From contig NZ_QOIN01000047.1 of assembly GCF_003323715.1 (NCBI RefSeq), forward strand, positions 496,001 through 560,000: a DNA stretch of 64,000 nt. Direction: 5' to 3'. The position numbers and the translations under genes were made by a program. The notes below the pieces were generated by a model. That model was not told the origin of the DNA. It searched no databases and saw nothing but the letters and a program-made list of their open reading frames with translations. Shown here in pieces: positions 1 to 64,000 of this stretch. Origin of the DNA: Streptomyces diacarni. Lineage in GTDB: Bacteria; Actinomycetota; Actinomycetes; Streptomycetales; Streptomycetaceae. Positions within the stretch are counted from its first letter, which is position 1. Every line of letters starts with the position of its first letter.

Positions 1-114
1 GCCGTCTCCGACCTCCTCAGCCTGGGCCCCGAAGCCGAGGTCCTGGGCCCACCCGCCCTCCGCACCGCGATGGCCGAGGCCGTCACGGCCCTGTCCGCGC
101 ACTATGCGATATGA
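1..114 (+). CDS. WYL-type transcriptional regulator, C-terminal end (partial)
   Basis: Only the last 37 codons are inside the window, read in frame 1 and ending in TGA at 112-114. The tail 'LSLGPEAEVLGPPALRTAM' followed by a helix ending in 'LSAHY' is the usual C-terminus of actinobacterial HTH/WYL-domain regulators, where the DLLSLGP..VLGPP..R signature closes the effector-binding region. The DNA-binding part lies upstream of the window, so the target and ligand cannot be judged. The call rests on this short tail only. The next gene begins 42 bases downstream in the same frame. Confidence 0.55.
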   Translation, partial: AVSDLLSLGPEAEVLGPPALRTAMAEAVTALSAHYAI

Positions 115-156
115 GCGCTTTCCGCAAAATGGCCCCGCTTATGGCGAATTGCACTC

Positions 157-804
157 ATGTCGATGCTCCCGCCAGGGGACCTCCTCCTCACCCTCTGGGA
201 ACTCGCCCTCGCGGACCCTTCACAGTTCCGCGAGAAGTATCGCCGCTACATGACGTTGGAGGCTGAGGCCCTCAGCCTGTGGCATTACGCGGTCAGCGCT
301 CTTCCCGGTCTGTTGCAGACTCCCGAGTACGCACGGGCGCTCCTCACCGAGGGCGGGCTCGCCGACAAGGAGCTGGCACGGCAGGTCGAAGCCCGTGTAG
401 GGCGCCGCGCACTCCTGGAGCGGGACAACCCTCCACGCTTCCGCACCATCTTGTCGGAAGCCGCGCTGAGGACCCCTCTGCCGGACGCGGAAGCCTGGCA
501 GGAACAACTGCGGCACCTGCTCGCGATGGGCGAGCGCAAGAACGTCGTCATGCACGTCGTACCGCACAGGTCCGGCCTCCACGGACTGACGAACGCCCAC
601 ACCATGTTTCTGCGAACCCCAGACGGTCGCACGGTGGCGTGGGTGGAGACCGGCTACTCGGGCGTCCTTGCCGAAGACACGGCATCTGTGGAGCAATTGC
701 AACTCAAGTACGATTCGGTGCGCGATCTCGCCCTGTCGCCCACCGAATCGCGGCAGTTCATTACGCAGATGCTGGAGGAAACCCAGTGCGACTCACCGAC
801 TTGA
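157..804 (+). CDS. DUF5753 domain protein lacking its N-terminal helix-turn-helix
   Basis: A 215-residue protein that is almost entirely a DUF5753 (Scr1-type) domain. It shows the 'PGLLQTPEYARALL' segment near residue 50, the 'ERKNVVMHVVPH' strand near residue 130 and the 'VEQLQLKYDSVRDLALSPTES' C-terminal helix region. In the usual ~280-residue streptomycete proteins an XRE helix-turn-helix of about 70 residues precedes this domain. Here it is missing, and no open frame upstream supplies it because the neighbouring gene stops at 114. No convincing ribosome-binding site precedes the ATG at 157. It may be a remnant or a non-DNA-binding partner. Its end overlaps the DUF397 gene, as is normal for such pairs. 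Confidence 0.72.
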   Translation: MSMLPPGDLLLTLWELALADPSQFREKYRRYMTLEAEALSLWHYAVSALPGLLQTPEYARALLTEGGLADKELARQVEARVGRRALLERDNPPRFRTILSEAALRTPLPDAEAWQEQLRHLLAMGERKNVVMHVVPHRSGLHGLTNAHTMFLRTPDGRTVAWVETGYSGVLAEDTASVEQLQLKYDSVRDLALSPTESRQFITQMLEETQCDSPT

Positions 805-995
805 ACACCGCAGCGTGGCGCAAGAGCTCGTACAGCAACCAGGACGGCGGCGAATGCGTCGAGATGGCCGCCAACCTCCCCGCCCTCGTCCCCGTCCGCG
901 ACAGCAAAACACCGGACGGGCCCCACCTCGCCTTTGAGACAGCCGCCTGGGCCGCGTTCGTCAGCGCTCTCCGGCAGGAACGACTCGGCGGTTGA
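786..995 (+). CDS. DUF397 domain small protein
   Basis: A 69-residue protein starting at GTG 786, inside the last codons of the DUF5753 gene, so the two are translationally coupled. The pattern 'AAWRKSSYSNQDGGECVEM' followed by 'VPVRDSKTPDGPHLAF' and a final 'AAWAAFVSAL' is the complete DUF397 signature. DUF397 proteins are very common in Streptomyces beside XRE/DUF5753 regulators, and in studied pairs such as those resembling BldB/WhiJ they modulate the regulator. Here the partner has lost its DNA-binding domain, so any regulatory role is uncertain. Confidence 0.85.
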   Translation: MRLTDLNTAAWRKSSYSNQDGGECVEMAANLPALVPVRDSKTPDGPHLAFETAAWAAFVSALRQERLGG

Positions 996-1059
996 GCACG
1001 GCTCGATGAGGGGCCGGGGCCACCTGTCCCCGGCCCCTCATCCGCGTCCGCGTCCGTGT

Positions 1060-1260
1060 CCACACACCGTCGGCGCGCTGATCACCCGGCTCGCCGTCTA
1101 CCCGACGATCACCGTCACGCCCGGCCTGATCGGCCCGGCCATGGCCGGGATACCGCTGCCCCTGCGCGCCCTGGCCCTCACCGCGGTCGTGGTGCCCGTC
1201 TCCGCGTACGCGCTGCTACCGGCGCTGAATCGCCTCGCCGCCCGCGTGTTGCGCTCCTGA
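1060..1260 (+). pseudogene. Remnant of a membrane protein gene (antibiotic monooxygenase-linked type)
   Basis: Frame 1 encodes 'LITRLAVYPTITVTPGLIGP' followed by 'PLPLRALALTAVVVPVSAYALLPALNRL' in two pieces and a TGA at 1258-1260. This resembles the two C-terminal transmembrane helices of small integral membrane proteins often fused to an ABM (antibiotic biosynthesis monooxygenase) domain. No ATG, GTG or ribosome-binding site lies near the conserved part, and the upstream codons are not protein-like, so the N-terminal domain is gone. The edge is approximate. The family assignment is from memory of the helix pattern and is tentative. Confidence 0.4.
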
Positions 1261-1379
1261 CTAACGCATCAGTCAGGGGGCGCAACGCCCTGGATTTTCC
1301 GGGAGTTAACCGAACAAAAGGGCACGTAACACTCAGCACGTCATTGCGGTTATCTCAATGCATCCCTACGGTGGTCGGC

Positions 1380-2468
1380 ATGCGGCACACAGCGGGCGAC
1401 AGGATCGAGGACAGCGCGGGCGAGGTCGCCGAGCGGGTCCGGAAGGTCGTCGAGGCTGCCGGGTGCACCCAGCGGGAGTTCGCCCGGCGGGTCGTCATGG
1501 ACCCGTCCAAGCTGTCGCGCGCGCTCAGCGGCACGCGCCGGTTCACCGTCGCGGAGCTCGCCCGTATCGCCGACGCGGGTGAGGTGGACGCCGGGTGGCT
1601 GCTCGGCTCCGCAACCGCGGACGCGACCTCCACAGGCGCGGACGCGACCTCCGTCGGCGCGGCGGCGACCTCCCCCGGCACGGTGACCGCCTCCCCACAG
1701 GCGGTCACCGCCGCTCCAGCCACCGCACCGTCTTCCGTCACGTCGAGGGAGCCCCTACTCCCCTCCGCGGGGCGCCCGTTGCAGATCGTGCGGGAGACGG
1801 TGCGGTTGATCGCCGAGCACGGGTTCCACGCTGTGCGGGTCGCCGACATCGCGGCCGCCTGCGACGCGAGCACCGCCGCGATCCACTACCACTTCCCCGG
1901 CCGCGCGGAGCTGCTGGAGGCGGCCGTGCGGTGGTGCATGGACGAGGACACCGCCAGCCGTGCGACGCGCATCGCCGAGGCGGGTGCCGGTAACGCCGCG
2001 GTCGAGCTGCGCGAACTCCTCGCGTTGCAGACGCCGCGCACCGCTCAGCAGCGCAGGCAGTGGCTGGTGTGGCTGGACCTGTGGGCGGAGGCGGCGCGGT
2101 CGACGGCGATCGGCCGGCTGCACGTGGACTACTACCGCCAGTGGCGCACCACTGTCGCCGACGTCATCCGGCGCGGCATCGCCCAGGGCGTCTTCCGGGA
2201 CGCGGATCCCGAGTTCAGCGCCCTGCGCCTGACCGCGCTGATCGACGGCCTCGCCTCGCAGGTCCTGGCCAGCGCCGCGGGCGCGGAGGACACCGCGGGC
2301 GCGGAGGACACCTCAGGCGCGGGCGCCCGCCCCGACACCGGCCCCGACGACATGTACGCGGCGCTGCTCGCCCACGTCCGCACCGAGCTGCTGTCCGAGG
2401 CCGATGCCGACGCTGAGGCCGAGGCCGAGGTCGAGGTCGACGCCGACGCGAGCTCCGTCGAGTTCTGA
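1380..2468 (+). CDS. Fused XRE-TetR transcriptional regulator of the carnitine operon
   Basis: A 362-residue protein with two different DNA-binding domains. Residues about 15-75 form an XRE-like helix-turn-helix ('[21 protein letters not shown]'). Residues about 80-128 are an Ala/Thr/Pro linker with the DATS repeat. Residues about 132-182 are a TetR N-terminal HTH ('[19 protein letters not shown]' then '[12 protein letters not shown]'), followed by a TetR-like ligand-binding helical region and an acidic Ala/Asp/Glu tail. The ATG at 1380 is chosen; an in-frame GTG lies at 1371. It heads the carnitine-degradation genes and is their likely regulator. The shared TCCCTACGG element before this gene and before the next one is a candidate site. 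Ligand and sign of control are unknown. Confidence 0.82.
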
Positions 2469-2511
2469 CGCCCCCTTCGGCACCCTTTTCGAGACATTCA
2501 CCCCCACCCCC

Positions 2512-2544
2512 AACCGTCCATACGGTCCTCAACCGTCCCTACGG
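2512..2544. promoter_or_regulatory. Duplicated operator-like element before the carnitine genes
   Basis: Two copies of AACCGTCC(A/C)TACGG lie at 2512-2525 and 2531-2544, repeating every 19 bases. Each copy is itself a short dyad, ACCGT-N4-ACGG(T). The second copy runs into the ribosome-binding site of the gene at 2555. The nonamer TCCCTACGG of copy two also occurs at 1363-1371, just before the regulator start. This is a plausible binding site for the fused XRE-TetR protein, inferred from position only. Confidence 0.45.
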
Positions 2545-2554
2545 AGGTATCGCC

Positions 2555-3448
2555 ATGTCCATCACCGAGAACGTCATCATCACCGCGGCGCTCACCGGCG
2601 CCGGTGACACCGTCGGGCGCAGCCCGCACGTGCCGGTCACTCCGGAGCAGATAGCCACCTCGGCCGTGGAGGCGGCCGAGGCCGGCGCGGCCGTCGTGCA
2701 CATCCACGTCCGCGACCCCGAGACGGGCAAGCCCTCCCGGGAGCGGCACCTGTACCGCGAGGTGCTGGAGCGGGTCAAGGAGACGGGTACCGACGTCGTC
2801 ATCAACCTGACGGCCGGCATGGGCGGCGACCTCGTGCTCGACGCCGACCAGCCGCTGGAGAAGGGCGCGCTGGACGGCACCGACCTGGTGGGCGGTCTCG
2901 ACCGGCTCCCCCACGTCGAGGACCTGCTGCCCGACATCTGCACTCTGGACTGCGGCTCCCTCAACTTCGGCGACCAGCTCTACATCTCGACCACCGAGAT
3001 GCTGCGCAAGGGCGCGCGCCGTATCCAGGAGCTGGGCGTGCGGCCCGAGTTGGAGATCTTCGACACCGGGCAGCTGTGGTTCGCCAAGCAGCTGCTCGAC
3101 GAGGGACTGCTCGATGAGCCGACCCTCTTCCAGCTGTGCATGGGCATCCCGTGGGGCGCTCCCGCCGACCCGGGCGTGCTCCAGTCGATGGTCAACTTCC
3201 TGCCGTCCGGCGCGCAGTGGGCGTCCTTCGCGCTGGGCCGCATGCAGATGCCGTGGGTGGCGCAGTCGATCCTGCTCGGCGGCAACGTGCGGGTCGGTCT
3301 GGAGGACAACCTGTACCTGTCGCGGGGTGTGAAGGCGACGAACGCGCAGCTCGTCGAGCGTGCCGTGCAGATCACCGAGTCCCTCGGGGCGCGGGTGGCC
3401 TCGCCCGACGAGGCGCGCGAACAGCTCAGGTTGAAGCCCCGCGCCTGA
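2555..3448 (+). CDS. BKACE-family (DUF849) beta-keto acid cleavage enzyme, likely dehydrocarnitine-cleaving
   Basis: A 297-residue BKACE protein (3-keto-5-aminohexanoate cleavage family). Such enzymes use Zn and acetyl-CoA to cleave a beta-keto acid. When placed with carnitine dehydrogenase the expected substrate is 3-dehydrocarnitine, giving betainyl-CoA and acetoacetate. The two metal-binding histidines are visible as '[15 protein letters not shown]' (His49, His51), and 'NLTAGMGGD' follows near residue 90. Length is normal for the family. The start has a strong GGAGG-type site. It is the first enzyme gene after the regulator, 46 bases ahead of the dehydrogenase. The family is certain; substrate is inferred from neighbours. 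Confidence 0.88.
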
Positions 3449-3494
3449 CGCGCCCGACCCCTCCCCCACCCCTCCCACCTCAGGAGCACCACCC

Positions 3495-4469
3495 ATGACC
3501 CTCCCTCCCACGGAGCCCACCGACGTCACCAAGGTCACCTGCATCGGCGCGGGTGTCATCGGCGGCGGCTGGGTCGCCCACTTCCTGGCGCGCGGTTACG
3601 ACGTGACCGCGTGGGACCCGGCGCCCGACGCGCCGGAGAAGCTGCGCCGCCTGGTGGACGCCGCCTGGCCCGCGCTGACCCAGCTCGGTCTGGACGAGGG
3701 CGCTTCCCGTGACCGGCTGACGATCGCCGGCACGCTCGAAGAGGCGTGCGCCGAAGCGCAGTTCGTACAGGAGAGCGCCCCGGAGAAGCTGGACCTCAAG
3801 CGGGATCTGCTCGCCCAGCTCGACGCGGCGACCCCCTCGGGCGTCGTCATCGCCTCCTCGACGTCGGGCTACCCCATGACGGACATGCAGACCGAGGCGG
3901 CCGACCCGAGCCGGCTGCTGGTCGGGCACCCGTTCAACCCGCCGTACCTGATCCCGCTGGTGGAGGTGGTGGGCGGCGAGCGCACCGCGGGCGAGGCCGT
4001 CGCGTGGGCCTCGCGGTTCTACGAGGTGGCGGGCAAGTCGGTGATCACGATGGACCGCGAGGTCCCCGGCTTCATCGCCAACCGCCTCCAGGAGGCGCTG
4101 TGGCGGGAGGCGCTGCACATGGTGGCCAACGGCGAGGCCACGGTGAAGGAGATCGACGACTCGATCACCGAGGGTCCTGGGCTGCGCTGGGCGTTCATGG
4201 GGCCGTGCCTGACCTTCGCGCTCGCGGGCGGCGAGGGCGGAATGGGCCACATGCTCGACCACTTCGGGCCTTCCCTGAAGTCGCCGTGGACCCGCCTGGA
4301 GGCGCCTGAGCTGGATGGGGCGCTGCGGGACGCGATGGTGGACGGCTGCGACGAGGCGGCGGAGGGCCGCACGATCGCGGATCTGGTCGCCGAGCGGGAT
4401 CAGGGCGTCATCGACGTGCTGCGCGCGACCGGCCGGCTGCCGAAGGCCGAAAAGGGTGGAGCCGAATGA
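3495..4469 (+). CDS. cdhA: L-carnitine dehydrogenase (3-hydroxyacyl-CoA dehydrogenase family)
   Basis: A 324-residue protein with an N-terminal NAD-binding Rossmann motif ('CIGAGVIGGGWVAHFLARGY', residues 16-35). It also has the 'VQESAPEKLDLKRDLLAQLD' segment typical of carnitine dehydrogenases and a catalytic-type 'VGHPFNPPYLIPLVEVVGG' with the conserved His near residue 140. The C-terminal half is the helical 3-hydroxyacyl-CoA dehydrogenase dimerisation domain. The expected reaction is NAD-dependent oxidation of L-carnitine to 3-dehydrocarnitine in the cytoplasm. In many bacteria this enzyme is fused to a thioesterase; here the thioesterase is a separate gene overlapping by four bases (ATGA). 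A 3-hydroxybutyryl-CoA dehydrogenase is a less likely alternative given the neighbours. Confidence 0.85.
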   Translation: MTLPPTEPTDVTKVTCIGAGVIGGGWVAHFLARGYDVTAWDPAPDAPEKLRRLVDAAWPALTQLGLDEGASRDRLTIAGTLEEACAEAQFVQESAPEKLDLKRDLLAQLDAATPSGVVIASSTSGYPMTDMQTEAADPSRLLVGHPFNPPYLIPLVEVVGGERTAGEAVAWASRFYEVAGKSVITMDREVPGFIANRLQEALWREALHMVANGEATVKEIDDSITEGPGLRWAFMGPCLTFALAGGEGGMGHMLDHFGPSLKSPWTRLEAPELDGALRDAMVDGCDEAAEGRTIADLVAERDQGVIDVLRATGRLPKAEKGGAE

Positions 4470-5008
4470 CGGGCAGCTCGCTGCCGTTGTTCCGCCAGAC
4501 GGTCCGCCCTGAGTGGATCGACTACAACGGCCACATGAGCGAGGCCTTCTACGTCCTGGTGTTCGGCCACGCGACGGACACGATGATGGACGCCGTCGGT
4601 CTGGATCCGGCGTACCGGGAGCGTTCCGGTTGTTCGCTCTACACGGTCGAGGCGCACGTGCGGTACCTGAAGGAGGTGCCGGAGGGCACCCCGCTCGCCG
4701 TGCGGACGCGGATCCTCGGCGTGGACGGCAAGAAGCTGCGCTTCGCCCACGAGATGTACGCCGGTGAAGCGGCCGACGGCCAGGAGGCCGAGCAGGACAC
4801 CGCCGGGCAGGACACCGCCGGGCAGGACTCGGCCGGGCAGGACGGCGGCGCGGAAGCGGTCGCCACCATCGAGCTGTTCGCGCTGCACGTCGGCGCTCAG
4901 GGCAGCGCTCCGTTCCCCGAGCCGGTGCGCGAACGGCTCTCCGCTCTGCTGGAGGAGCCCCCCGCGTGGGCGGGGCGGGCCATCGGCCCGGTGCCGCGCG
5001 CCGTCTGA
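4466..5008 (+). CDS. Hotdog-fold thioesterase, likely betainyl-CoA thioesterase
   Basis: A 180-residue 4HBT-like hotdog protein, recognised by 'VRPEWIDYNGHMSEAFYV' near the N-terminus and the central helix 'FGHATDTMMDAVGL'. In aerobic carnitine breakdown this enzyme hydrolyses betainyl-CoA to glycine betaine and CoA. It overlaps the dehydrogenase stop by four bases, so the two are co-translated, equivalent to the fused enzymes elsewhere. An odd feature is a low-complexity insertion of four (E/G)QD(T/S/G)AG-like units near residues 108-130, encoded by 15-base tandem repeats around 4793-4846. The repeat lies between hotdog strands and may be a surface loop. Confidence 0.78.
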   Translation: MTGSSLPLFRQTVRPEWIDYNGHMSEAFYVLVFGHATDTMMDAVGLDPAYRERSGCSLYTVEAHVRYLKEVPEGTPLAVRTRILGVDGKKLRFAHEMYAGEAADGQEAEQDTAGQDTAGQDSAGQDGGAEAVATIELFALHVGAQGSAPFPEPVRERLSALLEEPPAWAGRAIGPVPRAV

Positions 5009-5014
5009 CGCGCG

Positions 5015-5051
5015 GGAGGGGGAGGGGACGCGGCAGCTCCCCTCCCCCTCC
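5015..5051 (+). terminator. Hairpin terminator after the carnitine operon
   Basis: A 14-base perfect stem (5015-5028 with 5038-5051) of alternating G5/G4 runs around a 9-base loop starts seven bases after the thioesterase stop. No T run follows, as is usual for Streptomyces terminators. Confidence 0.7.
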
Positions 5052-5106
5052 GACCAGGGCCCCCTCCGACCAAGGTCCCCTGGAAGGTGACGGGCGAGAG
5101 GCCGTG

Positions 5107-5136
5107 TTGACGTTCCGGGGGCGCCACTCCCAGAAT
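5107..5136 (+). promoter_or_regulatory. Candidate promoter for the TauD-like gene
   Basis: TTGACG at 5107-5112 and CAGAAT at 5131-5136 are separated by 18 bases, matching the housekeeping sigma pattern (TTGAC, TAgaaT). The region sits between the operon terminator and the next gene and would give a leader of about 200 bases. This is predicted from the sequence only. No open frame is convincing in the rest of 5052-5350. Confidence 0.4.
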
Positions 5137-5350
5137 GACCTCCATGGTCGCGCACTCCTCTTCCCCGCTCGGACGCCTCGGCGTCCCGTGGCGGCGTGGG
5201 TGCGAGCGATCCGGTCTCTAGCTGGGGCACGGCTCCGTAGGTGAGCCACGGGCCACGGCCCCAGCCCGCCCGCGCGGCGATGTCCGCCCATGCGGCGATG
5301 TCCGCCCGCGGCGCTTCCATCCCGACCGGATCCTTCTGGAGGACCCTTCC

Positions 5351-6310
5351 ATGAGCATCACCACCCCCGGCACGACCACACCCACTCCCACTACTCTGCG
5401 TGACGCCCGCGTTCCCGAGGGCGGCCTCTACGAGGGCGTGCGCACCCTGCGGCCCTACCCCGAGGACTGGCAGGAGCGCGGTTACGAGCTGATCGAGGTC
5501 GTTCCGCAGACGCGGGTCATCGGCGCGGAGATCCGCGGCGCCGACCTGACGCGGCCGCTGAGCCCGGCGCTGCGCGAGGAGCTGAACCGGGCGCTGCTGG
5601 AGTGGAAGGTCATCTTCTTCCGCGGCGCGAACCTGGCGCCCGAGCAGCAGGCCGCGTTCGCCCGCCACTGGGGCGAGCTGGAGACCAATCCGCTGCTGGC
5701 GCGCGGCTCCAGCGACGAGATCGTCCGCTTCGAGAAGGCCGCCGACAGCGCGGGGACGCGCCCGACGTACGAGAACGTCTGGCACACGGACGTCACCTTC
5801 CGCGAGCGTCCCGCCATGGGCGCGGTGCTCCAGCTGCGGGAGGTGCCGCCGATCGGCGGCCACACCATGTGGGCAGACATGGCCGCCGCGTACGACAACC
5901 TGTCGCCGCGGGTGAAGGAGCGGATCGACGGCGCGACGGCGATGCACGACTTCATCCCGGGTTTCGCGCGCTTCACCTCCGCCGAGCGGCTGGCCGAGCT
6001 CCAGGACGAGTTCCCGCCGGTCGAGCACCCGGTGGTGCGCACGCACCCGGAGACGGGGCGGAAGATGCTGTTCGTGAACACCTCGTTCACCACGCATATC
6101 GTGGGCATGGACCGGGCGGAGAGCGACCGCCTGCTGGCCGAGCTGGTGCGTCAGGCGCACGTGCCCGAGTACCAGGTGCGGTTCGCCTGGCAGCCCGGCG
6201 ACATCGCCTTCTGGGACAACCGCGCCACCCAGCACTACGCGCTGTTCGACTACATGGGGCACCGCCGCGTCGCCGAGCGCGTCGCCGTCGTCGGCGACCG
6301 CCCCTTCTGA
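5351..6310 (+). CDS. TauD/TfdA-family 2-oxoglutarate-dependent dioxygenase
   Basis: A 319-residue Fe(II)/2-oxoglutarate dioxygenase of the TauD type. The iron-binding H-x-D is in 'NVWHTDVTFRERP', the distal His is in 'WDNRATQHYALFDY', and the 2-oxoglutarate-binding Arg follows in 'GHRRVAERVAVVGD'. 'WKVIFFRGANLAPEQQAAFA' is the usual N-terminal strand-helix. Members oxidise taurine, alkyl sulfates, 2,4-D or similar acids; substrate cannot be read from sequence. It follows the carnitine operon but is separated by a terminator and its own candidate promoter, so membership of the pathway is not assured. The ATG has a good GGAGGA site. Confidence 0.86.
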   Translation: MSITTPGTTTPTPTTLRDARVPEGGLYEGVRTLRPYPEDWQERGYELIEVVPQTRVIGAEIRGADLTRPLSPALREELNRALLEWKVIFFRGANLAPEQQAAFARHWGELETNPLLARGSSDEIVRFEKAADSAGTRPTYENVWHTDVTFRERPAMGAVLQLREVPPIGGHTMWADMAAAYDNLSPRVKERIDGATAMHDFIPGFARFTSAERLAELQDEFPPVEHPVVRTHPETGRKMLFVNTSFTTHIVGMDRAESDRLLAELVRQAHVPEYQVRFAWQPGDIAFWDNRATQHYALFDYMGHRRVAERVAVVGDRPF

Positions 6311-6470
6311 GCGGACCGCACGTCCGGGACGGTCTCCCACCGGCACGCCCCTTCCGCCGCCGATTTCCGGACGATTCGCCCTCCGCCCCGTGGCGTGGAC
6401 TCCTGACGCGTCAGTACCGTCGAGTCAGCCGGCTTCACGCTCCGGCGCACCGCTGAGTTGGGAGTGGGCC

Positions 6471-7760
6471 ATGGAGTCGTTCCGTACGGCGTCGGCTGGT
6501 GGGCGGGGCGCGAGGTGCGGGACACGGCGTCGTGGCCGTACCGCGGCGGGCGCGGTGGTCTGCGCGCTGGCAGCGGTGGCGCTGACGGGTGCGGCGCCGG
6601 CGGCGGAAACCGGACAGACGGCGGGGCGGACAGCCGAGAACGGTGCCGCGACCGCGTTTCGGACGGCGGAGCCGTCCGGGCGCGGTGGCGGCCCCGGCTC
6701 CGTGCTGAGCGCGGAGCCGACCAGCTTCCGGTCCGGGCCCGGTGTCCCCACCGACACCTCCGCCTGGAAGATCACCTACCGCTCCACCAGCGCGGACGGC
6801 CGGCCCAACACGGTCTCCGGCACGGTCCTCGTGCCGCACGACGGCAGGGGCGGCACACGTCCCCTCGTCACGTACGCCGTGGGGACCGTCGGCATGGGCG
6901 ACCAGTGCGCGCCCTCGTCCGGCTTTCCCGACGGGACGACCACCGAGGCGCCGCTCGTCAACGCGGCGCTCGTGCGCGGTTACGCGGTGGCCGTCACCGA
7001 CTACGAGGGGCTCGGCACCCCCGGGGACCACACGTACACGGTGGCCCGCGCCGAGGCCACCGCCGTACTGGACGCCGCGCGGGCCGCCCAGCGGCTGCCC
7101 GGGGCGCGGGGACTCGGCGTCGGCCCGCGCTCACCGGTCGGCATCATGGGCTACTCGCAGGGCGGGCAGGCCAGTGCGAAGGCCGCCGAGATCGCCGCCT
7201 GGTACGCGCCGGAGCTCGACGTGCGGGGCACGGCCAGCGGTGGCGTGCCGGCCGATCTGGCCCAGGTGGCCGAGGCCAGTGACGGCGGGGACAACGCCGG
7301 GTTCGTCCTGATGTCGGCGATCGGCCACGACGCGGCCTTCCCCGGGCTGCACCTGGGCACGTACCTCAACGACAAGGGCCGGCGGCTGACCGCGATGGCC
7401 CGCGACGCGTGCGCGAGCGAGATCCTGGAGGCGGCCGCCGGCACCCGCATGGACGAGCTGACCGTGACGAACCCGCTCCGGCGCCCGGACTGGCACGTCA
7501 GGCTCGCCGCCGACACGCTCGGCGAGCGGGCCCCGGCCGCGCCCACCTTCGTCTACCACGGCGAGGCCGACGAGGTCGTGCCGTACGCCCAGGGCCAGGG
7601 GCTGCGCGCCCGCTGGTGCGCCAGGGGCAACGCGGTCAGCTTCCGGTCGTTCCCCGGCTCCGACCACGTGGGCACGGCCGTCGCGGGCAACGCCCCGGCG
7701 CTGGCCTGGCTCGGTGACCGCTTCGCGGGCGAGCCCGCGCCGGACGACTGCCCCGCGTAG
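6471..7760 (+). CDS. Secreted lipase/esterase of the LIP (secretory lipase) family
   Basis: A 429-residue alpha/beta hydrolase. The ATG at 6471 follows a GGGAG site and opens an Arg-rich stretch and a hydrophobic segment (about residues 26-45, ending 'TGAAPAAE'), a Sec-type signal peptide. The nucleophile elbow is 'GIMGYSQGGQAS', and the acid and histidine are likely in 'FVYHGEADEVVPY' and 'PGSDHVGT'. 'GTVLVPHDGRGGTRPLVTYA' is typical of the LIP family, which hydrolyses acylglycerols or esters outside the cell. It is transcribed alone and converges with the next gene. Confidence 0.84.
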   Translation: MESFRTASAGGRGARCGTRRRGRTAAGAVVCALAAVALTGAAPAAETGQTAGRTAENGAATAFRTAEPSGRGGGPGSVLSAEPTSFRSGPGVPTDTSAWKITYRSTSADGRPNTVSGTVLVPHDGRGGTRPLVTYAVGTVGMGDQCAPSSGFPDGTTTEAPLVNAALVRGYAVAVTDYEGLGTPGDHTYTVARAEATAVLDAARAAQRLPGARGLGVGPRSPVGIMGYSQGGQASAKAAEIAAWYAPELDVRGTASGGVPADLAQVAEASDGGDNAGFVLMSAIGHDAAFPGLHLGTYLNDKGRRLTAMARDACASEILEAAAGTRMDELTVTNPLRRPDWHVRLAADTLGERAPAAPTFVYHGEADEVVPYAQGQGLRARWCARGNAVSFRSFPGSDHVGTAVAGNAPALAWLGDRFAGEPAPDDCPA

Positions 7761-7763
7761 ACC

Positions 7764-7779
7764 GGCGGGCGGGCCCGCC
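7764..7779. terminator. Short hairpin between convergent lipase and oxidoreductase genes
   Basis: GGCGGG (7764-7769) pairs with CCCGCC (7774-7779) around a CGGG loop, four bases after the lipase stop. The stem is short but GC-only and could serve both converging genes. Confidence 0.4.
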
Positions 7780-7827
7780 GATACACCCGCCCGGCTGGAC
7801 GCCCCACGCTCACTCCACAGTCAGCAC

Positions 7828-8829
7828 TCACTCCACTGTCAGCAGCGTCTTGCCCAAGGTCTCGCGGGCCTCGATCGCCGCGTGCGCGCCGGCCGCGTCC
7901 GCCAGCGGGAACGTCTGGCCGACGACGGGCGCGAGGCGTCCCCCGGCGGCCTCGAACAGCGCCCGGTCCAGCAGCGGTTTCGCCTGCTCGGGGGAGAGCT
8001 GGACCTGTTCGATACCGGCGAGAGCCACGCCGCGCGCGGCGGCCGCCTCCCGGGGGAGTCGCGCGAAGCCGCCGGCGGGCGCGCCGTGCGCGGAGAAGCG
8101 GCCGCCGCGCGCCGTCAGCTCGAAGGCCTCGCCGCCCAGGGTGCCGCCCGCGCCGTCGAAGACGACGTCGACGCCGCGCTCACCGACCACGGCGCGCACC
8201 TTCTCCGTCCATCCGGCCTCGGTGTAGTCGACCGCCGCGTGGGCGCCCAGTTCCTCGCGGGCGAGCGCCAGTTTCCGCTCGCCACGCGCCGCGGCCACCA
8301 CGCGCGCGCCCGCCGCCCGTGCCAGCTGCACCAGCAGGGAGCCGAGGCCACCGGCGGCCGCCGGCACGAGCACCCAGGCGCCGGGCCGCAGGGCGCCCTC
8401 GCCGACGGCGTTGTCGAAGAGGCGCACGGCGGTGGGGCCGTCGTGTGTCAGCGCGGTGGCGTCCCGCAGGCTCACGCCGTTCGGCAGGGTGCTCACCGTC
8501 TCGACACGGGCGAGGGCGCGCTGCGCGTATCCGCCGCCGGCCCCCGCGCCGGCGGGCGGGACGGTCTTGGCGACGACCTGCCTGCCCAGCCAGGCTGGTT
8601 CCACGTCCTGGCCGACGGCGGTGATCCGCCCGCCGACCGCGCCGCCGGGCACGTAGGGCAGCGGCGGGGTGAAGAGGGCCTCGCCGCGCCGCACCTGGGT
8701 CTCCAGGAAGAGCACGTCGGCGTAGGCGACATCGATGACGACCTGCCCGGGATCTGCCACCGGGTCGGGCAGGTCGACGGCTCGGAGGACGTCGGGTCCG
8801 CCGAACCGCTCCAGTGTGATACCGCGCAT
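7828..8829 (-). CDS. NADPH:quinone oxidoreductase (zinc-independent MDR family)
   Basis: A 333-residue medium-chain dehydrogenase/reductase of the QOR group. The N-terminal half has the GroES-like fold ('MRGITLERFGGPDVLRAVDL', 'YVPGGAVGGRITAVGQDV'). The Rossmann motif is 'AAAGGLGSLLVQLARAAGA', and the tail 'LVGQTFPLADAAGAHAAIE' is standard. It lacks the catalytic zinc cysteines, so it should reduce quinones or enals with NADPH. The ATG at 8829 is preferred over the GTG nine bases upstream because AGGGAA lies at proper distance. The promoter region carries a MerR/SoxR-type dyad, suggesting redox control. The last 18 bases of the gene are duplicated just past the stop. Confidence 0.87.
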   Translation of the reverse strand: MRGITLERFGGPDVLRAVDLPDPVADPGQVVIDVAYADVLFLETQVRRGEALFTPPLPYVPGGAVGGRITAVGQDVEPAWLGRQVVAKTVPPAGAGAGGGYAQRALARVETVSTLPNGVSLRDATALTHDGPTAVRLFDNAVGEGALRPGAWVLVPAAAGGLGSLLVQLARAAGARVVAAARGERKLALAREELGAHAAVDYTEAGWTEKVRAVVGERGVDVVFDGAGGTLGGEAFELTARGGRFSAHGAPAGGFARLPREAAAARGVALAGIEQVQLSPEQAKPLLDRALFEAAGGRLAPVVGQTFPLADAAGAHAAIEARETLGKTLLTVE

Positions 8830-8883
8830 CGTGACCACTTCCCTGTTGCTGGCGGATGCTCGCGCTCCGCGCGTCGAGACCGC

Positions 8884-8911
8884 GCCCCTCGCGGGTTGCC
8901 TCGCGAGGGGC
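8884..8911 (-). terminator. Hairpin between the membrane protein and quinone reductase genes
   Basis: A perfect 10-base stem (GCCCCTCGCG at 8884-8893 with its complement at 8902-8911) around an 8-base loop. It is placed to terminate transcription of the upstream gene ending at 8951. It would also lie in the leader of the oxidoreductase transcript if the promoter at 8924-8954 is used. Confidence 0.55.
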
Positions 8912-8923
8912 CGAACGGGAAGA

Positions 8924-8954
8924 AGTCTTCAACTTCAACCGAGGTTCAGGTCAA
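8924..8954 (-). promoter_or_regulatory. MerR/SoxR-like operator-promoter of the quinone reductase gene
   Basis: On the minus strand a -35-like TTGACC (8954-8949) is followed after an unusually long 19-base spacer by AAGACT (8929-8924). The spacer holds the dyad ACCTGAACCTCGGTTGAAGT (8951-8932), two 9-base arms with two mismatches around TC. Long spacers with a central dyad are the hallmark of MerR-family activated promoters, and the arms resemble SoxR boxes (ACCTCAA...TTGAGGT). The site overlaps the 3' end of the upstream gene. The -10 match is poor, so the assignment is tentative. Confidence 0.45.
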
Positions 8955-9943
8955 TCGGCCGACGGCGTCCGCACCTCGTCGCGGATGCCGTCGACGCGGT
9001 CGGCCCACTTCTGCAGGTCCACGTCCTTGGGGTCGACCGAGTAGGTGTCGAGGCTGTCCTTGGCGACGTAGGCGGCGGTCCCCGGGTCGCTCCAGGCGCA
9101 CACGGGTATCGTCAGCTTCCGTCCCTGCTGCGTCTTGACCAGGACCTCGCAGGTCAGCGGGTCGCCGGAGCCCGTGGGGGTGTAGTCGCGGCGCTTGACG
9201 GCCACGTCCATGGCCGAGCCGGACTCCATCCCGTCCATCATCTGGTTCTTCGACGTCTCCGGGTCGCCGTAGTCCTCGCCGCTGGCGGCGCCGTAGAGCA
9301 GACGCGAGGTGCCGGCGGCGTCGGCGTAGGAGCCCAGGTGGGCCTCCTCCCCCGGGTTGCCGGTGTCGACCGAGTCGCTCAGGTCGTCCTTGAGCTTGTA
9401 CGAACCGCCGTCCAGCGTCTTGGGGAACTCCAGTTCGTACTCGGTCTCCGAGGCGGTCGGGCTCGGCGTCGGCTCCTCGGCGTCCTGTGACGGCTCGGTG
9501 TCGTCGGCGGGCGCCTCGGAGTGCTCCGACTTCGCCTTGTCCCCCTTGTCCCCCTTGTCGCCGTCATCACCGGAGACGAACAGCAGCGTCCCGGCGACCG
9601 CGAGCGCCACGACGAGCACAGCGCCCACCACGAGGGCGACCACCTTGTTGCTCCGGTTCGGCGGCGGCCCGGGCGGCGGACCGCCGTACGGACCGAGCGG
9701 ACCCGCGGGGCCCCCAGGACCCGCGGCGCCCGGATATCCGGGCTGCCCGTAACCACCTGCGGACTGGCCGAAGCCGCCACCGGGCTGGCCGAAGCCACTG
9801 CCACCGGACTGGCCGTAGCCGCCTTGGGGCGCTGCGAACCCCTCCCCCTGCGGCGGGCCGAAGCCGCCTTGGGGCGAGGGTTGCTGCGGCTGCTGCGGCT
9901 GCGGGCCGGGGGGCTGGCTCGGCGGCTGCGGAGGGGTCGTCAT
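8951..9943 (-). CDS. Membrane-anchored protein with Pro/Gln/Gly-rich cytoplasmic N-terminus
   Basis: A 330-residue protein not assigned to a named family. Residues 1-98 are low-complexity Pro, Gln and Gly repeats (YGQ, FGQPGG, GGYGQ). Residues 100-123 are a single transmembrane helix. A charged 'DGDKGDKGDKAK' linker follows, and residues about 165-330 form an extracytoplasmic domain ending in acidic helices. This arrangement is common among Streptomyces surface proteins of unknown role. It is separated from the acyl-CoA ligase upstream by about 150 bases and is probably transcribed alone. Its stop codon lies inside the operator-like dyad of the next gene. Confidence 0.75.
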   Translation of the reverse strand: MTTPPQPPSQPPGPQPQQPQQPSPQGGFGPPQGEGFAAPQGGYGQSGGSGFGQPGGGFGQSAGGYGQPGYPGAAGPGGPAGPLGPYGGPPPGPPPNRSNKVVALVVGAVLVVALAVAGTLLFVSGDDGDKGDKGDKAKSEHSEAPADDTEPSQDAEEPTPSPTASETEYELEFPKTLDGGSYKLKDDLSDSVDTGNPGEEAHLGSYADAAGTSRLLYGAASGEDYGDPETSKNQMMDGMESGSAMDVAVKRRDYTPTGSGDPLTCEVLVKTQQGRKLTIPVCAWSDPGTAAYVAKDSLDTYSVDPKDVDLQKWADRVDGIRDEVRTPSAD

Positions 9944-10090
9944 CCCGTTCCTCCCGACACGAGGGAGGCGCGTACCAAGCCGATCCCCCGACTCGTTCTC
10001 CCTGGTACTCCTGCCACGGTACCGCCGTCCCCCGGACGGGTGACCGACGGGTGGCCCGTCGTACCGTCCTCCGGCACCCGGCGCGACCCC

Positions 10091-11977
10091 TCAGCCACCG
10101 TAGAGCTGATCGATCTGCTGCGCGTAGTCCCGCACGATGGCCGCCCGGCGCAGCTTCATCGACGGCGTCAGGTGCCCGCCCTCCTCCGTGAAGTCCCGCG
10201 GCAGCACGACGAACCTGCGGATCGACTCGGCGCGCGAGACCTGCGAGTTGGCCTCGTCGACCGCCTGCTGGAGGTTGCGCAGCAGGTCCTCGTCGGCCAC
10301 CAGGTCCGCCATGGACAGGTGTTCCTTCTTGTGCATCCGCTGCCAGTGCGCAAGCCCGTCGGGCTCCAGCGTCACCAGCGCCGCCACGTACGGGCGGTTG
10401 TCGCCGACCACCAGGCACTGGCTGACCAGCGGGTGGGCGCGCAGCCAGTCCTCCAGCGGCGCGGGCGCCAGGTTCTTGCCGCCCGAGGTGATGATGAGGT
10501 CCTTCTTCCGCCCCGTGATGCTCAGGTACCCCTCCGAGTCCAGCGCTCCCAGGTCGCCGGTGGGCATCCAGCCGTCGGCGTCCGCGTGCGGGGCGGCGCT
10601 CTCGTTCTCCGCGTCCCAGTAGCCGCGGAAGACGTGCTCCCCCTTGATGAGCACCTCACCGTCGTCCGCGATCCGCAGCGACGTGCCGGGTACGGGCCAG
10701 CCGACCGTGCCGAGGCGTGGTTTGAGCGGTGGTGTGGCCGTGGTCGCCGCCGTCGTCTCGGTCAGCCCGTACCCCTCGTAGATCGTCACGCCCGCGCCCT
10801 CGAAGAACGCGGCCAGCCGGTGGCCCAGCGGGGAGCCGCCGCAGATGACGTAGCGGCAGCGCCCGCCGAGCGCGGCCCGTATCCGCCGGTAGATCAGCGC
10901 GTCGTACAGCCCGCGCGCCGCCCGCAGCCCGACCCCGGGGCCGCCGCCGAACCCGTGCTCCTGCGCCTCGACCGCCTCCCCGTACCGCTGCGCGATCCGC
11001 GCCCCCCGGTCGAAGGAGGAGGCCCGGCCCATCTTCTCCGCCGTCGCCCGCCCGGTGTTGTAGACCTTCTCCAGCACGTACGGGATGCCCAGCAGGAACG
11101 TCGGGCGGAACCCGGCCAGGTCGGCCAGCAGGTCGTCCGTCTTGATGCTCGGCGCGTGCCCGAGCCGCACCCGCGCCCGCAGGCAGCCGATCGCCACCAT
11201 CCTGCCGAACACGTGCGACAGCGGCAGGAACAGCAGCGTCGAGGGCTCCTGCGACGTCACCGATTTGAAGACCGGATGCAGCAGCTCGATCGCGTTGTCC
11301 ACCTCGGCGAAGAAGTTCCCGTGCGTGAGCACACAGCCCTTCGGGGGCCCCGTGGTGCCCGAGGTGTAGATCAGCGTGGCCACCGACTGCGGGGTCATGT
11401 CGGCGCGGCGCTCGGCCACCAGCGCGTCGGGCACCTGGCGCCCCGCGTCCACCACGTGGGAGACCGCGCCCGAGCTGAACTGCCACAGGTGCTCCAGCGC
11501 GGGCAGGTTGCCGCGTTCGGCGCTCAGCAGGCGCGTCTGCTCCACGTCCTCCACGAAGCAGGCGCGGGCCTGCGCGTCCTGCAGGATGTGCCGGGCCTGC
11601 GAGGCCGACGACGTCGGGTACACGGGCACCGTGATCAGGCCCGCAGCCCACGCGGCGAAGTCCGTCAGCGTCCACTCGTAGGTCGTACGGGCCATGATGG
11701 CGACCCGCTCGCCCGGCTGGAGGCCCAGCGCGATCAGCCCCTTGGCCATCGCCAGGACCTCGGCGGCGAAGTCGCGGGCCGACATGGCCTGCCAGGATCC
11801 GTCGGGGCTCTTGCGGCTGAACGCCGGCTGCTCGGGCGCCTCGGCGGCGTTGGTGACCGGGATGTCGGCGAGGGAGCCGGTGGTCACCCGCGGTGCCAGC
11901 GGCGGCACCGAGACCTCGCGGACACGGTCGGCCTCCACGGTGGTGCGCGGCGGCGTGAGGGTGGGCGGCTGCGGCAT
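10091..11977 (-). CDS. Long-chain fatty acid-CoA ligase (FadD15-type)
   Basis: A 628-residue AMP-forming acyl-CoA synthetase. The AMP-binding P-loop is 'LIYTSGTTGPPKGCVLTH', the adenine motif is 'YEGYGLTETTA', and the C-terminal domain has 'WMPTGDLGALDSEGYLSITGRKKDLIITSG' in two adjacent motifs with the hinge and the 'GKNLAPAPLED' catalytic-lysine region. The N-terminal 'PEQPAFSRK..W' start and length fit actinobacterial FadD15 enzymes that activate fatty acids for beta-oxidation or lipid synthesis at the membrane. It lies upstream of the fadA2-like gene on the same strand but is separated from it by a 260-base repeat-bearing gap. Confidence 0.88.
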   Translation of the reverse strand: MPQPPTLTPPRTTVEADRVREVSVPPLAPRVTTGSLADIPVTNAAEAPEQPAFSRKSPDGSWQAMSARDFAAEVLAMAKGLIALGLQPGERVAIMARTTYEWTLTDFAAWAAGLITVPVYPTSSASQARHILQDAQARACFVEDVEQTRLLSAERGNLPALEHLWQFSSGAVSHVVDAGRQVPDALVAERRADMTPQSVATLIYTSGTTGPPKGCVLTHGNFFAEVDNAIELLHPVFKSVTSQEPSTLLFLPLSHVFGRMVAIGCLRARVRLGHAPSIKTDDLLADLAGFRPTFLLGIPYVLEKVYNTGRATAEKMGRASSFDRGARIAQRYGEAVEAQEHGFGGGPGVGLRAARGLYDALIYRRIRAALGGRCRYVICGGSPLGHRLAAFFEGAGVTIYEGYGLTETTAATTATPPLKPRLGTVGWPVPGTSLRIADDGEVLIKGEHVFRGYWDAENESAAPHADADGWMPTGDLGALDSEGYLSITGRKKDLIITSGGKNLAPAPLEDWLRAHPLVSQCLVVGDNRPYVAALVTLEPDGLAHWQRMHKKEHLSMADLVADEDLLRNLQQAVDEANSQVSRAESIRRFVVLPRDFTEEGGHLTPSMKLRRAAIVRDYAQQIDQLYGG

Positions 11978-12004
11978 GGTGCGGCTCCTTGGTGGTCGGT
12001 GGGT

Positions 12005-12234
12005 GGGATCCCCGGCCCCGCCCTTTCACCGTCTCCTGGGGCTCCGCCCGCGACTCTCGGTCCGCAAGCCCCTGGGGGCACTTCCGGGCCGAAGGCTGAG
12101 GGAGGGCTCCCGTTCAGCCCGTCTGGGGGCACCTCCCGGACGAAGTCCCAGGGAACTTGAGGACGAGCGAAGCGACTCCCGGGGCGTGGGAGGGGGAGGC
12201 CCCCAGGAAACGGTGAAAGGGCGGGATCGGGGAC
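12005..12234. repeat. Streptomycete intergenic inverted-repeat element
   Basis: About 33 bases at 12005-12039, containing CGCCCTTTCACCGTCTCC, are found again as a near-perfect inverted copy at 12200-12234 (CCAGGAAACGGTGAAAGGGC). Between them lie shorter complementary blocks such as CCTGGGGGCA and TCTGGGGGCACCTCCCGGA. The element fills the gap between the ligase and thiolase genes. It has the look of a dispersed non-coding REP-like sequence and can fold into one long imperfect hairpin. It may act as a terminator for the thiolase gene. Confidence 0.65.
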
Positions 12235-12241
12235 AACGTGC

Positions 12242-13561
12242 CTACGCGCGCTCCAGTACGGCGGTCACCCCCATCCCTCCGGCCGCACACACGGAGATGA
12301 GCCCTTTCGCCCCGGCGGGGGCGTCCCGCTGGGCGAGCAGCGCGGCGCCGGTCGCCACGAGCCGCGCCCCGGTCGCCGCGAACGGGTGCCCGGTGGCCAG
12401 CGAGGAGCCGGCGACGTTGAGCCGTTCCCGGTCGACGGTCGCCAGCCCGGCCTTCTCCCAGGCGGCGAGCGTGGCCAGCACCTGGGAAGCGAACGCCTCG
12501 TGCATCTCGACCAGTTCGAAGTCCTCGATGCCGAGGCCGAGCCGCTCCAGCATGCGGGGTACGGCGACGGCGGGCGCCATCAGCAGTCCGTCGCAGGCGT
12601 CCTCGCCGTCGACGAAGTCGACGGCGGCCGTCTCGTAGGCGGACAGGTAGGCGAGCGGGCGCAGTCCGCGCTCGGCGGCCCACTCCTCGCTCGCCAGGAG
12701 CACGGTCGCGGCGCCGTCGGTCAGCGGCGTGGAGTTGCCCGCTGTCATGGTCGCCTCGGTCGCGCCGCTCCCCGTGTCCCGCCCTGCGTCCCGCCCGAAC
12801 ACAGGTGGAAGCGCGGCGAGTTTCTCCGGCGTCGTGCCGGGGCGCAGGTTCTGGTCCCTGGCGAGCCCGTTGTAGGGCACGACGAGGTCGTGGAGCAGAC
12901 CGGTGTCGTAGGCGGTGGCCAGCCGCTGGTGGCTGGTGGCGGCGAGGACGTCCTGCTCGTGGCGGCCGATGCCCCACGCGCGCGCGGTACGGGCGGCGTG
13001 CTCGCCCATGGACAGTCCTGTGCGCGGCTCGGCGTTGCGCGGGATGTCCGGCACCAGGTGGCGGGGCCGGATCCGGGCGAGTACGCGGGCTCGCTCCTTG
13101 AGCGTCTTCGCGCGCCGCGTGGCGAGCAGGAGGCGCCGCAGCTGGTCGTTCACGCCGAGCGGGGCGTCGCTGGCGGTGTCGGCGCCGCCTGCGATGCCCG
13201 CCTCGGTCTGGCCGAGGGCGATCTTGTTGGCGACGGCGACGACGGCCTGGAGGCCGGTGCCGCAGGCCTGTTGAATGTCGTAGGCGGGGGTGCGCGAGTC
13301 GAGCGCGGAGCCGAGGACGGTCTCGCGGGCGAGGTTGAAGTCGCGGCTGTGCTTGAGGACGGCGCCCGCGACGAACTCGTCGACCGCATGCGCGCCGTGC
13401 AGCCCGTGGCGCTCCACCAAACCGTCGAGGGCCGCGGTGAGCATGTCCTGGTTCGAACAGGTGGCGTAGGGGCCGTCCGAGCGTGCGAAGGGGATACGGC
13501 TGCCGCCGATGACGGCGACGCGGCGCGGACGGTCCGCGCTGATGAGGCCGGTGGAACTCAT
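12242..13561 (-). CDS. Acetyl-CoA acetyltransferase / 3-ketoacyl-CoA thiolase (FadA2/FadI type)
   Basis: A 439-residue thiolase. The acyl-accepting cysteine is Cys100 in 'DIQQACGTGLQAVVAVA'. The His in 'EMHEAFASQVL' and the His in 'LATGHPFAATGARLV' complete the active site together with the final 'CAAGGMGVTA' cysteine. The long insert with 'AKTLKERARVLARIRPRHL' is typical of FadI-like enzymes. It catalyses thiolytic cleavage or condensation of 3-ketoacyl-CoA. The gene is divergent from fabG4-htdX, the same arrangement as Rv0243/Rv0242c/Rv0241c in Mycobacterium, and shares with them a regulatory gap carrying AGTAA/TTACT half-sites. Confidence 0.88.
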   Translation of the reverse strand: MSSTGLISADRPRRVAVIGGSRIPFARSDGPYATCSNQDMLTAALDGLVERHGLHGAHAVDEFVAGAVLKHSRDFNLARETVLGSALDSRTPAYDIQQACGTGLQAVVAVANKIALGQTEAGIAGGADTASDAPLGVNDQLRRLLLATRRAKTLKERARVLARIRPRHLVPDIPRNAEPRTGLSMGEHAARTARAWGIGRHEQDVLAATSHQRLATAYDTGLLHDLVVPYNGLARDQNLRPGTTPEKLAALPPVFGRDAGRDTGSGATEATMTAGNSTPLTDGAATVLLASEEWAAERGLRPLAYLSAYETAAVDFVDGEDACDGLLMAPAVAVPRMLERLGLGIEDFELVEMHEAFASQVLATLAAWEKAGLATVDRERLNVAGSSLATGHPFAATGARLVATGAALLAQRDAPAGAKGLISVCAAGGMGVTAVLERA

Positions 13562-13585
13562 CCTCGACCAAACTCCTGACCTGAA

Positions 13586-13612
13586 AGTAACCTTACTCGG
13601 AAGTAAATTTAC
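13586..13612. promoter_or_regulatory. Operator array between divergent thiolase and fabG4 genes
   Basis: Half-sites alternate without interruption: AGTAA (13586), TTACT (13593), AGTAA (13602), TTTAC (13608). They form three overlapping dyads: AGTAA-CC-TTACT, TTACT-CGGA-AGTAA, and the perfect palindrome GTAAATTTAC (13603-13612). The run is AT-rich in GC-rich surroundings and sits in a 72-base gap, so one repressor could control both directions. The TetR-family gene at 16314-16967 is the nearest candidate. Confidence 0.6.
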
Positions 13613-13633
13613 GCGAGCCGGAGGAGTTGGGGA

Positions 13634-15028
13634 ATGGCCGACCGCTATCTTCGTTGGACGCACACAGGACCGGGCCGTTTCCTCACACGCCGGCTCGGCC
13701 TCCCCCGTCCCGAAGTACTGCACCGCTGGACCGCGGAGCGTCCCACGCTGGAGGGCGGCCCGCTGCTGCACCTGACGGCCACCGCCACGGAAGGCTGCGG
13801 CCGAAAAGAGCTGCGAGAGGCGCTGGACGGCTGCGGCCTGCCCGTCGTACACGGTCGTACGGACGTCGCACACGGTCGTACGGACGGGGAAGGACGCGTC
13901 GCCGCCGTGCTCGTCGACGCTACGGCCCTCGGCACGGTCGCGGAACTGTCGGGCGTGCACGCGTCCCTGCACCCGCTGCTGCGCCGGCTCGCGCCGTGCG
14001 GGCGCGTGGTGCTGCTCGGAGCCCGCCCCGCGCCGGACGACCACCATCAGGCCGCCGCACAGCAGGCGTTGGAGGGCTTCGTCCGCTCGCTCGGCAAGGA
14101 GCTGGGACGGGGCCGCACCGCGAACCTGGTCCGCCTGGCACCGCCGGCGCGCGTGGACTCCGCGGCCTCCACCCTGCGCTTCCTCCTCTCCCCCAGATCG
14201 GCCTTCGTCAGCGGCCAGGTGATCGAGGTGACGGCGGAAGGCCACGCGCCGGGCACCGCGGACGGCGGCACCACCGAAAACGGCGACGGAAGCGGAAGCG
14301 GCGAGGGGCGGCGCCTCGCCCTGGTGACCGGCGCCGCCCGCGGTATCGGCGAGCAGATCGCGGGACGGCTGGCACGCGAGGGCGCCCACGTCCTCTGCCT
14401 CGACGTGGAGCAGGCCGCGGACGACCTCACCCGCGTCGCGGACCGCCTCGGCGGCACGGCGCTGCCCCTGGACATCACCGCCGGCGACGCGGGAGCCCGC
14501 ATCGTCGAGGCGCTGCCGGACGGCCGGCTCGACGTCCTCGTCCACAACGCGGGCATCACCCGCGACCGCAGGCTCGTCAACATGCCCGCCGACCGGTGGG
14601 CCGGCGTGCTGGACGTCAACCTGGCGAGCGTGCTGCGCACCACCGACCACCTGCTGGCCGCGGGCGCGCTGCGCGGCTCACGCGTCGTCGCCACCGCCTC
14701 GATCGCGGGCATCGCGGGCAACGTCGGCCAGACCAACTACGCGGCCAGCAAGGCGGGCGTCATCGGCTTCGTACGGGCGCTCGCCCCGCGGGCGAGAGCG
14801 GAGCACGCCACGACGGTCAACGCCGTGGCGCCCGGCTTCATCGAGACGAAGATGACGGCCGCCGTGCCGTTCGTCATCCGCGAGGCGGGGCGCCGCATGA
14901 ACTCCCTCTCCCAGGGCGGGCAGCCCCTCGACGTCGCCGAGACCGTGGCCTGGCTCGCCGAACCCGCCAGCCACGCGGTCAACGGCCAGACGGTCCGCGT
15001 CTGCGGCCAGTCCCTCCTCGGCGCCTGA
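13634..15028 (+). CDS. fabG4: High-molecular-weight 3-oxoacyl-ACP/CoA reductase (FabG4-type)
   Basis: A 464-residue short-chain dehydrogenase about twice the usual FabG length. The N-terminal ~210 residues are a degenerate Rossmann-like domain without a cofactor motif. The C-terminal domain carries 'LALVTGAARGIGEQIA', 'LVHNAGITRD', and the catalytic 'NYAASKAGVIGF' Tyr-Lys pair. These are the features of mycobacterial FabG4 (Rv0242c), which reduces 3-ketoacyl-CoA or -ACP with NADH. It starts with ATG after GGAGGAG and is 26 bases ahead of the MaoC gene, forming an operon divergent from the thiolase. Confidence 0.88.
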   Translation: MADRYLRWTHTGPGRFLTRRLGLPRPEVLHRWTAERPTLEGGPLLHLTATATEGCGRKELREALDGCGLPVVHGRTDVAHGRTDGEGRVAAVLVDATALGTVAELSGVHASLHPLLRRLAPCGRVVLLGARPAPDDHHQAAAQQALEGFVRSLGKELGRGRTANLVRLAPPARVDSAASTLRFLLSPRSAFVSGQVIEVTAEGHAPGTADGGTTENGDGSGSGEGRRLALVTGAARGIGEQIAGRLAREGAHVLCLDVEQAADDLTRVADRLGGTALPLDITAGDAGARIVEALPDGRLDVLVHNAGITRDRRLVNMPADRWAGVLDVNLASVLRTTDHLLAAGALRGSRVVATASIAGIAGNVGQTNYAASKAGVIGFVRALAPRARAEHATTVNAVAPGFIETKMTAAVPFVIREAGRRMNSLSQGGQPLDVAETVAWLAEPASHAVNGQTVRVCGQSLLGA

Positions 15029-15054
15029 GCCGCCGCGACCTGAACGGAGCCCCG

Positions 15055-15999
15055 ATGACGACACCACTGGCGCTGCACCTGCTCAAGGGAGCGCTCACCT
15101 CGCCCACCAAGCGGGGCCCCTACGCCGGCGCCCGCCTGCCGCAGGACACGCTCACCCTCCCGGCCGCAGCCCCCGGCCCCGAACACGTGCGCCGCTACGC
15201 GCGGGTGTGCGGCCACGACCCGCGCGCGGACACGCTCCCGCCCGCATACCCGCACGTCATGGCGTTTCCCCTGGCCACACGGTTGATGGCGCGCCGGGAC
15301 TTCCCCTTCCCGCTCCTCGGGCTGGTCCACACCCGCATCGAGCTGACACAGCAGCGGCCGCTCGCCCGCACGGAGAGGATCGGGCTGAGCGTCCACACCG
15401 AGAACCCGGCCGCGCACCGCAGGGGGACCACCTTCGACGTGGTCACGCGCGCGGAAAGCGACGGCGAGGTCGTGTGGCACTCCCGCAGCACGTATCTGTG
15501 CCGGCACTCCGGCTCCACCCCGGACGCCGAACCCGGCCGGAGCGCACCGCCACAGGACGCGCCCCGCGAGGACGCACGTGGCGAGGACGCACGGCCACAG
15601 AGCCCCGAGCCCCTGCCCGCCGGGGAGACGTGGAGCCTGCCCGCAGGGCTGGGCCGCCGCTACGCCGCGGCCTCGGGTGACCGCAACCCCATCCACCTCC
15701 ACGCCCTCACCGCCCGCGCCCTCGGCTTCCCCCGCGCCCTCGCCCACGGCATGTGGACCTTCGCCCGCTGCCTGGCGGCCCACGAGGCGGACAGCGGCGG
15801 CCGGGCCGACGGCATCGGCTTCGCGGAGGCGGACTTCAGGGCGCCCGTGTTCCTCCCGGCCCGGGTCGCGCACGCCGCCGACCAGGACACCGGCGCGTTC
15901 GAGCTGCGCGGGACGGGCGAGCGGCCCCGGCTCCACCTCACCGGACGCGTCAGCGCCTCCACCGCGAGCCACGGCGAAACCGCCACCCGTTCGGCGTAA
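15055..15999 (+). CDS. MaoC-type 3-hydroxyacyl dehydratase (HtdX-like)
   Basis: A 314-residue double-hotdog hydratase. The C-terminal hotdog holds the hydratase 2 motif, read as 'YAAASGDRNPIHLHALTARA' and then 'GFPRALAHGMWTFAR', with the catalytic Asp and His. The N-terminal hotdog is degenerate ('PPAYPHVMAFPLATRLM'). Homologues such as Rv0241c (HtdX) hydrate enoyl thioesters and partner with FabG4. Together with the divergent thiolase and the ligase, this makes a set for building or degrading acyl chains. A Pro/Asp/Glu-rich linker (about residues 160-185) joins the two domains. Confidence 0.86.
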   Translation: MTTPLALHLLKGALTSPTKRGPYAGARLPQDTLTLPAAAPGPEHVRRYARVCGHDPRADTLPPAYPHVMAFPLATRLMARRDFPFPLLGLVHTRIELTQQRPLARTERIGLSVHTENPAAHRRGTTFDVVTRAESDGEVVWHSRSTYLCRHSGSTPDAEPGRSAPPQDAPREDARGEDARPQSPEPLPAGETWSLPAGLGRRYAAASGDRNPIHLHALTARALGFPRALAHGMWTFARCLAAHEADSGGRADGIGFAEADFRAPVFLPARVAHAADQDTGAFELRGTGERPRLHLTGRVSASTASHGETATRSA

Positions 16000-16072
16000 C
16001 AAGAGGAGCGGGGGCACAGGCCCGGTGGTTGCGTGGCTGGAGTAGCGATCCTCTATGACGGGAGACCGGGTA

Positions 16073-16309
16073 ATGGTCGTCGCGAAACTGCACGAAGCAG
16101 GCCTGCGGGCCGAGCACGCCTACTGCGCGGCCCTGGCCTCGGTCGGCATCTCCTTCCTGAGCTGGGCCGCATCCGTCAAGGCGGAGAAGGCCGGCACGGA
16201 CAGGGCCGACCGGTGGGGCATCTTCATCGGCGAGTGGGCGCCGACGTTCTTCGGCCTGGGCCTGGCCCTCTCCCAGTACGAGAACGGAGGCTCCCGCTGG
16301 AAGAAGTAG
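16073..16309 (+). CDS. Small conserved membrane protein
   Basis: A 78-residue protein from ATG 16073, which has a GGGAG site seven bases upstream; an ATG at 16055 would add six residues but lacks a good site. Two hydrophobic segments are visible ('CAALASVGISFLSWAASV' and 'WAPTFFGLGLALSQYE'), with charged loop 'KAEKAGTDRADRWG' between. This looks like a small streptomycete membrane protein of unknown function. It ends five bases before the convergent TetR gene. Confidence 0.65.
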   Translation: MVVAKLHEAGLRAEHAYCAALASVGISFLSWAASVKAEKAGTDRADRWGIFIGEWAPTFFGLGLALSQYENGGSRWKK

Positions 16310-16313
16310 CCGC

Positions 16314-16967
16314 TCACCTCGGCGCGGGCACCCACCGGGCGCCCTTGGTGAGGTTCTCCAGGCCGGCCCAGCAGAAGTTCATCAGCGTCGCCGCCGTCTC
16401 CTTCGCGGAGGGGGCGGCGTCGGCTCGCTGCGCCGTGCGCGTGTTGGCCCACTCGGCCAGCGACTCCGCCGCGCCGACCAGCGCGTGCGCCAGCCCTGAG
16501 ACCTCACGTTCGGCCAGTGCGCCGTCGCACCCGGCGTCCTGCGCCGCCTGCGCCAGCAGCTCCGTCACCAGGGTGAGCACCTCGACGCGCATCGCGGCGA
16601 CCTCCCGCGCGAACGGCTCGCCCTGGGTGCGGGCACGGTGCAGCACGGCGACCCCGTCGGGGCGTGCCGCGGTGTGCGCGAAGAACGCCGTCAGCCCGTT
16701 CCACAGCTGCTGGTCGGCCGAGACGCCGCGCTCCCGCGTGCCCCGGCGCACCGCCGCCACCAGCGCGCCGATCTCCCGCCGCACGCAGGCCGTGAACAGG
16801 TCCTCCTTGGACTTGAGGTAGAGGTACACCAGCGGCTTGGAGACCCCGGCGGCCTCCGCGATGTCGTCCATGGAGGCGGCCTGGTAGCCGTGGCGCGCGA
16901 AAGCGGTCACGGCGGCGTCCAGCATCTGCCGCTCCCGCACCTCGCGCGGCATCCGCTTCTGCCCCAC
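16314..16967 (-). CDS. TetR-family transcriptional regulator
   Basis: A 217-residue TetR regulator. The HTH is 'GYQAASMDDIAEAAGVSKPL' followed by 'VYLYLKSKEDLFTACV' (residues about 30-65), and the C-terminal ligand domain is all helical. The GTG at 16967 is chosen because GAGGAG lies nine bases upstream; an ATG at 16952 is possible. It lies just past the fabG4-htdX operon and is the nearest regulator gene to the AGTAA/TTACT operator array, so it may control fatty-acid genes. That link is positional only. Confidence 0.85.
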   Translation of the reverse strand: MGQKRMPREVRERQMLDAAVTAFARHGYQAASMDDIAEAAGVSKPLVYLYLKSKEDLFTACVRREIGALVAAVRRGTRERGVSADQQLWNGLTAFFAHTAARPDGVAVLHRARTQGEPFAREVAAMRVEVLTLVTELLAQAAQDAGCDGALAEREVSGLAHALVGAAESLAEWANTRTAQRADAAPSAKETAATLMNFCWAGLENLTKGARWVPAPR

Positions 16968-17038
16968 GCTGCCCAACTCCTCTTCCCCGTCGCCCCGTCT
17001 GCCCCGTACCGCGTCAACTCCGCGCCACCGCAAGCGTA

Positions 17039-17067
17039 CGCGCCCCCGGCCAGGGGCCGGGGGCGCG
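17039..17067 (-). terminator. Strong hairpin after the dicarboxylate symporter gene
   Basis: A perfect 13-base stem (17039-17051 with 17055-17067) with a three-base AGG loop lies 23 bases past the symporter stop on the minus strand, before the TetR gene. Confidence 0.8.
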
Positions 17068-17089
17068 CGAACGGAGCCGGGCGGGCAGG

Positions 17090-18439
17090 TCAGCCGGTGG
17101 TGACCGGCTCCTGCTGGACGGCCGGGCGGGGCCCGACGGGCGCGTCGGCGTCCTCGACGCTGAAGCTGCGGGCGTGGGCGAACATCTCGCGGTCCAGGAT
17201 CTTCTCCTTGGCGGAGACCAGGACCGGGATGACGACCTGCCCGGCGACGTTCGTCGCCGTGCGCATCATGTCCAGGATCGGGTCGATGGCCAGCAGCAGG
17301 CCCACGCCCTGAAGGGGCAGGCCCAGCGTCGACAGGGTCAGGGTGAGCATCACCGTCGCACCCGTGAGCCCCGCCGTGGCGGCCGAGCCGATGACCGAGA
17401 CGAAGACGATCAGCAGGTACTCCTTGAGCCCCATGTCCACGTGGAAGAACTCGCCCACGAAGATGGCCGCGATCGCCGGGTAGATGGAGGCGCAGCCGTC
17501 CATCTTCGTCGTCGAGCCGAACGGCACCGCGAACGACGCGTACTCCTTGGGCACCCCGAGCCGCTCGGTGACCTTCTGCGTCAGCGGCATGGTGCCGACC
17601 GAGGAGCGGGAGACGAACGCCAGCTGGATGGCGGGCCAGGCGCCCTTGAAGAACTGGAGCGGGTTGACCTTGGCGACCGTGCCCAGCAGCAACGGGTAGA
17701 CGCCGAAGAGGACCAGCGCGCAGCCGACGTAGATGTCGGCGGTGAAGGTGGCGTAGCTGCCGATCAGGTCCCAGCCGTAGTCCTTGATGGCGGTGCCGAT
17801 CAGGCCGATGGTGCCCACGGGGGCCAGCCGGATGATCCACCACAGCGCCTTTTGGAGCAGCGCCAGAACGGACTCGCCCAGCTTGAGCAGCGGTTCGGCC
17901 TTCTCCCCCAGCTTGAGCGCGGCGACACCGACGACGACCGCCATGAAGACGATCTGCAGCACCTGCAGTTCGGTGAACGGCGTGATGACGTCCTTCGGGA
18001 TGATCCCGGTGAGGAAGTCCAGCCAGGAGCCCTGGGTGTCCGGCTCGGCGGCGTCCTTGGCGGACAGCCCCGTACCGGAGCCCGGGTTGGTGACCAGGCC
18101 GATGAGCAGCCCCAGCGCCACGGCGATCAGCGAGGTCGCCATGAACCACAGCAGGGTGCGGGTGGCGAGCCGGGCCGCGTTGTGCACGTTGCGCAGGTTG
18201 GTGATCGAAATGGTGATCGCGAAGAAGACCAGCGGGGCGACGGCCAGCTTCAGCAGCTGGACGAAGATCTCACCGATCTTGGTGAGCGCGGTGCCCAGCC
18301 AGGCGACGTCCCAGGTGTTGGCGACCCAGCCGAGGACCACGCCGAGGACGAGGCCTGCCAGGATCTGCGCCCAGAACGGGACCTTGGGTATGCGGAAGCC
18401 CTTCGCGGGCGTGGCGGTATCGGACGGTGACGAGGACAC
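17090..18439 (-). CDS. Dicarboxylate/amino acid:cation symporter (DAACS family)
   Basis: A 449-residue membrane transporter of the DctA/GltP family. About eight hydrophobic helices and the two re-entrant loops are visible. The conserved serine-rich stretch is 'FVSRSSVGTMPLTQKV', the substrate/cation loop is 'VPFGSTTKMDGCASIYPAI', and 'IDPILDMMRTATNVAGQ' is the helix-8 signature with the conserved Asp, Arg and Asn. It imports C4-dicarboxylates, glutamate or aspartate with Na+ or H+. It is a single gene with a perfect 19-base palindrome about 270 bases upstream and a strong terminator downstream. Confidence 0.88.
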   Translation of the reverse strand: MSSSPSDTATPAKGFRIPKVPFWAQILAGLVLGVVLGWVANTWDVAWLGTALTKIGEIFVQLLKLAVAPLVFFAITISITNLRNVHNAARLATRTLLWFMATSLIAVALGLLIGLVTNPGSGTGLSAKDAAEPDTQGSWLDFLTGIIPKDVITPFTELQVLQIVFMAVVVGVAALKLGEKAEPLLKLGESVLALLQKALWWIIRLAPVGTIGLIGTAIKDYGWDLIGSYATFTADIYVGCALVLFGVYPLLLGTVAKVNPLQFFKGAWPAIQLAFVSRSSVGTMPLTQKVTERLGVPKEYASFAVPFGSTTKMDGCASIYPAIAAIFVGEFFHVDMGLKEYLLIVFVSVIGSAATAGLTGATVMLTLTLSTLGLPLQGVGLLLAIDPILDMMRTATNVAGQVVIPVLVSAKEKILDREMFAHARSFSVEDADAPVGPRPAVQQEPVTTG

Positions 18440-18709
18440 GGACCTACTCCGGGGGCGTCATCGAGCGCGTCGAAGGAGGCGCGCTCTCGGGCTGGAAGGG
18501 GCGTCGCGAGCAGGGATCGCAGGACGGTGCGGTCGATTCGCGCCGGAGGGTAGTCCGGCCGCGCTGTCAGCGACAGGTCGCCGACATACAGCGGCACAGA
18601 TCGACGTGCAGCCTTGCCACGAGCGCCAGGGAGGGCCTTCCCCGGTGCGCGTCGGAAGTGGGGGCTGCGTTCGTCATGGCCGTCACGCTAACACTCCGTC
18701 TTTGGCTTA
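18440..18709. other. Leader region of the symporter gene, no gene seen
   Basis: About 270 bases upstream of the symporter start have no convincing reading frame on either strand. The right end becomes AT-richer near 18685-18705, consistent with a promoter next to the palindrome at 18710. Confidence 0.4.
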
Positions 18710-18728
18710 CCCAAAGCATTGCTTTGGG
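18710..18728. promoter_or_regulatory. Perfect 19-base palindrome, likely operator
   Basis: CCCAAAGCATTGCTTTGGG reads as two perfect 9-base arms around one T. A further partial copy, CTTTGG, lies just left at 18700-18705. It is upstream of the symporter gene (minus strand) and is a strong candidate repressor or activator site. I do not recognise the motif. Confidence 0.6.
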
Positions 18729-18749
18729 GGACAGGTACGGAACAGCTCA

Positions 18750-18786
18750 ACGCCCCGCCGGGAGAAGCACATTCCCGACGGGGCGT
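18750..18786 (-). terminator. Hairpin after the DUF4229 gene
   Basis: ACGCCCCG-C-CGGGA pairs with TCCCG-A-CGGGGCGT around a nine-base loop, with one mismatch. It lies 46 bases past the DUF4229 stop on the minus strand. Confidence 0.6.
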
Positions 18787-18831
18787 CGATGAGGGTGTGA
18801 CGAGGGTTACACGGCTACGGGAGCCGCACGG

Positions 18832-19149
18832 CTACACCGTGCGCGACTCACCCTGCGGCTGGGCGCCGTCCTCCTGGGCCTGGTTGGCCGCCAGCCGCTC
18901 CTTGGCCCGGCCCACACCGCCCACGATCTGCTCGGACATCGCCTCCCGCTGCCTGCGCAGCAGCACATAGCTCAGGGGGGCCGAGAGGACCAGCGCCAGC
19001 AGCACCACCCAGATCGGGTTCGACTTGCCGATACCCGAGGGGATGACACCGAACTGCGCCAGCAGCCCGACGACGACCAGGCAGCCGACGAAGATGCCAA
19101 GCCGCATGGTGGTGTAGCGGAGCGTGGCGTGCGACCTGCTGCTGCTCAC
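18832..19149 (-). CDS. DUF4229 domain membrane protein
   Basis: A 105-residue protein with two transmembrane helices (about residues 15-35 and 46-65) and the conserved turn 'LVLSAPLSYVLLRRQREAM' followed by an amphipathic, charged C-terminus. This is the DUF4229 pattern, found throughout Streptomyces with unknown function. It follows UdgX and the MqnE-like gene on the same strand with a 131-base gap, so it probably has its own promoter. Confidence 0.82.
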   Translation of the reverse strand: MSSSRSHATLRYTTMRLGIFVGCLVVVGLLAQFGVIPSGIGKSNPIWVVLLALVLSAPLSYVLLRRQREAMSEQIVGGVGRAKERLAANQAQEDGAQPQGESRTV

Positions 19150-19280
19150 GGGATCTTCTCCCTGCTCTCGGACGTGTGGACGTTTGGGGCGTTTCGCGGA
19201 TCCTCCCAGTCAAGCACAGGCCCCGCGGCGATCTTCGCCGCCCCCGGCCCGGGGAGCGGCCGGGCTCAGGTGCGCCGGTC

Positions 19281-19976
19281 TCACTCCAGCAACCGCGCCG
19301 CCACCCGCAGGTCGGACAGGAAGCCCGCGTACACCTCGTCCCGGTTCTCGGCGCGCAGGATCGCGGACGGATGGATCGTCGGCACCACCCGCTCCGAGCG
19401 CCCCCGCACCTCACGCTCCGTGCAGGTACCGCGCTCCTTGGTGACGCGGAACGACGAGCCGAACAGCGCCTTGCCCGCCGTGGCGCCCAGCACCACCAGC
19501 ACCTCGGGCTCCGTCAGCGCCAGTTCGGCGGCCAGCCACGGGCCGCACGCCGCCGTCTCCCGCAGCGTCGGCGGCTTGTGGATGCGCCGCTTCCCCCGCC
19601 CCTGCTCATGCGCCCACTTGAAGTGCTTGACCGCGTTGGTCACATACGACTGCGCCGGATCGATCCCCGCCTCATCCAGCGCCCGCTCCAGCATCCGGCC
19701 CGCTGGGCCGACGAAAGGTTCACCCCGGCGGTCCTCCTGATCCCCGGGCTGCTCCCCGACGAGCAGGACACGGGCCCGGGCGTCCCCACTGCCGAAGACC
19801 GTCTGCGTCGCGTCCTCGTGCAGCGGACACCCACGGCAGTCCGCCGCCGCATCCCGCAGCCTGCGCAACCCCGCGTTGCCCCGCCCCGGCCGCTCCGGCA
19901 GGAACGGCGACGCGTCGTACGCCTCCTCGGGCCTGTCCGCCCCGGTCCTGCGTCCCGCACCCTTGTCAGCTGCCAT
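19281..19976 (-). CDS. UdgX-family uracil-DNA glycosylase (uracil-DNA cross-linking type)
   Basis: A 231-residue uracil-DNA glycosylase superfamily protein. Motif A is 'VGEQPGDQEDRRGEPFVGPA', and 'TNAVKHFKWAHEQ' leads into the diagnostic loop 'GRGKRRIHKPPT'. The KRRIH histidine is the residue that forms a covalent bond with uracil-containing DNA in Mycobacterium smegmatis UdgX. The terminal motif is 'IHPSAILRAENRDEV'. Cysteines at 'CRGCPLH' and in 'ETAACGPW' fit the Fe-S cluster of family 4-like enzymes. The ATG at 19976 follows 50 bases after the MqnE-like stop with a small hairpin between. Confidence 0.9.
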   Translation of the reverse strand: MAADKGAGRRTGADRPEEAYDASPFLPERPGRGNAGLRRLRDAAADCRGCPLHEDATQTVFGSGDARARVLLVGEQPGDQEDRRGEPFVGPAGRMLERALDEAGIDPAQSYVTNAVKHFKWAHEQGRGKRRIHKPPTLRETAACGPWLAAELALTEPEVLVVLGATAGKALFGSSFRVTKERGTCTEREVRGRSERVVPTIHPSAILRAENRDEVYAGFLSDLRVAARLLE

Positions 19977-20000
19977 ACGGCTCGCGGTACCCCGCATCCC

Positions 20001-20020
20001 GGCGGCTGTCACAAGCCGCC
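20001..20020 (-). terminator. Small hairpin between the MqnE-like and udgX genes
   Basis: GGCGGCT (20001-20007) pairs with AGCCGCC (20014-20020) around GTCACA. It lies six bases past the MqnE-like stop and may weaken read-through into udgX. Confidence 0.45.
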
Positions 20021-20026
20021 TGCGGC

Positions 20027-21112
20027 TTACACCCGCATGGGCTGGGGCGCCTCGCGGCGGTCCGGGTCCGGCCCGTCGAAGGAGCGCAGGACACCGTGGT
20101 GGGCGTCGCGCTCGACCGGGCGGAAGCCGGTGTCGCGGATGAGCTCGACCAGGTCGTCCCGGGTGAGGACGTCCGCGTCCCGCGAGGCCTCGGCGGCCGG
20201 CGGGCCCGCCATCTCGTCGGCGCCGTGCTGGAGCGCCAGCTGGGACGTCTGCGCGCCGTGCACCGCCCAGCGGGCCGCCACGTGCGCCACGTTGTCCAGC
20301 AGCAGCCGGCACACGGCGAACGTCGCCAGGACCTCGGCGCCGGTCGCGCCCTGCGGCCCCTCGTGGCGCAGCGGAACCACAGCGCGGAAGCCACCGGTCT
20401 CGTCCTGGAGTTCACGCAGCCGCAGCAGGTGGTCGACGCGCTCGGCGAGCTCCTCGCCGTAGCCGAACCGCAGCGTGCAGACGGTGGTGAGGCCCTTGTG
20501 GTGCGCCATCCTGTGCACCCGGGCCCAGTCCTGCCAGCCCGCGCCCTCCGCCTCCCGCGCCACATCCTCGGCGTCCTCGGCGTCCGCGGCCTCCGCGCCG
20601 GGCCCCTCGAAGCCCTCGCCCAGGGAAGCCGGTGCGGCGGCCAGCAGCTCGTCGAGCACCTCGCTCTCGCTCACCTGCGAGGCGGCGGCGAAACGGCTGA
20701 CGTCGGCGGCCGTGAACGCGCGCAGCGCCACCGCCTCGGGCAGGGCGGCGCGCAGCGCCCGCAGCGCCCGCACCCACTGCTCCCAGCTCGTGTCCCCGGC
20801 CGCGCCCAGGTGCAGCTCGGTGGCGCCGTCGGCCGCGAGACGGGTGGCGGCCTCGACCATGTCGTTCATGGCGTCCGTGTCGTTCACGGCGTCCGCTTCG
20901 GCGGGAAGTTCCAGGCGGCGGTGCTCGGCGAAGTACGCCACGTCACCGTTCTTCAGCGCCCGCGCCTCGTGCGCCAGACCGCCGAGCCAGGCCAGGTCGT
21001 CGGACGCGAAGAGCGCGACCCCGTCCTCGTGCCCCAGCCGCTCACCGGAGCGGACCTTCCTCTCGACGTCCGCAAGCCGTCGCCGCAGCTCCGCGTCCAT
21101 TCCTCGCGCCAC
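20027..21112 (-). CDS. MqnE-like protein without the radical-SAM cysteine motif
   Basis: A 361-residue protein that follows aminofutalosine synthase (MqnE) along its length: 'ERLGHEDGVALFASDDLAWL' at the N-terminus, 'VDHLLRLRELQDETGGF' in the middle, 'QTSQLALQHGADEM' and 'LIRDTGFRPVER' at the end. MqnE normally has CxxxCxxC near residue 70 to hold the [4Fe-4S] cluster that cleaves S-adenosylmethionine. Here that segment is replaced by 'LPAEADAVNDTDAMND', with no cysteine. The frame is intact and in normal codon usage. The gene lies between Lrp/AsnC and DUF4229, where mqnE sits in S. coelicolor as I recall. It cannot perform radical SAM chemistry as read; a structural, regulatory or altered catalytic role is open. 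Confidence 0.78.
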   Translation of the reverse strand: MARGMDAELRRRLADVERKVRSGERLGHEDGVALFASDDLAWLGGLAHEARALKNGDVAYFAEHRRLELPAEADAVNDTDAMNDMVEAATRLAADGATELHLGAAGDTSWEQWVRALRALRAALPEAVALRAFTAADVSRFAAASQVSESEVLDELLAAAPASLGEGFEGPGAEAADAEDAEDVAREAEGAGWQDWARVHRMAHHKGLTTVCTLRFGYGEELAERVDHLLRLRELQDETGGFRAVVPLRHEGPQGATGAEVLATFAVCRLLLDNVAHVAARWAVHGAQTSQLALQHGADEMAGPPAAEASRDADVLTRDDLVELIRDTGFRPVERDAHHGVLRSFDGPDPDRREAPQPMRV

Positions 21113-21229
21113 CTGCCTGCCTCGTTGGTGCTTGTCGCGGTGTGCTGACCTTTCGCGTCCCTCACGTTCCGGAGGGCCTTCCGGGCGCCTCCGCGCGTCC
21201 CGACGACACTACGCCAGGCCGCCGGGGCC

Positions 21230-21682
21230 TCACTCCTCGGGCAGCTCGCCCACCCGGTTCTCCCACTTGGTGGACAGCACGATCGTGGTACGCGTGCGGG
21301 AGACGCCCTCGGTGCCAGAGAGCCGGCGGATGGTGCGCTCCAACCCGTCCACATCCCCCGCCCGCACCTTGAGCATGTACGAGTCGTCACCGGCGATGAA
21401 CCAGCAGTCCTCGATCTCGTGCAGGGAGCGCAGCCGCCCCGCCACGTCCTCGTGGTCCGTCGCGTCGGTCAGCTGGATGCCGATGAGGGCCGTCACCCCG
21501 AGCCCCAGCGAGGGGGCGTCGACAGTGGCGCGGTAGCCGGTGATCACCCCGGCCGCCTCCAGCCGGTTGATCCGGTCGGTGACACTCGGCCCCGACAGCC
21601 CCACCAGCCGCCCCAGTTCCGCGTAGGAGGCCCTCCCGTTCTCCCGCAGCGCCTGGATGAGCTGCCTGTCCACCGCGTCCAT
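21230..21682 (-). CDS. Lrp/AsnC-family transcriptional regulator
   Basis: A 150-residue Lrp/AsnC protein. The N-terminal HTH is 'MDAVDRQLIQALRENGRASY' with 'LVGLSGPSVTDRINRLEAAG', and the C-terminal RAM ligand-binding domain includes 'DCWFIAGDDSYMLKVRAGDV'. Such proteins form octamers that respond to amino acids or other small molecules. It sits in the middle of the menaquinone cluster between the UbiX-like gene and the MqnE-like gene and may regulate them. ATG 21682 is chosen because homologues begin at MDAVD; upstream codons are not conserved in type. Confidence 0.9.
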   Translation of the reverse strand: MDAVDRQLIQALRENGRASYAELGRLVGLSGPSVTDRINRLEAAGVITGYRATVDAPSLGLGVTALIGIQLTDATDHEDVAGRLRSLHEIEDCWFIAGDDSYMLKVRAGDVDGLERTIRRLSGTEGVSRTRTTIVLSTKWENRVGELPEE

Positions 21683-21722
21683 GGTGCCGCTGCCTCCCGT
21701 TGTAGAAGTCCGAACCACGAAT

Positions 21723-22409
21723 CTAAGGCATGGGCCCGACACCGCCCCGCCCTAGCTCCCCCTCCCAGCGCCGGTACAACTGGTGCGGCACACCCGCCGC
21801 GTCCAGCACCCGCCCCGCCACGAAGTCCACCAGATCCTGGATGTGCCGGGCGCCCGCGTAGAAGGCGGGCGAGGCGGGCAGCACGACGGCGCCCGCCTCG
21901 TCCAGCGTCACCAGATGCCGCAGCGTCTGACCGCTCAGCGGGGTCTCCCGGACGGCTACGACGAGCGGACGGCGCTCCTTGAGCGTCACACTCGCCGCGC
22001 GCTGCAACAGGTCCTTCGAAAGCCCGAGCGCCACACCGGCCACACACGCCGTGCTCGCCGGAACGATCACCATGCCCTTGACCGGATACGACCCGGAGGA
22101 CGGCCCCGCCGCCAGATCCCCCGGCGGCCAGTGGCGCACCCGGGCCGGGTCGGCGCCCGGCTCCGCCTTGAACGCGTCCGGGCTGCCGTCCGCGCCCCGG
22201 GCCAGCCAGCGGCGCAGGTCCGCCTCCGCGTGCGCGTCGCGGAACGGATGGCCCGTCTCGTCGAGGATCGTGAGGCGGGAGGCGCGGCTCACGACCAGAT
22301 CGACGTCCTCACCGGCGCTCAGCAGACCGCGGACGACCGCGGCCGCGTACGGCGTTCCCGAGGCCCCTGAGACGCCCACGATCCATGGCACCCGTCCTGT
22401 GTCACTCAC
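21723..22409 (-). CDS. UbiX-type flavin prenyltransferase of menaquinone synthesis
   Basis: A 228-residue flavoprotein. 'WIVGVSGASGTPYAAAVVRG' is the FMN/dimethylallyl-phosphate site, and 'PASTACVAGVALGLSKDLLQ' and 'PLSGQTLRHLVTLDEAGAVV' are the standard UbiX motifs. It makes prenylated FMN for the UbiD-like decarboxylase encoded at 26026. In the futalosine menaquinone route this pair is linked to decarboxylation of the prenylated naphthoate. GTG 22409 is the likely start, with a second GTG at 22391. It is divergent from a lipoprotein gene. Confidence 0.88.
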   Translation of the reverse strand: MSDTGRVPWIVGVSGASGTPYAAAVVRGLLSAGEDVDLVVSRASRLTILDETGHPFRDAHAEADLRRWLARGADGSPDAFKAEPGADPARVRHWPPGDLAAGPSSGSYPVKGMVIVPASTACVAGVALGLSKDLLQRAASVTLKERRPLVVAVRETPLSGQTLRHLVTLDEAGAVVLPASPAFYAGARHIQDLVDFVAGRVLDAAGVPHQLYRRWEGELGRGGVGPMP

Positions 22410-22520
22410 GGACCCGACCCTACTTGTGCCCTCCCGCCCCGCCGGGCGGGTCCGCCCCGGGGCCGGGAAACCCCGACAGGCTCGGGGCGGGCACGGGGGC
22501 GCCCGCGTACCCTCGACGCC

Positions 22521-23663
22521 ATGCGTGTCACCCCGCTCCGCCTGACGGCCACAGCCACGTGCGCGACGACGCTCGTCGCCGCCCTCACCGGATGCTCGGT
22601 GGCGGAGCGGCTCACCACGGGACTCAAGGTGAAACACGCCTTCGAGAAACTCGGCGAGCAGCCGACGGCCTCGGTACTGATGTCCGTGGACGGAAGCACG
22701 AGCGAGGCCGAGAAGTTCCTGCGCGCGGCGGGCGCACCCAACACGGACACCACCCGGCACACAGCGAAGCTCCTCACCCGGGGCGAACTCACCTTCGCGG
22801 TGGGCTCCGACAAAGAGGAGACCCCGCTGAAGGAACTGAGCCGCTCGGAGCGGCTCCGCTTCGCGGCGGCGATCAACTTCGGCGGCAAGGACGTGCTGGC
22901 GGCCAAGTCGGTGGAGGAGAAGCTGTACATGCGGGTCAACCTGCGCTCGCTGGTGGCGCAGACGGGTGGCGCCACCGCGGACAAGCGGCGCGCCCGCACG
23001 CTCGTCTCGCTCGCCAAGGACCTGCCGACGACACTCGGCTCGGCCAGGGACGCGCTCAAGGGCAAGTGGGTGGAGATCGACCCCGAGTCCTTCGACGACT
23101 TCGCGCGCGCCGCCCAGGAGATCGCCGAGGACGAGAAGAAGGGCGCGTTCGGACGGCACGGACCCGCGGTCTCCGAGCAGAGCGACGAGACGAGCAAGCG
23201 CCTGAGCCGGGCGACCGCGGCGGGCCGCGCGCTCAACGGCGAGTCCGAGCGGGAGTTCCTGGAGGGCCTGGAGAAGACCCTCGGCGAGCACGCCGAGTTC
23301 CACAAGGCCGGCGAGTGGGGCGGCGCCGAGCACGTGACGGTCTCCATGCCGGCACGCGAGGCGGCGCCGGACCTCTCGCGGGCACTGGAGGCCCTGGGGG
23401 CGCGGCTGAACCCGGCCAAGGTCCCGGACAAGAAGGTCAGCGCGGACCTCCAGATCAGGCGCGGCCAGCTCACCGGCCTCACCGTGGACCTGGAGCAGTT
23501 CCTCGAAGGCGAGGACGCGAAGAAGGTGCACCTGCCGCTGCGGCTGGACTTCGGCGGCGGCCACGCCGTCTCGGTGGAGGCTCCGGACGGGGTCCGCGAG
23601 CTGAAACCGCAGGACCTGCTGGCGGCCGTGGCATTCGGCGCCCTGGGCACGGGCGGACTGTAG
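22521..23663 (+). CDS. Lipoprotein of unknown function
   Basis: A 380-residue exported lipoprotein: residues 1-24 form a signal peptide ending in the lipobox 'LTGC' with Cys25 as the lipid-bearing residue. The mature part is charged and helical, with 'EAEKFLRAAGAP', 'KLYMRVNLRSLVAQTGG' and a C-terminal 'LPLRLDFGGGHAVSVEAPDG'. The overall pattern, an exposed domain with repeated K/E-rich helices and beta strands, resembles LppX/LprG-like or DUF-type streptomycete lipoproteins. I do not recognise a specific family. It is divergent from the UbiX gene and interrupts the menaquinone genes. Confidence 0.78.
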   Translation: MRVTPLRLTATATCATTLVAALTGCSVAERLTTGLKVKHAFEKLGEQPTASVLMSVDGSTSEAEKFLRAAGAPNTDTTRHTAKLLTRGELTFAVGSDKEETPLKELSRSERLRFAAAINFGGKDVLAAKSVEEKLYMRVNLRSLVAQTGGATADKRRARTLVSLAKDLPTTLGSARDALKGKWVEIDPESFDDFARAAQEIAEDEKKGAFGRHGPAVSEQSDETSKRLSRATAAGRALNGESEREFLEGLEKTLGEHAEFHKAGEWGGAEHVTVSMPAREAAPDLSRALEALGARLNPAKVPDKKVSADLQIRRGQLTGLTVDLEQFLEGEDAKKVHLPLRLDFGGGHAVSVEAPDGVRELKPQDLLAAVAFGALGTGGL

Positions 23664-23861
23664 GCGCCATCCTGGAGAGCGGCACCGGGGCGTCCGGCCC
23701 GGGGAGCCGGCATCCCGGACCGCCTCCGGAAGCGGGCGGACCGCCGCCGGACAAGCGGGGGAACCGGAAAGGCCCCGCCCGGCGTTGTAGGGGCAACGGG
23801 ACGCGTGTCGGTCCTGGGGGCATCGGGACGGCGGGGACCGCTCCTCGCGAGGGAGGCGAGC

Positions 23862-24464
23862 ATGGCGAACGGCTCGGGGGGCTCGGGCACCAGGGCGATG
23901 GCTGCGGGAAAGCTGATCGTCGGCTGGGTGGCGCTGCTGTGGCTGCTGGAGGCCGTCGACCAGGCCACGGACAACGCGTTGGACACCTTCGGCGTCGAGC
24001 CCCGCCGCGTGGACGAACTGGTGGACGTGGTCCCGAGCGCCTTCATGCACTTCGGCTTCGAGCACCTGATCGCGAACACGCTGCCGCTGCTGATCCTCGG
24101 CTTCCTGGCGGCCCTGCGCGGGGTGGGCAGGTTCCTGGCCGTCGCCGCGACGATCATCGTGGTCAGCGGCCTCGGCGTCTGGCTCATCGCCCCGGACGGC
24201 AGCAACACCGCGGGCGCCTCGGGGCTGATCTTCGGGTTGTTCGGCTATCTGCTGGCCCGCGGCTTCGTGGACCGCAGGATCACCGACGTCGCCCTCGGCA
24301 GCGTCGTCGCCGTCTTCTACGGCTCCATCCTGTGGGGCGTCCTGCCCACCGACGCGGGCATCTCCTGGCAGGGCCACCTCTTCGGCCTCATCGGCGGCGT
24401 CGTCGCCGCCCGCCTGACCGCCGAGCCCCGCCCGGCGGGCGAGGGCAGACCGGCCTGGCACTGA
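23862..24464 (+). CDS. Rhomboid-family intramembrane serine protease
   Basis: A 200-residue membrane protein with six hydrophobic segments. The catalytic serine is Ser120 in 'NTAGASGLIFGLFGYL' (GxSG), and the catalytic histidine is His172 in 'WQGHLFGLIGG'. 'FEHLIANTLPLLILGF' supplies the HxxxN motif (His68, Asn72). It cleaves transmembrane substrates, and the substrates are unknown. ATG 23862 with a GGGAGG site nine bases upstream is preferred over upstream starts. It converges with the Uma2 gene. Confidence 0.88.
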   Translation: MANGSGGSGTRAMAAGKLIVGWVALLWLLEAVDQATDNALDTFGVEPRRVDELVDVVPSAFMHFGFEHLIANTLPLLILGFLAALRGVGRFLAVAATIIVVSGLGVWLIAPDGSNTAGASGLIFGLFGYLLARGFVDRRITDVALGSVVAVFYGSILWGVLPTDAGISWQGHLFGLIGGVVAARLTAEPRPAGEGRPAWH

Positions 24465-24482
24465 GCCGCCTGGTGCGGGGCC

Positions 24483-25064
24483 TCACCTGTCGAGAGGCTG
24501 GGTGCGGGTCTCCCGGTCGACGGGCAGTGCGTCGGTCTCGATGGTCACCGCGCCGATGTCCATGGTGACCTCGACCGGCTTGCCGTACGGGATGACGTCC
24601 CGGCCCCGGTAACCGTCCGCCCCCGGGTTCCAGTGCACGGTGCACTCGGCGCGGTAGGGGTCGAAGATCAGGTAGTGCGCGATGCCGCGCTGGGCGTACA
24701 GCCGGTCCTTGGTGACGTAGTCGTGGTGCACGCTGCTCGGCGAGACCACCTCGATGGCGAGCTCGATCAGGTCGGGCGAGTAGACGCTGAGGTTGCGGTC
24801 GACCTCGGCCATCGGCAGGAGAGCCGAGTCCGGGCAGAGCTCGTCCAGGTCGGTGAAGCGGAAGATGACGTCGGACATGCAGCCCCACTCGGGCCCGAGC
24901 TGGGCCTCGAGGGCGTTTTCCAGGAGCCTGATCGTCCTGCCATGAAACGGCTTGACCGGACTCATCATGATGTTGCCCCCCACGATCTCCATCCGGTAGC
25001 CAGGGAACTGGTCTTCCAGACGGCTGAGCTGTGAGTGCAGGCGGTCGGTCTCCGAGACGGTCAC
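24483..25064 (-). CDS. Uma2-family (DUF820) putative endonuclease
   Basis: A 193-residue Uma2 protein, with a PD-(D/E)XK-like nuclease core: 'RMEIVGGNIMMSPVKPFHGR', 'ELCPDSALLPM' and 'DLIELAIEVVSPSSVHHDYV' with 'KDRLYAQRGIAHYLIFDPY'. The Asp and Glu-Val-Val-Ser-Pro residues are the predicted catalytic set. The family is abundant in Streptomyces and cyanobacteria, with no firmly established biological role. GTG 25064 has a GGGAG site six bases upstream. It is flanked by the rhomboid gene and the UbiA gene. Confidence 0.87.
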   Translation of the reverse strand: MTVSETDRLHSQLSRLEDQFPGYRMEIVGGNIMMSPVKPFHGRTIRLLENALEAQLGPEWGCMSDVIFRFTDLDELCPDSALLPMAEVDRNLSVYSPDLIELAIEVVSPSSVHHDYVTKDRLYAQRGIAHYLIFDPYRAECTVHWNPGADGYRGRDVIPYGKPVEVTMDIGAVTIETDALPVDRETRTQPLDR

Positions 25065-25108
25065 GGCGCTCTCCCTTCCCTGCTCTCGATGGTAGAGGGA
25101 AAGGCTAC

Positions 25109-26029
25109 TCACACACTCAGCCCGCGCACCGCGAGATCCAGCAGGGCGCACACGAACAGGGCGATGCCGATAAAGCTGTTGACCTGGAAGAAGGCGCGGT
25201 TGAGGCGGGTCAGGTCGTGGGGGCGGACGAGGGTGTGCTCGTAGCCGAAGGCGGCGGTGACGATGACGAGGCCCAGCCAGTAGAAGACGCCCGCGTCCGT
25301 CAGCAGGCCGAAGGTGACCAGCAGGGCCACGGTGACCAGGTGGGCGGCGCGCGTGGTGTGGATGGCGGCGGCGGTGCCGAAGCGGGCCGGGAGGGACTTC
25401 ACCCCGTTGTCGCGGTCGGCCTCGACGTCCTGGCACGCGTAGATCAGGTCGAAGCCGCCGATCCAGATGCCGACGGCCAGGCCGAGGACGGCGCCGTGCC
25501 AGGACCAGGAGCCGGTGACGGCGAGCCACGCGCCGAGGGGGCCGATGGCCTGGGCGAGTCCGAGGATGGCGTGCGGGAAGTGGGTGAAGCGCTTCCCGTA
25601 CGGATAGACGACCATCGGGAGCGCCGCGACGGGTGCCAGGGCCAGGCAGAGCGGGTTGAGCAGGGCGCAGGTGCCGAGGAAGACGACGAGGGCGACGGCG
25701 GCGCCCGTCCACGCCGTGCGCACGGAGACCGCGCCGGTGACCAGTTCGCGGCCCGCGGTGCGCGGGTTGCGGGCGTCGATCTCGCGGTCGATGATCCGGT
25801 TCGCGGCCATCGCGAAGGTCCGCATCCCCACCATGGCGACCGTCACCAGCAGCAGCTGCCACCAGTGGACGCTGCGGCTGTCGCGGTACATGGCGGTGAG
25901 CGCGGCGATGTAGGCGAAGGGCAGCGCGAAGACGGAGTGCTCGATGACCACCAGGCGCAGGAAGGCGCGGACGCGTCCGACGTCGGCGCCAGGGCCTGGG
26001 CCGACGATGCCCTCGGCGGTGCTGCTCAC
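25109..26029 (-). CDS. mqnP: UbiA-family prenyltransferase of menaquinone synthesis (MqnP)
   Basis: A 306-residue membrane prenyltransferase with about eight helices. The first Asp-rich motif is 'NRIIDREIDARNPRTAGREL' and the second is 'DLIYACQDVEADRDNGVKSL'; both bind Mg-prenyl diphosphate. In organisms with the futalosine route this enzyme attaches the polyprenyl tail to 1,4-dihydroxy-6-naphthoate. GTG 26029 overlaps the UbiD stop by four bases (GTGA), so the two are translationally coupled. The gene symbol follows the futalosine-pathway naming and is inferred from the cluster. Confidence 0.87.
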   Translation of the reverse strand: MSSTAEGIVGPGPGADVGRVRAFLRLVVIEHSVFALPFAYIAALTAMYRDSRSVHWWQLLLVTVAMVGMRTFAMAANRIIDREIDARNPRTAGRELVTGAVSVRTAWTGAAVALVVFLGTCALLNPLCLALAPVAALPMVVYPYGKRFTHFPHAILGLAQAIGPLGAWLAVTGSWSWHGAVLGLAVGIWIGGFDLIYACQDVEADRDNGVKSLPARFGTAAAIHTTRAAHLVTVALLVTFGLLTDAGVFYWLGLVIVTAAFGYEHTLVRPHDLTRLNRAFFQVNSFIGIALFVCALLDLAVRGLSV

Positions 26030-27477
26030 AGCCCGTACTCCTTCCACCGGCGCGTCACCAGGTCGGCCGTCTTCGCGTCGGACTCGATCATCTCCGGCCA
26101 GCCGCCGTCCCGCGTGTAGCCCTCCTCGGGGGTTTTGCGGGTGGCGTCGATGCCGGCCTTGCCGCCCCAGAACTGCTGGTAGGAGGCGTGGTCCAGGTGG
26201 TCGACGGGTCCCTCGGCCACGGTGAGGTCGCGCGCGTAGTCCACGTTGCCCAGGGCCCGCCAGGCGACCTCGTGCAGGTTCCGCACGTCGCAGTCGGCGT
26301 CGACGATGACGATGAGCTTGGTCAGCGACATCATGTGGGCGCCCCAGATGGCGTGCATCACCTTCTGGGCGTGCTTGGGGTATTTCTTGTCGATGGCGAC
26401 GACCGCGCAGTTGTGGAAGCCGCCCGCCTCGGGCAGGTGGTAGTCGACGATGTCGGGTACGACGATCTTCAGCAGCGGCAGGAAGAACCGCTCGGTGGCC
26501 CGGCCCAGCGGCCCGTCCTCGGTCGGGGGCCGGCCGACGACGATCGACTGGAGCAGCGGTCGCTTCCGCGTCGTCACGCAGTCGATCCGCAGCGCGGGGA
26601 AGGGCTCCTGGGGGGTGTAGAAGCCGGTGTGGTCGCCGAAGGGGCCCTCTGGCAGCATCTCGCCCGGCTCCAGCCAGCCCTCCAGCACGACCTCGGCGTC
26701 CGCGGGAACCTGGAGCGGGACGGTCTTGCAGTCGACCATCTCGACGCGCTTGCCCTGCAGGAAGCCGGCCAGCAGGTACTCGTCGATGTCGGCGGGCAGC
26801 GGCGCGGTGGAGGCGTAGGTGACGGCGGGCGGGCAGCCGAAGGCGATGGCGACGGGGAGTTTCTCGCCGCGCCGCGCCGCGACCTGGTAGTGGTTGCGGC
26901 TGTCCTTGTGGATCTGCCAGTGCATCCCGATGGTGCGCCGGTCGTGCCGCTGGAGCCGGTAGAGGCCCAGGTTGCGCACCCCGCTGGCGGGGTCCTTGGT
27001 GTGGGTGAGGCCGAGGTTGAAGAAGGAGCCGCCGTCGCCGGGCCAGGTGAACAGCGCGGGCAGCCGGTCCAGGTCGACCTCGTCGCCCTGCCGAACGACC
27101 TCCTGGACGGGCGCCTCCTTCACCTTCTTCGGCGGCACGTGCGTCATGGCGCCGAGCTTCCCGAAGGCCTCGCGGAAGCCGACGAAGCCCTGCGGCAGCT
27201 CGGGCTTGAGCAGGCCGCCGATCTTGTCGCTGATCTCGTCGTAGGAGGACAGACCGAGCGCCTTGAGCAGCCGCCGGTCCGTGCCGTAGACGTTCATGGC
27301 CAGCGGCATGTCCGAGCCCTTGACGTTCTCGAACAGCAGCGCAGGGCCGCCCGCCTTGTTCACCCGGTCGACGAGCTCCCCGACCTCCAGGTGCGGGTCG
27401 ACCTCGGCCTTGACCCGGACGAGGTCACGGTCACGCTCCAGCGCCCGCAGGAGCGAGCGGAGATCGTCGTATGCCAT
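26026..27477 (-). CDS. mqnL: UbiD-type prenylated-FMN decarboxylase of menaquinone synthesis (MqnL)
   Basis: A 483-residue UbiD family protein. 'WPGDGGSFFNLGLTHTKDPA' and 'NLGLYRLQRHDRRTIGMHWQ' form the prenyl-FMN/Mn region, and 'PEGPFGDHTGFYTP' carries the catalytic Glu-Arg-Glu type acidic residue. 'IVVPDIVDYHLPEAGGFHN' and 'HAIWGAHMMSLTKLIVIVDA' are diagnostic. Its expected role is decarboxylation of the prenylated naphthoate, using cofactor made by the UbiX homologue. It is first in the pair with mqnP. The start ATG 27477 follows a GGGAG site. Confidence 0.9.
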   Translation of the reverse strand: MAYDDLRSLLRALERDRDLVRVKAEVDPHLEVGELVDRVNKAGGPALLFENVKGSDMPLAMNVYGTDRRLLKALGLSSYDEISDKIGGLLKPELPQGFVGFREAFGKLGAMTHVPPKKVKEAPVQEVVRQGDEVDLDRLPALFTWPGDGGSFFNLGLTHTKDPASGVRNLGLYRLQRHDRRTIGMHWQIHKDSRNHYQVAARRGEKLPVAIAFGCPPAVTYASTAPLPADIDEYLLAGFLQGKRVEMVDCKTVPLQVPADAEVVLEGWLEPGEMLPEGPFGDHTGFYTPQEPFPALRIDCVTTRKRPLLQSIVVGRPPTEDGPLGRATERFFLPLLKIVVPDIVDYHLPEAGGFHNCAVVAIDKKYPKHAQKVMHAIWGAHMMSLTKLIVIVDADCDVRNLHEVAWRALGNVDYARDLTVAEGPVDHLDHASYQQFWGGKAGIDATRKTPEEGYTRDGGWPEMIESDAKTADLVTRRWKEYGL

Positions 27478-27618
27478 ACCCCTCAGTATCTCCCTCGCGG
27501 CCCGCGCCCTGAGCGCCGGGGCCTCCGCGCGGCCCATTACGCTGGCACCGTGGGACCCGGACGCCGGGCCCCGCACCGCATCCGTCCGGCGGCATCTCGC
27601 ACCCAGGGGGCGTTCCGC

Positions 27619-28014
27619 GTGATCATCAGGCTCCTGCCCGTCCTCGTGATCCTGGCCCTGTGGATCTACGCGTTCATCGACTGTCTGAACACCCCCGAGA
27701 ACGAGGTGCGCAAGCTGCCCAAGGTGGTGTGGGTCATCCTCATCCTGCTGTTCGGGCAGGTGCTGCTGGGGCCCGTCGCCTGGTTCCTGGTGGGACGCCC
27801 CCGCCGCAACACGCCCTACGGCGCGGTCCGTGCCGACGAACGCCGCTGGGTCGCCCCCGACGACAACCCGGACTTCCTCAAGTCCCTGGAGGGCGGCCGG
27901 CCGCCCGAGGGGGACGACGAGAGGGGCCGGGGCGGCGACTCCGCGCCCGAGCCGCGGCACCCGGACGAGGAGCTGCGCGACAAGCGCCCGGACCGCAACC
28001 AGGACGAGTCCTGA
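27619..28014 (+). CDS. PLDc_N domain membrane protein
   Basis: A 131-residue protein with two hydrophobic helices at residues about 3-20 and 38-58, separated by the conserved 'IDCLNTPENEVRKLPKVVWV'. This is the phospholipase D-nuclease N-terminal (PLDc_N) domain, which occurs alone in many actinobacteria as a two-helix anchor. The remaining ~70 residues are a charged Arg/Asp/Glu/Pro-rich cytoplasmic tail with no catalytic HKD motif. GTG 27619 has a G-rich site upstream. It is divergent from the mqnL gene. Confidence 0.82.
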   Translation: MIIRLLPVLVILALWIYAFIDCLNTPENEVRKLPKVVWVILILLFGQVLLGPVAWFLVGRPRRNTPYGAVRADERRWVAPDDNPDFLKSLEGGRPPEGDDERGRGGDSAPEPRHPDEELRDKRPDRNQDES

Positions 28015-28095
28015 CCGACCCTCCTGGCGGCACTCCCCTCCCGCCTTCTTCTCGGCGGAAGGCGAGCCGCTCCCGCGGTAAGGGAGCCCGAAGGC

Positions 28096-28644
28096 TCACA
28101 CGCGGTCGGCGTACTGCGCGCGCAGCGCGGCGAAGCGGGCCGGCGTCCAGGCGTCCCAGTCCGCCGGACGCCCCCGCAGCTCCTCGCCCAGCAGCTCGAA
28201 GTGCTGGTGCCAGCCGGCGAGGGTGTCCAGCAGCCGGCCCAGATCGCCGGTGAAGTCGTTGCGGAAGCGGACGCGGGTGCCCTCCTCGTCGAGCGCGCCG
28301 CGCAGGGTGAAGCCGAAGGAGCCGCGCGCGTCGACCGTGTACTCGGCGAGTCGCCGCCTGGACCAGGCGGTGATCCGGCCGGGCGACGTCGGGCGCGGAT
28401 CGGCGTCCGCTCCCCCGTCCAGCCAGCGCAGCGTCACCGCTCCGCCGGGTCCCGGCTCGAAGGGGTCGGCCGCGGCCAGCCACCCCCGCAGTCCCGCTGG
28501 GGTGGCGACCGCCGCCCAGACGCTCTCGGGCGGGTGCGGAAAGGACAGCTCGAAGCCGACGGTGTGGGCGGCGCCGTCGGCGCTGCTGCGTGCGCTTCCG
28601 TAGGGCACCCCACCGGGTGCCGCCTGCGCGCTGTCGGTGCTCAT
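28096..28644 (-). CDS. SRPBCC (START-like) domain protein
   Basis: A 182-residue protein with the SRPBCC/AHSA1 fold: 'FELSFPHPPESVWAAVATPA' opens the domain after a ~28-residue polar extension, and 'GLRGWLAAADPFEPGPGG' and 'GSFGFTLRGALDEEGTRVRF' follow, ending with the long C-terminal helix 'LLDTLAGWHQHFELLGEEL'. Members bind lipids or other hydrophobic ligands, often acting as uncharacterised cyclase-like or stress proteins. It lies between the PLDc_N gene (convergent) and the cytochrome maturation operon. Confidence 0.83.
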   Translation of the reverse strand: MSTDSAQAAPGGVPYGSARSSADGAAHTVGFELSFPHPPESVWAAVATPAGLRGWLAAADPFEPGPGGAVTLRWLDGGADADPRPTSPGRITAWSRRRLAEYTVDARGSFGFTLRGALDEEGTRVRFRNDFTGDLGRLLDTLAGWHQHFELLGEELRGRPADWDAWTPARFAALRAQYADRV

Positions 28645-28704
28645 GGCTCCACCTTCACCTTCGTCCCGCGCCGTGAACCCTGTGCTGTGCGAAGGGGCGG
28701 GTGC

Positions 28705-29832
28705 TCAGACGCCCGCGTAGGAGTGCTTGCCGTTGAAGAAGATGTTCACGCCGTAGTAGTTGAACAGGAAGCAGGCGAAGGCGAGGAGCGCGAGGTACGC
28801 GGCCTTGCGTCCCTTCCAGCCCGCCGTGGCGCGTGCGTGCAGGTAGCAAGCGTAGGCGACCCAGGTGATGAACGACCAGACCTCCTTCGGGTCCCAGCCC
28901 CAGTAGCGGCCCCAGGCGTCGCCCGCCCAGATGGCGCCCGCGACGATGGTGAAGGTCCAGAACGGGAAGACGGTGGCGTTGATCCGGTAGGCGAACTTGT
29001 CGAGGGAGGCCGCCGAGGGCAGCCGCTCCAGGATCGAGGTGCCCACGGCTCCGGGCTTGCCGCCGCCCAGCAGCTTCGTCTCGTAGGAGTCGCGGAAGAG
29101 GTAGAGCAGCGAGCCGACGGCGCCGAGGTAGAGCAGCGCACCGCAGATGATGGCCAGCGAGACGTGGATCCACAGCCAGTAGGAGTGCAGCGCGGGCACC
29201 AGCTGGTCGCTGTCGGTGTACAGGACGGTGACGGCCAGGCCGAGGTCCAGCAGCACGGTGGTGACCAGCGGCAGCCCCATCCAGCGGACGTTCTTCTTGG
29301 CGATCAGGAAGCCCAGGTACCCGGCGACGGCGACCATCGAGAAGGCCGTCGAGAACTCGTACATGTTGCCCCAGGGGGCGCGCTGCACCGACAGGGAGCG
29401 GGTCAGCACTCCGGCGAAGTGCAGCAGGAAGGCGAGCACCGTCATGGAGACGGCGATGCGTCCGTACATGTCGCCCTGCTGGTCGCCCGCCGCGGCGCCG
29501 GGGCCGTCGGGCAGGTCGCCGCGCTTGCCGCTGCCGGAGCGGGTGACGATCTTCGGGGTCTTCGGCGGAGCGGGCTTCTCCAGCACGGCCGTACCGCCCT
29601 CGGCCGCCTTGGCCCGTACGGACACGCCGCCGGACTGGGCGGGCACGGCGTCGTCGGCGCCGGGCTTCTTCGTCAGGGCTGCGGCGGTGCGGGCCACCTT
29701 GCTGCGCGAGCCGAACGTCCACTCGGCGATGTACGCGCAGAAGGCCAGCACGTAGACGGCCATCGCCGAATAAATCAGATAGTTGCTGATCTGAGCGAGC
29801 TGCTCGTTGGGCTCGGCTGCCAGGAGATTCAC
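28705..29832 (-). CDS. ccsB: Cytochrome c biogenesis protein CcsB (heme handling, system II)
   Basis: A 375-residue integral membrane protein. The tryptophan-rich heme-binding segment is 'WGRYWGWDPKEVWSFITWVA' (WWD type), and conserved histidines flank it ('LHFAGVLTRSLSV', 'LHSYWLWIHVSLAII', 'LHARATAGWKG'). The N-terminal third includes an inserted Pro/Ala/Lys-rich loop (about residues 45-120). With ResB it forms the system II synthetase that carries heme across the membrane and attaches it to CXXCH of apocytochromes c. It overlaps resB by four bases. Confidence 0.92.
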   Translation of the reverse strand: MNLLAAEPNEQLAQISNYLIYSAMAVYVLAFCAYIAEWTFGSRSKVARTAAALTKKPGADDAVPAQSGGVSVRAKAAEGGTAVLEKPAPPKTPKIVTRSGSGKRGDLPDGPGAAAGDQQGDMYGRIAVSMTVLAFLLHFAGVLTRSLSVQRAPWGNMYEFSTAFSMVAVAGYLGFLIAKKNVRWMGLPLVTTVLLDLGLAVTVLYTDSDQLVPALHSYWLWIHVSLAIICGALLYLGAVGSLLYLFRDSYETKLLGGGKPGAVGTSILERLPSAASLDKFAYRINATVFPFWTFTIVAGAIWAGDAWGRYWGWDPKEVWSFITWVAYACYLHARATAGWKGRKAAYLALLAFACFLFNYYGVNIFFNGKHSYAGV

Positions 29833-31631
29833 TTGCCTGCTCCTTCGGGGGCTTGGGCAGGATCGGCCGGTGTCTTCGACGCGTCCGCCTCATCGGTGGC
29901 GGCCTCGTCGGCGGCGTCGGCACTCGTCTCGGACGCGACGGGTGCCGCGTCCTGCATATCGGTAGCGAGGGAGGCGAGTTCGTCGGGCAGCCGAGCGGAC
30001 TCGCTGCGGCCCAGTGCCGCCATCTCGACGACGGTGCGGCCGTCGTCGCCCGCGTACGCCCGCACCCACACGCGGCGGCGCTGGATGAACAGCGACCCGG
30101 CGAGCCCCGCGATGGCCGCCAGCGCACCGCCGAGGGCCCAGCCGTTGCCCACCTGGTGGGAGACCTGGAAGTTCGCCCACTCCTTGACGCCCTCGAACTC
30201 CAGGGAGCCCGCGCCGTTCGGCAGGGTCATGGTGTCGCCGGGGGTGAGCTTCTTGGCGAAGGGGCTGCCGTCCTTCTCCTTGAACTTCTCCATGTTGTCG
30301 GTGTCGAGCTGGTAGACGTTCTGCGCGGGACCGCCGTCGACGCCGAGGTTGCCGTGGTAGGCGGTCAGGAACATCGCCGGGTTCTTCAGCAGGGGCGACT
30401 GGGAGAACATGGTGCCGCTGTCCGGCTGGAAGTCCGGGACGAAGAAGCCCTGGAAGCCGACCTGGTCCTTGCGGCCCTTGGCGTCCACGTAGTCGGGAAC
30501 CTTGACGACGCCGCTGGAGGTCTGGTTGTTGTCCTGCTGGAGGAAGGGCACGGGACCGCGGTAGGCGAGGTTGCCCTTGCCGTCCTTGACGGAGACGACG
30601 GGCGCGTAGCCGTTCGCGATCAGGTAGACCTTGGAGGAACCGACCTGGAGCGGATGGTTCACCTTGATCGTGCTCTCGGTCCCCTCCGACGTGCCGCCCT
30701 CGGTGTGCGTGATCTCGGCCCGGTAGTCGCGCGCGGTGCCCTTGTTGGGGCCGCTCGTCTCATACGTGGCGTGGAAGTCCTTCAGCCGGAAGGAGAAGGG
30801 GTCGAGCATGTCGGAGGTGAACAGCGAGCCCGACTGGAAGTCGTCGTACTGGGTCAGCACGTTGGAGAAGCTGTCGCCCTGGACGATCAGTTTGCGGCCC
30901 TCGGACTTGAACAACTGCCCGGAGGCGAACGCCAGCAGCAGGACGATCAGCGCGATGTGGAAGGCCAGGTTGCCGGCCTCCCGCAGATAGCCCTTCTCCG
31001 AGGCGACGGCGCCCCTCGACGGTCCGCCGTCGTCCTGCTCCTGATGGGTGCGGAACCGCCTGCGCCGCAGCAGCGTCCTGGCGGCGCCCAGCACCTGATC
31101 GGGCGCGGCCTCGGTGCGCCAGGTGGTGTAGACGGGCATCCGGTCGAGACGGCGCGGGGCGCGCGGCGGACGCGACCGCAGCTGGCCGACGAACTGCCAG
31201 GTGCGCGGGACGATGCAGCCGATCAGCGAGACGAACAGCAGAATGTAGATCGCCGAGAACCACACCGAGGTGTAGACGTCGAACAGCTGGAGCTTGTCGT
31301 AGAGCGGCGCCAGCGTGGTGTGGTCCGCACGGAACTTCTCGACCTTGAGCGCGTCCACCGGGGTCTGCGGGATGACCGAACCGGGGATCGCGCCCAGCGA
31401 CAGCAGGAAGAGCAGGATCAGCGCCACCCGCATGGACGTCAGCTGCCGCCAGAACCACCGCGCCCAGCCCAGCGGCCCCAGCGAGGGAACGTTCAGCTTC
31501 TCCTCGCTCGGCGCCGTCGACAGCTGCGCCGCGGCCTCCCGCTCCTTGGCCGCCTCGGACTCGCCCGCGGCGCCCGCGCCCTGGGTCCCTGTCTCGGTAC
31601 CGACGTCCTTGCCGGTATCGGTCGTGCTCAT
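29829..31631 (-). CDS. resB: Cytochrome c biogenesis protein ResB/Ccs1
   Basis: A 600-residue ResB protein. Four transmembrane segments are visible: two N-terminal ('MRVALILLFLLSLGAIPGSV', 'WFSAIYILLFVSLIGCIV'), one near residue 205-225 ('LAFHIALIVLLLAFASGQLF') and one near 495-515. The large extracytoplasmic domain lies between the third and fourth. 'LPRTWQ'-like '[20 protein letters not shown]' is diagnostic. It partners CcsB in heme attachment. Long polar N- and C-terminal tails, rich in Ala, Glu and Asp, are typical of Streptomyces. The gene is in the tlpA-ccdA-resB-ccsB operon. Confidence 0.92.
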   Translation of the reverse strand: MSTTDTGKDVGTETGTQGAGAAGESEAAKEREAAAQLSTAPSEEKLNVPSLGPLGWARWFWRQLTSMRVALILLFLLSLGAIPGSVIPQTPVDALKVEKFRADHTTLAPLYDKLQLFDVYTSVWFSAIYILLFVSLIGCIVPRTWQFVGQLRSRPPRAPRRLDRMPVYTTWRTEAAPDQVLGAARTLLRRRRFRTHQEQDDGGPSRGAVASEKGYLREAGNLAFHIALIVLLLAFASGQLFKSEGRKLIVQGDSFSNVLTQYDDFQSGSLFTSDMLDPFSFRLKDFHATYETSGPNKGTARDYRAEITHTEGGTSEGTESTIKVNHPLQVGSSKVYLIANGYAPVVSVKDGKGNLAYRGPVPFLQQDNNQTSSGVVKVPDYVDAKGRKDQVGFQGFFVPDFQPDSGTMFSQSPLLKNPAMFLTAYHGNLGVDGGPAQNVYQLDTDNMEKFKEKDGSPFAKKLTPGDTMTLPNGAGSLEFEGVKEWANFQVSHQVGNGWALGGALAAIAGLAGSLFIQRRRVWVRAYAGDDGRTVVEMAALGRSESARLPDELASLATDMQDAAPVASETSADAADEAATDEADASKTPADPAQAPEGAGK

Positions 31632-31634
31632 GGA

Positions 31635-32429
31635 TCAGATCCCCACAGTGAAGTCGGACGACCAGACCGTGATCTCGTAGACGATCCGGTCCCAGATGCC
31701 TGTGACGAGCAGGACACCGACGACGACGAGCATCCCGCCGCCGAGCCGCATGACCCACGCGTAGTGCCGCTTCACCCAGCCGAAGGCGCCCAGCGCACGG
31801 CGGAAGGCGAGGGCGGCGAGGACGAAAGGAACGCCCAGCCCCAGACAGTAGGCCACCGTCAGCAGCGCACCGCGGCCCGCGCTCCCCTGGTCCGAGGAGA
31901 GCGTGAGGACGGCGGCGAGGGTCGGCCCGATGCAGGGCGTCCAGCCGATACCGAACAGCACCCCCAGCATGGGAGCGCCCGCCAGCCCTATCGCGGGCCG
32001 CTTGTGGATGCGCACCTCCCGCTGGGTGAAGCGCGCCAGCGGACCCAGCACACCCATGAAGGCGAGCCCCAACAGGATCGTCAGCCCGCCCAGCACCTTG
32101 GAGATGACGTCCCGGTGCTCCTGGAGAGTGGCACCGAAGCCGCCGAAGAGGGCGCCGCCCGAGACGAAGACGGCGGTGAAGCCCAGCACGAACAGGCCGG
32201 CCCCCAGGAACATCCGGCCGCGCCGCGCCTCGGCCAGGTCGGTGCCGCTGACCCCCGTGACGTAGGAGAGGTAGCCGGGCACCAGCGGCAGCACGCACGG
32301 CGAGAAGAAGGAGACCAGTCCGCCCAGCAGCGCGATGGGCAGCGCGAGCAGCAGGGCGCCGCCGAGGACGGTGTCGTTCATGCCCGAGGACGCGAGGGAG
32401 ACGACGGGGCCGGCCGCGAGGGAGGTCAT
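31635..32429 (-). CDS. ccdA: Thiol-disulfide transporter CcdA
   Basis: A 264-residue six-helix membrane protein. The two redox cysteines lie in '[20 protein letters not shown]' and '[20 protein letters not shown]', the hallmarks of CcdA/DsbD. It passes electrons from cytoplasmic thioredoxin to the extracytoplasmic thioredoxin-like protein encoded next door, keeping apocytochrome cysteines reduced. It is seven bases from the tlpA stop and three bases from the resB start, so the four genes form one operon. Confidence 0.93.
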
Positions 32430-32436
32430 GAGGCGG

Positions 32437-33039
32437 TCACTTCGCGTCGATCAGGGGGTCGAGCGCCGAGCGCAGTTCCTTCTCGCTCAGCGACTTCAGT
32501 GCCCGCACCGCGACCTTGCCGTCCTGGTCGAGGATGAGGGTGGAGGGGATGGCCTGCGGCGAGAGGGTGTTCTTGGGGAACTTGAGGATGAGCTTGCCGC
32601 TGGGGTCGTAGAAGCTCGGGTAGTCGACGTCGTAGCTGCGCTCGAACGCCTGCGCGTTCGCCTTGTCCAGGTCGCGGGTGTTGATGCCGAGGAACTGGAC
32701 GCCCTTGTCCTCGGTGTCGTGGGCGACCTTGGCCAGGTTGGGAGCCTCCGCGCGGCAGGGGCTGCACCACGAGCCCCACACGTTGAGCACGACGACCTTG
32801 CCCTCGTAGTCGGAGAGCTTCAGCTTCTTCCCGTCCACCGAGGTGCCCGCCAGATCCGGCGCCTCGGTGCGCTTGCCCTCGGGCACCTCGGTGATCTCAC
32901 CCGTGCCCTTCACGAACTTCGTGTCGCCGGAGGACGAGCCGGGCTGCTCGCCGCTGCACGCGGACAGCAGCAGCGCGCCGGCGGCGACCCCGGCGGCCAG
33001 CAGGGTGGTGCGGCGGCGGGAGGCGCGGGTCTGGCTCAT
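32437..33039 (-). CDS. TlpA/ResA-type thioredoxin lipoprotein
   Basis: A 200-residue exported thioredoxin. Residues 1-27 are a lipoprotein signal with lipobox 'LLSAC' (Cys28). The thioredoxin fold has the active site '[17 protein letters not shown]' (Cys92, Cys95) and the cis-proline in '[14 protein letters not shown]'. It reduces apocytochrome c cysteines before heme ligation, receiving electrons from CcdA. It is the first gene of the cytochrome maturation operon, starting 138 bases after the phosphatase gene end. Confidence 0.92.
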
Positions 33040-33177
33040 GTGAAAAGTTTCGCATGCGCGCCTCCGCGATCTTTCGCGCCCCCCACCGCATGCGTACCCC
33101 GCTGCGCTTGGGCAGTCTGCTCCCCCAGCCTCCGGCCGGGAGGTGCCCCCAGCCCCGCGGAACGCCTGCCCACAACC

Positions 33178-33942
33178 TTAGGCTCCCGCGCTGCGCCCCT
33201 GGGCACCCTTGCCGCCGCGGCCCCGCTTCGCCCCACCGCGCAGGTGCGCCGGCACCAGGTCGCGGGCCGGTTCGGTGTAGCCGACGGAGACGATGCGGTC
33301 GCCGAGGAAGGTGAAGCTCGTCAGCGAGGCGAGCGTGCACTGGCGGCGGCGCGGGTCGTGCCACAGCCTGCGGTGCTCGACGAAGCTGCGCAGGATCCAG
33401 ATCGGCAGCTGGTGGCTGACGCACACCGCCTCATGTCCGCGCGCCGCGTCCTTCGCGGTCTCGATCGCGGCGCGCATCCGCACGACCTGTTCGAGGTACG
33501 GCTCGCCCCAGGAGGGGCGGAAGGGGTTGCGCAGGTGGCGCCAGTTCTCCGGCCGGCGCAGCGCGCCGTCGCCGACGCCGAAGGTCTTGCCTTCGAAGAC
33601 GTTGCCGGCCTCGATCAGCCGTGCGTCGGTGGCCAGGTCGAGCCCGTGCGCCTTGGCGACGGGGGTCGCGGTCTCCTGGGCGCGCTCCAGCGGGGAGGCG
33701 GCGACGTGGGTGATGTCGCGGCCCTCCAGGTGCTCGGCGACGCGGTCGGCCATGCGGCGGCCGAGGTCGGAGAGGTGGTAGCCGGGTTTGCGTCCGTACA
33801 GGACGCCCTCGGGGTTGTGGACCTCGCCGTGCCGCATCACGTGGACGACGGTGACGGTCTTGTCGTCCTTGCGGGCCCCGGTCTCCCCTCCGTCGAGCGC
33901 CTGGCTGCCGGTGTTCTCGCTCACGTCCTCGCCCTGGCTCAC
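33178..33942 (-). CDS. Histidine phosphatase family protein (phosphoglycerate mutase-like)
   Basis: A 254-residue protein with the phosphoglycerate mutase-type '[20 protein letters not shown]' (catalytic His in RHG), '[16 protein letters not shown]' (second Arg), the Glu in '[10 protein letters not shown]' and the final His in '[15 protein letters not shown]'. It should be a phosphomonoesterase, and the substrate cannot be read. GTG 33942 overlaps the hemL stop by four bases (GTGA), so it is coupled to hemL. A later in-frame GTG at 33924 is also possible. The N-terminal ~25 residues and the basic C-terminus look disordered. Confidence 0.88.
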
Positions 33943-35276
33943 GCGGGCACCGCCTCGGCGGCGGCGCGGGCTGCGGCCGGCAGCGCGGCGGCGATCCGTT
34001 CGATGGCGCGCTCGTCGTGCGCGGCGGAGACGAACCAGATCTCGAAGCCGGACGGCGGCAGGTACACGCCCTGGGAGAGCATCGAGTGGAAGAACGCGGT
34101 GAAGCGGAAGGACTCCTGCTTCCTGGCGTCGTCGTACGTGCGGACCCCCGCGTCGCCGTAGTCGCCGAAGAAGACGGAGAACATGGTGCCCGCCGTCTGG
34201 ACGGTGTGCGCCACGCCCGCCTTGGTCAGCGCCTCGGTGGCCAGCTCGCGCACCTGGCGGGCCGCGGAGTCGACCACGGCGTGCGCGGCGAAGTCGTCCG
34301 CGGCCAGCAGCCGCAGCTGGGCGAGGCCCGCGGCGGTGGCGACCGGGTTCCCCGACAGGGTGCCGGCCTGGTAGACGGGGCCTGCCGGGGCGAGGTGGTC
34401 CATGACGTCCTTGCGGCCGCCGAACGCGGCGGTGGGGAAGCCGCCGCCCATCACCTTGCCGAAGGTCATCAGATCGGGTGCGACACCGTCGATGCCGTAC
34501 CAGCCGCGCGGTCCCGCCCGGAAGCCGGTCATGACCTCGTCGGAGATGAAGAGCGCGCCGTCGGCGGCGCACAGGTCCTTGAGCCCCTGGTTGAAGCCGT
34601 CGCGCGGCGGGACGATGCCCATGTTGCCCGGCGCGGCCTCGGTGATCACGCAGGCGATCTCGCGGGGGTGCGCGGCGAACGCCTCGCGGACCGCGTCCAG
34701 GTCGTTGTACGGCAGCACGATCGTGTCGCCGGCCTGCGCCCCGGTGACCCCCGGCGTGTCCGGCAGGCCCAGCGTGGCGATGCCGGACCCGGCCGAGGCG
34801 AGCAGCGCGTCGACGTGCCCGTGGTAGCACCCGGCGAACTTGACGACCTTGGGGCGGCCGGTGAACCCGCGCGCCAGCCGGATCGCCGACATGGTCGCCT
34901 CGGTGCCGGAGGAGACCAGGCGTACCTGCTCGACGGGGTCGATCCGGTGCACGATCTCCTCGGCGAGCGCCACCTCGTCCTCGACGGGGGTGCCGAAGGA
35001 GGTGCCGCGCTCCACGGCCTGCCGCACGGCCGCGGTGACCTCGGGGTGCGCGTGGCCGAGGATCGTCGGGCCCCAGGAGCAGACGAGGTCGACGTACTCC
35101 CTCCCGTCCGCGTCCGTGAGGTAGGGGCCGGAGCCCGACACCATGAACCGGGGCGTTCCGCCCACCCCGCGGAAGGCGCGGACCGGCGAGTTCACGCCTC
35201 CTGGTGTCACGGCGGCGGCGCGGTCGAAGAGCGACTGCGATACTGGTGCACTGTACGAGTAAGTCACGAAAGCCAT
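33939..35276 (-). CDS. hemL: Glutamate-1-semialdehyde 2,1-aminomutase
   Basis: A 445-residue PLP enzyme: '[20 protein letters not shown]' at the N-terminus, '[20 protein letters not shown]' in the cofactor site, '[17 protein letters not shown]', and the PLP-binding lysine in '[19 protein letters not shown]'. It converts glutamate-1-semialdehyde, the product of HemA, to 5-aminolevulinate. The other genes of the pathway (hemA, hemB, hemC, hemD) lie 15 kb away in this window. ATG 35276 is chosen by homology because no strong ribosome-binding site is seen. It is translationally coupled to the phosphatase gene. Confidence 0.94.
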
Positions 35277-35404
35277 GGTGTCATCAGGCCCGTGTGCGGG
35301 GCCTTCGGGGCGTTTCACGCTCCGTGGGACGGGGAGGTCTCTGACACGATGATCGGGCCGCACGGGGACGGCAGTGCGGCCCGGATGAGCAGTCGGGTGG
35401 TGAC

Positions 35405-36190
35405 ATGCATCGCGGTGGCGGACTGGGAGAGGGGCCCGGCCCCTCGGAGACTGGCCCGGAGCGTGCGCAGGGGCGCCACAGGCGCACTGCGGCGGAGACC
35501 GAGAGCGGAACCACGGCGGGGAGAACACACAGCGGTACGGGGCACAGCGGCAGACCGGACGGCGGTGCCGGGCAGCACGGCGGCACGGCACACGACGGCA
35601 TGCGACACGGCGGCGCCGGGCCGAACGGCCCGGTGGCGGAGGACGGGACGACGAGCGGCAGCGGACTCGTGCGGGGCGGCGGCCTCGGCCAGGGCGCGGG
35701 GCTCGCGGGTATCGGCAGCACGGCGAAGATCAGGAGCAGCAGGGGTGGCGGCCGAGTGGGGGTGACCTACAAGTACTTCGGGGCACCGGACGGTGCCACG
35801 GCCGCGCGCGTTCCCATCTCGATGCGCCCCGAGGAGCTGGGCGGGGACGAGTTGGGCCAGGGCATGTTCACCAAGATCAAGCCCGAGACGATGGCGGCGA
35901 TGGTGCTGACGGGGATCGAGGGCATACCGCTGCACCGGGTCCCGCCGCTCGAACTCGTCGTCCTGCACCCGGACTACGCCGTGGTGAAGCTCCCCATGAC
36001 GGTCGTCGACCCGCTGCGCGGCGTCGGTGACGAGACGGTGGGCGCGGCGGCGTTCATCTGGTCCACGGTCCCCGACCGGGCGGGACCGCAGGACGCCTTC
36101 AACGTCTACCAGCTCCTGCACCGCTGGCAGGACTTCTCCGACCGCCTCCACGAGGCGGGCCACCAGGCCTACTGCCTGGTGTGGCCGTAG
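35405..36190 (+). CDS. Conserved hypothetical protein with Gly/His-rich N-terminus
   Basis: A 261-residue reading frame not assigned to a named family. The first ~115 residues are low complexity (Gly, His, Thr, Arg, Ser). The compact domain begins near '[20 protein letters not shown]' and continues through '[17 protein letters not shown]', '[20 protein letters not shown]' to the end '[14 protein letters not shown]'. The true start could be a GTG at 35756 or 35762, which would remove most of the repetitive part. It is divergent from hemL and converges on the BCCT transporter gene. Confidence 0.7.
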
Positions 36191-36432
36191 ACACCCGTCC
36201 AGCTCCCGCCCACCGCGCGGGCAGCCGTCACGCCGCCCCGCCCCGCCGCGCCTGCGGCTCATCGCGTCCGCCGACCGCACCGCGCGGGTCACCGCGCGCC
36301 TCGCGGAGACGGTGGGCGAGGTCACACACCGGGTGCCGCGGCTGACACCGGCCCGCCTGGGTGTACGAGCGGCGGCAGCGGGCGAGCTGACGGCCCACCA
36401 GGAGCGCGGGCGCGGCACGACCGCCCACGACG
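36191..36432. other. Gap between converging genes, no gene seen
   Basis: No reading frame with a start signal or recognisable protein is visible. The stretch leads into the strong bidirectional terminator at 36433. Confidence 0.5.
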
Positions 36433-36476
36433 GACGGGCGCCCCGCCACCGTTGGCACGGTGGCGGGGCGCCCGTC
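36433..36476. terminator. Strong bidirectional terminator
   Basis: A perfect 20-base GC-rich stem (36433-36452 with 36457-36476) and a TGGC loop sit between the convergent genes ending at 36190 and 36499. Confidence 0.88.
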
Positions 36477-36498
36477 GTCGTCGGGTGGGGACCTTCTC

Positions 36499-38319
36499 TC
36501 AGTCCTCGCCCTTGTCGGTGCTCACCCGGCCCGAGGCGGCCGAGTCACCCGAGGCCTTGCCGTTCGACGCACCGCCCGCCTGACCGGAGTCGTCGGCCAC
36601 CACGGCGTCGGCCACGGCCTGGGCCACCTCGGCGTCCAGGATCTCCGCGTCCAGCTTGGGCGCGTCCGGGTCGACCGGCGCGATCTGGAACTCGAAGTCG
36701 CCGCCGTACTGCTCGTGTCCGGCGACCACCGCGCTGCCCACGGCCTCCTCGCCCCGCTCGGTACGGATGATCAGCGGGTCCCTGCGCAGGTCCTTCGAGA
36801 GGGCGATGCACAAGCCGATCATCACGACCGTGAAGGGCACCGCCACCAGAATGGTGAGGTTCTTCAGGCCTTCCAGCGCTTCGTCCCCACCACCACCGAT
36901 CATCAGCATGACCGCGCCGACGGCGCCGGTGAGGACACCCCAGATGATGACGACGCCGCGGCTGGGCTCCAGCGTGCCCCGCTGCGAGAGCGTGCCCATC
37001 ACGATCGAGGCGGCGTCCGCTCCGGAGACGAAGAAGATGCCGACCAGGAGCATCACGATGAACCCGGTGACGCTGGCGATCGGGTACTCGTTCAGCACGT
37101 TGAAGAGCTGCGCCTCCTGGGTGTCGCCCAGGTTGGTGCCGTCGGACTGGAGCTTCATGGCGGTGCCGCCGAAGATGGCGAACCAGATGAGGCTCACGAC
37201 GCTGGGGACCAGGATCACGCCGCCGACGAACTGGCGGATGGTGCGGCCCCGGCTGATGCGGGCGATGAACATGCCCACGAACGGCGTCCAGGAGATCCAC
37301 CAGGCCCAGTAGAAGACCGTCCAGCCGGACAGCCACTCGGCCACGCCCTTACCGCTCGAGGAGTCCGTTCGCCCGATCAGCTGCGGCAGGTCACCGAGAT
37401 AGCTGCCGAGTGAGGTCGGCACCATGTTGAGCATGAGGATCGTCGGGCCGACGATGAAGAGGAAGACCACCAGCAGTCCGGCCAGCACCATGTTGATGTT
37501 GGACAGCCACTGGACACCCCTCTCCACGCCGGAGACGGCGGAGAAGACGAACGCCGCCGTCAGCACGACGATGATGGTGACCAGCACGCCGGTGCTGACC
37601 TTGCTCGCCCAGCCGGCCTCCTCTATGCCGCTGCCGATCTGGAGCGCGCCCAGACCCAGCGACGCGGCGGAACCGAACAGCGTGGCGAAGATGGCGAGGA
37701 TGTCGATGACCTTGCCGACACCGCCGTTGGCGGCGCGCTCACCGATCAGCGGGGTGAAGACCGCGCTGATCGTCTGCCGCCTGCCGCGGCGGAAGCAGCT
37801 GTAGGCGATGGCGAGGCCGACGACCGCGTAGATCGCCCACGGGTGGAGCGTCCAGTGGAAGAGCGTGGTGGCCAGCGACGTCTGCATCCGGTCCGCGTCG
37901 TTGGCCGGGTCGGTGCCGGGCGGGGCGTCGTTGAAGTGGCTCAGCGGCTCGCTCACGCCGTAGAACATCAGCCCGATGCCCATGCCGGCGCTGAACATCA
38001 TCGCGATCCACGAGACGGTCTTGAACTCCGGCTGCTCCCCCTCCTTGCCGAGGGTGATCTTGCCGTAGCGGCTGAAGGCCAGCCACAGCGAGAAGATCAC
38101 GAAGCCGGTCGCGGCGAGCACGAAGGCCCAGCCGCCGTTGTGCATCGTCCAGTCGAGCATCGTCTTGGAGACGTCGCCCAGCGAGTCCGTCGCGACCGCG
38201 CCCCATACGACGAAGATGAGCGTGAGCAGTGCCGTGACACCGAACACCACGCGATCGGTCTGGGGGCCCCGGGTCAGCCCCCCGCTGGAGGCATGAGCCT
38301 CCTCTGTCTCAGGTTTCAC
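36499..38319 (-). CDS. BCCT-family betaine/carnitine/choline transporter
   Basis: A 606-residue transporter with 12 transmembrane helices. The aromatic substrate region is 'WTVFYWAWWISWTPFVG' followed by 'MFIARISRGRTIRQF', the BCCT signature. 'MFSAGMGIGLMFYGVSEPL' is the sodium/substrate loop 'GMGIG(L/I)'. The C-terminal ~90 residues are acidic and could act as an osmosensing tail. It imports quaternary amines such as glycine betaine or carnitine, fitting the carnitine operon at the left of the window, although 30 kb away. The start is GTG with a GGAGGAAGG site. Confidence 0.92.
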   Translation of the reverse strand: MKPETEEAHASSGGLTRGPQTDRVVFGVTALLTLIFVVWGAVATDSLGDVSKTMLDWTMHNGGWAFVLAATGFVIFSLWLAFSRYGKITLGKEGEQPEFKTVSWIAMMFSAGMGIGLMFYGVSEPLSHFNDAPPGTDPANDADRMQTSLATTLFHWTLHPWAIYAVVGLAIAYSCFRRGRRQTISAVFTPLIGERAANGGVGKVIDILAIFATLFGSAASLGLGALQIGSGIEEAGWASKVSTGVLVTIIVVLTAAFVFSAVSGVERGVQWLSNINMVLAGLLVVFLFIVGPTILMLNMVPTSLGSYLGDLPQLIGRTDSSSGKGVAEWLSGWTVFYWAWWISWTPFVGMFIARISRGRTIRQFVGGVILVPSVVSLIWFAIFGGTAMKLQSDGTNLGDTQEAQLFNVLNEYPIASVTGFIVMLLVGIFFVSGADAASIVMGTLSQRGTLEPSRGVVIIWGVLTGAVGAVMLMIGGGGDEALEGLKNLTILVAVPFTVVMIGLCIALSKDLRRDPLIIRTERGEEAVGSAVVAGHEQYGGDFEFQIAPVDPDAPKLDAEILDAEVAQAVADAVVADDSGQAGGASNGKASGDSAASGRVSTDKGED

Positions 38320-38813
38320 GTTTGACTATTGCCCTTCCTCCGGAGGACACGCGTCCTCGTAAGCGCGCGGTCTCTGACATGGATTCGCAGGGCCGCTACC
38401 CGGCGCGGATGAAAGTAATCCGGCTGATCAGCGCCCTCCAAAGCCTGATTTTCCGCTCAACTGCCCACAGCAGCAGGGACGTTGTGCGTACCTCGAAAAC
38501 CGTCACCACGCTGCGTGACCAGTGGAACCCGGTAAGCCTAGGGCCCCTGTCACCGCCGGGAACCCCCGCGGAGGCGTCGGCCAGGGGGTCGTTGCCAATC
38601 CGGAACATGGCGCGTCCGCACAGCGGGGCCTCCCACAAGGCCAGGAGAACGGCGAAAGGGAAAAGACTGACTTTGCGCAACATAGGTACCAGGCGACCGG
38701 ACGCCTGAGCGGCGCGTGCGGTAGACATGGTGCCGTCGCCGCGTCGGCGGAACGCCTCACGGGCGTGCGCGGACGGCGACGCCCCCGACGACGACCCAGC
38801 GAGGAGGCCAACC
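38320..38813. other. Divergent promoter region, no gene seen
   Basis: Nearly 500 bases between the BCCT and lipoprotein starts. The stretch 38405-38500 is AT-richer than its surroundings and probably holds the BCCT promoter. Frames present on either strand have no ribosome-binding site or recognisable product. I looked for cobalamin and c-di-AMP riboswitch motifs around 38515-38600 and could not match them. Confidence 0.4.
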
Positions 38814-39839
38814 GTGCCGCGGAGGGCAAAGAGGGACGCCGTGCGCGCGTCGTACGCGACCAAGGCCGCACTCGCCCTCGTACTCGCCGGCGCCCTCACC
38901 GCCTGCACGGGCTCCTCCGACACCGAGGACGGCAACGACGGCAAGCCGGGAGGCTCCTCCGCCTCACCGAGCGCGGCCGAGCCCGGCAAGTACAGCACCC
39001 TGCCCGAGCCGTGCGACGCCGTCGGCACGGGCACCCTGCGCGACCTGCTGCCCGGCGCCGCGGCGGCCGAGGACGAGGGCACGGCGGCCCCCAGCCCGAG
39101 CGCCGACCCCTACGAGGGTGAGCCGAGCGCCACCTACGACACCGACCGCAGGGTCGGCTGCCGCTGGAAGAACGCCACCACCCTCAGCACCCGCCATCTG
39201 AACATCGACTTCGAGCGGGTGGTCTCCTACGACCCGTCCGTCAGCGACGACGAACAGGCCGCGCAGCTGTACGTCAAGAAGGCCCGCAAGGCGCACATCC
39301 CCCTCGCGCCGGGCGACGGCAGCACGGACTCCGGCCCGGGCGGCGACTCCGACTCCGACTCCGGCAAGGACCCGGGCGCGTCGGGCGAGCCGGACAAGAG
39401 CGGCGGCAAGACGCCCGAAGGCCACGCCTCGCCGACCGAGGAGTCCGGCAAGGGCCACGAGAGCGACGGAGCAGCCGGGACCGACGAGCACGGCAAGGGC
39501 GGCAAAAGCGGCAAGAGCGGCTCGGGCGACGACGGCGGCGAGGACGGCGAGGGCGGGGCGTCGGACTCCCCCGGGTCCGACACCCCCACCCCGGACGAGG
39601 ACCTGGCCCCCCGCTCCCTGGACGACCTGGCGGACGCCGCCTACCTCGACGACGAGCTGCACACCGCGGACTCCGGCATCCACCGGGACGTCACCCTCGT
39701 CTTCCGCACCGCCAACGTGATCGCCACCGTCGAGTACGACCAGTGGGTGACCGACAAACACCGCATCCCGGACAGTGAGGAGCTCCAGGAGAAGGCACGG
39801 AAGCTCGCCGGCCACCTCGCGGAACAGTTCGAGGACTGA
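38814..39839 (+). CDS. DUF3558-like lipoprotein with long Gly/Ser/Lys/Glu linker
   Basis: A 341-residue lipoprotein. GTG 38814 follows GAGGAGG by six bases and opens a short signal with lipobox 'LTAC' (Cys31). A conserved part, 'YSTLPEPCDAVGTGTLRDLL' with 'CRWKN', resembles DUF3558 proteins. A ~110-residue repetitive linker of Gly, Ser, Lys, Asp and Glu follows (about residues 170-280), then the domain resumes with 'LVFRTANVIATVEYDQW'. The insertion within the domain is unusual. The next gene is a shorter paralogue without the linker. Confidence 0.78.
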   Translation: MPRRAKRDAVRASYATKAALALVLAGALTACTGSSDTEDGNDGKPGGSSASPSAAEPGKYSTLPEPCDAVGTGTLRDLLPGAAAAEDEGTAAPSPSADPYEGEPSATYDTDRRVGCRWKNATTLSTRHLNIDFERVVSYDPSVSDDEQAAQLYVKKARKAHIPLAPGDGSTDSGPGGDSDSDSGKDPGASGEPDKSGGKTPEGHASPTEESGKGHESDGAAGTDEHGKGGKSGKSGSGDDGGEDGEGGASDSPGSDTPTPDEDLAPRSLDDLADAAYLDDELHTADSGIHRDVTLVFRTANVIATVEYDQWVTDKHRIPDSEELQEKARKLAGHLAEQFED

Positions 39840-40063
39840 CCGGACCCACCGGACTCACCGGACCGACCAGGCCGACCCTATGGGTACTTTCGCCCCTTTT
39901 TCCCGCCCTCCTCTGTGGCCGACCCCACCCTGTGGGCAGTCCCACGCCCCGGAAGGTGCCGCGAAACACCCACATGAGCCCACAGGTTGCGTACCGTTCC
40001 GACAGCACCGCTGCCACCCCCCGGCTCGGCACAACTGGTGAAGACCCCGGAAGCGAAGGAACC

Positions 40064-40780
40064 ATGCACCGAAACGCCCCGCGCAACGCCCCTCGACGGA
40101 GTAAAACCGTCAGGAACACGCTCGCCTGTGCGGCAGTGGCGCTCCCCGTCCTGCTGGTCGCCGGCTGCTCCTCGGACTCCGACCAGGGCAAAGAATCGGA
40201 CTCCCCCTCGGCCTCGGCGAGCAAGAAGCCCACCGTGGCGCCCGCCAAGTTCAAGAAGCTGCCCGACGCGTGCAAGAGCCTCGGCAAGGACGCCGTCAAG
40301 GACGTCGTGCCCGGCACCGACGACAAGTCGGGCAAGAAGGTCGGCTCCGGTGACGCCGACGACTCCAACAGCTGCCTGTGGAGCGGGCTCGACAAGTACG
40401 ACTACCGCCAGCTGACCCTCTCCTTCAAGCGCTTCGACTCCGACCCGGCCATCGGCTCGGGCGCCAAGCGCGCCGCGGACCACGCCAAGCAGCAGGTCGA
40501 CGAGAAGGCCGCCGACAAGAGCAATCGCGACCTCAAGGAGTTCAAGGTCTCCGGCGTCGGCGACGAGGCCTCAGCCGTCGCCTACGAGACCAAGAAGGAA
40601 GACACCAAGGGCAAGACCTCCGAGTACCGGGCCGAACGCCTGGTCACCCGTGTCGCCAACGTCGTGGTCACCGTCGACTACGAGGGCGCCGGCTTCGAGG
40701 ACGCCAAGAAGCCGGACGCCGACGAGGTGAAGAAAAAGGCCGAGAAGGCGGCCAAGGAAGCGGTCAAGCAGATCAAGTGA
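40064..40780 (+). CDS. DUF3558-like lipoprotein
   Basis: A 238-residue lipoprotein with signal and lipobox 'LVAGC' (Cys35). The mature domain shares with the preceding protein the pattern of 'KLPDACKSLGKDAVKDVVPG', a 'CLWSG' strand, and a C-terminal 'ERLVTRVANVVVTVDYEG' followed by a Lys/Ala/Glu helix. The two genes look like tandem duplicates, with the upstream copy extended by a linker. The function is unknown. The ATG has an AAGGA site. Confidence 0.8.
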   Translation: MHRNAPRNAPRRSKTVRNTLACAAVALPVLLVAGCSSDSDQGKESDSPSASASKKPTVAPAKFKKLPDACKSLGKDAVKDVVPGTDDKSGKKVGSGDADDSNSCLWSGLDKYDYRQLTLSFKRFDSDPAIGSGAKRAADHAKQQVDEKAADKSNRDLKEFKVSGVGDEASAVAYETKKEDTKGKTSEYRAERLVTRVANVVVTVDYEGAGFEDAKKPDADEVKKKAEKAAKEAVKQIK

Positions 40781-40868
40781 CCGCCACGTCGCCCACCGCG
40801 TCCCGGAGCCCGGCCCGTCCGCACGGAGGCCGGGCTCCGCGCGTGCCGGCGGTCCGGAGTGTGCCAAG

Positions 40869-42464
40869 GTGGGCGCGCCAGTTTCCGAGGGCGGGTTCCA
40901 GAGGGTGGGGACAACTCCAGTGCAGGGCGTACAACTGACCCGAATACACCGCATACTGATCACTGTCGTCATCGCCGGCGCCATGGTGATCGCCGCGATC
41001 GGCTTCGCGGGCTCCTACGCGGCCGTCCGCGACCTCGCGGAACGCAAGGGCTTCGGCGCCTTCGCCCCGTTCTTCCCCGTAGGGGTCGACGCCGGCATCG
41101 TCGTCCTGCTCGCCCTGGACCTGCTGCTGACGTGGATCCGCATCCCGTTTCCGCTGCTGCGGCAGACCGCCTGGCTCCTGACGGCCGCCACCATCGCCTT
41201 CAACGGCGCCGCCGCCTGGCCCGACCCGCTCGGTGTGGGCATGCACGCGGTCATCCCGGTGCTCTTCGTCGTCACCGTGGAAGCGGCGCGGCACGCCACC
41301 GGACGCGTCGCCGCCATCACCGCGGACAAGCACATGGAGGGTGTGCGCCTCTCCCGCTGGATGCTGGCCTTCCCCTCCACCTTCCTGCTGTGGCGGCGGA
41401 TGAAGCTGTGGGAGCTGCGCAGCTACGACCAGGTGATCCGGATGGAGCAGGACCGGCTCATCTACGAGACCCGGCTGCGCGCCCGGTACGGACGTGCCTG
41501 GCGGCGCCGGGCGCCCGTGGAGGCGCTGATGCCTCTGAAACTCGTCCGCTACGGGGTGCCGCTGCGCGAGACGGCGCCCGAGGCGACCAGGCTGCCCGAG
41601 TCCGCACCCGAGGCGACCAGGCTGCCCGAGCCGGCGCCCGCGGTGGCCGCGGTCGGGACGGGGACGGGGGCCGGGCCCGATGACAGCCCGCCGCCCGCGC
41701 AGGTTCCGCACGACGCGCAGGCCGCGTGGGAGCCCGCCCCGCAGCACGAGACCGCACCCGAACCCGCCGCCTCCGTCACCCCCGTTCCCCCTCCCGCGCC
41801 CGTACCCGAGACCGCACCCGAAGCCGAACCCGAAGCCGAACCCGCCCCGTCGACGGAGGCCGGGAACGCGCCGCCCCCGGAGGCCGGACCCGCCGGCGGG
41901 CAGGGCGCGCACACCGCGTCGGGGCCCGCGGCCCAGCGCCCTGCGGCGGAGTTCCCCGTGCCGGTGGCTCCCGGCCGCTACCGGCGCCTGGCGGAGCCGG
42001 CGGCGGCCACGTCGGAAGCCCTGTCGGAAGCCCCGGCACCGGCGGCTCCCGCGCCGGTCGAGGAGCTGTTCATCGAGCCCACGCCTCCCCAGCCCGCCCC
42101 CCACGAGGGACCGGAGCAGCCCGGCGCGCACGCCCACGCGAGCGCGGAGACGCACCCGGGCACGGAGGCGTACCCGGCCCCGGACACGCGTCCGGGCCCG
42201 TTCGAGGACGAGGACCCCTACGGCGGCGACGAGCCCGTCGGCATCCCCGACGGCATCCCCCGCGAGGAGGTCTACTTCGAGGCGTACCGCCACTACGTCG
42301 CCTCGCACGGCGCCTTCCCCACCGCGCGGCACCTCTCCCGCACCCTGCACGACGGTTTCGGGGTCACCACGGTGGACGGCAGGCTGCTGAGCGAGACCTA
42401 CCTGGGCACGTACATGCGCGAGTTCAAGGACCGCTACAACACCGAGATGGGGCTCGCGGGGTAG
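40869..42464 (+). CDS. DUF2637 (SpdB-like) membrane protein with Pro/Ala/Glu linker
   Basis: A 531-residue protein. Four transmembrane helices occupy residues 29-50, 66-88, 99-117 and 123-140, with the DUF2637 features 'FAPFFPVGVDAGIVVLLALD' and 'FNGAAAWPDPLGVGMHAVIP'. A basic cytoplasmic stretch follows, then a ~270-residue Pro/Ala/Glu-rich linker containing a duplicated 30-base unit (41577-41636). The protein ends with a ~70-residue domain, 'YFEAYRHYVASHGAFPTARH' to 'YMREFKDRYNTEMG', resembling a DNA-binding or partner domain. Relatives include plasmid spread (Spd) proteins. The role of chromosomal copies is unknown. Confidence 0.82.
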   Translation: MGAPVSEGGFQRVGTTPVQGVQLTRIHRILITVVIAGAMVIAAIGFAGSYAAVRDLAERKGFGAFAPFFPVGVDAGIVVLLALDLLLTWIRIPFPLLRQTAWLLTAATIAFNGAAAWPDPLGVGMHAVIPVLFVVTVEAARHATGRVAAITADKHMEGVRLSRWMLAFPSTFLLWRRMKLWELRSYDQVIRMEQDRLIYETRLRARYGRAWRRRAPVEALMPLKLVRYGVPLRETAPEATRLPESAPEATRLPEPAPAVAAVGTGTGAGPDDSPPPAQVPHDAQAAWEPAPQHETAPEPAASVTPVPPPAPVPETAPEAEPEAEPAPSTEAGNAPPPEAGPAGGQGAHTASGPAAQRPAAEFPVPVAPGRYRRLAEPAAATSEALSEAPAPAAPAPVEELFIEPTPPQPAPHEGPEQPGAHAHASAETHPGTEAYPAPDTRPGPFEDEDPYGGDEPVGIPDGIPREEVYFEAYRHYVASHGAFPTARHLSRTLHDGFGVTTVDGRLLSETYLGTYMREFKDRYNTEMGLAG

Positions 42465-42486
42465 CGGTCCGCGGACTCGGCCGGTG

Positions 42487-44232
42487 TCACGCCTCCAGCA
42501 GCTTGCGGACCCGCTCGGCGCCCACCGCGAGCAGCAGCGTGGGCAGGCGGGGGCCGGTCTCGCGGCTGACGAGGAGCCGGTAGAGCAGGGCGAAGAAGCC
42601 GCGCTGGGAGACCTTCAGTTCCGGGGTCGGCTTCGCGTCGGGGGCGAGCCCCGCCTGGATCTTCGGCACGCCGTACACCAGGGAGGTGAGGCCCTCCAGC
42701 GACCAGTTCGCCTCCAGGCCTTCCAGGAGCAGCCGCAGCGACTCGCGCTGCTGCTCGTCCAGCGAGGCGAGGAGTTCGGCGTCGGGCTCGTCGCGGACCC
42801 GGGTGCGCTGGTCGGCGGGGACCTGGGTGGTGATCCACCGGTGGGCGCGGTCGAGGCGGGGGCGGACCTCGTCCAGGTTGTGCACCGGGTGGGCGGGGTC
42901 GAGCTCGCTGAGGATGCGCAGGGTCTGCTCCTGCTGGCCGCCGGTGATGTCGGCGACCGAGGCGAGGGTGCGGTAGGGCAGCGGGCGCTCGGTGAGTGTG
43001 AGGGGGCCCAGGGCGGTGGTCGAGGCGCGGGTGTGCGCCGCGATGTCGGCGGGCTGTGCGCTGCCGTCGGCGATCTTGCGGCCGAGCGCGTCCCACTCGT
43101 CGTAGGTGCGCTGGATCTCCTGGTCGAAGGCGACCTTGAAGGACTGGTTGGGCTTGCGCCGCGCGTACAGCCAGCGCAGCAGCGGGGCCTCCATGATCTG
43201 GAGGGCGTCGGCGGGGGTGGGGACGCCGCCCTTGGAGGAGGACATCTTGGCCATGCCGCTGATGCCGACGAAGGCGTACATCGGGCCGAGGGGCTGCTGC
43301 CCGCCGAAGATCTCCTTGACGAGCTGGCCGCCGACGACGAACGAGGAGCCCGGGGACTGGTGGTCCACGCCCGAGGGTTCGAAGACGACGCCCTCGTACG
43401 CCCAGCGCATCGGCCAGTCGACCTTCCACACCAGCTTGCCGTGGCGGAAGGTGCGCAGCTCGACGGTCTCGCCGTGGCCGCACCGGCAGGTGTAGGTCAG
43501 CTCGGTGGTCGCGTCGTCGTAGGCGGTGACCGTGGTCAGGTCGCGGCCGCAGGCGGTGCAGTAGGGCTTGTACGGGTAGTAGGCGGAGCCGGCGCCCGCG
43601 CCCGAGCCGTCGTCCTCGGCCGCCGCGCCGGAGCCCTGGGCGGCCTCGACCTCGGCCTCGTCGGGCTTCTGCTGCTTGTGCTGGGGCTTCTTGCCGCCGC
43701 CCTTGGCTTCCTTCTCCAGCGTGCGGTAGCGGTCCAGCACCGCGTCGATGCGCTCGCGCTCGCGCATGGCGAAGAGGATCTGCTCGGTGTAGACGCCCGA
43801 GGTGTACTGCGCGGTCTGGCTGATGCCGCGGTACTCCACGCCGAGTTCCAGCAGCGACGCCTCCATGGCGGCCCTGAAGTGCTCGGCCCAGCTGCCGTAC
43901 GGGCTGCCGGCGGGTGCGGGCACGGCGGTCAGGGGGCGGCCGATGTGCTGGTCCCAGGAGGCGTCGACGCCCTCGACGCCTGCCGGGACCTTGCGGAACC
44001 GGTCGTAGTCGTCCCAGGACAGCAGGTGCTCGCAGTCCAGACCGCGGCGCTTGATCTCGTCGGCGACCAAGTGGGGCACCATGACCTCGCGCAGGTTGCC
44101 CAGGTGGATGGGGCCCGAGGGGCTCAGGCCTGACGCGCAGACGATCTTTTTGAGGCCGCGCCGCTCCGCTTCGGCGATGACGTCATCGGCGATACGGGAG
44201 ACCCAGTCGGCCTCATGGGTGGTCAAAGCCAC
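42487..44232 (-). CDS. lysS: Class I lysyl-tRNA synthetase
   Basis: A 581-residue class I lysyl-tRNA synthetase. The HIGH-like motif is '[20 protein letters not shown]', and the KMSKS-like motif is '[15 protein letters not shown]'. Two Cys pairs of a zinc site are in 'CTACGRD' and 'CRCGHGE'. GTG 44232 has a GGAAG site eight bases upstream; an in-frame GTG nine bases earlier has none. A Lys/Pro/Glu-rich insertion (about residues 170-205) is present. Most bacteria use the unrelated class II enzyme, and streptomycetes can carry both. It is divergent from argS. Confidence 0.93.
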
Positions 44233-44370
44233 GTCCGGCACTTCCTTCTCGTCGCGCTCTTCAAACCTGCGCCGCCATTGTCCCACCCCGGAACGCGGCG
44301 GCGCTCCCCACTGCGCGCGTGGGATACTGGACGGCGCATCCAGCCACCCCGACGGAACGGTCAGCACTCC

Positions 44371-46158
44371 ATGGCTACGGTCCCCTCTCTCGCCGCTACG
44401 GTCCGCCTGCGCGTCTCGGACGCCCTCTCGGCTGCTCTGCCGGAGGCCGCCTCCGCCGACCCGCTGCTGCGACGTAGCGACCGGGCGGACTTCCAGGCCA
44501 ACGGAATGCTGGCGCTCGCCAAGCAGCTGAAGGGCAATCCGCGGGAGCTGGCGGCGAAGGTCACCGAGGCGGTGCCCGCGCAGGAGGAGGCCGCCGGGAA
44601 CGCGGTGATCGCCGGGATCGAGGTCTCGGGCCCCGGCTTCCTCAACATCACCGTCGCCGACCGGGCGATCGTCGAGAACCTGGCCGCCCGCCGGCAGGAC
44701 GAGCGCCTGGGCGTGCCGTACGCGGACGACCCCGGCACGACGGTGATCGACTACTCGCAGCCGAACGTCGCCAAGGAGATGCACGTCGGGCACCTGCGCT
44801 CGACGGTGATCGGCGACGCCGTCGTGCACCTGCTCGAACACCGGGGCGAGACGGTGATCCGGCGCCACCACATCGGCGACTGGGGCACCAACTTCGGCAT
44901 GCTCATCCAGTATCTGATCGAGCACCCGCACGAGCTGGACCACGCCTCGGACACGGCGGGTGCCAAGGACGCGGGCGAGGCCGCCATGGCCCGGCTCAAC
45001 CGGCTCTACAAGTCCTCCCGCGCCCTCTTCGACTCCGACGAGGGCTTCAAGGCCCGCGCCCGCGACCGGGTGCCGGCCCTGCAGAGCGGCGACGCGGAGA
45101 CGCTGACGCTCTGGCACAAGATCGTGGACGAGTCCAAGACGTACTTCCAGGGTGTCTACGACGAGCTGGACGTCGAGATCCGCGACGCGGACATCGTCGG
45201 CGAGAGCGCCTACAACGACGACCTCCAGCAGGTGGTCAAGGACCTGGAGGAGTCCGGGGTCGCCGTGCGCTCCGAGGGCGCGCTGTGCGTCTTCTTCGAG
45301 GACGTCAAGGGCCCCGACGGCACGCCCACCCCGCTGATCGTCCAGAAGTCCAACGGCGGCTTCGGCTACGCGGCCACCGACCTGGCCGCCATCCGCAACC
45401 GCGTCGGCGACCTGAAGGCCGACACCCTGCTGTACGTGGTCGACGCCCGCCAGGCGCTGCACTTCCGCATGGTGTTCGAGACGGCGCAGCGCGCCGGCTG
45501 GCTGCCCGAGGGCGCCGCCAGGCAGCTCCCGTTCGGCACCGTGCTGGGCAAGGACGGCAAGCCGTTCAAGACCCGCGAGGGCGAGACGGTGCGCCTGGTC
45601 GACCTGCTGGACGAGGCGGTGGAGCGCGCGGCGGCCGTCGTCCGCGAGAAGGCCGACGCGAGCGTGACCGAGGAGGAGATCCAGCGGCGCGCCCAGCAGG
45701 TCGGTATCGGCGCGGTCAAGTACGCGGACCTGTCCAACTCGATGACGCGCGACTACGTCTTCGACCTGGACCGCATGGTCTCCCTCCAGGGCGACACCAG
45801 CGTCTACCTCCAGTACGCGTACGCGCGGGTCCGCTCGATCTTCCGCAAGGCGGGCGGGCTGGAGCCCGTGCCGCACCCGGAGCGGGAGCTGGTCCCGGCC
45901 GAGCGGACGCTGGCCCTGCACCTGGACGGCTTCGCGGACACGCTGGTGACGGCGGCCGACGAGTACGCGCCGCACAAGCTGACGGCGTACCTGTACGAAC
46001 TGGCCACGCTCTACAGCCGGTTCTTCGAGAACTGCCTCGTCCTCGACCCGGCGGAGCCCGAGCAGTCCGAGAACCGCCTGTTCCTGTGCGAGATGACCGC
46101 GAAGGTCCTCCACCAGGGCCTGGCGCTGCTCGGCATCCGCACGCCCGAGCGGCTGTGA
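44371..46158 (+). CDS. argS: Arginyl-tRNA synthetase
   Basis: A 595-residue class I enzyme. The N-terminal additional domain is '[20 protein letters not shown]', the HIGH motif is '[20 protein letters not shown]', '[12 protein letters not shown]' contacts arginine, and the KMSK-equivalent is '[20 protein letters not shown]'. The anticodon-binding DALR domain ends the protein ('[12 protein letters not shown]'). It charges tRNA-Arg. It is divergent from the lysyl-tRNA synthetase gene, a shared arrangement with a 138-base gap whose ATACT near 44323 may be a -10 element. Confidence 0.95.
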
Positions 46159-46233
46159 GCCGGGGCCTGACGCGCGGCTCGCGCCGGGCCCGCGCACCCC
46201 GCGCGGCCGCGAAGGGCCGGCGGGGTCGCGCGG

Positions 46234-46800
46234 TCACGACGGGTGGACGCCGCGCAGGATCTCCTCCCGCAGTTCGGCGGCCATCGTCTTGATGGTCCGC
46301 AGCCCCTGCCTGCCCCACGGGCGCGGCCGCTGGTCGACGACGCAGATCGTGCCCAGCGGCATGCCCGAGGGGTCGAGCAGCGGCGCGCCCAGGTAGGACT
46401 TGATGCCCACCTCGTCCACGACGGGGTTGACGGCGAACCGGGCGAAGTCGCGCACGTCCTCCAGCACCAGCGCGGTACGCCGGGCCACGACGTGCACGCA
46501 GAAGCCGTGGTCGCGCTCCATCACCCGGCCCACGCCGCCGTCCGGGTCGACCGGGCCCTTCTCCGGGTCCATCGTCGAGTCGTACAGGCCCGAGAAGTAC
46601 TGCCGCCGCTCGTCGATGAAGTTGACCATCGCGAAGGGCGCGTCCGTGACCCGGGCCAGCTCCCGCGCGAAGGCGTCGAACTCGGGTATGGGCCGCTCGC
46701 CGATGCCCAACTCCTTGAGCCGGGCCACCCGCGCGGGCGCCTCGGTGTCCTGCGGGGTCACCAGCAGGCGGGCCGTGAGGTCAAGCGGTGTGAACGGCAT
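46234..46800 (-). CDS. GAF domain protein at the end of the conservon operon
   Basis: A 188-residue GAF protein: 'FAMVNFIDERRQYFSGLYDS' is the first strand pair, 'MERDHGFCVHVVARRTALVL' the conserved Cys/His helix, and 'IKSYLGAPLLDPSGMPLGTI' with 'CVVDQRPRPW' ends the fold. Such proteins often close conservon operons and may sense a ligand or redox state for the complex. Its start overlaps the cvnD stop by 20 bases, showing that it belongs to the operon. Confidence 0.87.
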   Translation of the reverse strand: MPFTPLDLTARLLVTPQDTEAPARVARLKELGIGERPIPEFDAFARELARVTDAPFAMVNFIDERRQYFSGLYDSTMDPEKGPVDPDGGVGRVMERDHGFCVHVVARRTALVLEDVRDFARFAVNPVVDEVGIKSYLGAPLLDPSGMPLGTICVVDQRPRPWGRQGLRTIKTMAAELREEILRGVHPS

Positions 46801-47371
46801 GCGCGCTCCTCGGGTCGATCAGGTGCTGGATGAGGGAGATGAGGACCCCGGTGGCGGAGTCGGGGGCGCGGGCGTCGCACAGGACGACGGGGACGCCCGG
46901 GTCGAGGTCGATCGCCGCTCGCACCTCGTCGGGGTTGTAGCGGTGGGATCCCTCGAACTCGTTGACGGCCAGCACGAAGCGGATGCCGCGCCGCTCGAAG
47001 TAGTCCACGGCGGGGAAGCAGTCTTCGAGACGCCGGGTGTCCGCCAGCACCACGGCGCCCAGCGCCCCGGCGGACAGCTCGTCCCACATGAACCAGAAGC
47101 GGTCCTGGCCCGGCGTGCCGAACAGGTACAGGACGTACCCCGCCTCGAAGGTGAGGCGCCCGAAGTCCATGGCCACGGTGGTCGTCGTCTTCTCCTCCAC
47201 CCCCTCCAGGCTGTCGGTGGCCGCGCCGACCTGCGTCAAAAGCTCCTCGGTGCTCAGCGGGTCGATCTCGCTGACGGCCCCCACGAAGGTCGTCTTGCCG
47301 ACCCCGAACCCGCCCGCGACGATGATCTTCAGCGCGGTCGGGAAGGGGTCAGAGTCTTCTACGGAGCCCAT
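46781..47371 (-). CDS. cvnD: Conservon GTPase (CvnD)
   Basis: A 196-residue Ras-like ATP/GTP-binding protein. The P-loop is 'KIIVAGGFGVGKTTFVGAVS', switch I is near 'EEKTTTTVAMDFGRL', the DxxG-equivalent is 'LFGTPGQDRFWFMWDEL', and the base-recognition motif is 'VLAVNEFEGSHRY' with N-E in place of NKxD. It works with CvnA, CvnB and CvnC in a membrane complex likened to G-protein-coupled signalling. ATG 47371 overlaps the cvnC end by 23 bases. Confidence 0.92.
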   Translation of the reverse strand: MGSVEDSDPFPTALKIIVAGGFGVGKTTFVGAVSEIDPLSTEELLTQVGAATDSLEGVEEKTTTTVAMDFGRLTFEAGYVLYLFGTPGQDRFWFMWDELSAGALGAVVLADTRRLEDCFPAVDYFERRGIRFVLAVNEFEGSHRYNPDEVRAAIDLDPGVPVVLCDARAPDSATGVLISLIQHLIDPRSAHAVHTA

Positions 47372-47726
47372 CCAGCACCGCCTCCAACAGTTCTCGGTCG
47401 TTCGTGGCGGGGCCCTGCAGATGTACGGGGCCACGCGTGGTGACGGCGCCGCAGTCCACCAGGTCCGACAGCACCACCTTGGTGACGGTGGCGGGCAGGT
47501 GGACGGTCGCGGCGATCTCGGCGACGGACACGGGCCCGCCGCACAGTCCGAGCACCTGGCTGTGCTCGGGACCCAGGTAGCCGTCCGGGCGGACACCGGT
47601 CGCCAGCACCAGCGTCAGCAGATCCAGATCGGCCGAAGGCCTGGTGCGTCCCTCGCTGACGGTGTACGGGCGGACCAGCCGGCCCGCGTCGTCGTCGAGC
47701 CAGGGCTCGTCGGGGGCTCCTGGCAT
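47349..47726 (-). CDS. cvnC: Conservon DUF742 protein (CvnC)
   Basis: A 125-residue DUF742 protein: 'RLVRPYTVSEGRTRPSADLD' at the start, 'GGPVSVAEIAATVHLPATVT' with a winged-helix-like 'KVVLSDLVDCGAVTTRGPVH', and the helical end 'LLEAVLDGLRRRL'. It is a fixed member of the conservon between the roadblock protein and the GTPase, with overlapping or near-touching ends on both sides. Confidence 0.92.
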   Translation of the reverse strand: MPGAPDEPWLDDDAGRLVRPYTVSEGRTRPSADLDLLTLVLATGVRPDGYLGPEHSQVLGLCGGPVSVAEIAATVHLPATVTKVVLSDLVDCGAVTTRGPVHLQGPATNDRELLEAVLDGLRRRL

Positions 47727-47730
47727 GGCG

Positions 47731-48147
47731 TCAGGCGCCGCGAGGCTGCCGGGCCGGTGTCGCCAGGTACGGGCGGACGCTCTTGACCAGCATGGCCATC
47801 TCGTAGCCGAGCACGCCCGCGTCCGCCTCGCTCCCCGCGAACACGGCCAGGCAGGCGCCGTGGCCCGCGGTGCTGACGAACAAGAGCGAGCTGTCCAGCT
47901 CGACCACCACCTGGCGCACGTCGTCGCCGCCCGCGAAGCGCACCCCGGCGCTGCGGCCCAGCGAGTACAGGCCCGAGGCGAGCGCCGCCATGTGGTCCGC
48001 CGTGTCGGTCTCCAGCCCGTGCGCCGCCTTCACCAGCCCGTCCGAGGACAGCAACAGGGCGCTGCGCGCATGCGGTACGCGCTCGACCAGTCCTGTCAGC
48101 AGCCAGGACAGGTTCACCGTCTGCTGTCGCGGGGGTGCTTCACTCAT
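47731..48147 (-). CDS. cvnB: Conservon roadblock/LC7 protein (CvnB)
   Basis: A 138-residue roadblock/LC7 domain: 'NLSWLLTGLVERVPHARSAL' begins the domain, 'LLSSDGLVKAAHGL' is the core strand pair, and 'RQVVVELDSSLLFVSTAGHG' follows. In related systems (MglB, for example) this fold acts on the GTPase as an activator. It starts 66 bases after the cvnA gene and ends four bases before cvnC. Confidence 0.92.
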   Translation of the reverse strand: MSEAPPRQQTVNLSWLLTGLVERVPHARSALLLSSDGLVKAAHGLETDTADHMAALASGLYSLGRSAGVRFAGGDDVRQVVVELDSSLLFVSTAGHGACLAVFAGSEADAGVLGYEMAMLVKSVRPYLATPARQPRGA

Positions 48148-48212
48148 CTGGATCGCGTCTTCCTCTCGGTGGGCCGGGCTGTTGCCAGGAGTCGGTGGGC
48201 CGGATCGCCGCC

Positions 48213-50069
48213 TCAAGGGGCCGGCCTGTCGCCGTGCGGCGGGGCCGGGGCGGGCCCGGGTGGCGCGCCCCGGCCCCGCTCCTCGGCCCCCGTGCCGGTC
48301 CGTGCCTCGCCCCCGGCTTCTGTCTCGGCCTCGGTTTCCGTCTCGGCCTCGGTTTCCGTCTCGGCCCGGACGGTGCCGCGCTGGAACGCCGCCATCAGCC
48401 CCGGGTCGTGCACAGGTTCGTCGGCCCGGACGCCGGAGGAGGCCGCGCGCGGCGGCGCGTCCCGCAGCTCGGGAACGAGGTGCTCCTGACGGCGCCGCCG
48501 AGGCAACCGGGGCCGCTCGTCGCCCCCGGGACCGGGACCGGGCCCGGGACCTGCGGACGGCTGCGGGGACGGCGGCCCGAACGGGGGTGGCGGCACCGGC
48601 GCGTGCTGCGGCCCGTGAGACGGCGCCGACCGCGACTCGTGCGGCGGCGCCGGCCTCGGCTCGGGGGCCGGCGCCGGCCGCGATACGGGCGGCACCTCGG
48701 GGGCGCGGTGCCGCCCTGCCCGCACCGGGAGGGTGCGCTCCGACACCCGGTCCCGCGGGGCCGCGGGGGCCGGGCCCCCGCCCGCGGACGCCGCTGCCGG
48801 ACGGTTCCCGGCGTCCGAACGCCGGGGCGCGGCCGCCGCCTTGGGACGCTCCTCGCGGGCGCCCAGCATGGCGTGGGGCAGGACGAGGACGGCCTGGATG
48901 CCGCCGTAGATGTTGGTGCGGAGCTGGACGGCGATGTCGTGCCGCCTGGCGAGGGTGGAGACGACGTACATGCCGATGCGCCCGTCGGACAGCAGCGCGG
49001 CGACGTCGACGCTCTCGGGGTCGGCCAGCAGCGCGTTCATGCGGCGCTGTTCGGCTCCGGTCATGCCCAGTCCGCGGTCCTCCACCTCCACGGCGAGCCC
49101 CGCGGTCACGTGGGAGGCGCGCAGCAGCACCTGCGTCTGCGGCGCGGAGTAGACCGTCGCGTTCTCCACCAGTTCGGACAGCAGGTGGATGACGTCGGCG
49201 ACGGCGCCGCCGCGCACGGTGCCCTCCAGGGGCGGCACCAGTTTGACGCGCTGGTAGTGCTCGACCTCGGCGGTGGCCGAGCGGAGGATCTCGGTGAGCG
49301 GTACGGGCCGGGTCCACTGGCGCCGGGAGACGGCGCCGCCGAGGACCGCCAGGTTCTCGGCGTAGCGGCGCACGCGGGTAGCCAGGTGGTCGACCTGGAA
49401 GACGCCCTTGAGGATGTCGGGGTCCTCGACCTGGTTCTCCAACTCGTCCAGGACCTTGATCTCGCGGTGCAGCAGCGACTGGAGCCGGCGGGCGAGGTTG
49501 ACGAAGACGGCGACCCGGTCGTCCGCGCCGAGCCCCTGCCGCCGCTCTTCCTCGCCACTGCCCGCCGCGTGGCCGGTGGCGCCGCGCGCGGCCAGGTGGG
49601 CGGCCTGTGCCACCGCGCTGTGCGCGGCGTGCCGCGCGAGGGCCAGTTCGTGGGCGAGCGGCTCCAGGGGGTCGCCGCCGGGCCGGGGTTCGGGCGCGGG
49701 CGCGGGCCGGGGCGCGGTGAGCGGTTCGCCCGCCTGGAGCCTGCGCAGTTGCGCCGCCGTCTCGGCGCGGCCGCGCTCGGCCGCGCGGCGCAGTTCGGCG
49801 TGGCGCGCCTGACTCGTGCGCGCCTGGGTGGTGGCGGTCCGCAGGCCGGTGGCGAGTGCCGCGGCCGCGACGAGTAACGCCCCGGCGAGCACGCCGACGG
49901 CGGCGGCGTCGTCGAAACCGGTTCGCGCGGCCGCCGTCCCGGCGGGTTCCCACGCGTTCCACAGGTAGGCCACGGCTCCGGCGCCGGCGAGTGCGACGAC
50001 GACGGCGGGCACCGTCGCCAGCCGTATCAGACGGCGGCGTACCACCGCGTCCGCTGGAGATTGAGGCAT
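48213..50069 (-). CDS. cvnA: Conservon sensor kinase-like protein (CvnA)
   Basis: A 618-residue membrane protein. Transmembrane helices at residues about 15-36 and 54-76 enclose a very short external loop. The cytoplasmic part has a coiled helix, a dimerisation-like region ('LARRLQSLLHREIKVLDELE') and an HATPase domain with N-box 'LSELVENATVYSAPQTQVLL' and 'VEVEDRGLGMTGAEQRRMN'. There is no clear phosphorylatable H-box. The C-terminal ~190 residues are Pro/Ala/Arg/Glu-rich, with an 18-base repeat encoding (A/E)ETETE. ATG 50069 has GAGGGA five bases upstream. Confidence 0.9.
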   Translation of the reverse strand: MPQSPADAVVRRRLIRLATVPAVVVALAGAGAVAYLWNAWEPAGTAAARTGFDDAAAVGVLAGALLVAAAALATGLRTATTQARTSQARHAELRRAAERGRAETAAQLRRLQAGEPLTAPRPAPAPEPRPGGDPLEPLAHELALARHAAHSAVAQAAHLAARGATGHAAGSGEEERRQGLGADDRVAVFVNLARRLQSLLHREIKVLDELENQVEDPDILKGVFQVDHLATRVRRYAENLAVLGGAVSRRQWTRPVPLTEILRSATAEVEHYQRVKLVPPLEGTVRGGAVADVIHLLSELVENATVYSAPQTQVLLRASHVTAGLAVEVEDRGLGMTGAEQRRMNALLADPESVDVAALLSDGRIGMYVVSTLARRHDIAVQLRTNIYGGIQAVLVLPHAMLGAREERPKAAAAPRRSDAGNRPAAASAGGGPAPAAPRDRVSERTLPVRAGRHRAPEVPPVSRPAPAPEPRPAPPHESRSAPSHGPQHAPVPPPPFGPPSPQPSAGPGPGPGPGGDERPRLPRRRRQEHLVPELRDAPPRAASSGVRADEPVHDPGLMAAFQRGTVRAETETEAETETEAETEAGGEARTGTGAEERGRGAPPGPAPAPPHGDRPAP

Positions 50070-50319
50070 CGATTCCCTCGGTGATTCCGCTGCGATTCCG
50101 CTGCGAACAAGGAGCGTCCCCGCCCGGCTGGAGAACGGTCCTTCTCCCGCCGGGCGGCGTGGGTCCAGCCATGGTGCTACGGCGCAGGCCGCGATGCGGG
50201 GCCCCGTCACAACTGCCACACAACTGGGACGAGTTCGACAGCGAGGTATACGAAAACGAACGAATGCGAGCGGAGACCGGCCGACCCCGGTCACCGGGAT
50301 CGGCCGGACCTCCCGGGCC

Positions 50320-50676
50320 TCAGCGCTCGGGGAAGAACGCGTACAGCAGGCAGCCCTGCTCGCTGTGCGGCTGGTGGGTGGAGCCCCTGGCCCCCCGCAC
50401 CCGGCTGCCCGCCGGGTAGCGGCCGCCCTCGTCCCTGAGCTCTCCCTCGACGACGACCAGGATCTCGCTGCTGTCGCCGTGGTGGTCGGGCTCGGTGTAG
50501 CCGGACCCCGGGGCGAACCGCACGTAGGCCTCGCGCGGCAACGCGTCCGAGCCGTCCGCGGGGCTGGTCCAGCTGACCACCCGGGCGCTCACCCCGGGGT
50601 ACAGCTCGATCGGGTCGATGCCCTCCAGTGCCTGGGCGTCGACCACATGGAAGTCGGGGCGCGCGGAAGTCGTCAC
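50320..50676 (-). CDS. Small cupin protein
   Basis: A 118-residue single-domain cupin. 'GIDPIELYPGVSARVVSWTS' opens it, motif 1 is the 'GYTEPDHHGDSSEILVVVEG' His-rich strand, and motif 2 is 'GSRVRGARGSTHQPHSEQGC'. The two His pairs and Glu are a likely metal site, as in ChrR-type or anti-sigma-linked cupins. GTG 50676 has a GAGGAG site six bases upstream. It is divergent in context from none of its neighbours; the upstream gap holds a hairpin at 50810-50835. Confidence 0.83.
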   Translation of the reverse strand: MTTSARPDFHVVDAQALEGIDPIELYPGVSARVVSWTSPADGSDALPREAYVRFAPGSGYTEPDHHGDSSEILVVVEGELRDEGGRYPAGSRVRGARGSTHQPHSEQGCLLYAFFPER

Positions 50677-50918
50677 GATGTGCTCCTCTTTCTCTGCGGT
50701 GGCGCTGCGACAAAGGGGACTTCGCGAGACGGGAGAGGTGCGCCGTCGAAGTCGCGCGGGGTCAAGCCGCCCAGCACAGTGCGATGACATGACGTCAACT
50801 GCCTCGGCGGCGGCGGGACTTCGCCCGCCGCCGCGCCATTCGAACAAGGCCCGAAGAGCGTAAGTGATCCTTCCGGCTCCCACAACGGAAACGGGCGTTA
50901 ATTGAGCGGACAACGACA
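50677..50918 (-). other. Leader region of the cupin gene, no gene seen
   Basis: No convincing reading frame. A nine-base GC stem closed by ACTTCG (about 50810-50835) is present, and TTGACG on the minus strand near 50800 could be a -35 element. A regulatory leader is possible but unproven. Confidence 0.35.
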
Positions 50919-50978
50919 AGGGCCCCATCCCTGGCGGATGGGGCCCTCAACCCGGCCGGCCCCTCGGAGGCCGGCCGG
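50919..50978 (-). terminator. Tandem terminators after hemB
   Basis: Two perfect hairpins lie in tandem downstream of the hemB stop. The first met is a 10-base stem (50952-50961 with 50969-50978, loop of seven). The second is a 12-base stem (50919-50930 with 50936-50947, loop CTGGC). Both are GC-rich, and together they close the rex-hem operon. Confidence 0.82.
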
Positions 50979-50984
50979 CTCGGT

Positions 50985-51986
50985 TCAGTACCGCGCGCGC
51001 AGCAGCCCAGCGGCCTCCGTCGCCCAGTAGGTGAGGATCATGTTCGCGCCGGCCCGGGTGAAGCTGGTCAGCGACTCCAGGACAGCCGCCTCGCGGTCGA
51101 TCCAGCCCTTCTCCGCCGCCGCCTCGACCATCGCGTACTCGCCCGAGACCTGGTAGACGCCGACCGGCACCTCGGTCCGCTCGGCGAAGTCCCGCAGGAC
51201 GTCCAGGTAGGGCAGGCCCGGCTTGACCATCACCATGTCCGCACCCTCGGCCAGATCGAGCGACAGCTCGCGCAGCGCCTCACGCGCGTTGGCCGGGTCC
51301 TGCTGATACGTCTTGCGGTCGCCCTGGAGCGAAGAGCCGACGGCCTCGCGGAAGGGGCCGTAGAACGCGGAGGAGTACTTCGCCGTGTAGGCGAACAGGG
51401 CCACGTCCTGGTGCCCCGCCTCCTCCAGCGCCGCGCGGACGTACGCGATCTGGCCGTCCATCATGCCGCTGGGGCCCAGCACATGGGCGCCCGCGTCGGC
51501 CTGGACGCGGGCCATCTCGGCGTACCGCTCAAGCGTCGCGTCGTTGTCCACGCGGCCGTCCCCGGTGAGCACCCCGCAGTGGCCGTGGTCGGTGTACTCG
51601 TCCAGGCACAGGTCGGACATCAGCACCAGCGCGTCACCGACCTCGGCCCGCACGTCCCGCAGCGCCACCTGGAGGATGCCCTCCGGATCGGTGCCCGCGG
51701 TGCCCACCGCGTCCTTCTTCGCGTCCTCGGGCACGCCGTAGAGCATCAGCCCGCCGACGCCCGCCTCGGCCGCCTCCACGGCGGCCTTCCGCAGCGTGTC
51801 CCTGGTGTGCTGCACGACGCCCGGCATCGAGCCCACCGGCACAGGCGCGCCGATGCCCTCCCGCACGAAGGCGGGCAGGATCAGATCGGACGGCCTGGTG
51901 TGGTGCTCGGCGACCAGCCGGCGCATGGCCGGGACGCTGCGCAGCCGCCGCGGCCTGGCAGCCGGGAAGCTGCCGTAGGCGCTCAT
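50985..51986 (-). CDS. hemB: Delta-aminolevulinic acid dehydratase (porphobilinogen synthase)
   Basis: A 333-residue enzyme that joins two 5-aminolevulinates to porphobilinogen. The Schiff-base lysines are in 'FAYTAKYSSAFYGPFREA' and 'DMVMVKPGLPYLDVLRDF'. The metal region reads 'LMSDLCLDEYTDHGHCGVL', with Cys, Asp and Cys where zinc enzymes have three Cys, so the metal is probably bound in a mixed way. ATG 51986 overlaps the hemD stop by four bases, making it the last gene of the rex-hemA-hemC-hemD-hemB operon. Confidence 0.95.
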   Translation of the reverse strand: MSAYGSFPAARPRRLRSVPAMRRLVAEHHTRPSDLILPAFVREGIGAPVPVGSMPGVVQHTRDTLRKAAVEAAEAGVGGLMLYGVPEDAKKDAVGTAGTDPEGILQVALRDVRAEVGDALVLMSDLCLDEYTDHGHCGVLTGDGRVDNDATLERYAEMARVQADAGAHVLGPSGMMDGQIAYVRAALEEAGHQDVALFAYTAKYSSAFYGPFREAVGSSLQGDRKTYQQDPANAREALRELSLDLAEGADMVMVKPGLPYLDVLRDFAERTEVPVGVYQVSGEYAMVEAAAEKGWIDREAAVLESLTSFTRAGANMILTYWATEAAGLLRARY

Positions 51987-53686
51987 GATGTGCGTGCCCT
52001 CCTCCTGGCCGGGCGCTTCTCGCTCGGCCGCTTCACCTGCTCGCCCGCCTCCAGCGCGGCGGCGCGGCGCTGGGCGCCGAAGTCGGCGAGCGTCTCGGCC
52101 AGCTTGTGCACGGACGGTTCGGGAGCCATCACGTCCACCCGCAGCCCGTGCTCCTCCGCCGTCTTGGCCGTGGCAGGGCCGATACAGGCGATGACGGTGA
52201 CGTTGTGCGGCTTGCCGGCGATACCGACCAGGTTGCGCACGGTGGACGACGAGGTGAACAGCACCGCGTCGAACCCGCCGCCCTTGATGGCCTCCCGGGT
52301 CTCGGCGGGCGGCGGCGAGGCGCGCACGGTGCGGTACGCGGTCACGTCGTCCACCTCCCAGCCCAGCTCGATCAGCCCGGCCACCAGCGTCTCGGTGGCG
52401 ATGTCGGCGCGCGGCAGGAACACCCGGTCGATCGGGTCGAAGACCGGGTCGTAGGGCGGCCAGTCCTCCAGCAGCCCGGCGGCCGACTGCTCGCCGCTGG
52501 GCACCAGGTCCGGCTTCACACCGAACTCGACCAGCGCCCTCGCGGTCTGCTCGCCCACCGCCGCGACCTTGATCCCGGCGAACGCGCGGGCGTCGAGCCC
52601 GTACTCCTCGAACTTCTCGCGCACCGCCTTGACGGCGTTGACCGAGGTGAAGGCGATCCACTCGTAGCGGCCCGTGACCAGACCCTTGACCGCGCGCTCC
52701 ATCTGCTGCGGGGTACGCGGCGGCTCCACGGCGATCGTCGGCACCTCGGCCGGCACGGCGCCGTAGGAGCGCAGCTGGTCGGAGAGGGAGGCCGCCTGCT
52801 CCTTGGTGCGCGGCACCAGGACCTGCCAGCCGAACAGCGGCTTGGACTCGAACCAGGCCAGCTGGTCGCGCTGCGCCGGGGCACTGCGCTCGCCGACCAC
52901 GGCTATGACGGACTGCCCGCCGTCGGGCGAGGGCAGCACCTTGGCCTGCTTGAGGGTCTGCGTGATCCCCCCGAGCGTCGCGGCGAAGGTGCGCTGCCGG
53001 GTCGTGGTGCCCGCCAGCGTGACGGTCATCGGGGTGTCCGGCTTGCGGCCCGCGGCCACCAGCTCGCCCGCCGCCGCGGAGACCTCCTGGAGCGTCGTGG
53101 AGACGACGACGGTCGCGTCGCTGACGCCCAGCTCGGTCCAGCAGCGGTCGTCCGCCGTGGCCGCGTCGACGAACCGCACGTCCGTACCCTGCCCGTCGCG
53201 CAGCGGCACACCGGCGTAGGCCGGCACGCCCACGGCCGCGGCGACGCCCGGCACGACCTCGAACGGGATGCCCTCGCCCGCCAGCGCGAGCATCTCCCTG
53301 GCGGCGTCCGAATCCATCCCCGGGTCACCCGCGACCGCACGGACGACCCGCTTGCCCGCGCGCGCGGCGGCTATGGCAGACTCGCCCGCATCGATGGCCA
53401 CATCGCCCGCCGGTGCGGAGGCAGTTGACGCCTCGTCAGTGACCGGCTGGAGCGGTGTGTCCACACCCGGGCGGGTGTGAACGCGCACGACGTCATGCAC
53501 GCGGGAGTCGGCGACGAGCACGTCGGCCTGCCCCAGCGCCTCGACGGCGCGCAACGTCAGCAGACCCGGATCTCCGGGCCCGGCGCCCAGGAAGGTGACG
53601 CGGCCCTGCGCACCGTGCAGGTGCGCTCTCTTCGCGAATGCCGTCGTGCGTGCGGTGCTCGACTTGTCGGCGGCGGTGGGGCTCAA
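51983..53686 (-). CDS. hemD: Bifunctional uroporphyrinogen-III methyltransferase / uroporphyrinogen-III synthase
   Basis: A 567-residue fusion. Residues about 25-270 are a CobA/SUMT-like tetrapyrrole methylase ('VTFLGAGPGDPGLLTLRAVE', 'VVRAVAGDPGMDSDAAREML', 'PMTVTLAGTTTRQRT'). Residues about 285-535 are the HemD uroporphyrinogen-III synthase ('WQVLVPRTKEQAASLSDQLR', 'YEWIAFTSVNAVKAVREKF'). Several SUMT catalytic motifs look eroded, so methylation activity is doubtful. The start is TTG 53686, overlapping the hemC stop as TTGA. HemD cyclises hydroxymethylbilane. Confidence 0.92.
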   Translation of the reverse strand: MSPTAADKSSTARTTAFAKRAHLHGAQGRVTFLGAGPGDPGLLTLRAVEALGQADVLVADSRVHDVVRVHTRPGVDTPLQPVTDEASTASAPAGDVAIDAGESAIAAARAGKRVVRAVAGDPGMDSDAAREMLALAGEGIPFEVVPGVAAAVGVPAYAGVPLRDGQGTDVRFVDAATADDRCWTELGVSDATVVVSTTLQEVSAAAGELVAAGRKPDTPMTVTLAGTTTRQRTFAATLGGITQTLKQAKVLPSPDGGQSVIAVVGERSAPAQRDQLAWFESKPLFGWQVLVPRTKEQAASLSDQLRSYGAVPAEVPTIAVEPPRTPQQMERAVKGLVTGRYEWIAFTSVNAVKAVREKFEEYGLDARAFAGIKVAAVGEQTARALVEFGVKPDLVPSGEQSAAGLLEDWPPYDPVFDPIDRVFLPRADIATETLVAGLIELGWEVDDVTAYRTVRASPPPAETREAIKGGGFDAVLFTSSSTVRNLVGIAGKPHNVTVIACIGPATAKTAEEHGLRVDVMAPEPSVHKLAETLADFGAQRRAAALEAGEQVKRPSEKRPARRRARTS

Positions 53687-54693
53687 AGTGCTCGCTCCCC
53701 CATCAGACCGGCCGCACCCTTGGCGAGCATCTCGTCGGCGAGCTCCTGACCCATGCGGGCAAAGGCTGCATGGTCGACGATCTCACCGTCGGACGCCGGT
53801 ACGGGACCGGTGGTGGACAACTGCACCAGCGTGCGTCCGTCGGTGGTGCCGACGACGCCGCGCAGGCGCATTTCGGTGACAACCTGCCCCTCGACAAGCA
53901 GGTCGGCAAGCGCACCCACGGGTGCGCTGCAGCCGGCCTCCAAGGCGGCGAGCAGGGTTCGCTCGGCGGTGACGGCCGCCCGCGTGTGCGGGTCGTCCAG
54001 CTCCGCGAGCTGTGCGGCCAGGTGCGCGTTGGATGCCGCGCACTCGACGGCCAGTGCCCCCTGGCCGGGGGCGGGAAGTACCTGGTCCGGGCTGATCAGT
54101 TCGGTGGCCTCCTCGGCGAGGCGGCCGACGCGCTGGAGCCCGGCGGCGGCGAGGACGACCGCGTCGAGCTCACCGGAGCGCACGTACCCGATCCGGGTGT
54201 CGATATTCCCCCGGATCGGAACGGTCTCGATCTCCAGGCCCAGCGCGCGCGCCCAGGCGTGCACCTGCGCCATCCGGCGCGGCGAGCCCGTACCGATCCG
54301 CGCCTTGCCCGGCGCGGCGGCGCGCGCCAGCGCCTCGAAGCCCAGCCCGTCCCTGCCGACCAGCACGTCCCGCGCGTCCGCCCGCACCGGCACGGCGGCC
54401 AGCGCGAACTGCTCGGGCTGCGTCGTCGGCAGGTCCTTGAGCGAGTGCACGGCGAAGTCGATCTCGCCGCTGAGCAACGCGTCCCGCAGCGCGTTGACGA
54501 ACACCCCGGTGCCGCCGATCTGCGCCAGCTGCTCCTTGCTGACGTCGCCGTACGTGGTGATCTCCACCAGCTCGACAGGACGCCCGGTGACCCTGCGGAC
54601 CTCCTCGGCGACCAGCCCGGACTGCGCCATCGCCAGTTTGCTGCGGCGGGTGCCCAGCCTGAGTGGGGTGGTGGCTGTGGCATGGGTGTTCAT
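53683..54693 (-). CDS. hemC: Hydroxymethylbilane synthase
   Basis: A 336-residue porphobilinogen deaminase: 'RLGTRRSKLAMAQSGLVAEE' at the N-terminus, 'VHSLKDLPTTQPEQFALAAV' with the catalytic Asp region, 'GTGSPRRMAQVHAW', and the dipyrromethane cofactor cysteine in 'LLAALEAGCSAPVGALADL'. It polymerises four porphobilinogens. The gene overlaps hemA by four bases at its start and hemD by four at its end, so it is translationally coupled to both. Confidence 0.95.
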   Translation of the reverse strand: MNTHATATTPLRLGTRRSKLAMAQSGLVAEEVRRVTGRPVELVEITTYGDVSKEQLAQIGGTGVFVNALRDALLSGEIDFAVHSLKDLPTTQPEQFALAAVPVRADARDVLVGRDGLGFEALARAAAPGKARIGTGSPRRMAQVHAWARALGLEIETVPIRGNIDTRIGYVRSGELDAVVLAAAGLQRVGRLAEEATELISPDQVLPAPGQGALAVECAASNAHLAAQLAELDDPHTRAAVTAERTLLAALEAGCSAPVGALADLLVEGQVVTEMRLRGVVGTTDGRTLVQLSTTGPVPASDGEIVDHAAFARMGQELADEMLAKGAAGLMGERAL

Positions 54694-56003
54694 TGCCGCT
54701 CCTGTTCCGGGTTGCTGACAGCGGCGACCGCCTGCGGGTCGAGGTCGAAGAGTTCACGCAACGCGTCTGCGTACCCGGCGCCGCCGGGCTCGCCCGCGAG
54801 CTGCTTGACCCGCACCGTCGGCGCGTGCAGCAGCTTGTCCACGACACGGCGCACGGTCTGCGTGACCTCCGCGCGCAGCTTGTCGTCCATGCCGTGCAGC
54901 CGCCCCTCCAGGCGGGCCAGCTCCCCGGCGACGACATCGGCGGCCATGGTGCGCAGCGCGACCACGGTCGGCGTGATCGTCGCGGCCCGCTGGGCGGCGC
55001 CGAAAGCGGCCACCTCCTCGGCGACGATGGCACGCACGGCCTCCACGTCACCGGCCATCGGCGCGTCCGCCTCGGCGTCGGCGAGCGACTCGATGTCCAC
55101 GAGCCGCACCCCGTCGATCCGGTGCACGGCCACGTCGACGTCACGGGGCATGGCGAGGTCGAGCACCGCCAGCGCCGCCTCCCGCCGCCGGCCACCGGCG
55201 GCGGCCTCGATGTCGGAGGCCGTCAGGACGAGCCCCGTCGCGCCCGTGCACGAGACCACCACGTCGGCCGCCGCCAGCTCACCGGCGACCGCAGCCATCG
55301 GCACGGCACGCCCCTGAAGGCTCTCGGCCAGCCGCTCCGCCCTGGCCAGCGTCCGGTTGGCGATCACCAGTTCGCCTGCACCGGCGCGTGCCAGCACCGT
55401 CGCGGCCAGCGACGACATGGACCCGGCGCCGATCACCAGCGCCCGCTTCCCGTACGCCCACTCCTGAACGGACGCTCCGGCCGCGAGCTGCTCCAGACCG
55501 AACGTCACCAGCGACTGCCCGGCCTTGTCGATGCCCGTCTCGGAGTGCGCGCGCTTACCCACCCGCAGCGCCTGCTGGAACAGGTCGTTCAGCAGCCGGC
55601 CCGCCGTGTGCTGCTCCTGCGCGACGGCCAGCGCGTCCTTGATCTGCCCGAGGATCTGGCCCTCGCCCACCACCATCGAGTCCAGCCCGCACGCCACCGA
55701 GAACAGGTGGTGCACGGCACGGTCCTCGTAGTGCACGTACAGATAAGGGGTCAGCTCGTCCAGGCTCACGCCGCTGTGCTGCGCCAGCAGGGTCGACAGC
55801 TCGGCGACGCCGGCGTGGAACTTGTCGACGTCCGCGTACAGTTCGATCCGGTTGCAGGTGGAGAGCACGGCCGCCTCGGCGGCGGGCTCGGCGCCCACCG
55901 CGTCCTGCAACAGCTTGCCCCGCTCCCCGGGCTCCAGCGCCGCGCGCTCCAGCACGCTGACCGGCGCGCTGCGGTGGCTCAGGCCGACGACCAGCAGACT
56001 CAT
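54690..56003 (-). CDS. hemA: Glutamyl-tRNA reductase
   Basis: A 437-residue enzyme of the C5 heme pathway. The catalytic cysteine is in 'VLSTCNRIELYADVDKFHAG', the 'VGEGQILGQIKDALAVAQE' segment is diagnostic, and the NADPH-binding part has 'ALVIGAGSMSSLAATVLARA'. The C-terminal dimerisation helix runs to the end. It reduces glutamyl-tRNA to glutamate-1-semialdehyde for HemL. It overlaps rex and hemC by four bases each, placing it under Rex and redox control. Confidence 0.95.
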   Translation of the reverse strand: MSLLVVGLSHRSAPVSVLERAALEPGERGKLLQDAVGAEPAAEAAVLSTCNRIELYADVDKFHAGVAELSTLLAQHSGVSLDELTPYLYVHYEDRAVHHLFSVACGLDSMVVGEGQILGQIKDALAVAQEQHTAGRLLNDLFQQALRVGKRAHSETGIDKAGQSLVTFGLEQLAAGASVQEWAYGKRALVIGAGSMSSLAATVLARAGAGELVIANRTLARAERLAESLQGRAVPMAAVAGELAAADVVVSCTGATGLVLTASDIEAAAGGRRREAALAVLDLAMPRDVDVAVHRIDGVRLVDIESLADAEADAPMAGDVEAVRAIVAEEVAAFGAAQRAATITPTVVALRTMAADVVAGELARLEGRLHGMDDKLRAEVTQTVRRVVDKLLHAPTVRVKQLAGEPGGAGYADALRELFDLDPQAVAAVSNPEQERQ

Positions 56004-56788
56004 GCCGGCATCACGGCGGGCAGGTCCCCGTCAGGTCCGGACTCGGGCGGCCGCTTGGTGACGGCCACGGCGGGCGGTGCAGCGGGCGGCGCGGTGTCCA
56101 CCTCGGGGGCCGAGGCGGGCTCCTCGCCCGCCTTGCGCTGCTCGTGGAAGGCGAGGATCTGCAGCTCTATGGACAGATCCACCTTGCGCACGTCCACGCC
56201 CTCGGGCACGGACAGCACGGTCGGCGCGAAGTTGAGGATCGAGGTGATCCCGGCGGCCACCAGCCGGTCGCACACCTGCTGGGCGGCGCCCGCCGGGGTG
56301 GCGATCACGCCGATGGACACCCCGTTGTCGTCGATGATCTTCTCCAGCTCGTCGGTGTGCTGGACCGGGATCCCGGCGACGGGCTTGCCCGACAGCCCCG
56401 GGTCGGCGTCGATCAGCGCCGCGACCCGGAAGCCGCGCGAGGCGAAACCGCCGTAGTTGGCGAGGGCGGCACCGAGGTTGCCGATACCGACGATCACGAC
56501 GGGCCAGTCCTGCGTGAGACCGAGCTCGCGTGAGATCTGGTAGACGAGGTACTCGACGTCGTAGCCGACACCGCGGGTGCCGTAGGAGCCGAGGTAGGAG
56601 AAGTCCTTGCGGAGCTTGGCCGAGTTGACGCCGGCCGCCGAGGCCAGCTCCTCCGATGACACGGTCGGCACCGAGCGCTCGGAGAGCGCGGTGAGTGCCC
56701 GCAGGTACAGCGGAAGACGGGCGACGGTAGCCTCGGGGATTCCTCGGCTCCGACTCGTCGCCGGACGATGGTTTCGGCCAGTTGCCAC
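56000..56788 (-). CDS. rex: Redox-sensing transcriptional repressor Rex
   Basis: A 262-residue Rex protein. The winged-helix DNA-binding domain is 'SRGIPEATVARLPLYLRALT' with 'AGVNSAKLRKDFSYLGSYGT', and the NADH-binding Rossmann motif is 'WPVVIVGIGNLGAALANYGG'. It releases DNA when NADH rises. GTG 56788 is chosen because AGGAG lies four bases upstream and homologues begin M/VATGR. It heads the hem operon with four-base overlaps and has a near-consensus Rex site about 85 bases upstream, indicating autoregulation. Confidence 0.96.
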   Translation of the reverse strand: MATGRNHRPATSRSRGIPEATVARLPLYLRALTALSERSVPTVSSEELASAAGVNSAKLRKDFSYLGSYGTRGVGYDVEYLVYQISRELGLTQDWPVVIVGIGNLGAALANYGGFASRGFRVAALIDADPGLSGKPVAGIPVQHTDELEKIIDDNGVSIGVIATPAGAAQQVCDRLVAAGITSILNFAPTVLSVPEGVDVRKVDLSIELQILAFHEQRKAGEEPASAPEVDTAPPAAPPAVAVTKRPPESGPDGDLPAVMPA

Positions 56789-56873
56789 GGTGCTCCTGCC
56801 GGTTGCGCGAAGCGGTGAGCGGTCGAACGTGAGGTGCCCTCGCGGACCGCTCCGTCCCGACCAGGCTATGCCT

Positions 56874-56891
56874 TTGTGAACGCGTGCACAA
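56874..56891. promoter_or_regulatory. Rex operator (ROP)
   Basis: TTGTGAACGCGTGCACAA matches the Rex consensus TTGTGAAnnnnTTCACAA at all but one half-site base (TG for TT). It is upstream of rex on the minus strand and sits beside a -35-like TTGACC (56917-56912), so bound Rex would cover the -10 region. Confidence 0.88.
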
Positions 56892-57374
56892 AGATGGTGT
56901 CCGCTTTGTCCGGTCAACGTGACCGGCGCCACAGGCATCAACGGGGACACCGGTCACACTCCTCGCCAATACGCCCCCGGACGGCAAAACGCCCTCGATA
57001 CTAATCGAAAGCAACTCGAACCCCGACCACATTCCCACTCGCCGAGACCGCTTACGACGGGTTCTGCACGGTTTTCGACCGGCGCCCCGTGCGGGCAGCC
57101 GGCACCCTCGCCGGGGTGGCGTGGCCCGGCCGGATCAGGCGGCGGAGCCGGGGGCCCGGGCCCCGGGCTCGCCCTCGGCCCACCCCTTTCCCCGGCCCCG
57201 CGAGGGCGTCCGGCCCGGAGGGACCGCGGGGTCGGACCGGAGCGGCGGGAACAGGCCAGGCTCCCGGGCCGGCGTCGCACGCGGACGTGGCCAGGCACGC
57301 GGACGGGCCAGGCACGGGGGTGGGCGGTCAGGTACGCGGGCGGGGCGGGCACCCGGTGCGTCCGGGCGCCCGGG
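56892..57374. other. Gap upstream of rex with palindrome and tandem repeats, no gene seen
   Basis: The right half of this stretch is extremely GC-rich. It contains the perfect 14-base palindrome GGGGCCCGGGCCCC (near 57152-57165). It also has a 17-18-base tandem repeat of CACGCGGACGGGCCAGG type (57278-57295, 57296-57312, with a degenerate third copy to 57332). Frames open through it have no start signal or recognisable protein. Confidence 0.45.
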
Positions 57375-57611
57375 TCACTCCGTGAGCGCGCGGCGGAGGC
57401 GCTCGGGGTCGACGCGCCAGAAGTCGTGCTGGTGCCCGTCGACGAGGACGACGGGGATCTGTTCCCAGTAGGCGCGGTAGAGCTCCTGGTCCTGGTTGAT
57501 GTCCTTCTCCTCCCAGGCCGCACCCACCTCGTCGCACACCCGCACGATCACGTCGCGCGCCACGTCACACAGATGACATCCGGGCTTCCCGATGAGGGTC
57601 ACAGTCTTCAT
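57375..57611 (-). CDS. Glutaredoxin-like small thiol protein (DUF836 type)
   Basis: A 78-residue thioredoxin-fold protein: '[20 protein letters not shown]' carries the redox pair Cys12 and Cys15, and '[20 protein letters not shown]' supplies the cis-proline strand. It likely reduces disulfides or works with a thiol such as mycothiol. ATG 57611 has GGAG nine bases upstream. It is divergent from the HAD phosphatase gene. Confidence 0.87.
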
Positions 57612-57665
57612 GCCCCATTCTCCGCACGTAACGGACCCACCGAACAAACTGGCTATGCTCGCGGC

Positions 57666-58610
57666 ATGGCCCTTCCCGCATGGCTCACCTCTCGCAAGCG
57701 CTCCGCGACCGCGCGAAGCGTGCTCGCCGGCGAGGCCGCCGCGGAGGCGGCGCGCAAGCAGGAGCAGGAAGCGGCGGCCAGGGCAGCCGAGCGCGAGGGG
57801 CACGAGGGCGCCGAGGAGGCCGAGTTCCCCGTCGTGGGGGACGTCCGCGCGGCGGCGTTCTTCGACCTCGACAACACCGTCATGCAGGGGGCGGCCCTCT
57901 TCCACTTCGGCCGCGGCCTGTACAAGCGCAAGTTCTTCCGCAAGCGCGAACTGACCCGGTTCGCCTGGCAGCAGGCGTACTTCAGGCTCGCGGGCTCCGA
58001 GAACGCCGACCACATGCAGGACGCCCGCGAGAGCGCCCTGTCGATCGTCAAGGGCCACCGTGTCCACGAGTTGATGGCGATCGGCGAGGAGATCTACGAC
58101 GAGTACATGGCGGGCCGCATCTGGCCGGGGACGCGCGCGCTGGCGCAGGCGCACCTGGACGCGGGCCAGAAGGTGTGGCTGGTGACGGCGGCGCCGGTGG
58201 AGACGGCCACGATCATCGCGCGGCGCCTGGGGCTGACCGGCGCGCTGGGGACGGTCGCCGAGTCGGTGGGCGGCATCTACACGGGGCGGCTGGTCGGCGA
58301 GCCGCTGCACGGGCCCGCGAAGGCGGAGGCGGTGCGGGCGCTGGCCGCGGCGGAGGGTCTCGAGCTGGAGCGGTGTGCCGCGTACAGCGATTCGGCGAAC
58401 GACATTCCGATGCTGTCGCTGGTCGGTCATCCGTATGCGATCAATCCTGACAGCCGACTGCGGGCGCACGCGCGGGAAATGGGCTGGCGGCTGCGGGACT
58501 ACCGCACGGGCCGGAAGGCGGCCAAGGTGGGCATTCCGGCGGCTGCCGGTGTGGGCGCGCTGGCGGGTGGCGCCGCGGCCGCCGTCGCGGTCCAGCGCCG
58601 GCGCCGGTAG
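57666..58610 (+). CDS. HAD-IB family hydrolase with C-terminal anchor
   Basis: A 314-residue HAD phosphatase. The nucleophile motif is '[20 protein letters not shown]' (Asp67, Asp69), motif II is '[20 protein letters not shown]', and motif IV is '[19 protein letters not shown]'. The family includes SerB-like and HAD-IB phosphatases acting on small phosphates. Residues about 20-52 form an Ala/Glu/Arg helix, and the C-terminus '[20 protein letters not shown]' is a membrane anchor or hairpin. It is divergent from the glutaredoxin-like gene. Confidence 0.87.
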
Positions 58611-59032
58611 CCCTGCCACGAGGGCCGGTAGGCCTGGTCACGAGGGCGGCCGTCCGCGCGTCGCGGCACGCCCGCGGCGCGTGCCCGACACGTTCCGGCG
58701 CGCGGAAGTGTCCGTGCGCCCCTGCCGGAACCCGATCCAGCAGTGTTACCCGGCGTTGTCGCCCGCCAGTCCCGCAGCCCTCAGTCGGTCACAAATGATC
58801 GCCGAGGCGACATTTCCAGCCAGCAAAATGATCAGTCTTGGCGGCCGAATCGCGCCTGAAAGCGGCGTCATTCCGTAACAGAGCGAACCGAATCGACGAT
58901 TTTGGCAACTACGTGTAGTGCCGCCTGTACGAAGCGTTATTCTCCTCAGACGCAATTCGGTACCCATCCGTCCCTACGCCGGGTGAATGGTCCCGCACTG
59001 CACGTGATGGAAGCTCTGCCTCTGGGAGTCCC
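58611..59032 (+). promoter_or_regulatory. Long, AT-enriched regulatory region of bldN
   Basis: No gene is visible. From about 58780 to 58960 the base composition drops sharply in GC compared with the flanks. It holds the dyad ACTAC-GT-GTAGT at 58908-58919 and AT-rich stretches (TTGGCA, TTATTC) that could be promoter elements. A long complex control region is expected for bldN, which is known to be repressed by BldD; I could not place a clear BldD site. Confidence 0.55.
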
Positions 59033-59857
59033 GTGTACCCACACGTCGGGGTTGACGCCTCGGGCCTGGCTACGCTGCGCACGACAGTCTTCGACCAACT
59101 GCGTGCGTTCGTCCCCACCGCGTACGCCGTCCCTGCCCTCGCCGCAACAGCCGTAACTGTCCCCGCAGGAGCCGCACCTGTCCCCGCAGGCCCCTGCCAC
59201 GCCCTCGCGCACCGCGCCGCCGGCGCCACGACCCGCACCACCACGGCCGGTGACCGACGCGCCCGGGGAGCGGGCGCCACCGCCCGGCGCCCCGCCGCCT
59301 CGGACACCGACAGCCGCCGGATGATGGACCTGGTCGAAGCGGCCCAGGCCGGTGAGGCCGAGGCGTTCGGCCGGCTCTACGACCAGTACAGCGACACCGT
59401 CTACCGCTACATCTACTACCGGGTCGGCGGCCGGGCGACCGCCGAGGACCTGACCAGTGAGACCTTCCTGCGCGCCCTTCGCCGCATCGGAACCTTCACC
59501 TGGCAGGGCCGCGACTTCGGGGCCTGGCTGGTGACCATCGCCCGGAATCTCGTCGCCGACCACTTCAAGTCGAGCCGCTTCCGCCTCGAAGTGACCACCG
59601 GCGAGATGCTCGACGCCAACGAGGTGGAACGCTCCCCCGAGGAGTCGGTTCTGGAGTCCCTCTCCAACGCCGCCCTGCTGGAGGCCGTACGTAAGCTCAA
59701 CCCCCAACAGCAGGAGTGCGTCACGCTCCGATTTCTGCAGGGGCTCTCGGTGGCCGAGACGGCGCGGGTCATGGGCAAGAACGAGGGGGCGATCAAAACC
59801 CTCCAGTACCGCGCCGTGCGCACCCTCGCCAGGCTCCTCCCCGACGACGCGCGCTGA
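59033..59857 (+). CDS. bldN: ECF sigma factor BldN (as pro-sigma with N-terminal extension)
   Basis: A 274-residue ECF sigma factor. Residues 1-95 are an extension ('MYPHVGVDASGLATLRTTVF' then Ala/Pro/Arg-rich) as in S. coelicolor pro-BldN, which is processed. Region 2 is 'YDQYSDTVYRYIYYRVGGRA' with 'EDLTSETFLRALRRIGTFTW', and region 4 is 'LNPQQQECVTLRFLQGLSVA' with 'VMGKNEGAIKTLQYRA'. BldN drives aerial mycelium genes, including bldM and chaplin/rodlin genes. GTG 59033 has GGGAG just upstream. The rsbN gene follows. Confidence 0.97.
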   Translation: MYPHVGVDASGLATLRTTVFDQLRAFVPTAYAVPALAATAVTVPAGAAPVPAGPCHALAHRAAGATTRTTTAGDRRARGAGATARRPAASDTDSRRMMDLVEAAQAGEAEAFGRLYDQYSDTVYRYIYYRVGGRATAEDLTSETFLRALRRIGTFTWQGRDFGAWLVTIARNLVADHFKSSRFRLEVTTGEMLDANEVERSPEESVLESLSNAALLEAVRKLNPQQQECVTLRFLQGLSVAETARVMGKNEGAIKTLQYRAVRTLARLLPDDAR

Positions 59858-59955
59858 CCCGGCGTGCGCCCGGCACTCGGGCGTGCGCCCAGCAGCCCGG
59901 CGTGCGCCCGGCAGTCCCGCGGGGCGCCCGGCACGCCCACGGGGCCCGGACACTT
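59858..59955. repeat. Degenerate 20-base tandem repeat after bldN
   Basis: Five consecutive units of about 20 bases start directly after the bldN stop: CCCGGCGTGCGCCCGGCACT (59858), CGGGCGTGCGCCCAGCAG (59878), a third copy at 59896, and weaker copies at 59916 and 59936. Each unit can pair with itself or its neighbours, so the array may act as a terminator between bldN and rsbN. Confidence 0.7.
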
Positions 59956-60007
59956 CCGCGGGCGTCGCGCACCGGAACACCGGTCACATCATCGTGACAT
60001 CGGACTC

Positions 60008-60035
60008 CGTAACCCGACTGGCTTGCGCTCGTTGT
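60008..60035 (+). promoter_or_regulatory. BldN-type promoter in front of rsbN
   Basis: CGTAAC (60008-60013) and CGTTGT (60030-60035) are separated by exactly 16 bases. Known BldN-dependent promoters such as bldMp1 have CGTAAC-N16-CGTTGA as I remember them. The site is about 125 bases upstream of the rsbN start and past the bldN repeat array. This would give feedback: BldN drives synthesis of its own anti-sigma factor. Confidence 0.72.
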
Positions 60036-60161
60036 CGGGGTTGCAGACTCCCCCAGCCGTGACCGGCCGGGGCCCGTTCACGCTCGAACGGACGCGGTCG
60101 GTCACGCACCCCTTCCTGTGCGGCGGGGAGTCGACCGTGCTGACGAGAGGAGGTGCCGCCG

Positions 60162-61547
60162 GTGATCGGATCCGTGCCGACCAGCCGACGGGCCATCGCC
60201 TTCGCCCAGGCCCTGGACGAGCAGGAGCGCGACGCGGGCGCGGCGGCCGACACAGGGTCCGAGGGCTCCGCGGACCCGGGGAGAAGCGGAGCGGCCCCAC
60301 CGGGCGCTTCGCCGCGGACACGGGCACGGCACGCGCCGTCCCGGTCGTCGGCCTCTCCCCCGTCGCCGCCCCCGCCCTCCGCGTCGCCACCGCCCCCGCA
60401 CAGCCACCGGGCGGGCGGCACCGACCGGCCGCTGCTGCCGCTGGCGGGTGAACTGGCCGCGCTGCCCAGGCCGCAGCTGGACCCCGAGGTCAAGACGGTG
60501 CAGCGGGCGCAGCTGATCGCCGCCATGGAGGCGGCCTTCGCCGAAGGCGGCACGGCCGCGCCGGACACGCGGCTTCCCGAACAGCGCGACGGCCGGGCCT
60601 CCTCCCGGTCCGGGAGGGGCGGCGCGCACCGCGCGCCGAACCCCCTGAGCAAGCTGCGCCCCAGGTCCCGGCTGGGCAAGGGGCTGGCGGCGGGCGGCCT
60701 GAGCGTCGGAGTGGCGGCAGGAGCCCTGGGCGGCGCCGCGGCGGCCAGCACCGACGCTCTCCCGGGCGACAACCTCTACGGCCTCAAGCGCGGCATGGAG
60801 GACCTCAGGCTCGACCTGGCCGGCGACGACGCCGACCGCGGCAGCCTCCTGCTGGACCACGCCTCCACCCGCATGAAGGAGGCCCGCCGTCTCATGGAGC
60901 GGGACCGCGCGGGCGCGCTCGACCACGAGTCGCTGGCCGAGGTCCGCAGGGCCCTCTCGGGCATGCAGCACGACGCCTCGGAGGGGCACCGCCTGCTGAG
61001 CGCGGTCTACCGGCAGGACGGCGACCTGGCACCGATCCGGTCGCTGTCCAGCTTCACCAAGGAGCACAGGGACGGCTGGAGCCGGCTGCGCGACCGGCTG
61101 CCGGTACAGCTGCGCGACGTGGGCGAGAAGGTCACCTCCGTCTTCGACGCCATGGACGAGGACGTCACCCCTCTGCGGTCGCTTCTCCCGCGCGGGCCCC
61201 AGGACGGGGCGCAGGAACGCGAGCGGGGCACGAGCGACCGTACGGGCGAGGAGTCGCCGTCCACGGAGCCCTCGACGCCGTCCTCGGACGGTACGCACGG
61301 GCAGCGGGAGCGCCGCAGCGAGGAGCCGTCGCCCACCGACTCACAGCGGCGCGACGGTGAGGGTCTGCTCGGCGGCGGCCTGCTCGGTCCCTCCGAGAAG
61401 CCCGAGCGCGGCGACGAGCCCACGGGCTCCCGTTCGGGTTCCGCCTCGGGGAACTCCGCCACGCCGGACGGCGAGCCCGAGATCACCCTCCCGCCGATCG
61501 TGCCGGAGGTGCTGCCGGGCCTGGGCCTGGACGACCGCGAGAAGTGA
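60162..61547 (+). CDS. rsbN: Anti-sigma factor RsbN
   Basis: A 461-residue membrane protein next to bldN. The N-terminal cytoplasmic part, 'AIAFAQALDEQERD' plus a Pro/Ser-rich stretch and 'LLPLAGELAALPRPQLDPEV', contains the sigma-binding region. A single transmembrane helix lies near residues 180-205 ('GLAAGGLSVGVAAGALGGAA'). The external part has a DUF5667-like helical domain ('LPGDNLYGLKRGMEDLRLDL') and an acidic, Ser/Gly-rich tail. GTG 60162 follows AGGAGGTG. It holds BldN at the membrane until needed. Confidence 0.93.
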   Translation: MIGSVPTSRRAIAFAQALDEQERDAGAAADTGSEGSADPGRSGAAPPGASPRTRARHAPSRSSASPPSPPPPSASPPPPHSHRAGGTDRPLLPLAGELAALPRPQLDPEVKTVQRAQLIAAMEAAFAEGGTAAPDTRLPEQRDGRASSRSGRGGAHRAPNPLSKLRPRSRLGKGLAAGGLSVGVAAGALGGAAAASTDALPGDNLYGLKRGMEDLRLDLAGDDADRGSLLLDHASTRMKEARRLMERDRAGALDHESLAEVRRALSGMQHDASEGHRLLSAVYRQDGDLAPIRSLSSFTKEHRDGWSRLRDRLPVQLRDVGEKVTSVFDAMDEDVTPLRSLLPRGPQDGAQERERGTSDRTGEESPSTEPSTPSSDGTHGQRERRSEEPSPTDSQRRDGEGLLGGGLLGPSEKPERGDEPTGSRSGSASGNSATPDGEPEITLPPIVPEVLPGLGLDDREK

Positions 61548-61567
61548 GGCGTACGCCGGGCGCACGA

Positions 61568-61604
61568 CGAGGGGGGCACCGACTGCTCGTCGGTGCCCCC
61601 CTCG
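61568..61604. terminator. Strong bidirectional terminator after rsbN
   Basis: A perfect 16-base stem (61568-61583 with 61589-61604) around TGCTC lies 20 bases after the rsbN stop and 17 bases from the end of the convergent small secreted protein gene. Confidence 0.88.
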
Positions 61605-61621
61605 CGCATGCCGCGCCCTGC

Positions 61622-61948
61622 TCAGCCCTCTTCCCAGCTCGCACTGCCGGCGCCGGTGCTGGCCGGGCCGCACTCGAATCCCGAGGTTCCGGTGGCACCG
61701 GGGTTCAGCGTGACCCAGTTGCCCGCTCCGTCGAAAGCCCGCCCGCACACCACGGTGACGCGGAAGGCGACGGACTGGCTGGTGTTGTTGCGGCAGGCCG
61801 CCCAGCCCTGCCGCCCGGTGGTCTTGGTGTTGCAGTCCAGCACGTTGTCGGCGGAAACGGGCGGGGCGTCCGCAGCCGACGCCGTGCCGGCGAGCGGAAC
61901 CACCGTCGCCGCACCGGCCATCAGGGTCGCCGCGAGCACGCGCTTCAT
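61622..61948 (-). CDS. Small secreted cysteine-containing protein
   Basis: A 108-residue exported protein not assigned to a named family. ATG 61948 has GGGAG six bases upstream and opens a Sec signal peptide cleaved near 'GTASAADAPP' (residues 25-27). The mature ~83 residues have four cysteines (39, 52, 68, 93), likely two disulfides, and an immunoglobulin-like strand pattern ('VAFRVTVVCGRAFDGAGNWV'). It may be a small surface or culture protein. It converges with rsbN. Confidence 0.8.
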   Translation of the reverse strand: MKRVLAATLMAGAATVVPLAGTASAADAPPVSADNVLDCNTKTTGRQGWAACRNNTSQSVAFRVTVVCGRAFDGAGNWVTLNPGATGTSGFECGPASTGAGSASWEEG

Positions 61949-62103
61949 GGTCATCTCCCTCATTCAGCGATGGACGTCGTCCCGGCCGGCTCTGCTCGCC
62001 GGCCGATGTCTCCACGCAATCAGCGCGCCGCGCACGTCCACACCTGTCACCCGTCAGGGTCCGCCGCCCGCGCCGGGGCCTTGCCGCCTTGCCCCCGCTG
62101 CCG

Positions 62104-63252
62104 TCAGAAGAAGACCGAGCGGCGCCGCACGAGCAGCTTGTAGAGGGTGTGCTGGATCGTCTCCCGTACCTGGTCGGTCAGGTTGAACATCAGCATCGGG
62201 TCGTCCGCCGCCTCGGGCGGGTGGCCGTCGGTGGGCAGCGGCTCGCCGAACTGGATCGTCCACTTCGTCGGCAGCGGCACGGCGCCCAGCGGCCCGAGCC
62301 AGGGGAAGGTGGGCGTCAGGGGGAAGTACGGGAAACCCAACAGGCGTGCCACCGTGCGCGAGTTGCCGATCATCGGGTAGATCTCCTCGGCCCCCACGAT
62401 CGAGCACGGCACGATGGGCGCGCCCGCCCGCAGCGCCGTCGAGACGAAGCCGCCCCGCCCGAACCGCTGGAGCTTGTAGCGGTCGGCGAACGGCTTGCCG
62501 AGCCCCTTGAAGCCCTCCGGCATCACGCCGACGACCTCGCCGCGCTCCAGCAGCGTCTGCGCGTCCTCCGCACAGGCGAGCGTGTGTCCGGCCTTGCGGG
62601 CCAGCTCGTTGACGACGGGCAGCATGAACACCAGGTCGGCGCCGAGCAGCCGCAGGTGGCGGTCGGCGGGGTGGTGGTCGTGGACGGCGACCTGGAGCAT
62701 CAGCCCGTCGAGCGGCAGCGTCCCCGAGTGGTTGGCGACCACCAGCGCGGCCCCGTCGGCCGGTATGTTCTCCACGCCCCGCACCTCGACGCGGAAGTAC
62801 TTCTCGAACACGGGGCGCAGCAGCGACATCAGGACCTGGTCAGTCAGTTCCTCGTCGTAGCCGAAGTCGTCGACCTCGTACTCTCCGGTGACCCGGCGCC
62901 GCAGGAACGCCAGCCCCCGCGCCGCCTGCTCCTCCCAGCCGGCTCCCAGCACCCGCTGGAGCAGCCCACCGCCGTCACCGCCCGCCGGGCCCGGCTCCTG
63001 CGCGGTCCCCGCAGCCTCTCCCCGTCCTCGGCCCGGCACGGTTCCCGGTCCCTGGTCCGGCACGGTCCCCGCGACCTCTCCCGACCCCTGGCCCGGGACG
63101 GTCGTCAGTGGCGGGCGTCGGGGCGGACGGTCAGCGGACGATCGGCCAGGACCCTTCTCCCGCCGGCCCGGCCCGCCGGGCGAACCGGCGGCGGACGCGC
63201 CGCGCGGGCGGCCCCTGTCGTCGTCGAAGGGTATGACCTTGGCGTCACCCAT
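62104..63252 (-). CDS. Lysophospholipid acyltransferase (PlsC-like)
   Basis: A 382-residue protein. Residues 1-95 are low complexity, with repeated 'GTVPGQGSGEVAGTVPDQGP'-type units. The catalytic domain has 'AALVVANHSGTLPLDGLMLQ' (the HX4-6D-like acyltransferase motif), 'VGVMPEGFKGLGKPFADRYK' and 'APIVPCSIVGAEEIYP'. It should acylate lysophosphatidate or a related lipid at the membrane. Its start overlaps the epimerase gene by eight bases, so the two are co-transcribed. Confidence 0.86.
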   Translation of the reverse strand: MGDAKVIPFDDDRGRPRGASAAGSPGGPGRREKGPGRSSADRPPRRPPLTTVPGQGSGEVAGTVPDQGPGTVPGRGRGEAAGTAQEPGPAGGDGGGLLQRVLGAGWEEQAARGLAFLRRRVTGEYEVDDFGYDEELTDQVLMSLLRPVFEKYFRVEVRGVENIPADGAALVVANHSGTLPLDGLMLQVAVHDHHPADRHLRLLGADLVFMLPVVNELARKAGHTLACAEDAQTLLERGEVVGVMPEGFKGLGKPFADRYKLQRFGRGGFVSTALRAGAPIVPCSIVGAEEIYPMIGNSRTVARLLGFPYFPLTPTFPWLGPLGAVPLPTKWTIQFGEPLPTDGHPPEAADDPMLMFNLTDQVRETIQHTLYKLLVRRRSVFF

Positions 63253-64000
63253 CCCGGCGCACCTCCTCCTCGCTCCCCGCCCCGGCGGCCTGTCCCGACG
63301 GGACGGGTTTCCCCGTCAACAACTCAGCGACCCTCTCGACGGCCCGCGACACGGTCGCGGGCGGCAGCAGTCCAGGACGGTGGTTGCCCGCGAAGGCCTC
63401 CACCGTCTGCCCGCTCGTACGGCGCGGTGTGAAGCCCAGCACGTCGCGGGCGTGCCCGGTCGCCACCACCCGCCCGTGCGTGAGCAGCCGCAGCTGCTCG
63501 GGGGAGAAGTCCGCCAGGCCGACCGCGCGCAGCGCTCCGCCGCCCCAGCGGATGGCGGGCAGCAGCGTCGGCACCGTCGGCCGCCCCAGCCGCCTGGCGC
63601 ACTGGGAGAGCGGCAGCACCCCCTCCCCGGCGATGTTGAAGGTACCCGCGCGAAGAGTTCCGGCGCCGGGCTCGGCCGCCGCCAGGCGCAGCGCCTCGAT
63701 CACGTCGTCGTCGTGCACGAACTGCAGCCGGGGGTCGTAGCCGAGCACGGTCGGCAGGACGGGCAGCGAGAAGTAGGCGGCGAGCGGCGACTCGGCGGCG
63801 GGACCGAGGATGTGGGCGAAGCGCAGCACGGTCACGGCGACGTCCGGCCGCCGCCGTGCGAACCCGCGCACGTAGCCCTCCACCTCGACCGCGTCCTTGG
63901 CGAAGCCACCGCCCGGCAGGGAGCGCACCGGGGTCGCCTCGTCGAAGACGGCCGGGTCGCGGGGCGCGGAACCGTACACGTTCGTCGTCGACTTGATCAC
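63245..64000 (-). CDS. NAD-dependent epimerase/dehydratase (partial, 5' end outside window)
   Basis: 251 residues of an extended short-chain dehydrogenase; the N-terminal Rossmann glycine motif is beyond position 64000. Visible features are 'STTNVYGSAPRDPAVFDEAT', 'VTVLRFAHILGPAAESPLAA' and 'FNIAGEGVLPLSQCARRLGR', typical of nucleotide-sugar epimerases and related reductases. The Tyr-x-x-x-Lys site normally read in this stretch is replaced by 'FAKDAVEVEGYV' in this reading. Substrate is unknown. It precedes the acyltransferase gene with an eight-base overlap. Confidence 0.8.
   Translation of the reverse strand: MIKSTTNVYGSAPRDPAVFDEATPVRSLPGGGFAKDAVEVEGYVRGFARRRPDVAVTVLRFAHILGPAAESPLAAYFSLPVLPTVLGYDPRLQFVHDDDVIEALRLAAAEPGAGTLRAGTFNIAGEGVLPLSQCARRLGRPTVPTLLPAIRWGGGALRAVGLADFSPEQLRLLTHGRVVATGHARDVLGFTPRRTSGQTVEAFAGNHRPGLLPPATVSRAVERVAELLTGKPVPSGQAAGAGSEEEVRRDG

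Follow-up and report, generated by a model that had tools for sequence, protein, structure and literature searches.

A cysteine-less MqnE orthologue in Streptomyces: a possible displaced pseudoenzyme still under selection

MqnE is regarded as the entry into the futalosine pathway after MqnA, and it figures in reviews of Helicobacter targets. The DNA analysed here (the window, 64,000 nt from Streptomyces diacarni) carries, in the position of mqnE, a gene whose product resembles MqnE from end to end and is devoid of the CxxxCxxC segment that binds the radical-SAM iron-sulfur cluster. How, then, is aminofutalosine made in such an organism, and why is this gene, here called mqnE′, still there? We see about an even chance that mqnE′ is a displaced, still-selected pseudoenzyme with a putative non-catalytic role, the aminofutalosine step being carried out by a non-orthologous activity.

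An MqnE orthologue without the iron-sulfur cluster site

The features of the locus are, in order of position:

19281–19976, minus strand: uracil-DNA-glycosylase-like gene, downstream of mqnE′
20027–21112, minus strand: mqnE′, cysteine-less MqnE orthologue of 361 aa, predicted fold matching MqnE 6XI9 (E 4.4e-23)
20030–20350, minus strand: retained C-terminal block of MqnE′ (residues 255–361), from residue retention and dN/dS
20861–20908, minus strand: LPAEADAVNDTDAMND (residues 69–84), where the canonical CxxxCxxC loop would sit, from alignments; position counted by hand
20930–21061, minus strand: retained N-terminal block of MqnE′ (residues 18–61), from residue retention; position counted by hand
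21230–21742, minus strand: Lrp/AsnC regulator, upstream of mqnE′
21723–22445, minus strand: UbiX-family flavin prenyltransferase (TIGR00421, 140.2 bits, cut-off 108.9)
25109–26047, minus strand: MqnP prenyltransferase of the UbiA family (MqnP family, 529.5 bits, cut-off 420)
26026–27480, minus strand: menaquinone UbiD decarboxylase (TIGR03701, 646 bits, cut-off 495.9), the start near 27480 being an estimate from the range of the profile match

The reading frame of mqnE′ begins with GTG and ends with a stop codon at 20027–20029 (minus strand). Its neighbours, lrp beside it and mqnP, ubiD and ubiX nearby, are those of canonical mqnE loci, which bears out the placement in the menaquinone cluster given by the original prediction. 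The uracil-DNA-glycosylase (UDG) name of the downstream frame was given from its sequence and is presumptive; homologues lie at the same place in G007, G298 and G368 (genomes are given by G numbers and loci by L numbers).

The peptides on which the predicted end-to-end similarity rested are all present, and the two cysteines said to be the only ones were both found in the translation. The best curated family of the protein was TIGR03700 (MqnE), matched over residues 17–339; a better match to a naturally cysteine-free family was looked for and not found. Compared with MqnE (TIGR03700; SCO4494; 6XI9/6XIG), the window gene is alike in position, end-to-end similarity and predicted fold, but it lacks CxxxCxxC and scores 232.8 bits, short of the family cut-off of 434.55. 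The Pfam Radical_SAM score (PF04055) was 19.4, against a gathering threshold of 29.5. MqnC (TIGR03699), of the same superfamily, is 35% identical to the window protein over residues 103–349, but is encoded by a separate, intact gene in the window's genome that exceeds its own cut-off (456.7 bits against 428.1).

CxxxCxxC is absent from all six frames of 19901–21300, so no frameshift hides the motif. The S. reniochalinae copy is 93% identical and likewise motif-less, and the loss is therefore not an assembly error. By alignment, two further canonical stretches (HDFVDMKDGK..., VVEYKITHD...) are mostly missing from the window protein. Relative to the S. reniochalinae copy, the window protein also has short additions rich in Asp, Glu, Ala and Asn at 20550–20600 and 20861–20908, which look like repeat expansion.

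MqnE′ thus combines a homologous predicted fold with lost catalytic cysteines, as pseudoenzymes do. Without the [4Fe-4S] site it would not be expected to initiate radical-SAM chemistry; judged from the sequence, it is nearly certain that radical-SAM catalysis has been lost, and MqnE is the wrong name for this gene in such species. We found no published account of a cysteine-less MqnE in the open-access literature searched.

Carriers, the remaining pathway and the search for a replacement

The original prediction had offered two explanations, a true mqnE elsewhere or a step done differently. When the window's genome (7.66 Mb in 80 contigs, completeness 99.99%) was searched with TIGR03700, no second mqnE exceeded the cut-off: the matches were MqnC, a two-domain radical-SAM gene that we take to be CofGH, mqnE′ itself, two weak fragments in the frame of that two-domain gene, and one chance match (E 0.75). 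When 392 Streptomyces genomes were searched with a 103-aa canonical MqnE fragment spanning the cysteines, the canonical region was found in 379 and was absent in 13. In two of the latter (G050 and G338) mqnE is cut by a contig end; the other 11 (G000, G045, G047, G073, G088, G105, G138, G184, G272, G297 and G298) have a cysteine-less MqnE′ beside lrp, and none of them, the window's genome included, holds an MqnE over the TIGR03700 cut-off. In a further genome, G368, MqnE′ at the native place is accompanied by a canonical copy in a secondary-metabolite-like cluster. At least 12 of the 392 genomes are carriers, those with extra copies having been examined only in part.

The idea of a true mqnE elsewhere did not hold up in these 11 genomes. 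A canonical gene missed on a plasmid or in an assembly gap is a very unlikely explanation: canonical mqnE does occur on seven Streptomyces plasmid records (in the one opened, inside a secondary-metabolite-like cluster) and in G368, but the 11 genomes agree, and four of them are single contigs (G047, G105, G184 and G272) and two have 3 (G297) and 5 (G088) contigs; G073 has 1140.

A DNA pattern excluding the canonical form matched 13 of 220 loci, all MqnE′, and hit 11 named records: S. qinglanensis, S. sp. AA1529, S. albus subsp. chlorinus and albus, S. boncukensis, S. reniochalinae, S. aculeolatus, S. iconiensis, S. spirodelae, S. smyrnaeus and S. cacaoi, the last with an MqnE′ truncated by the locus edge and kept out of the counts. 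Across the 12 carriers the longest protein is that of the window, with 361 aa, and the shortest are those of G047, G105 and G184, with 205 aa; in S. aculeolatus it has 204 aa. Elsewhere, the mqnE copies of L137 (G002), L130 (G119) and L131/L132 (G164) look split, partly doubled around an X, or cut by contig ends, and are probably assembly faults.

The gonM genes of the PM100117/118 cluster are the second mqnE of some Streptomyces; as described in PMC4763440, these differ from MqnE′ in being canonical and in lying with a ferredoxin, mqnA, mqnC and mqnD in an antibiotic cluster. No gonM-like copy was found in the window's genome with TIGR03700. Second mqnE–ferredoxin–mqnA–mqnC sets beside sugar genes occur at L126 (contig C35 of G368), at L128 (G013) and on plasmid NZ_CP108034.1 (L335), the last also with a P450, futalosine hydrolase, metK and ahcY; all three resemble the PM100117 cluster.

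The rest of the pathway persists where MqnE is missing. The searches for mqnA, mqnC and mqnD proposed at the outset gave, in the window's genome, two genes of PF02621 (MqnA, MqnD), as expected for mqnA plus mqnD, besides the intact MqnC; PF02621 genes number two in 8 of 10 carriers, one in the fragmented G073 and four in G368, and MqnB lies beside mqnD in all eight carriers examined. Between eight carriers and 20 canonical genomes the identity of MqnC is 88% (92% among the canonical ones), and its dN/dS was 0.03–0.07 in three pairs; the MqnC values for G000/reniochalinae, the two qinglanensis pairs and albus/chlorinus were disregarded as mis-hits, since one locus has no mqnC. MenD over its cut-off was found in none of 15 genomes (10 of them carriers, the window's genome included), weak matches of 28–73 bits occurring in all 15, and on this MenD search the classical Men pathway was rejected as a source. 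Table 3 of PMC10100901 gives MK-9(H4) 11.6%, MK-9(H6) 76.0% and MK-9(H8) 6.4% for S. reniochalinae LHW50302. This is the strain of locus L225, with the 93% identical MqnE′; it is the one carrier strain for which a menaquinone content was available, and was searched at this locus only. We infer that the futalosine pathway is still used in carriers. Since MqnA to MqnD are present and constrained, MqnE and MenD are lacking and a close carrier makes menaquinone, the aminofutalosine step is likely to be performed by another activity, so that of the two initial explanations the second is the one that remains.

Candidates for this activity were then sought. At the mqnE, mqnA/mqnC and mqnB/mqnD loci no gene peculiar to all carriers examined was found (mqnD and mqnC loci compared in eight carriers and three canonical genomes), and a replacement inserted there was set aside. 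Among the proteins of G000, G088, G047 and G272 detected with PF04055, no new radical-SAM family common to the four was found, only common families: LipA, BioB, HpnH, TIGR03960, MqnC and the presumed CofGH are in all four, as are further families that, from their motifs, presumably are MoaA, MiaB, RimO, HemW and RlmN; a Rv2578c-type gene is in three and HpnR in two. On this comparison of four genomes a new radical-SAM gene was rejected as the replacement. With no locus-specific gene and no new radical-SAM family, the possible replacements are a common enzyme doubling in this step, an enzyme that uses no radical chemistry, lineage-specific solutions, or MqnC helped by MqnE′.

The last option, in which both radical steps would use the iron-sulfur/SAM site of MqnC, with MqnE′ as a non-catalytic subunit redirecting MqnC to the MqnA product, strikes us as improbable. 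In its favour, MqnC and MqnE are homologous (329 bits for MqnC with the MqnE model), no other remaining protein of the window's genome is as MqnE-like, and such an arrangement needs no new gene, which would fit repeated loss. One C-terminal MqnC position, K in 19 of 20 canonical genomes, is A or T in 8/8 carriers, but it lies close to the terminus, the core has no position that differs in all carriers, and the shortest MqnE′ lacks about half the barrel. In the other pathway proteins, each set against three canonical genomes, MqnD has no change common to all carriers; five columns of MqnA are changed in seven carriers, at least three of these columns being still canonical in G272, and five columns of MqnB are changed in eight. 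Because only three canonical genomes were compared, nothing is drawn from MqnA, MqnB and MqnD. At one of the five MqnB columns (L133, L241–L250) the proline before VGPRD (3/3 canonical) is Ala or Thr in 8/8 carriers; the plasmid-borne futalosine hydrolase also has Ala there.

Retained parts, selection and a contracted gene beside mqnC

Residue retention, scored for 14 MqnE′ against 6 canonical sequences and binned by canonical position, is uneven along the protein. Only 1% of invariant residues are kept in the cysteine bin (canonical 71–80), against 89–99% at canonical positions 21–50; five C-terminal bins keep 78–97% and the other C-terminal bins 16–68%. AlphaFold models built from 11-sequence alignments had a mean pLDDT of 78 for the window form and 76 for the 204-aa form, the latter matching 6XI9 over 184 residues at 2.3 Å (Z 17.5). 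In these models the window form is predicted to have a largely whole barrel without the iron-sulfur loop, and the 204-aa form a barrel cut to about half. That MqnE′ itself makes aminofutalosine by non-radical chemistry would agree with its locus position and with some selection, but in the 205-aa forms the cysteine face is gone together with about half the barrel, and we give this idea almost no credence.

MqnE′ is under relaxed purifying selection. Its pairwise dN/dS was 0.26–0.51 in ten pairs, and in neutral simulations (mutation matrix estimated at these genes' own fourfold sites, 500 copies for each of eight pairs) no copy reached a value as low as observed in any pair; for G047/G184 the neutral mean is meaningless, as dS is near zero, and the 0/500 count stands. 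Lrp dN/dS did not exceed 0.05 in six of eight pairs, and was 0.24 and 0.55 in the other two. In single pairs other neighbours were about as relaxed: UDG had 0.25 against 0.26 for MqnE′ in the window/reniochalinae pair, and UbiX 0.39 against 0.32 in G047/G184. By region, the C-terminal part had 0.18–0.38 in eight pairs, below the middle part in six of them (once barely), and the short N-terminal part, with few changes and little weight by itself, had 0.13–1.06, including 0.64–1.06 in four of the eight. The claim that the gene is maintained rather than decayed is right in that selection is present, but that selection is relaxed relative to Lrp. The other signs advanced for maintenance carry less: codon usage is normal, with G+C of 0.83/0.50/0.94 by codon position, but alone this is a weak sign in GC-rich DNA, and an open frame alone is weak evidence too, because 266–404 of 500 neutral copies (53–81%) were stop-free at the observed divergence (stops in 96–234). 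Gap runs were taken from protein alignments, in which whole-codon gaps prove nothing.

The selection on MqnE′ could be residual, which counts against our main reading. A less probable but serious alternative is that MqnE was displaced and MqnE′ is a roleless, slowly eroding relic that stays open since stops are rare in GC-rich DNA. The excess of its dN/dS over that of lrp and MqnC in most pairs, the 0.64–0.80 of its middle part in four of eight pairs, the stop-free neutral majority and the loss of an mqnC-adjacent relic in 11 of 12 carriers (below) are consistent with erosion. The neutral simulations argue against it, as do the 18 distinct copies (21 minus four duplicates, plus G297), each a single open frame, and the retention in several terminal bins (0.78–0.99, others 0.16–0.68) as opposed to the cysteine bin (0.01).

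A second contracted gene lies just 3′ of mqnC. In outgroups G392, G399 and G400 (three of ten outgroups) this gene is a full-length amidohydrolase, and the matches of the G392 protein include the NCBIfam 'aminofutalosine deaminase family hydrolase' at 139 bits (cut-off 320). The 3′ gene is placed as follows:

L240, 3058–3660: amidohydrolase gene 3′ of mqnC
L239, 4645–5298: amidohydrolase gene 3′ of mqnC
L315, 1771–3261: amidohydrolase gene 3′ of mqnC
window's genome, L134: absent

In canonical-MqnE Streptomyces a barrel-less protein of roughly 130–230 aa stands beside mqnC in 28 of 29 genomes, with dN/dS of 0.17–0.81 (14 pairs) and a PF22039 match in one of two tested; it is absent there in 11 of 12 carriers, G272 keeping it. 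This association counts genomes and not independent events, with at most three lineages and one exception each way. SCO4662 is listed among the S. coelicolor pathway enzymes and the species uses a deaminase according to PMC3937554; on our reading deamination is then probably provided from another place, and the mqnC-adjacent gene was apparently displaced and then contracted in place. By analogy, the same sequence of events would fit mqnE. The two cases are alike in that a barrel enzyme neighbouring the pathway contracted in place with its ends kept; they differ in that the relic is an amidohydrolase, occurs in canonical-MqnE genomes and is mostly absent where MqnE contracted.

As for a second role, PMC6767563 lists sco4494 of S. 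coelicolor as a sigma-E target and reports that its protein rises under vancomycin, a response that may hint at one. A sigma-E promoter upstream of mqnE′ was considered and rejected: the consensus occurred at 1 of 14 MqnE′ genes (that of the window) and 0 of 45 canonical ones, with a chance expectation of 3%.

Loss of MqnE across lineages and a proposed course of displacement

A tree of rpoB (30 genomes, 1161 codons) suggests that the carriers form three or four separate groups: G047/G105/G184; G000/G073/G088/G138/G298/G368; G045/G297; and G272. G272 falls inside a canonical clade (support 89). The groups of G047 and G000 both lie outside the clade of canonical genomes (94); the node that separates them has a support of only 75, and the two may be a single group. 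A single clade of all carriers was rejected by rpoB (AU p 0.0024), and the tree of the neighbouring lrp leans the same way (p 0.057). Against separate losses, all 12 carriers come together with support 100 in a tree built on the retained MqnE parts (191 columns). Long branches can produce such a joining, and no more than two derived residues at columns invariant in canonical MqnE are shared by nine or more carriers; spread of the mqnE′ gene alone, instead of separate losses, is possible.

We propose that mqnE′ is the original mqnE of this lineage turned pseudoenzyme, its sequence showing the loss of the [4Fe-4S] cluster site, while another, non-orthologous activity would make aminofutalosine, so that the other futalosine pathway genes were kept. 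Freed of catalysis, MqnE′ would have contracted in place by losing segments of the barrel, to as little as about 205 aa. Its N- and C-terminal parts keep their residues and are under relaxed purifying selection, and the models predict that they form a partial barrel like that of MqnE. A putative non-catalytic role, for example in binding a pathway partner, is plausible for what is left. Our fuller account, held tentatively and at somewhat less than even confidence, is that aminofutalosine (or futalosine) is made by a non-orthologous synthase, unlikely to be a newly gained radical-SAM protein, which let several lineages drop MqnE chemistry, and that the shrunken MqnE has a second, non-catalytic job.

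The presence of MqnA, B, C and D without MqnE, in genomes some of which are complete, together with MK-9 in a close carrier, marks a precise hole in the pathway, and the carriers of MqnE′ name the strains in which to seek the missing aminofutalosine enzyme. MqnE′ is also a case of a barrel enzyme that has been reduced to about half and remains under selection.
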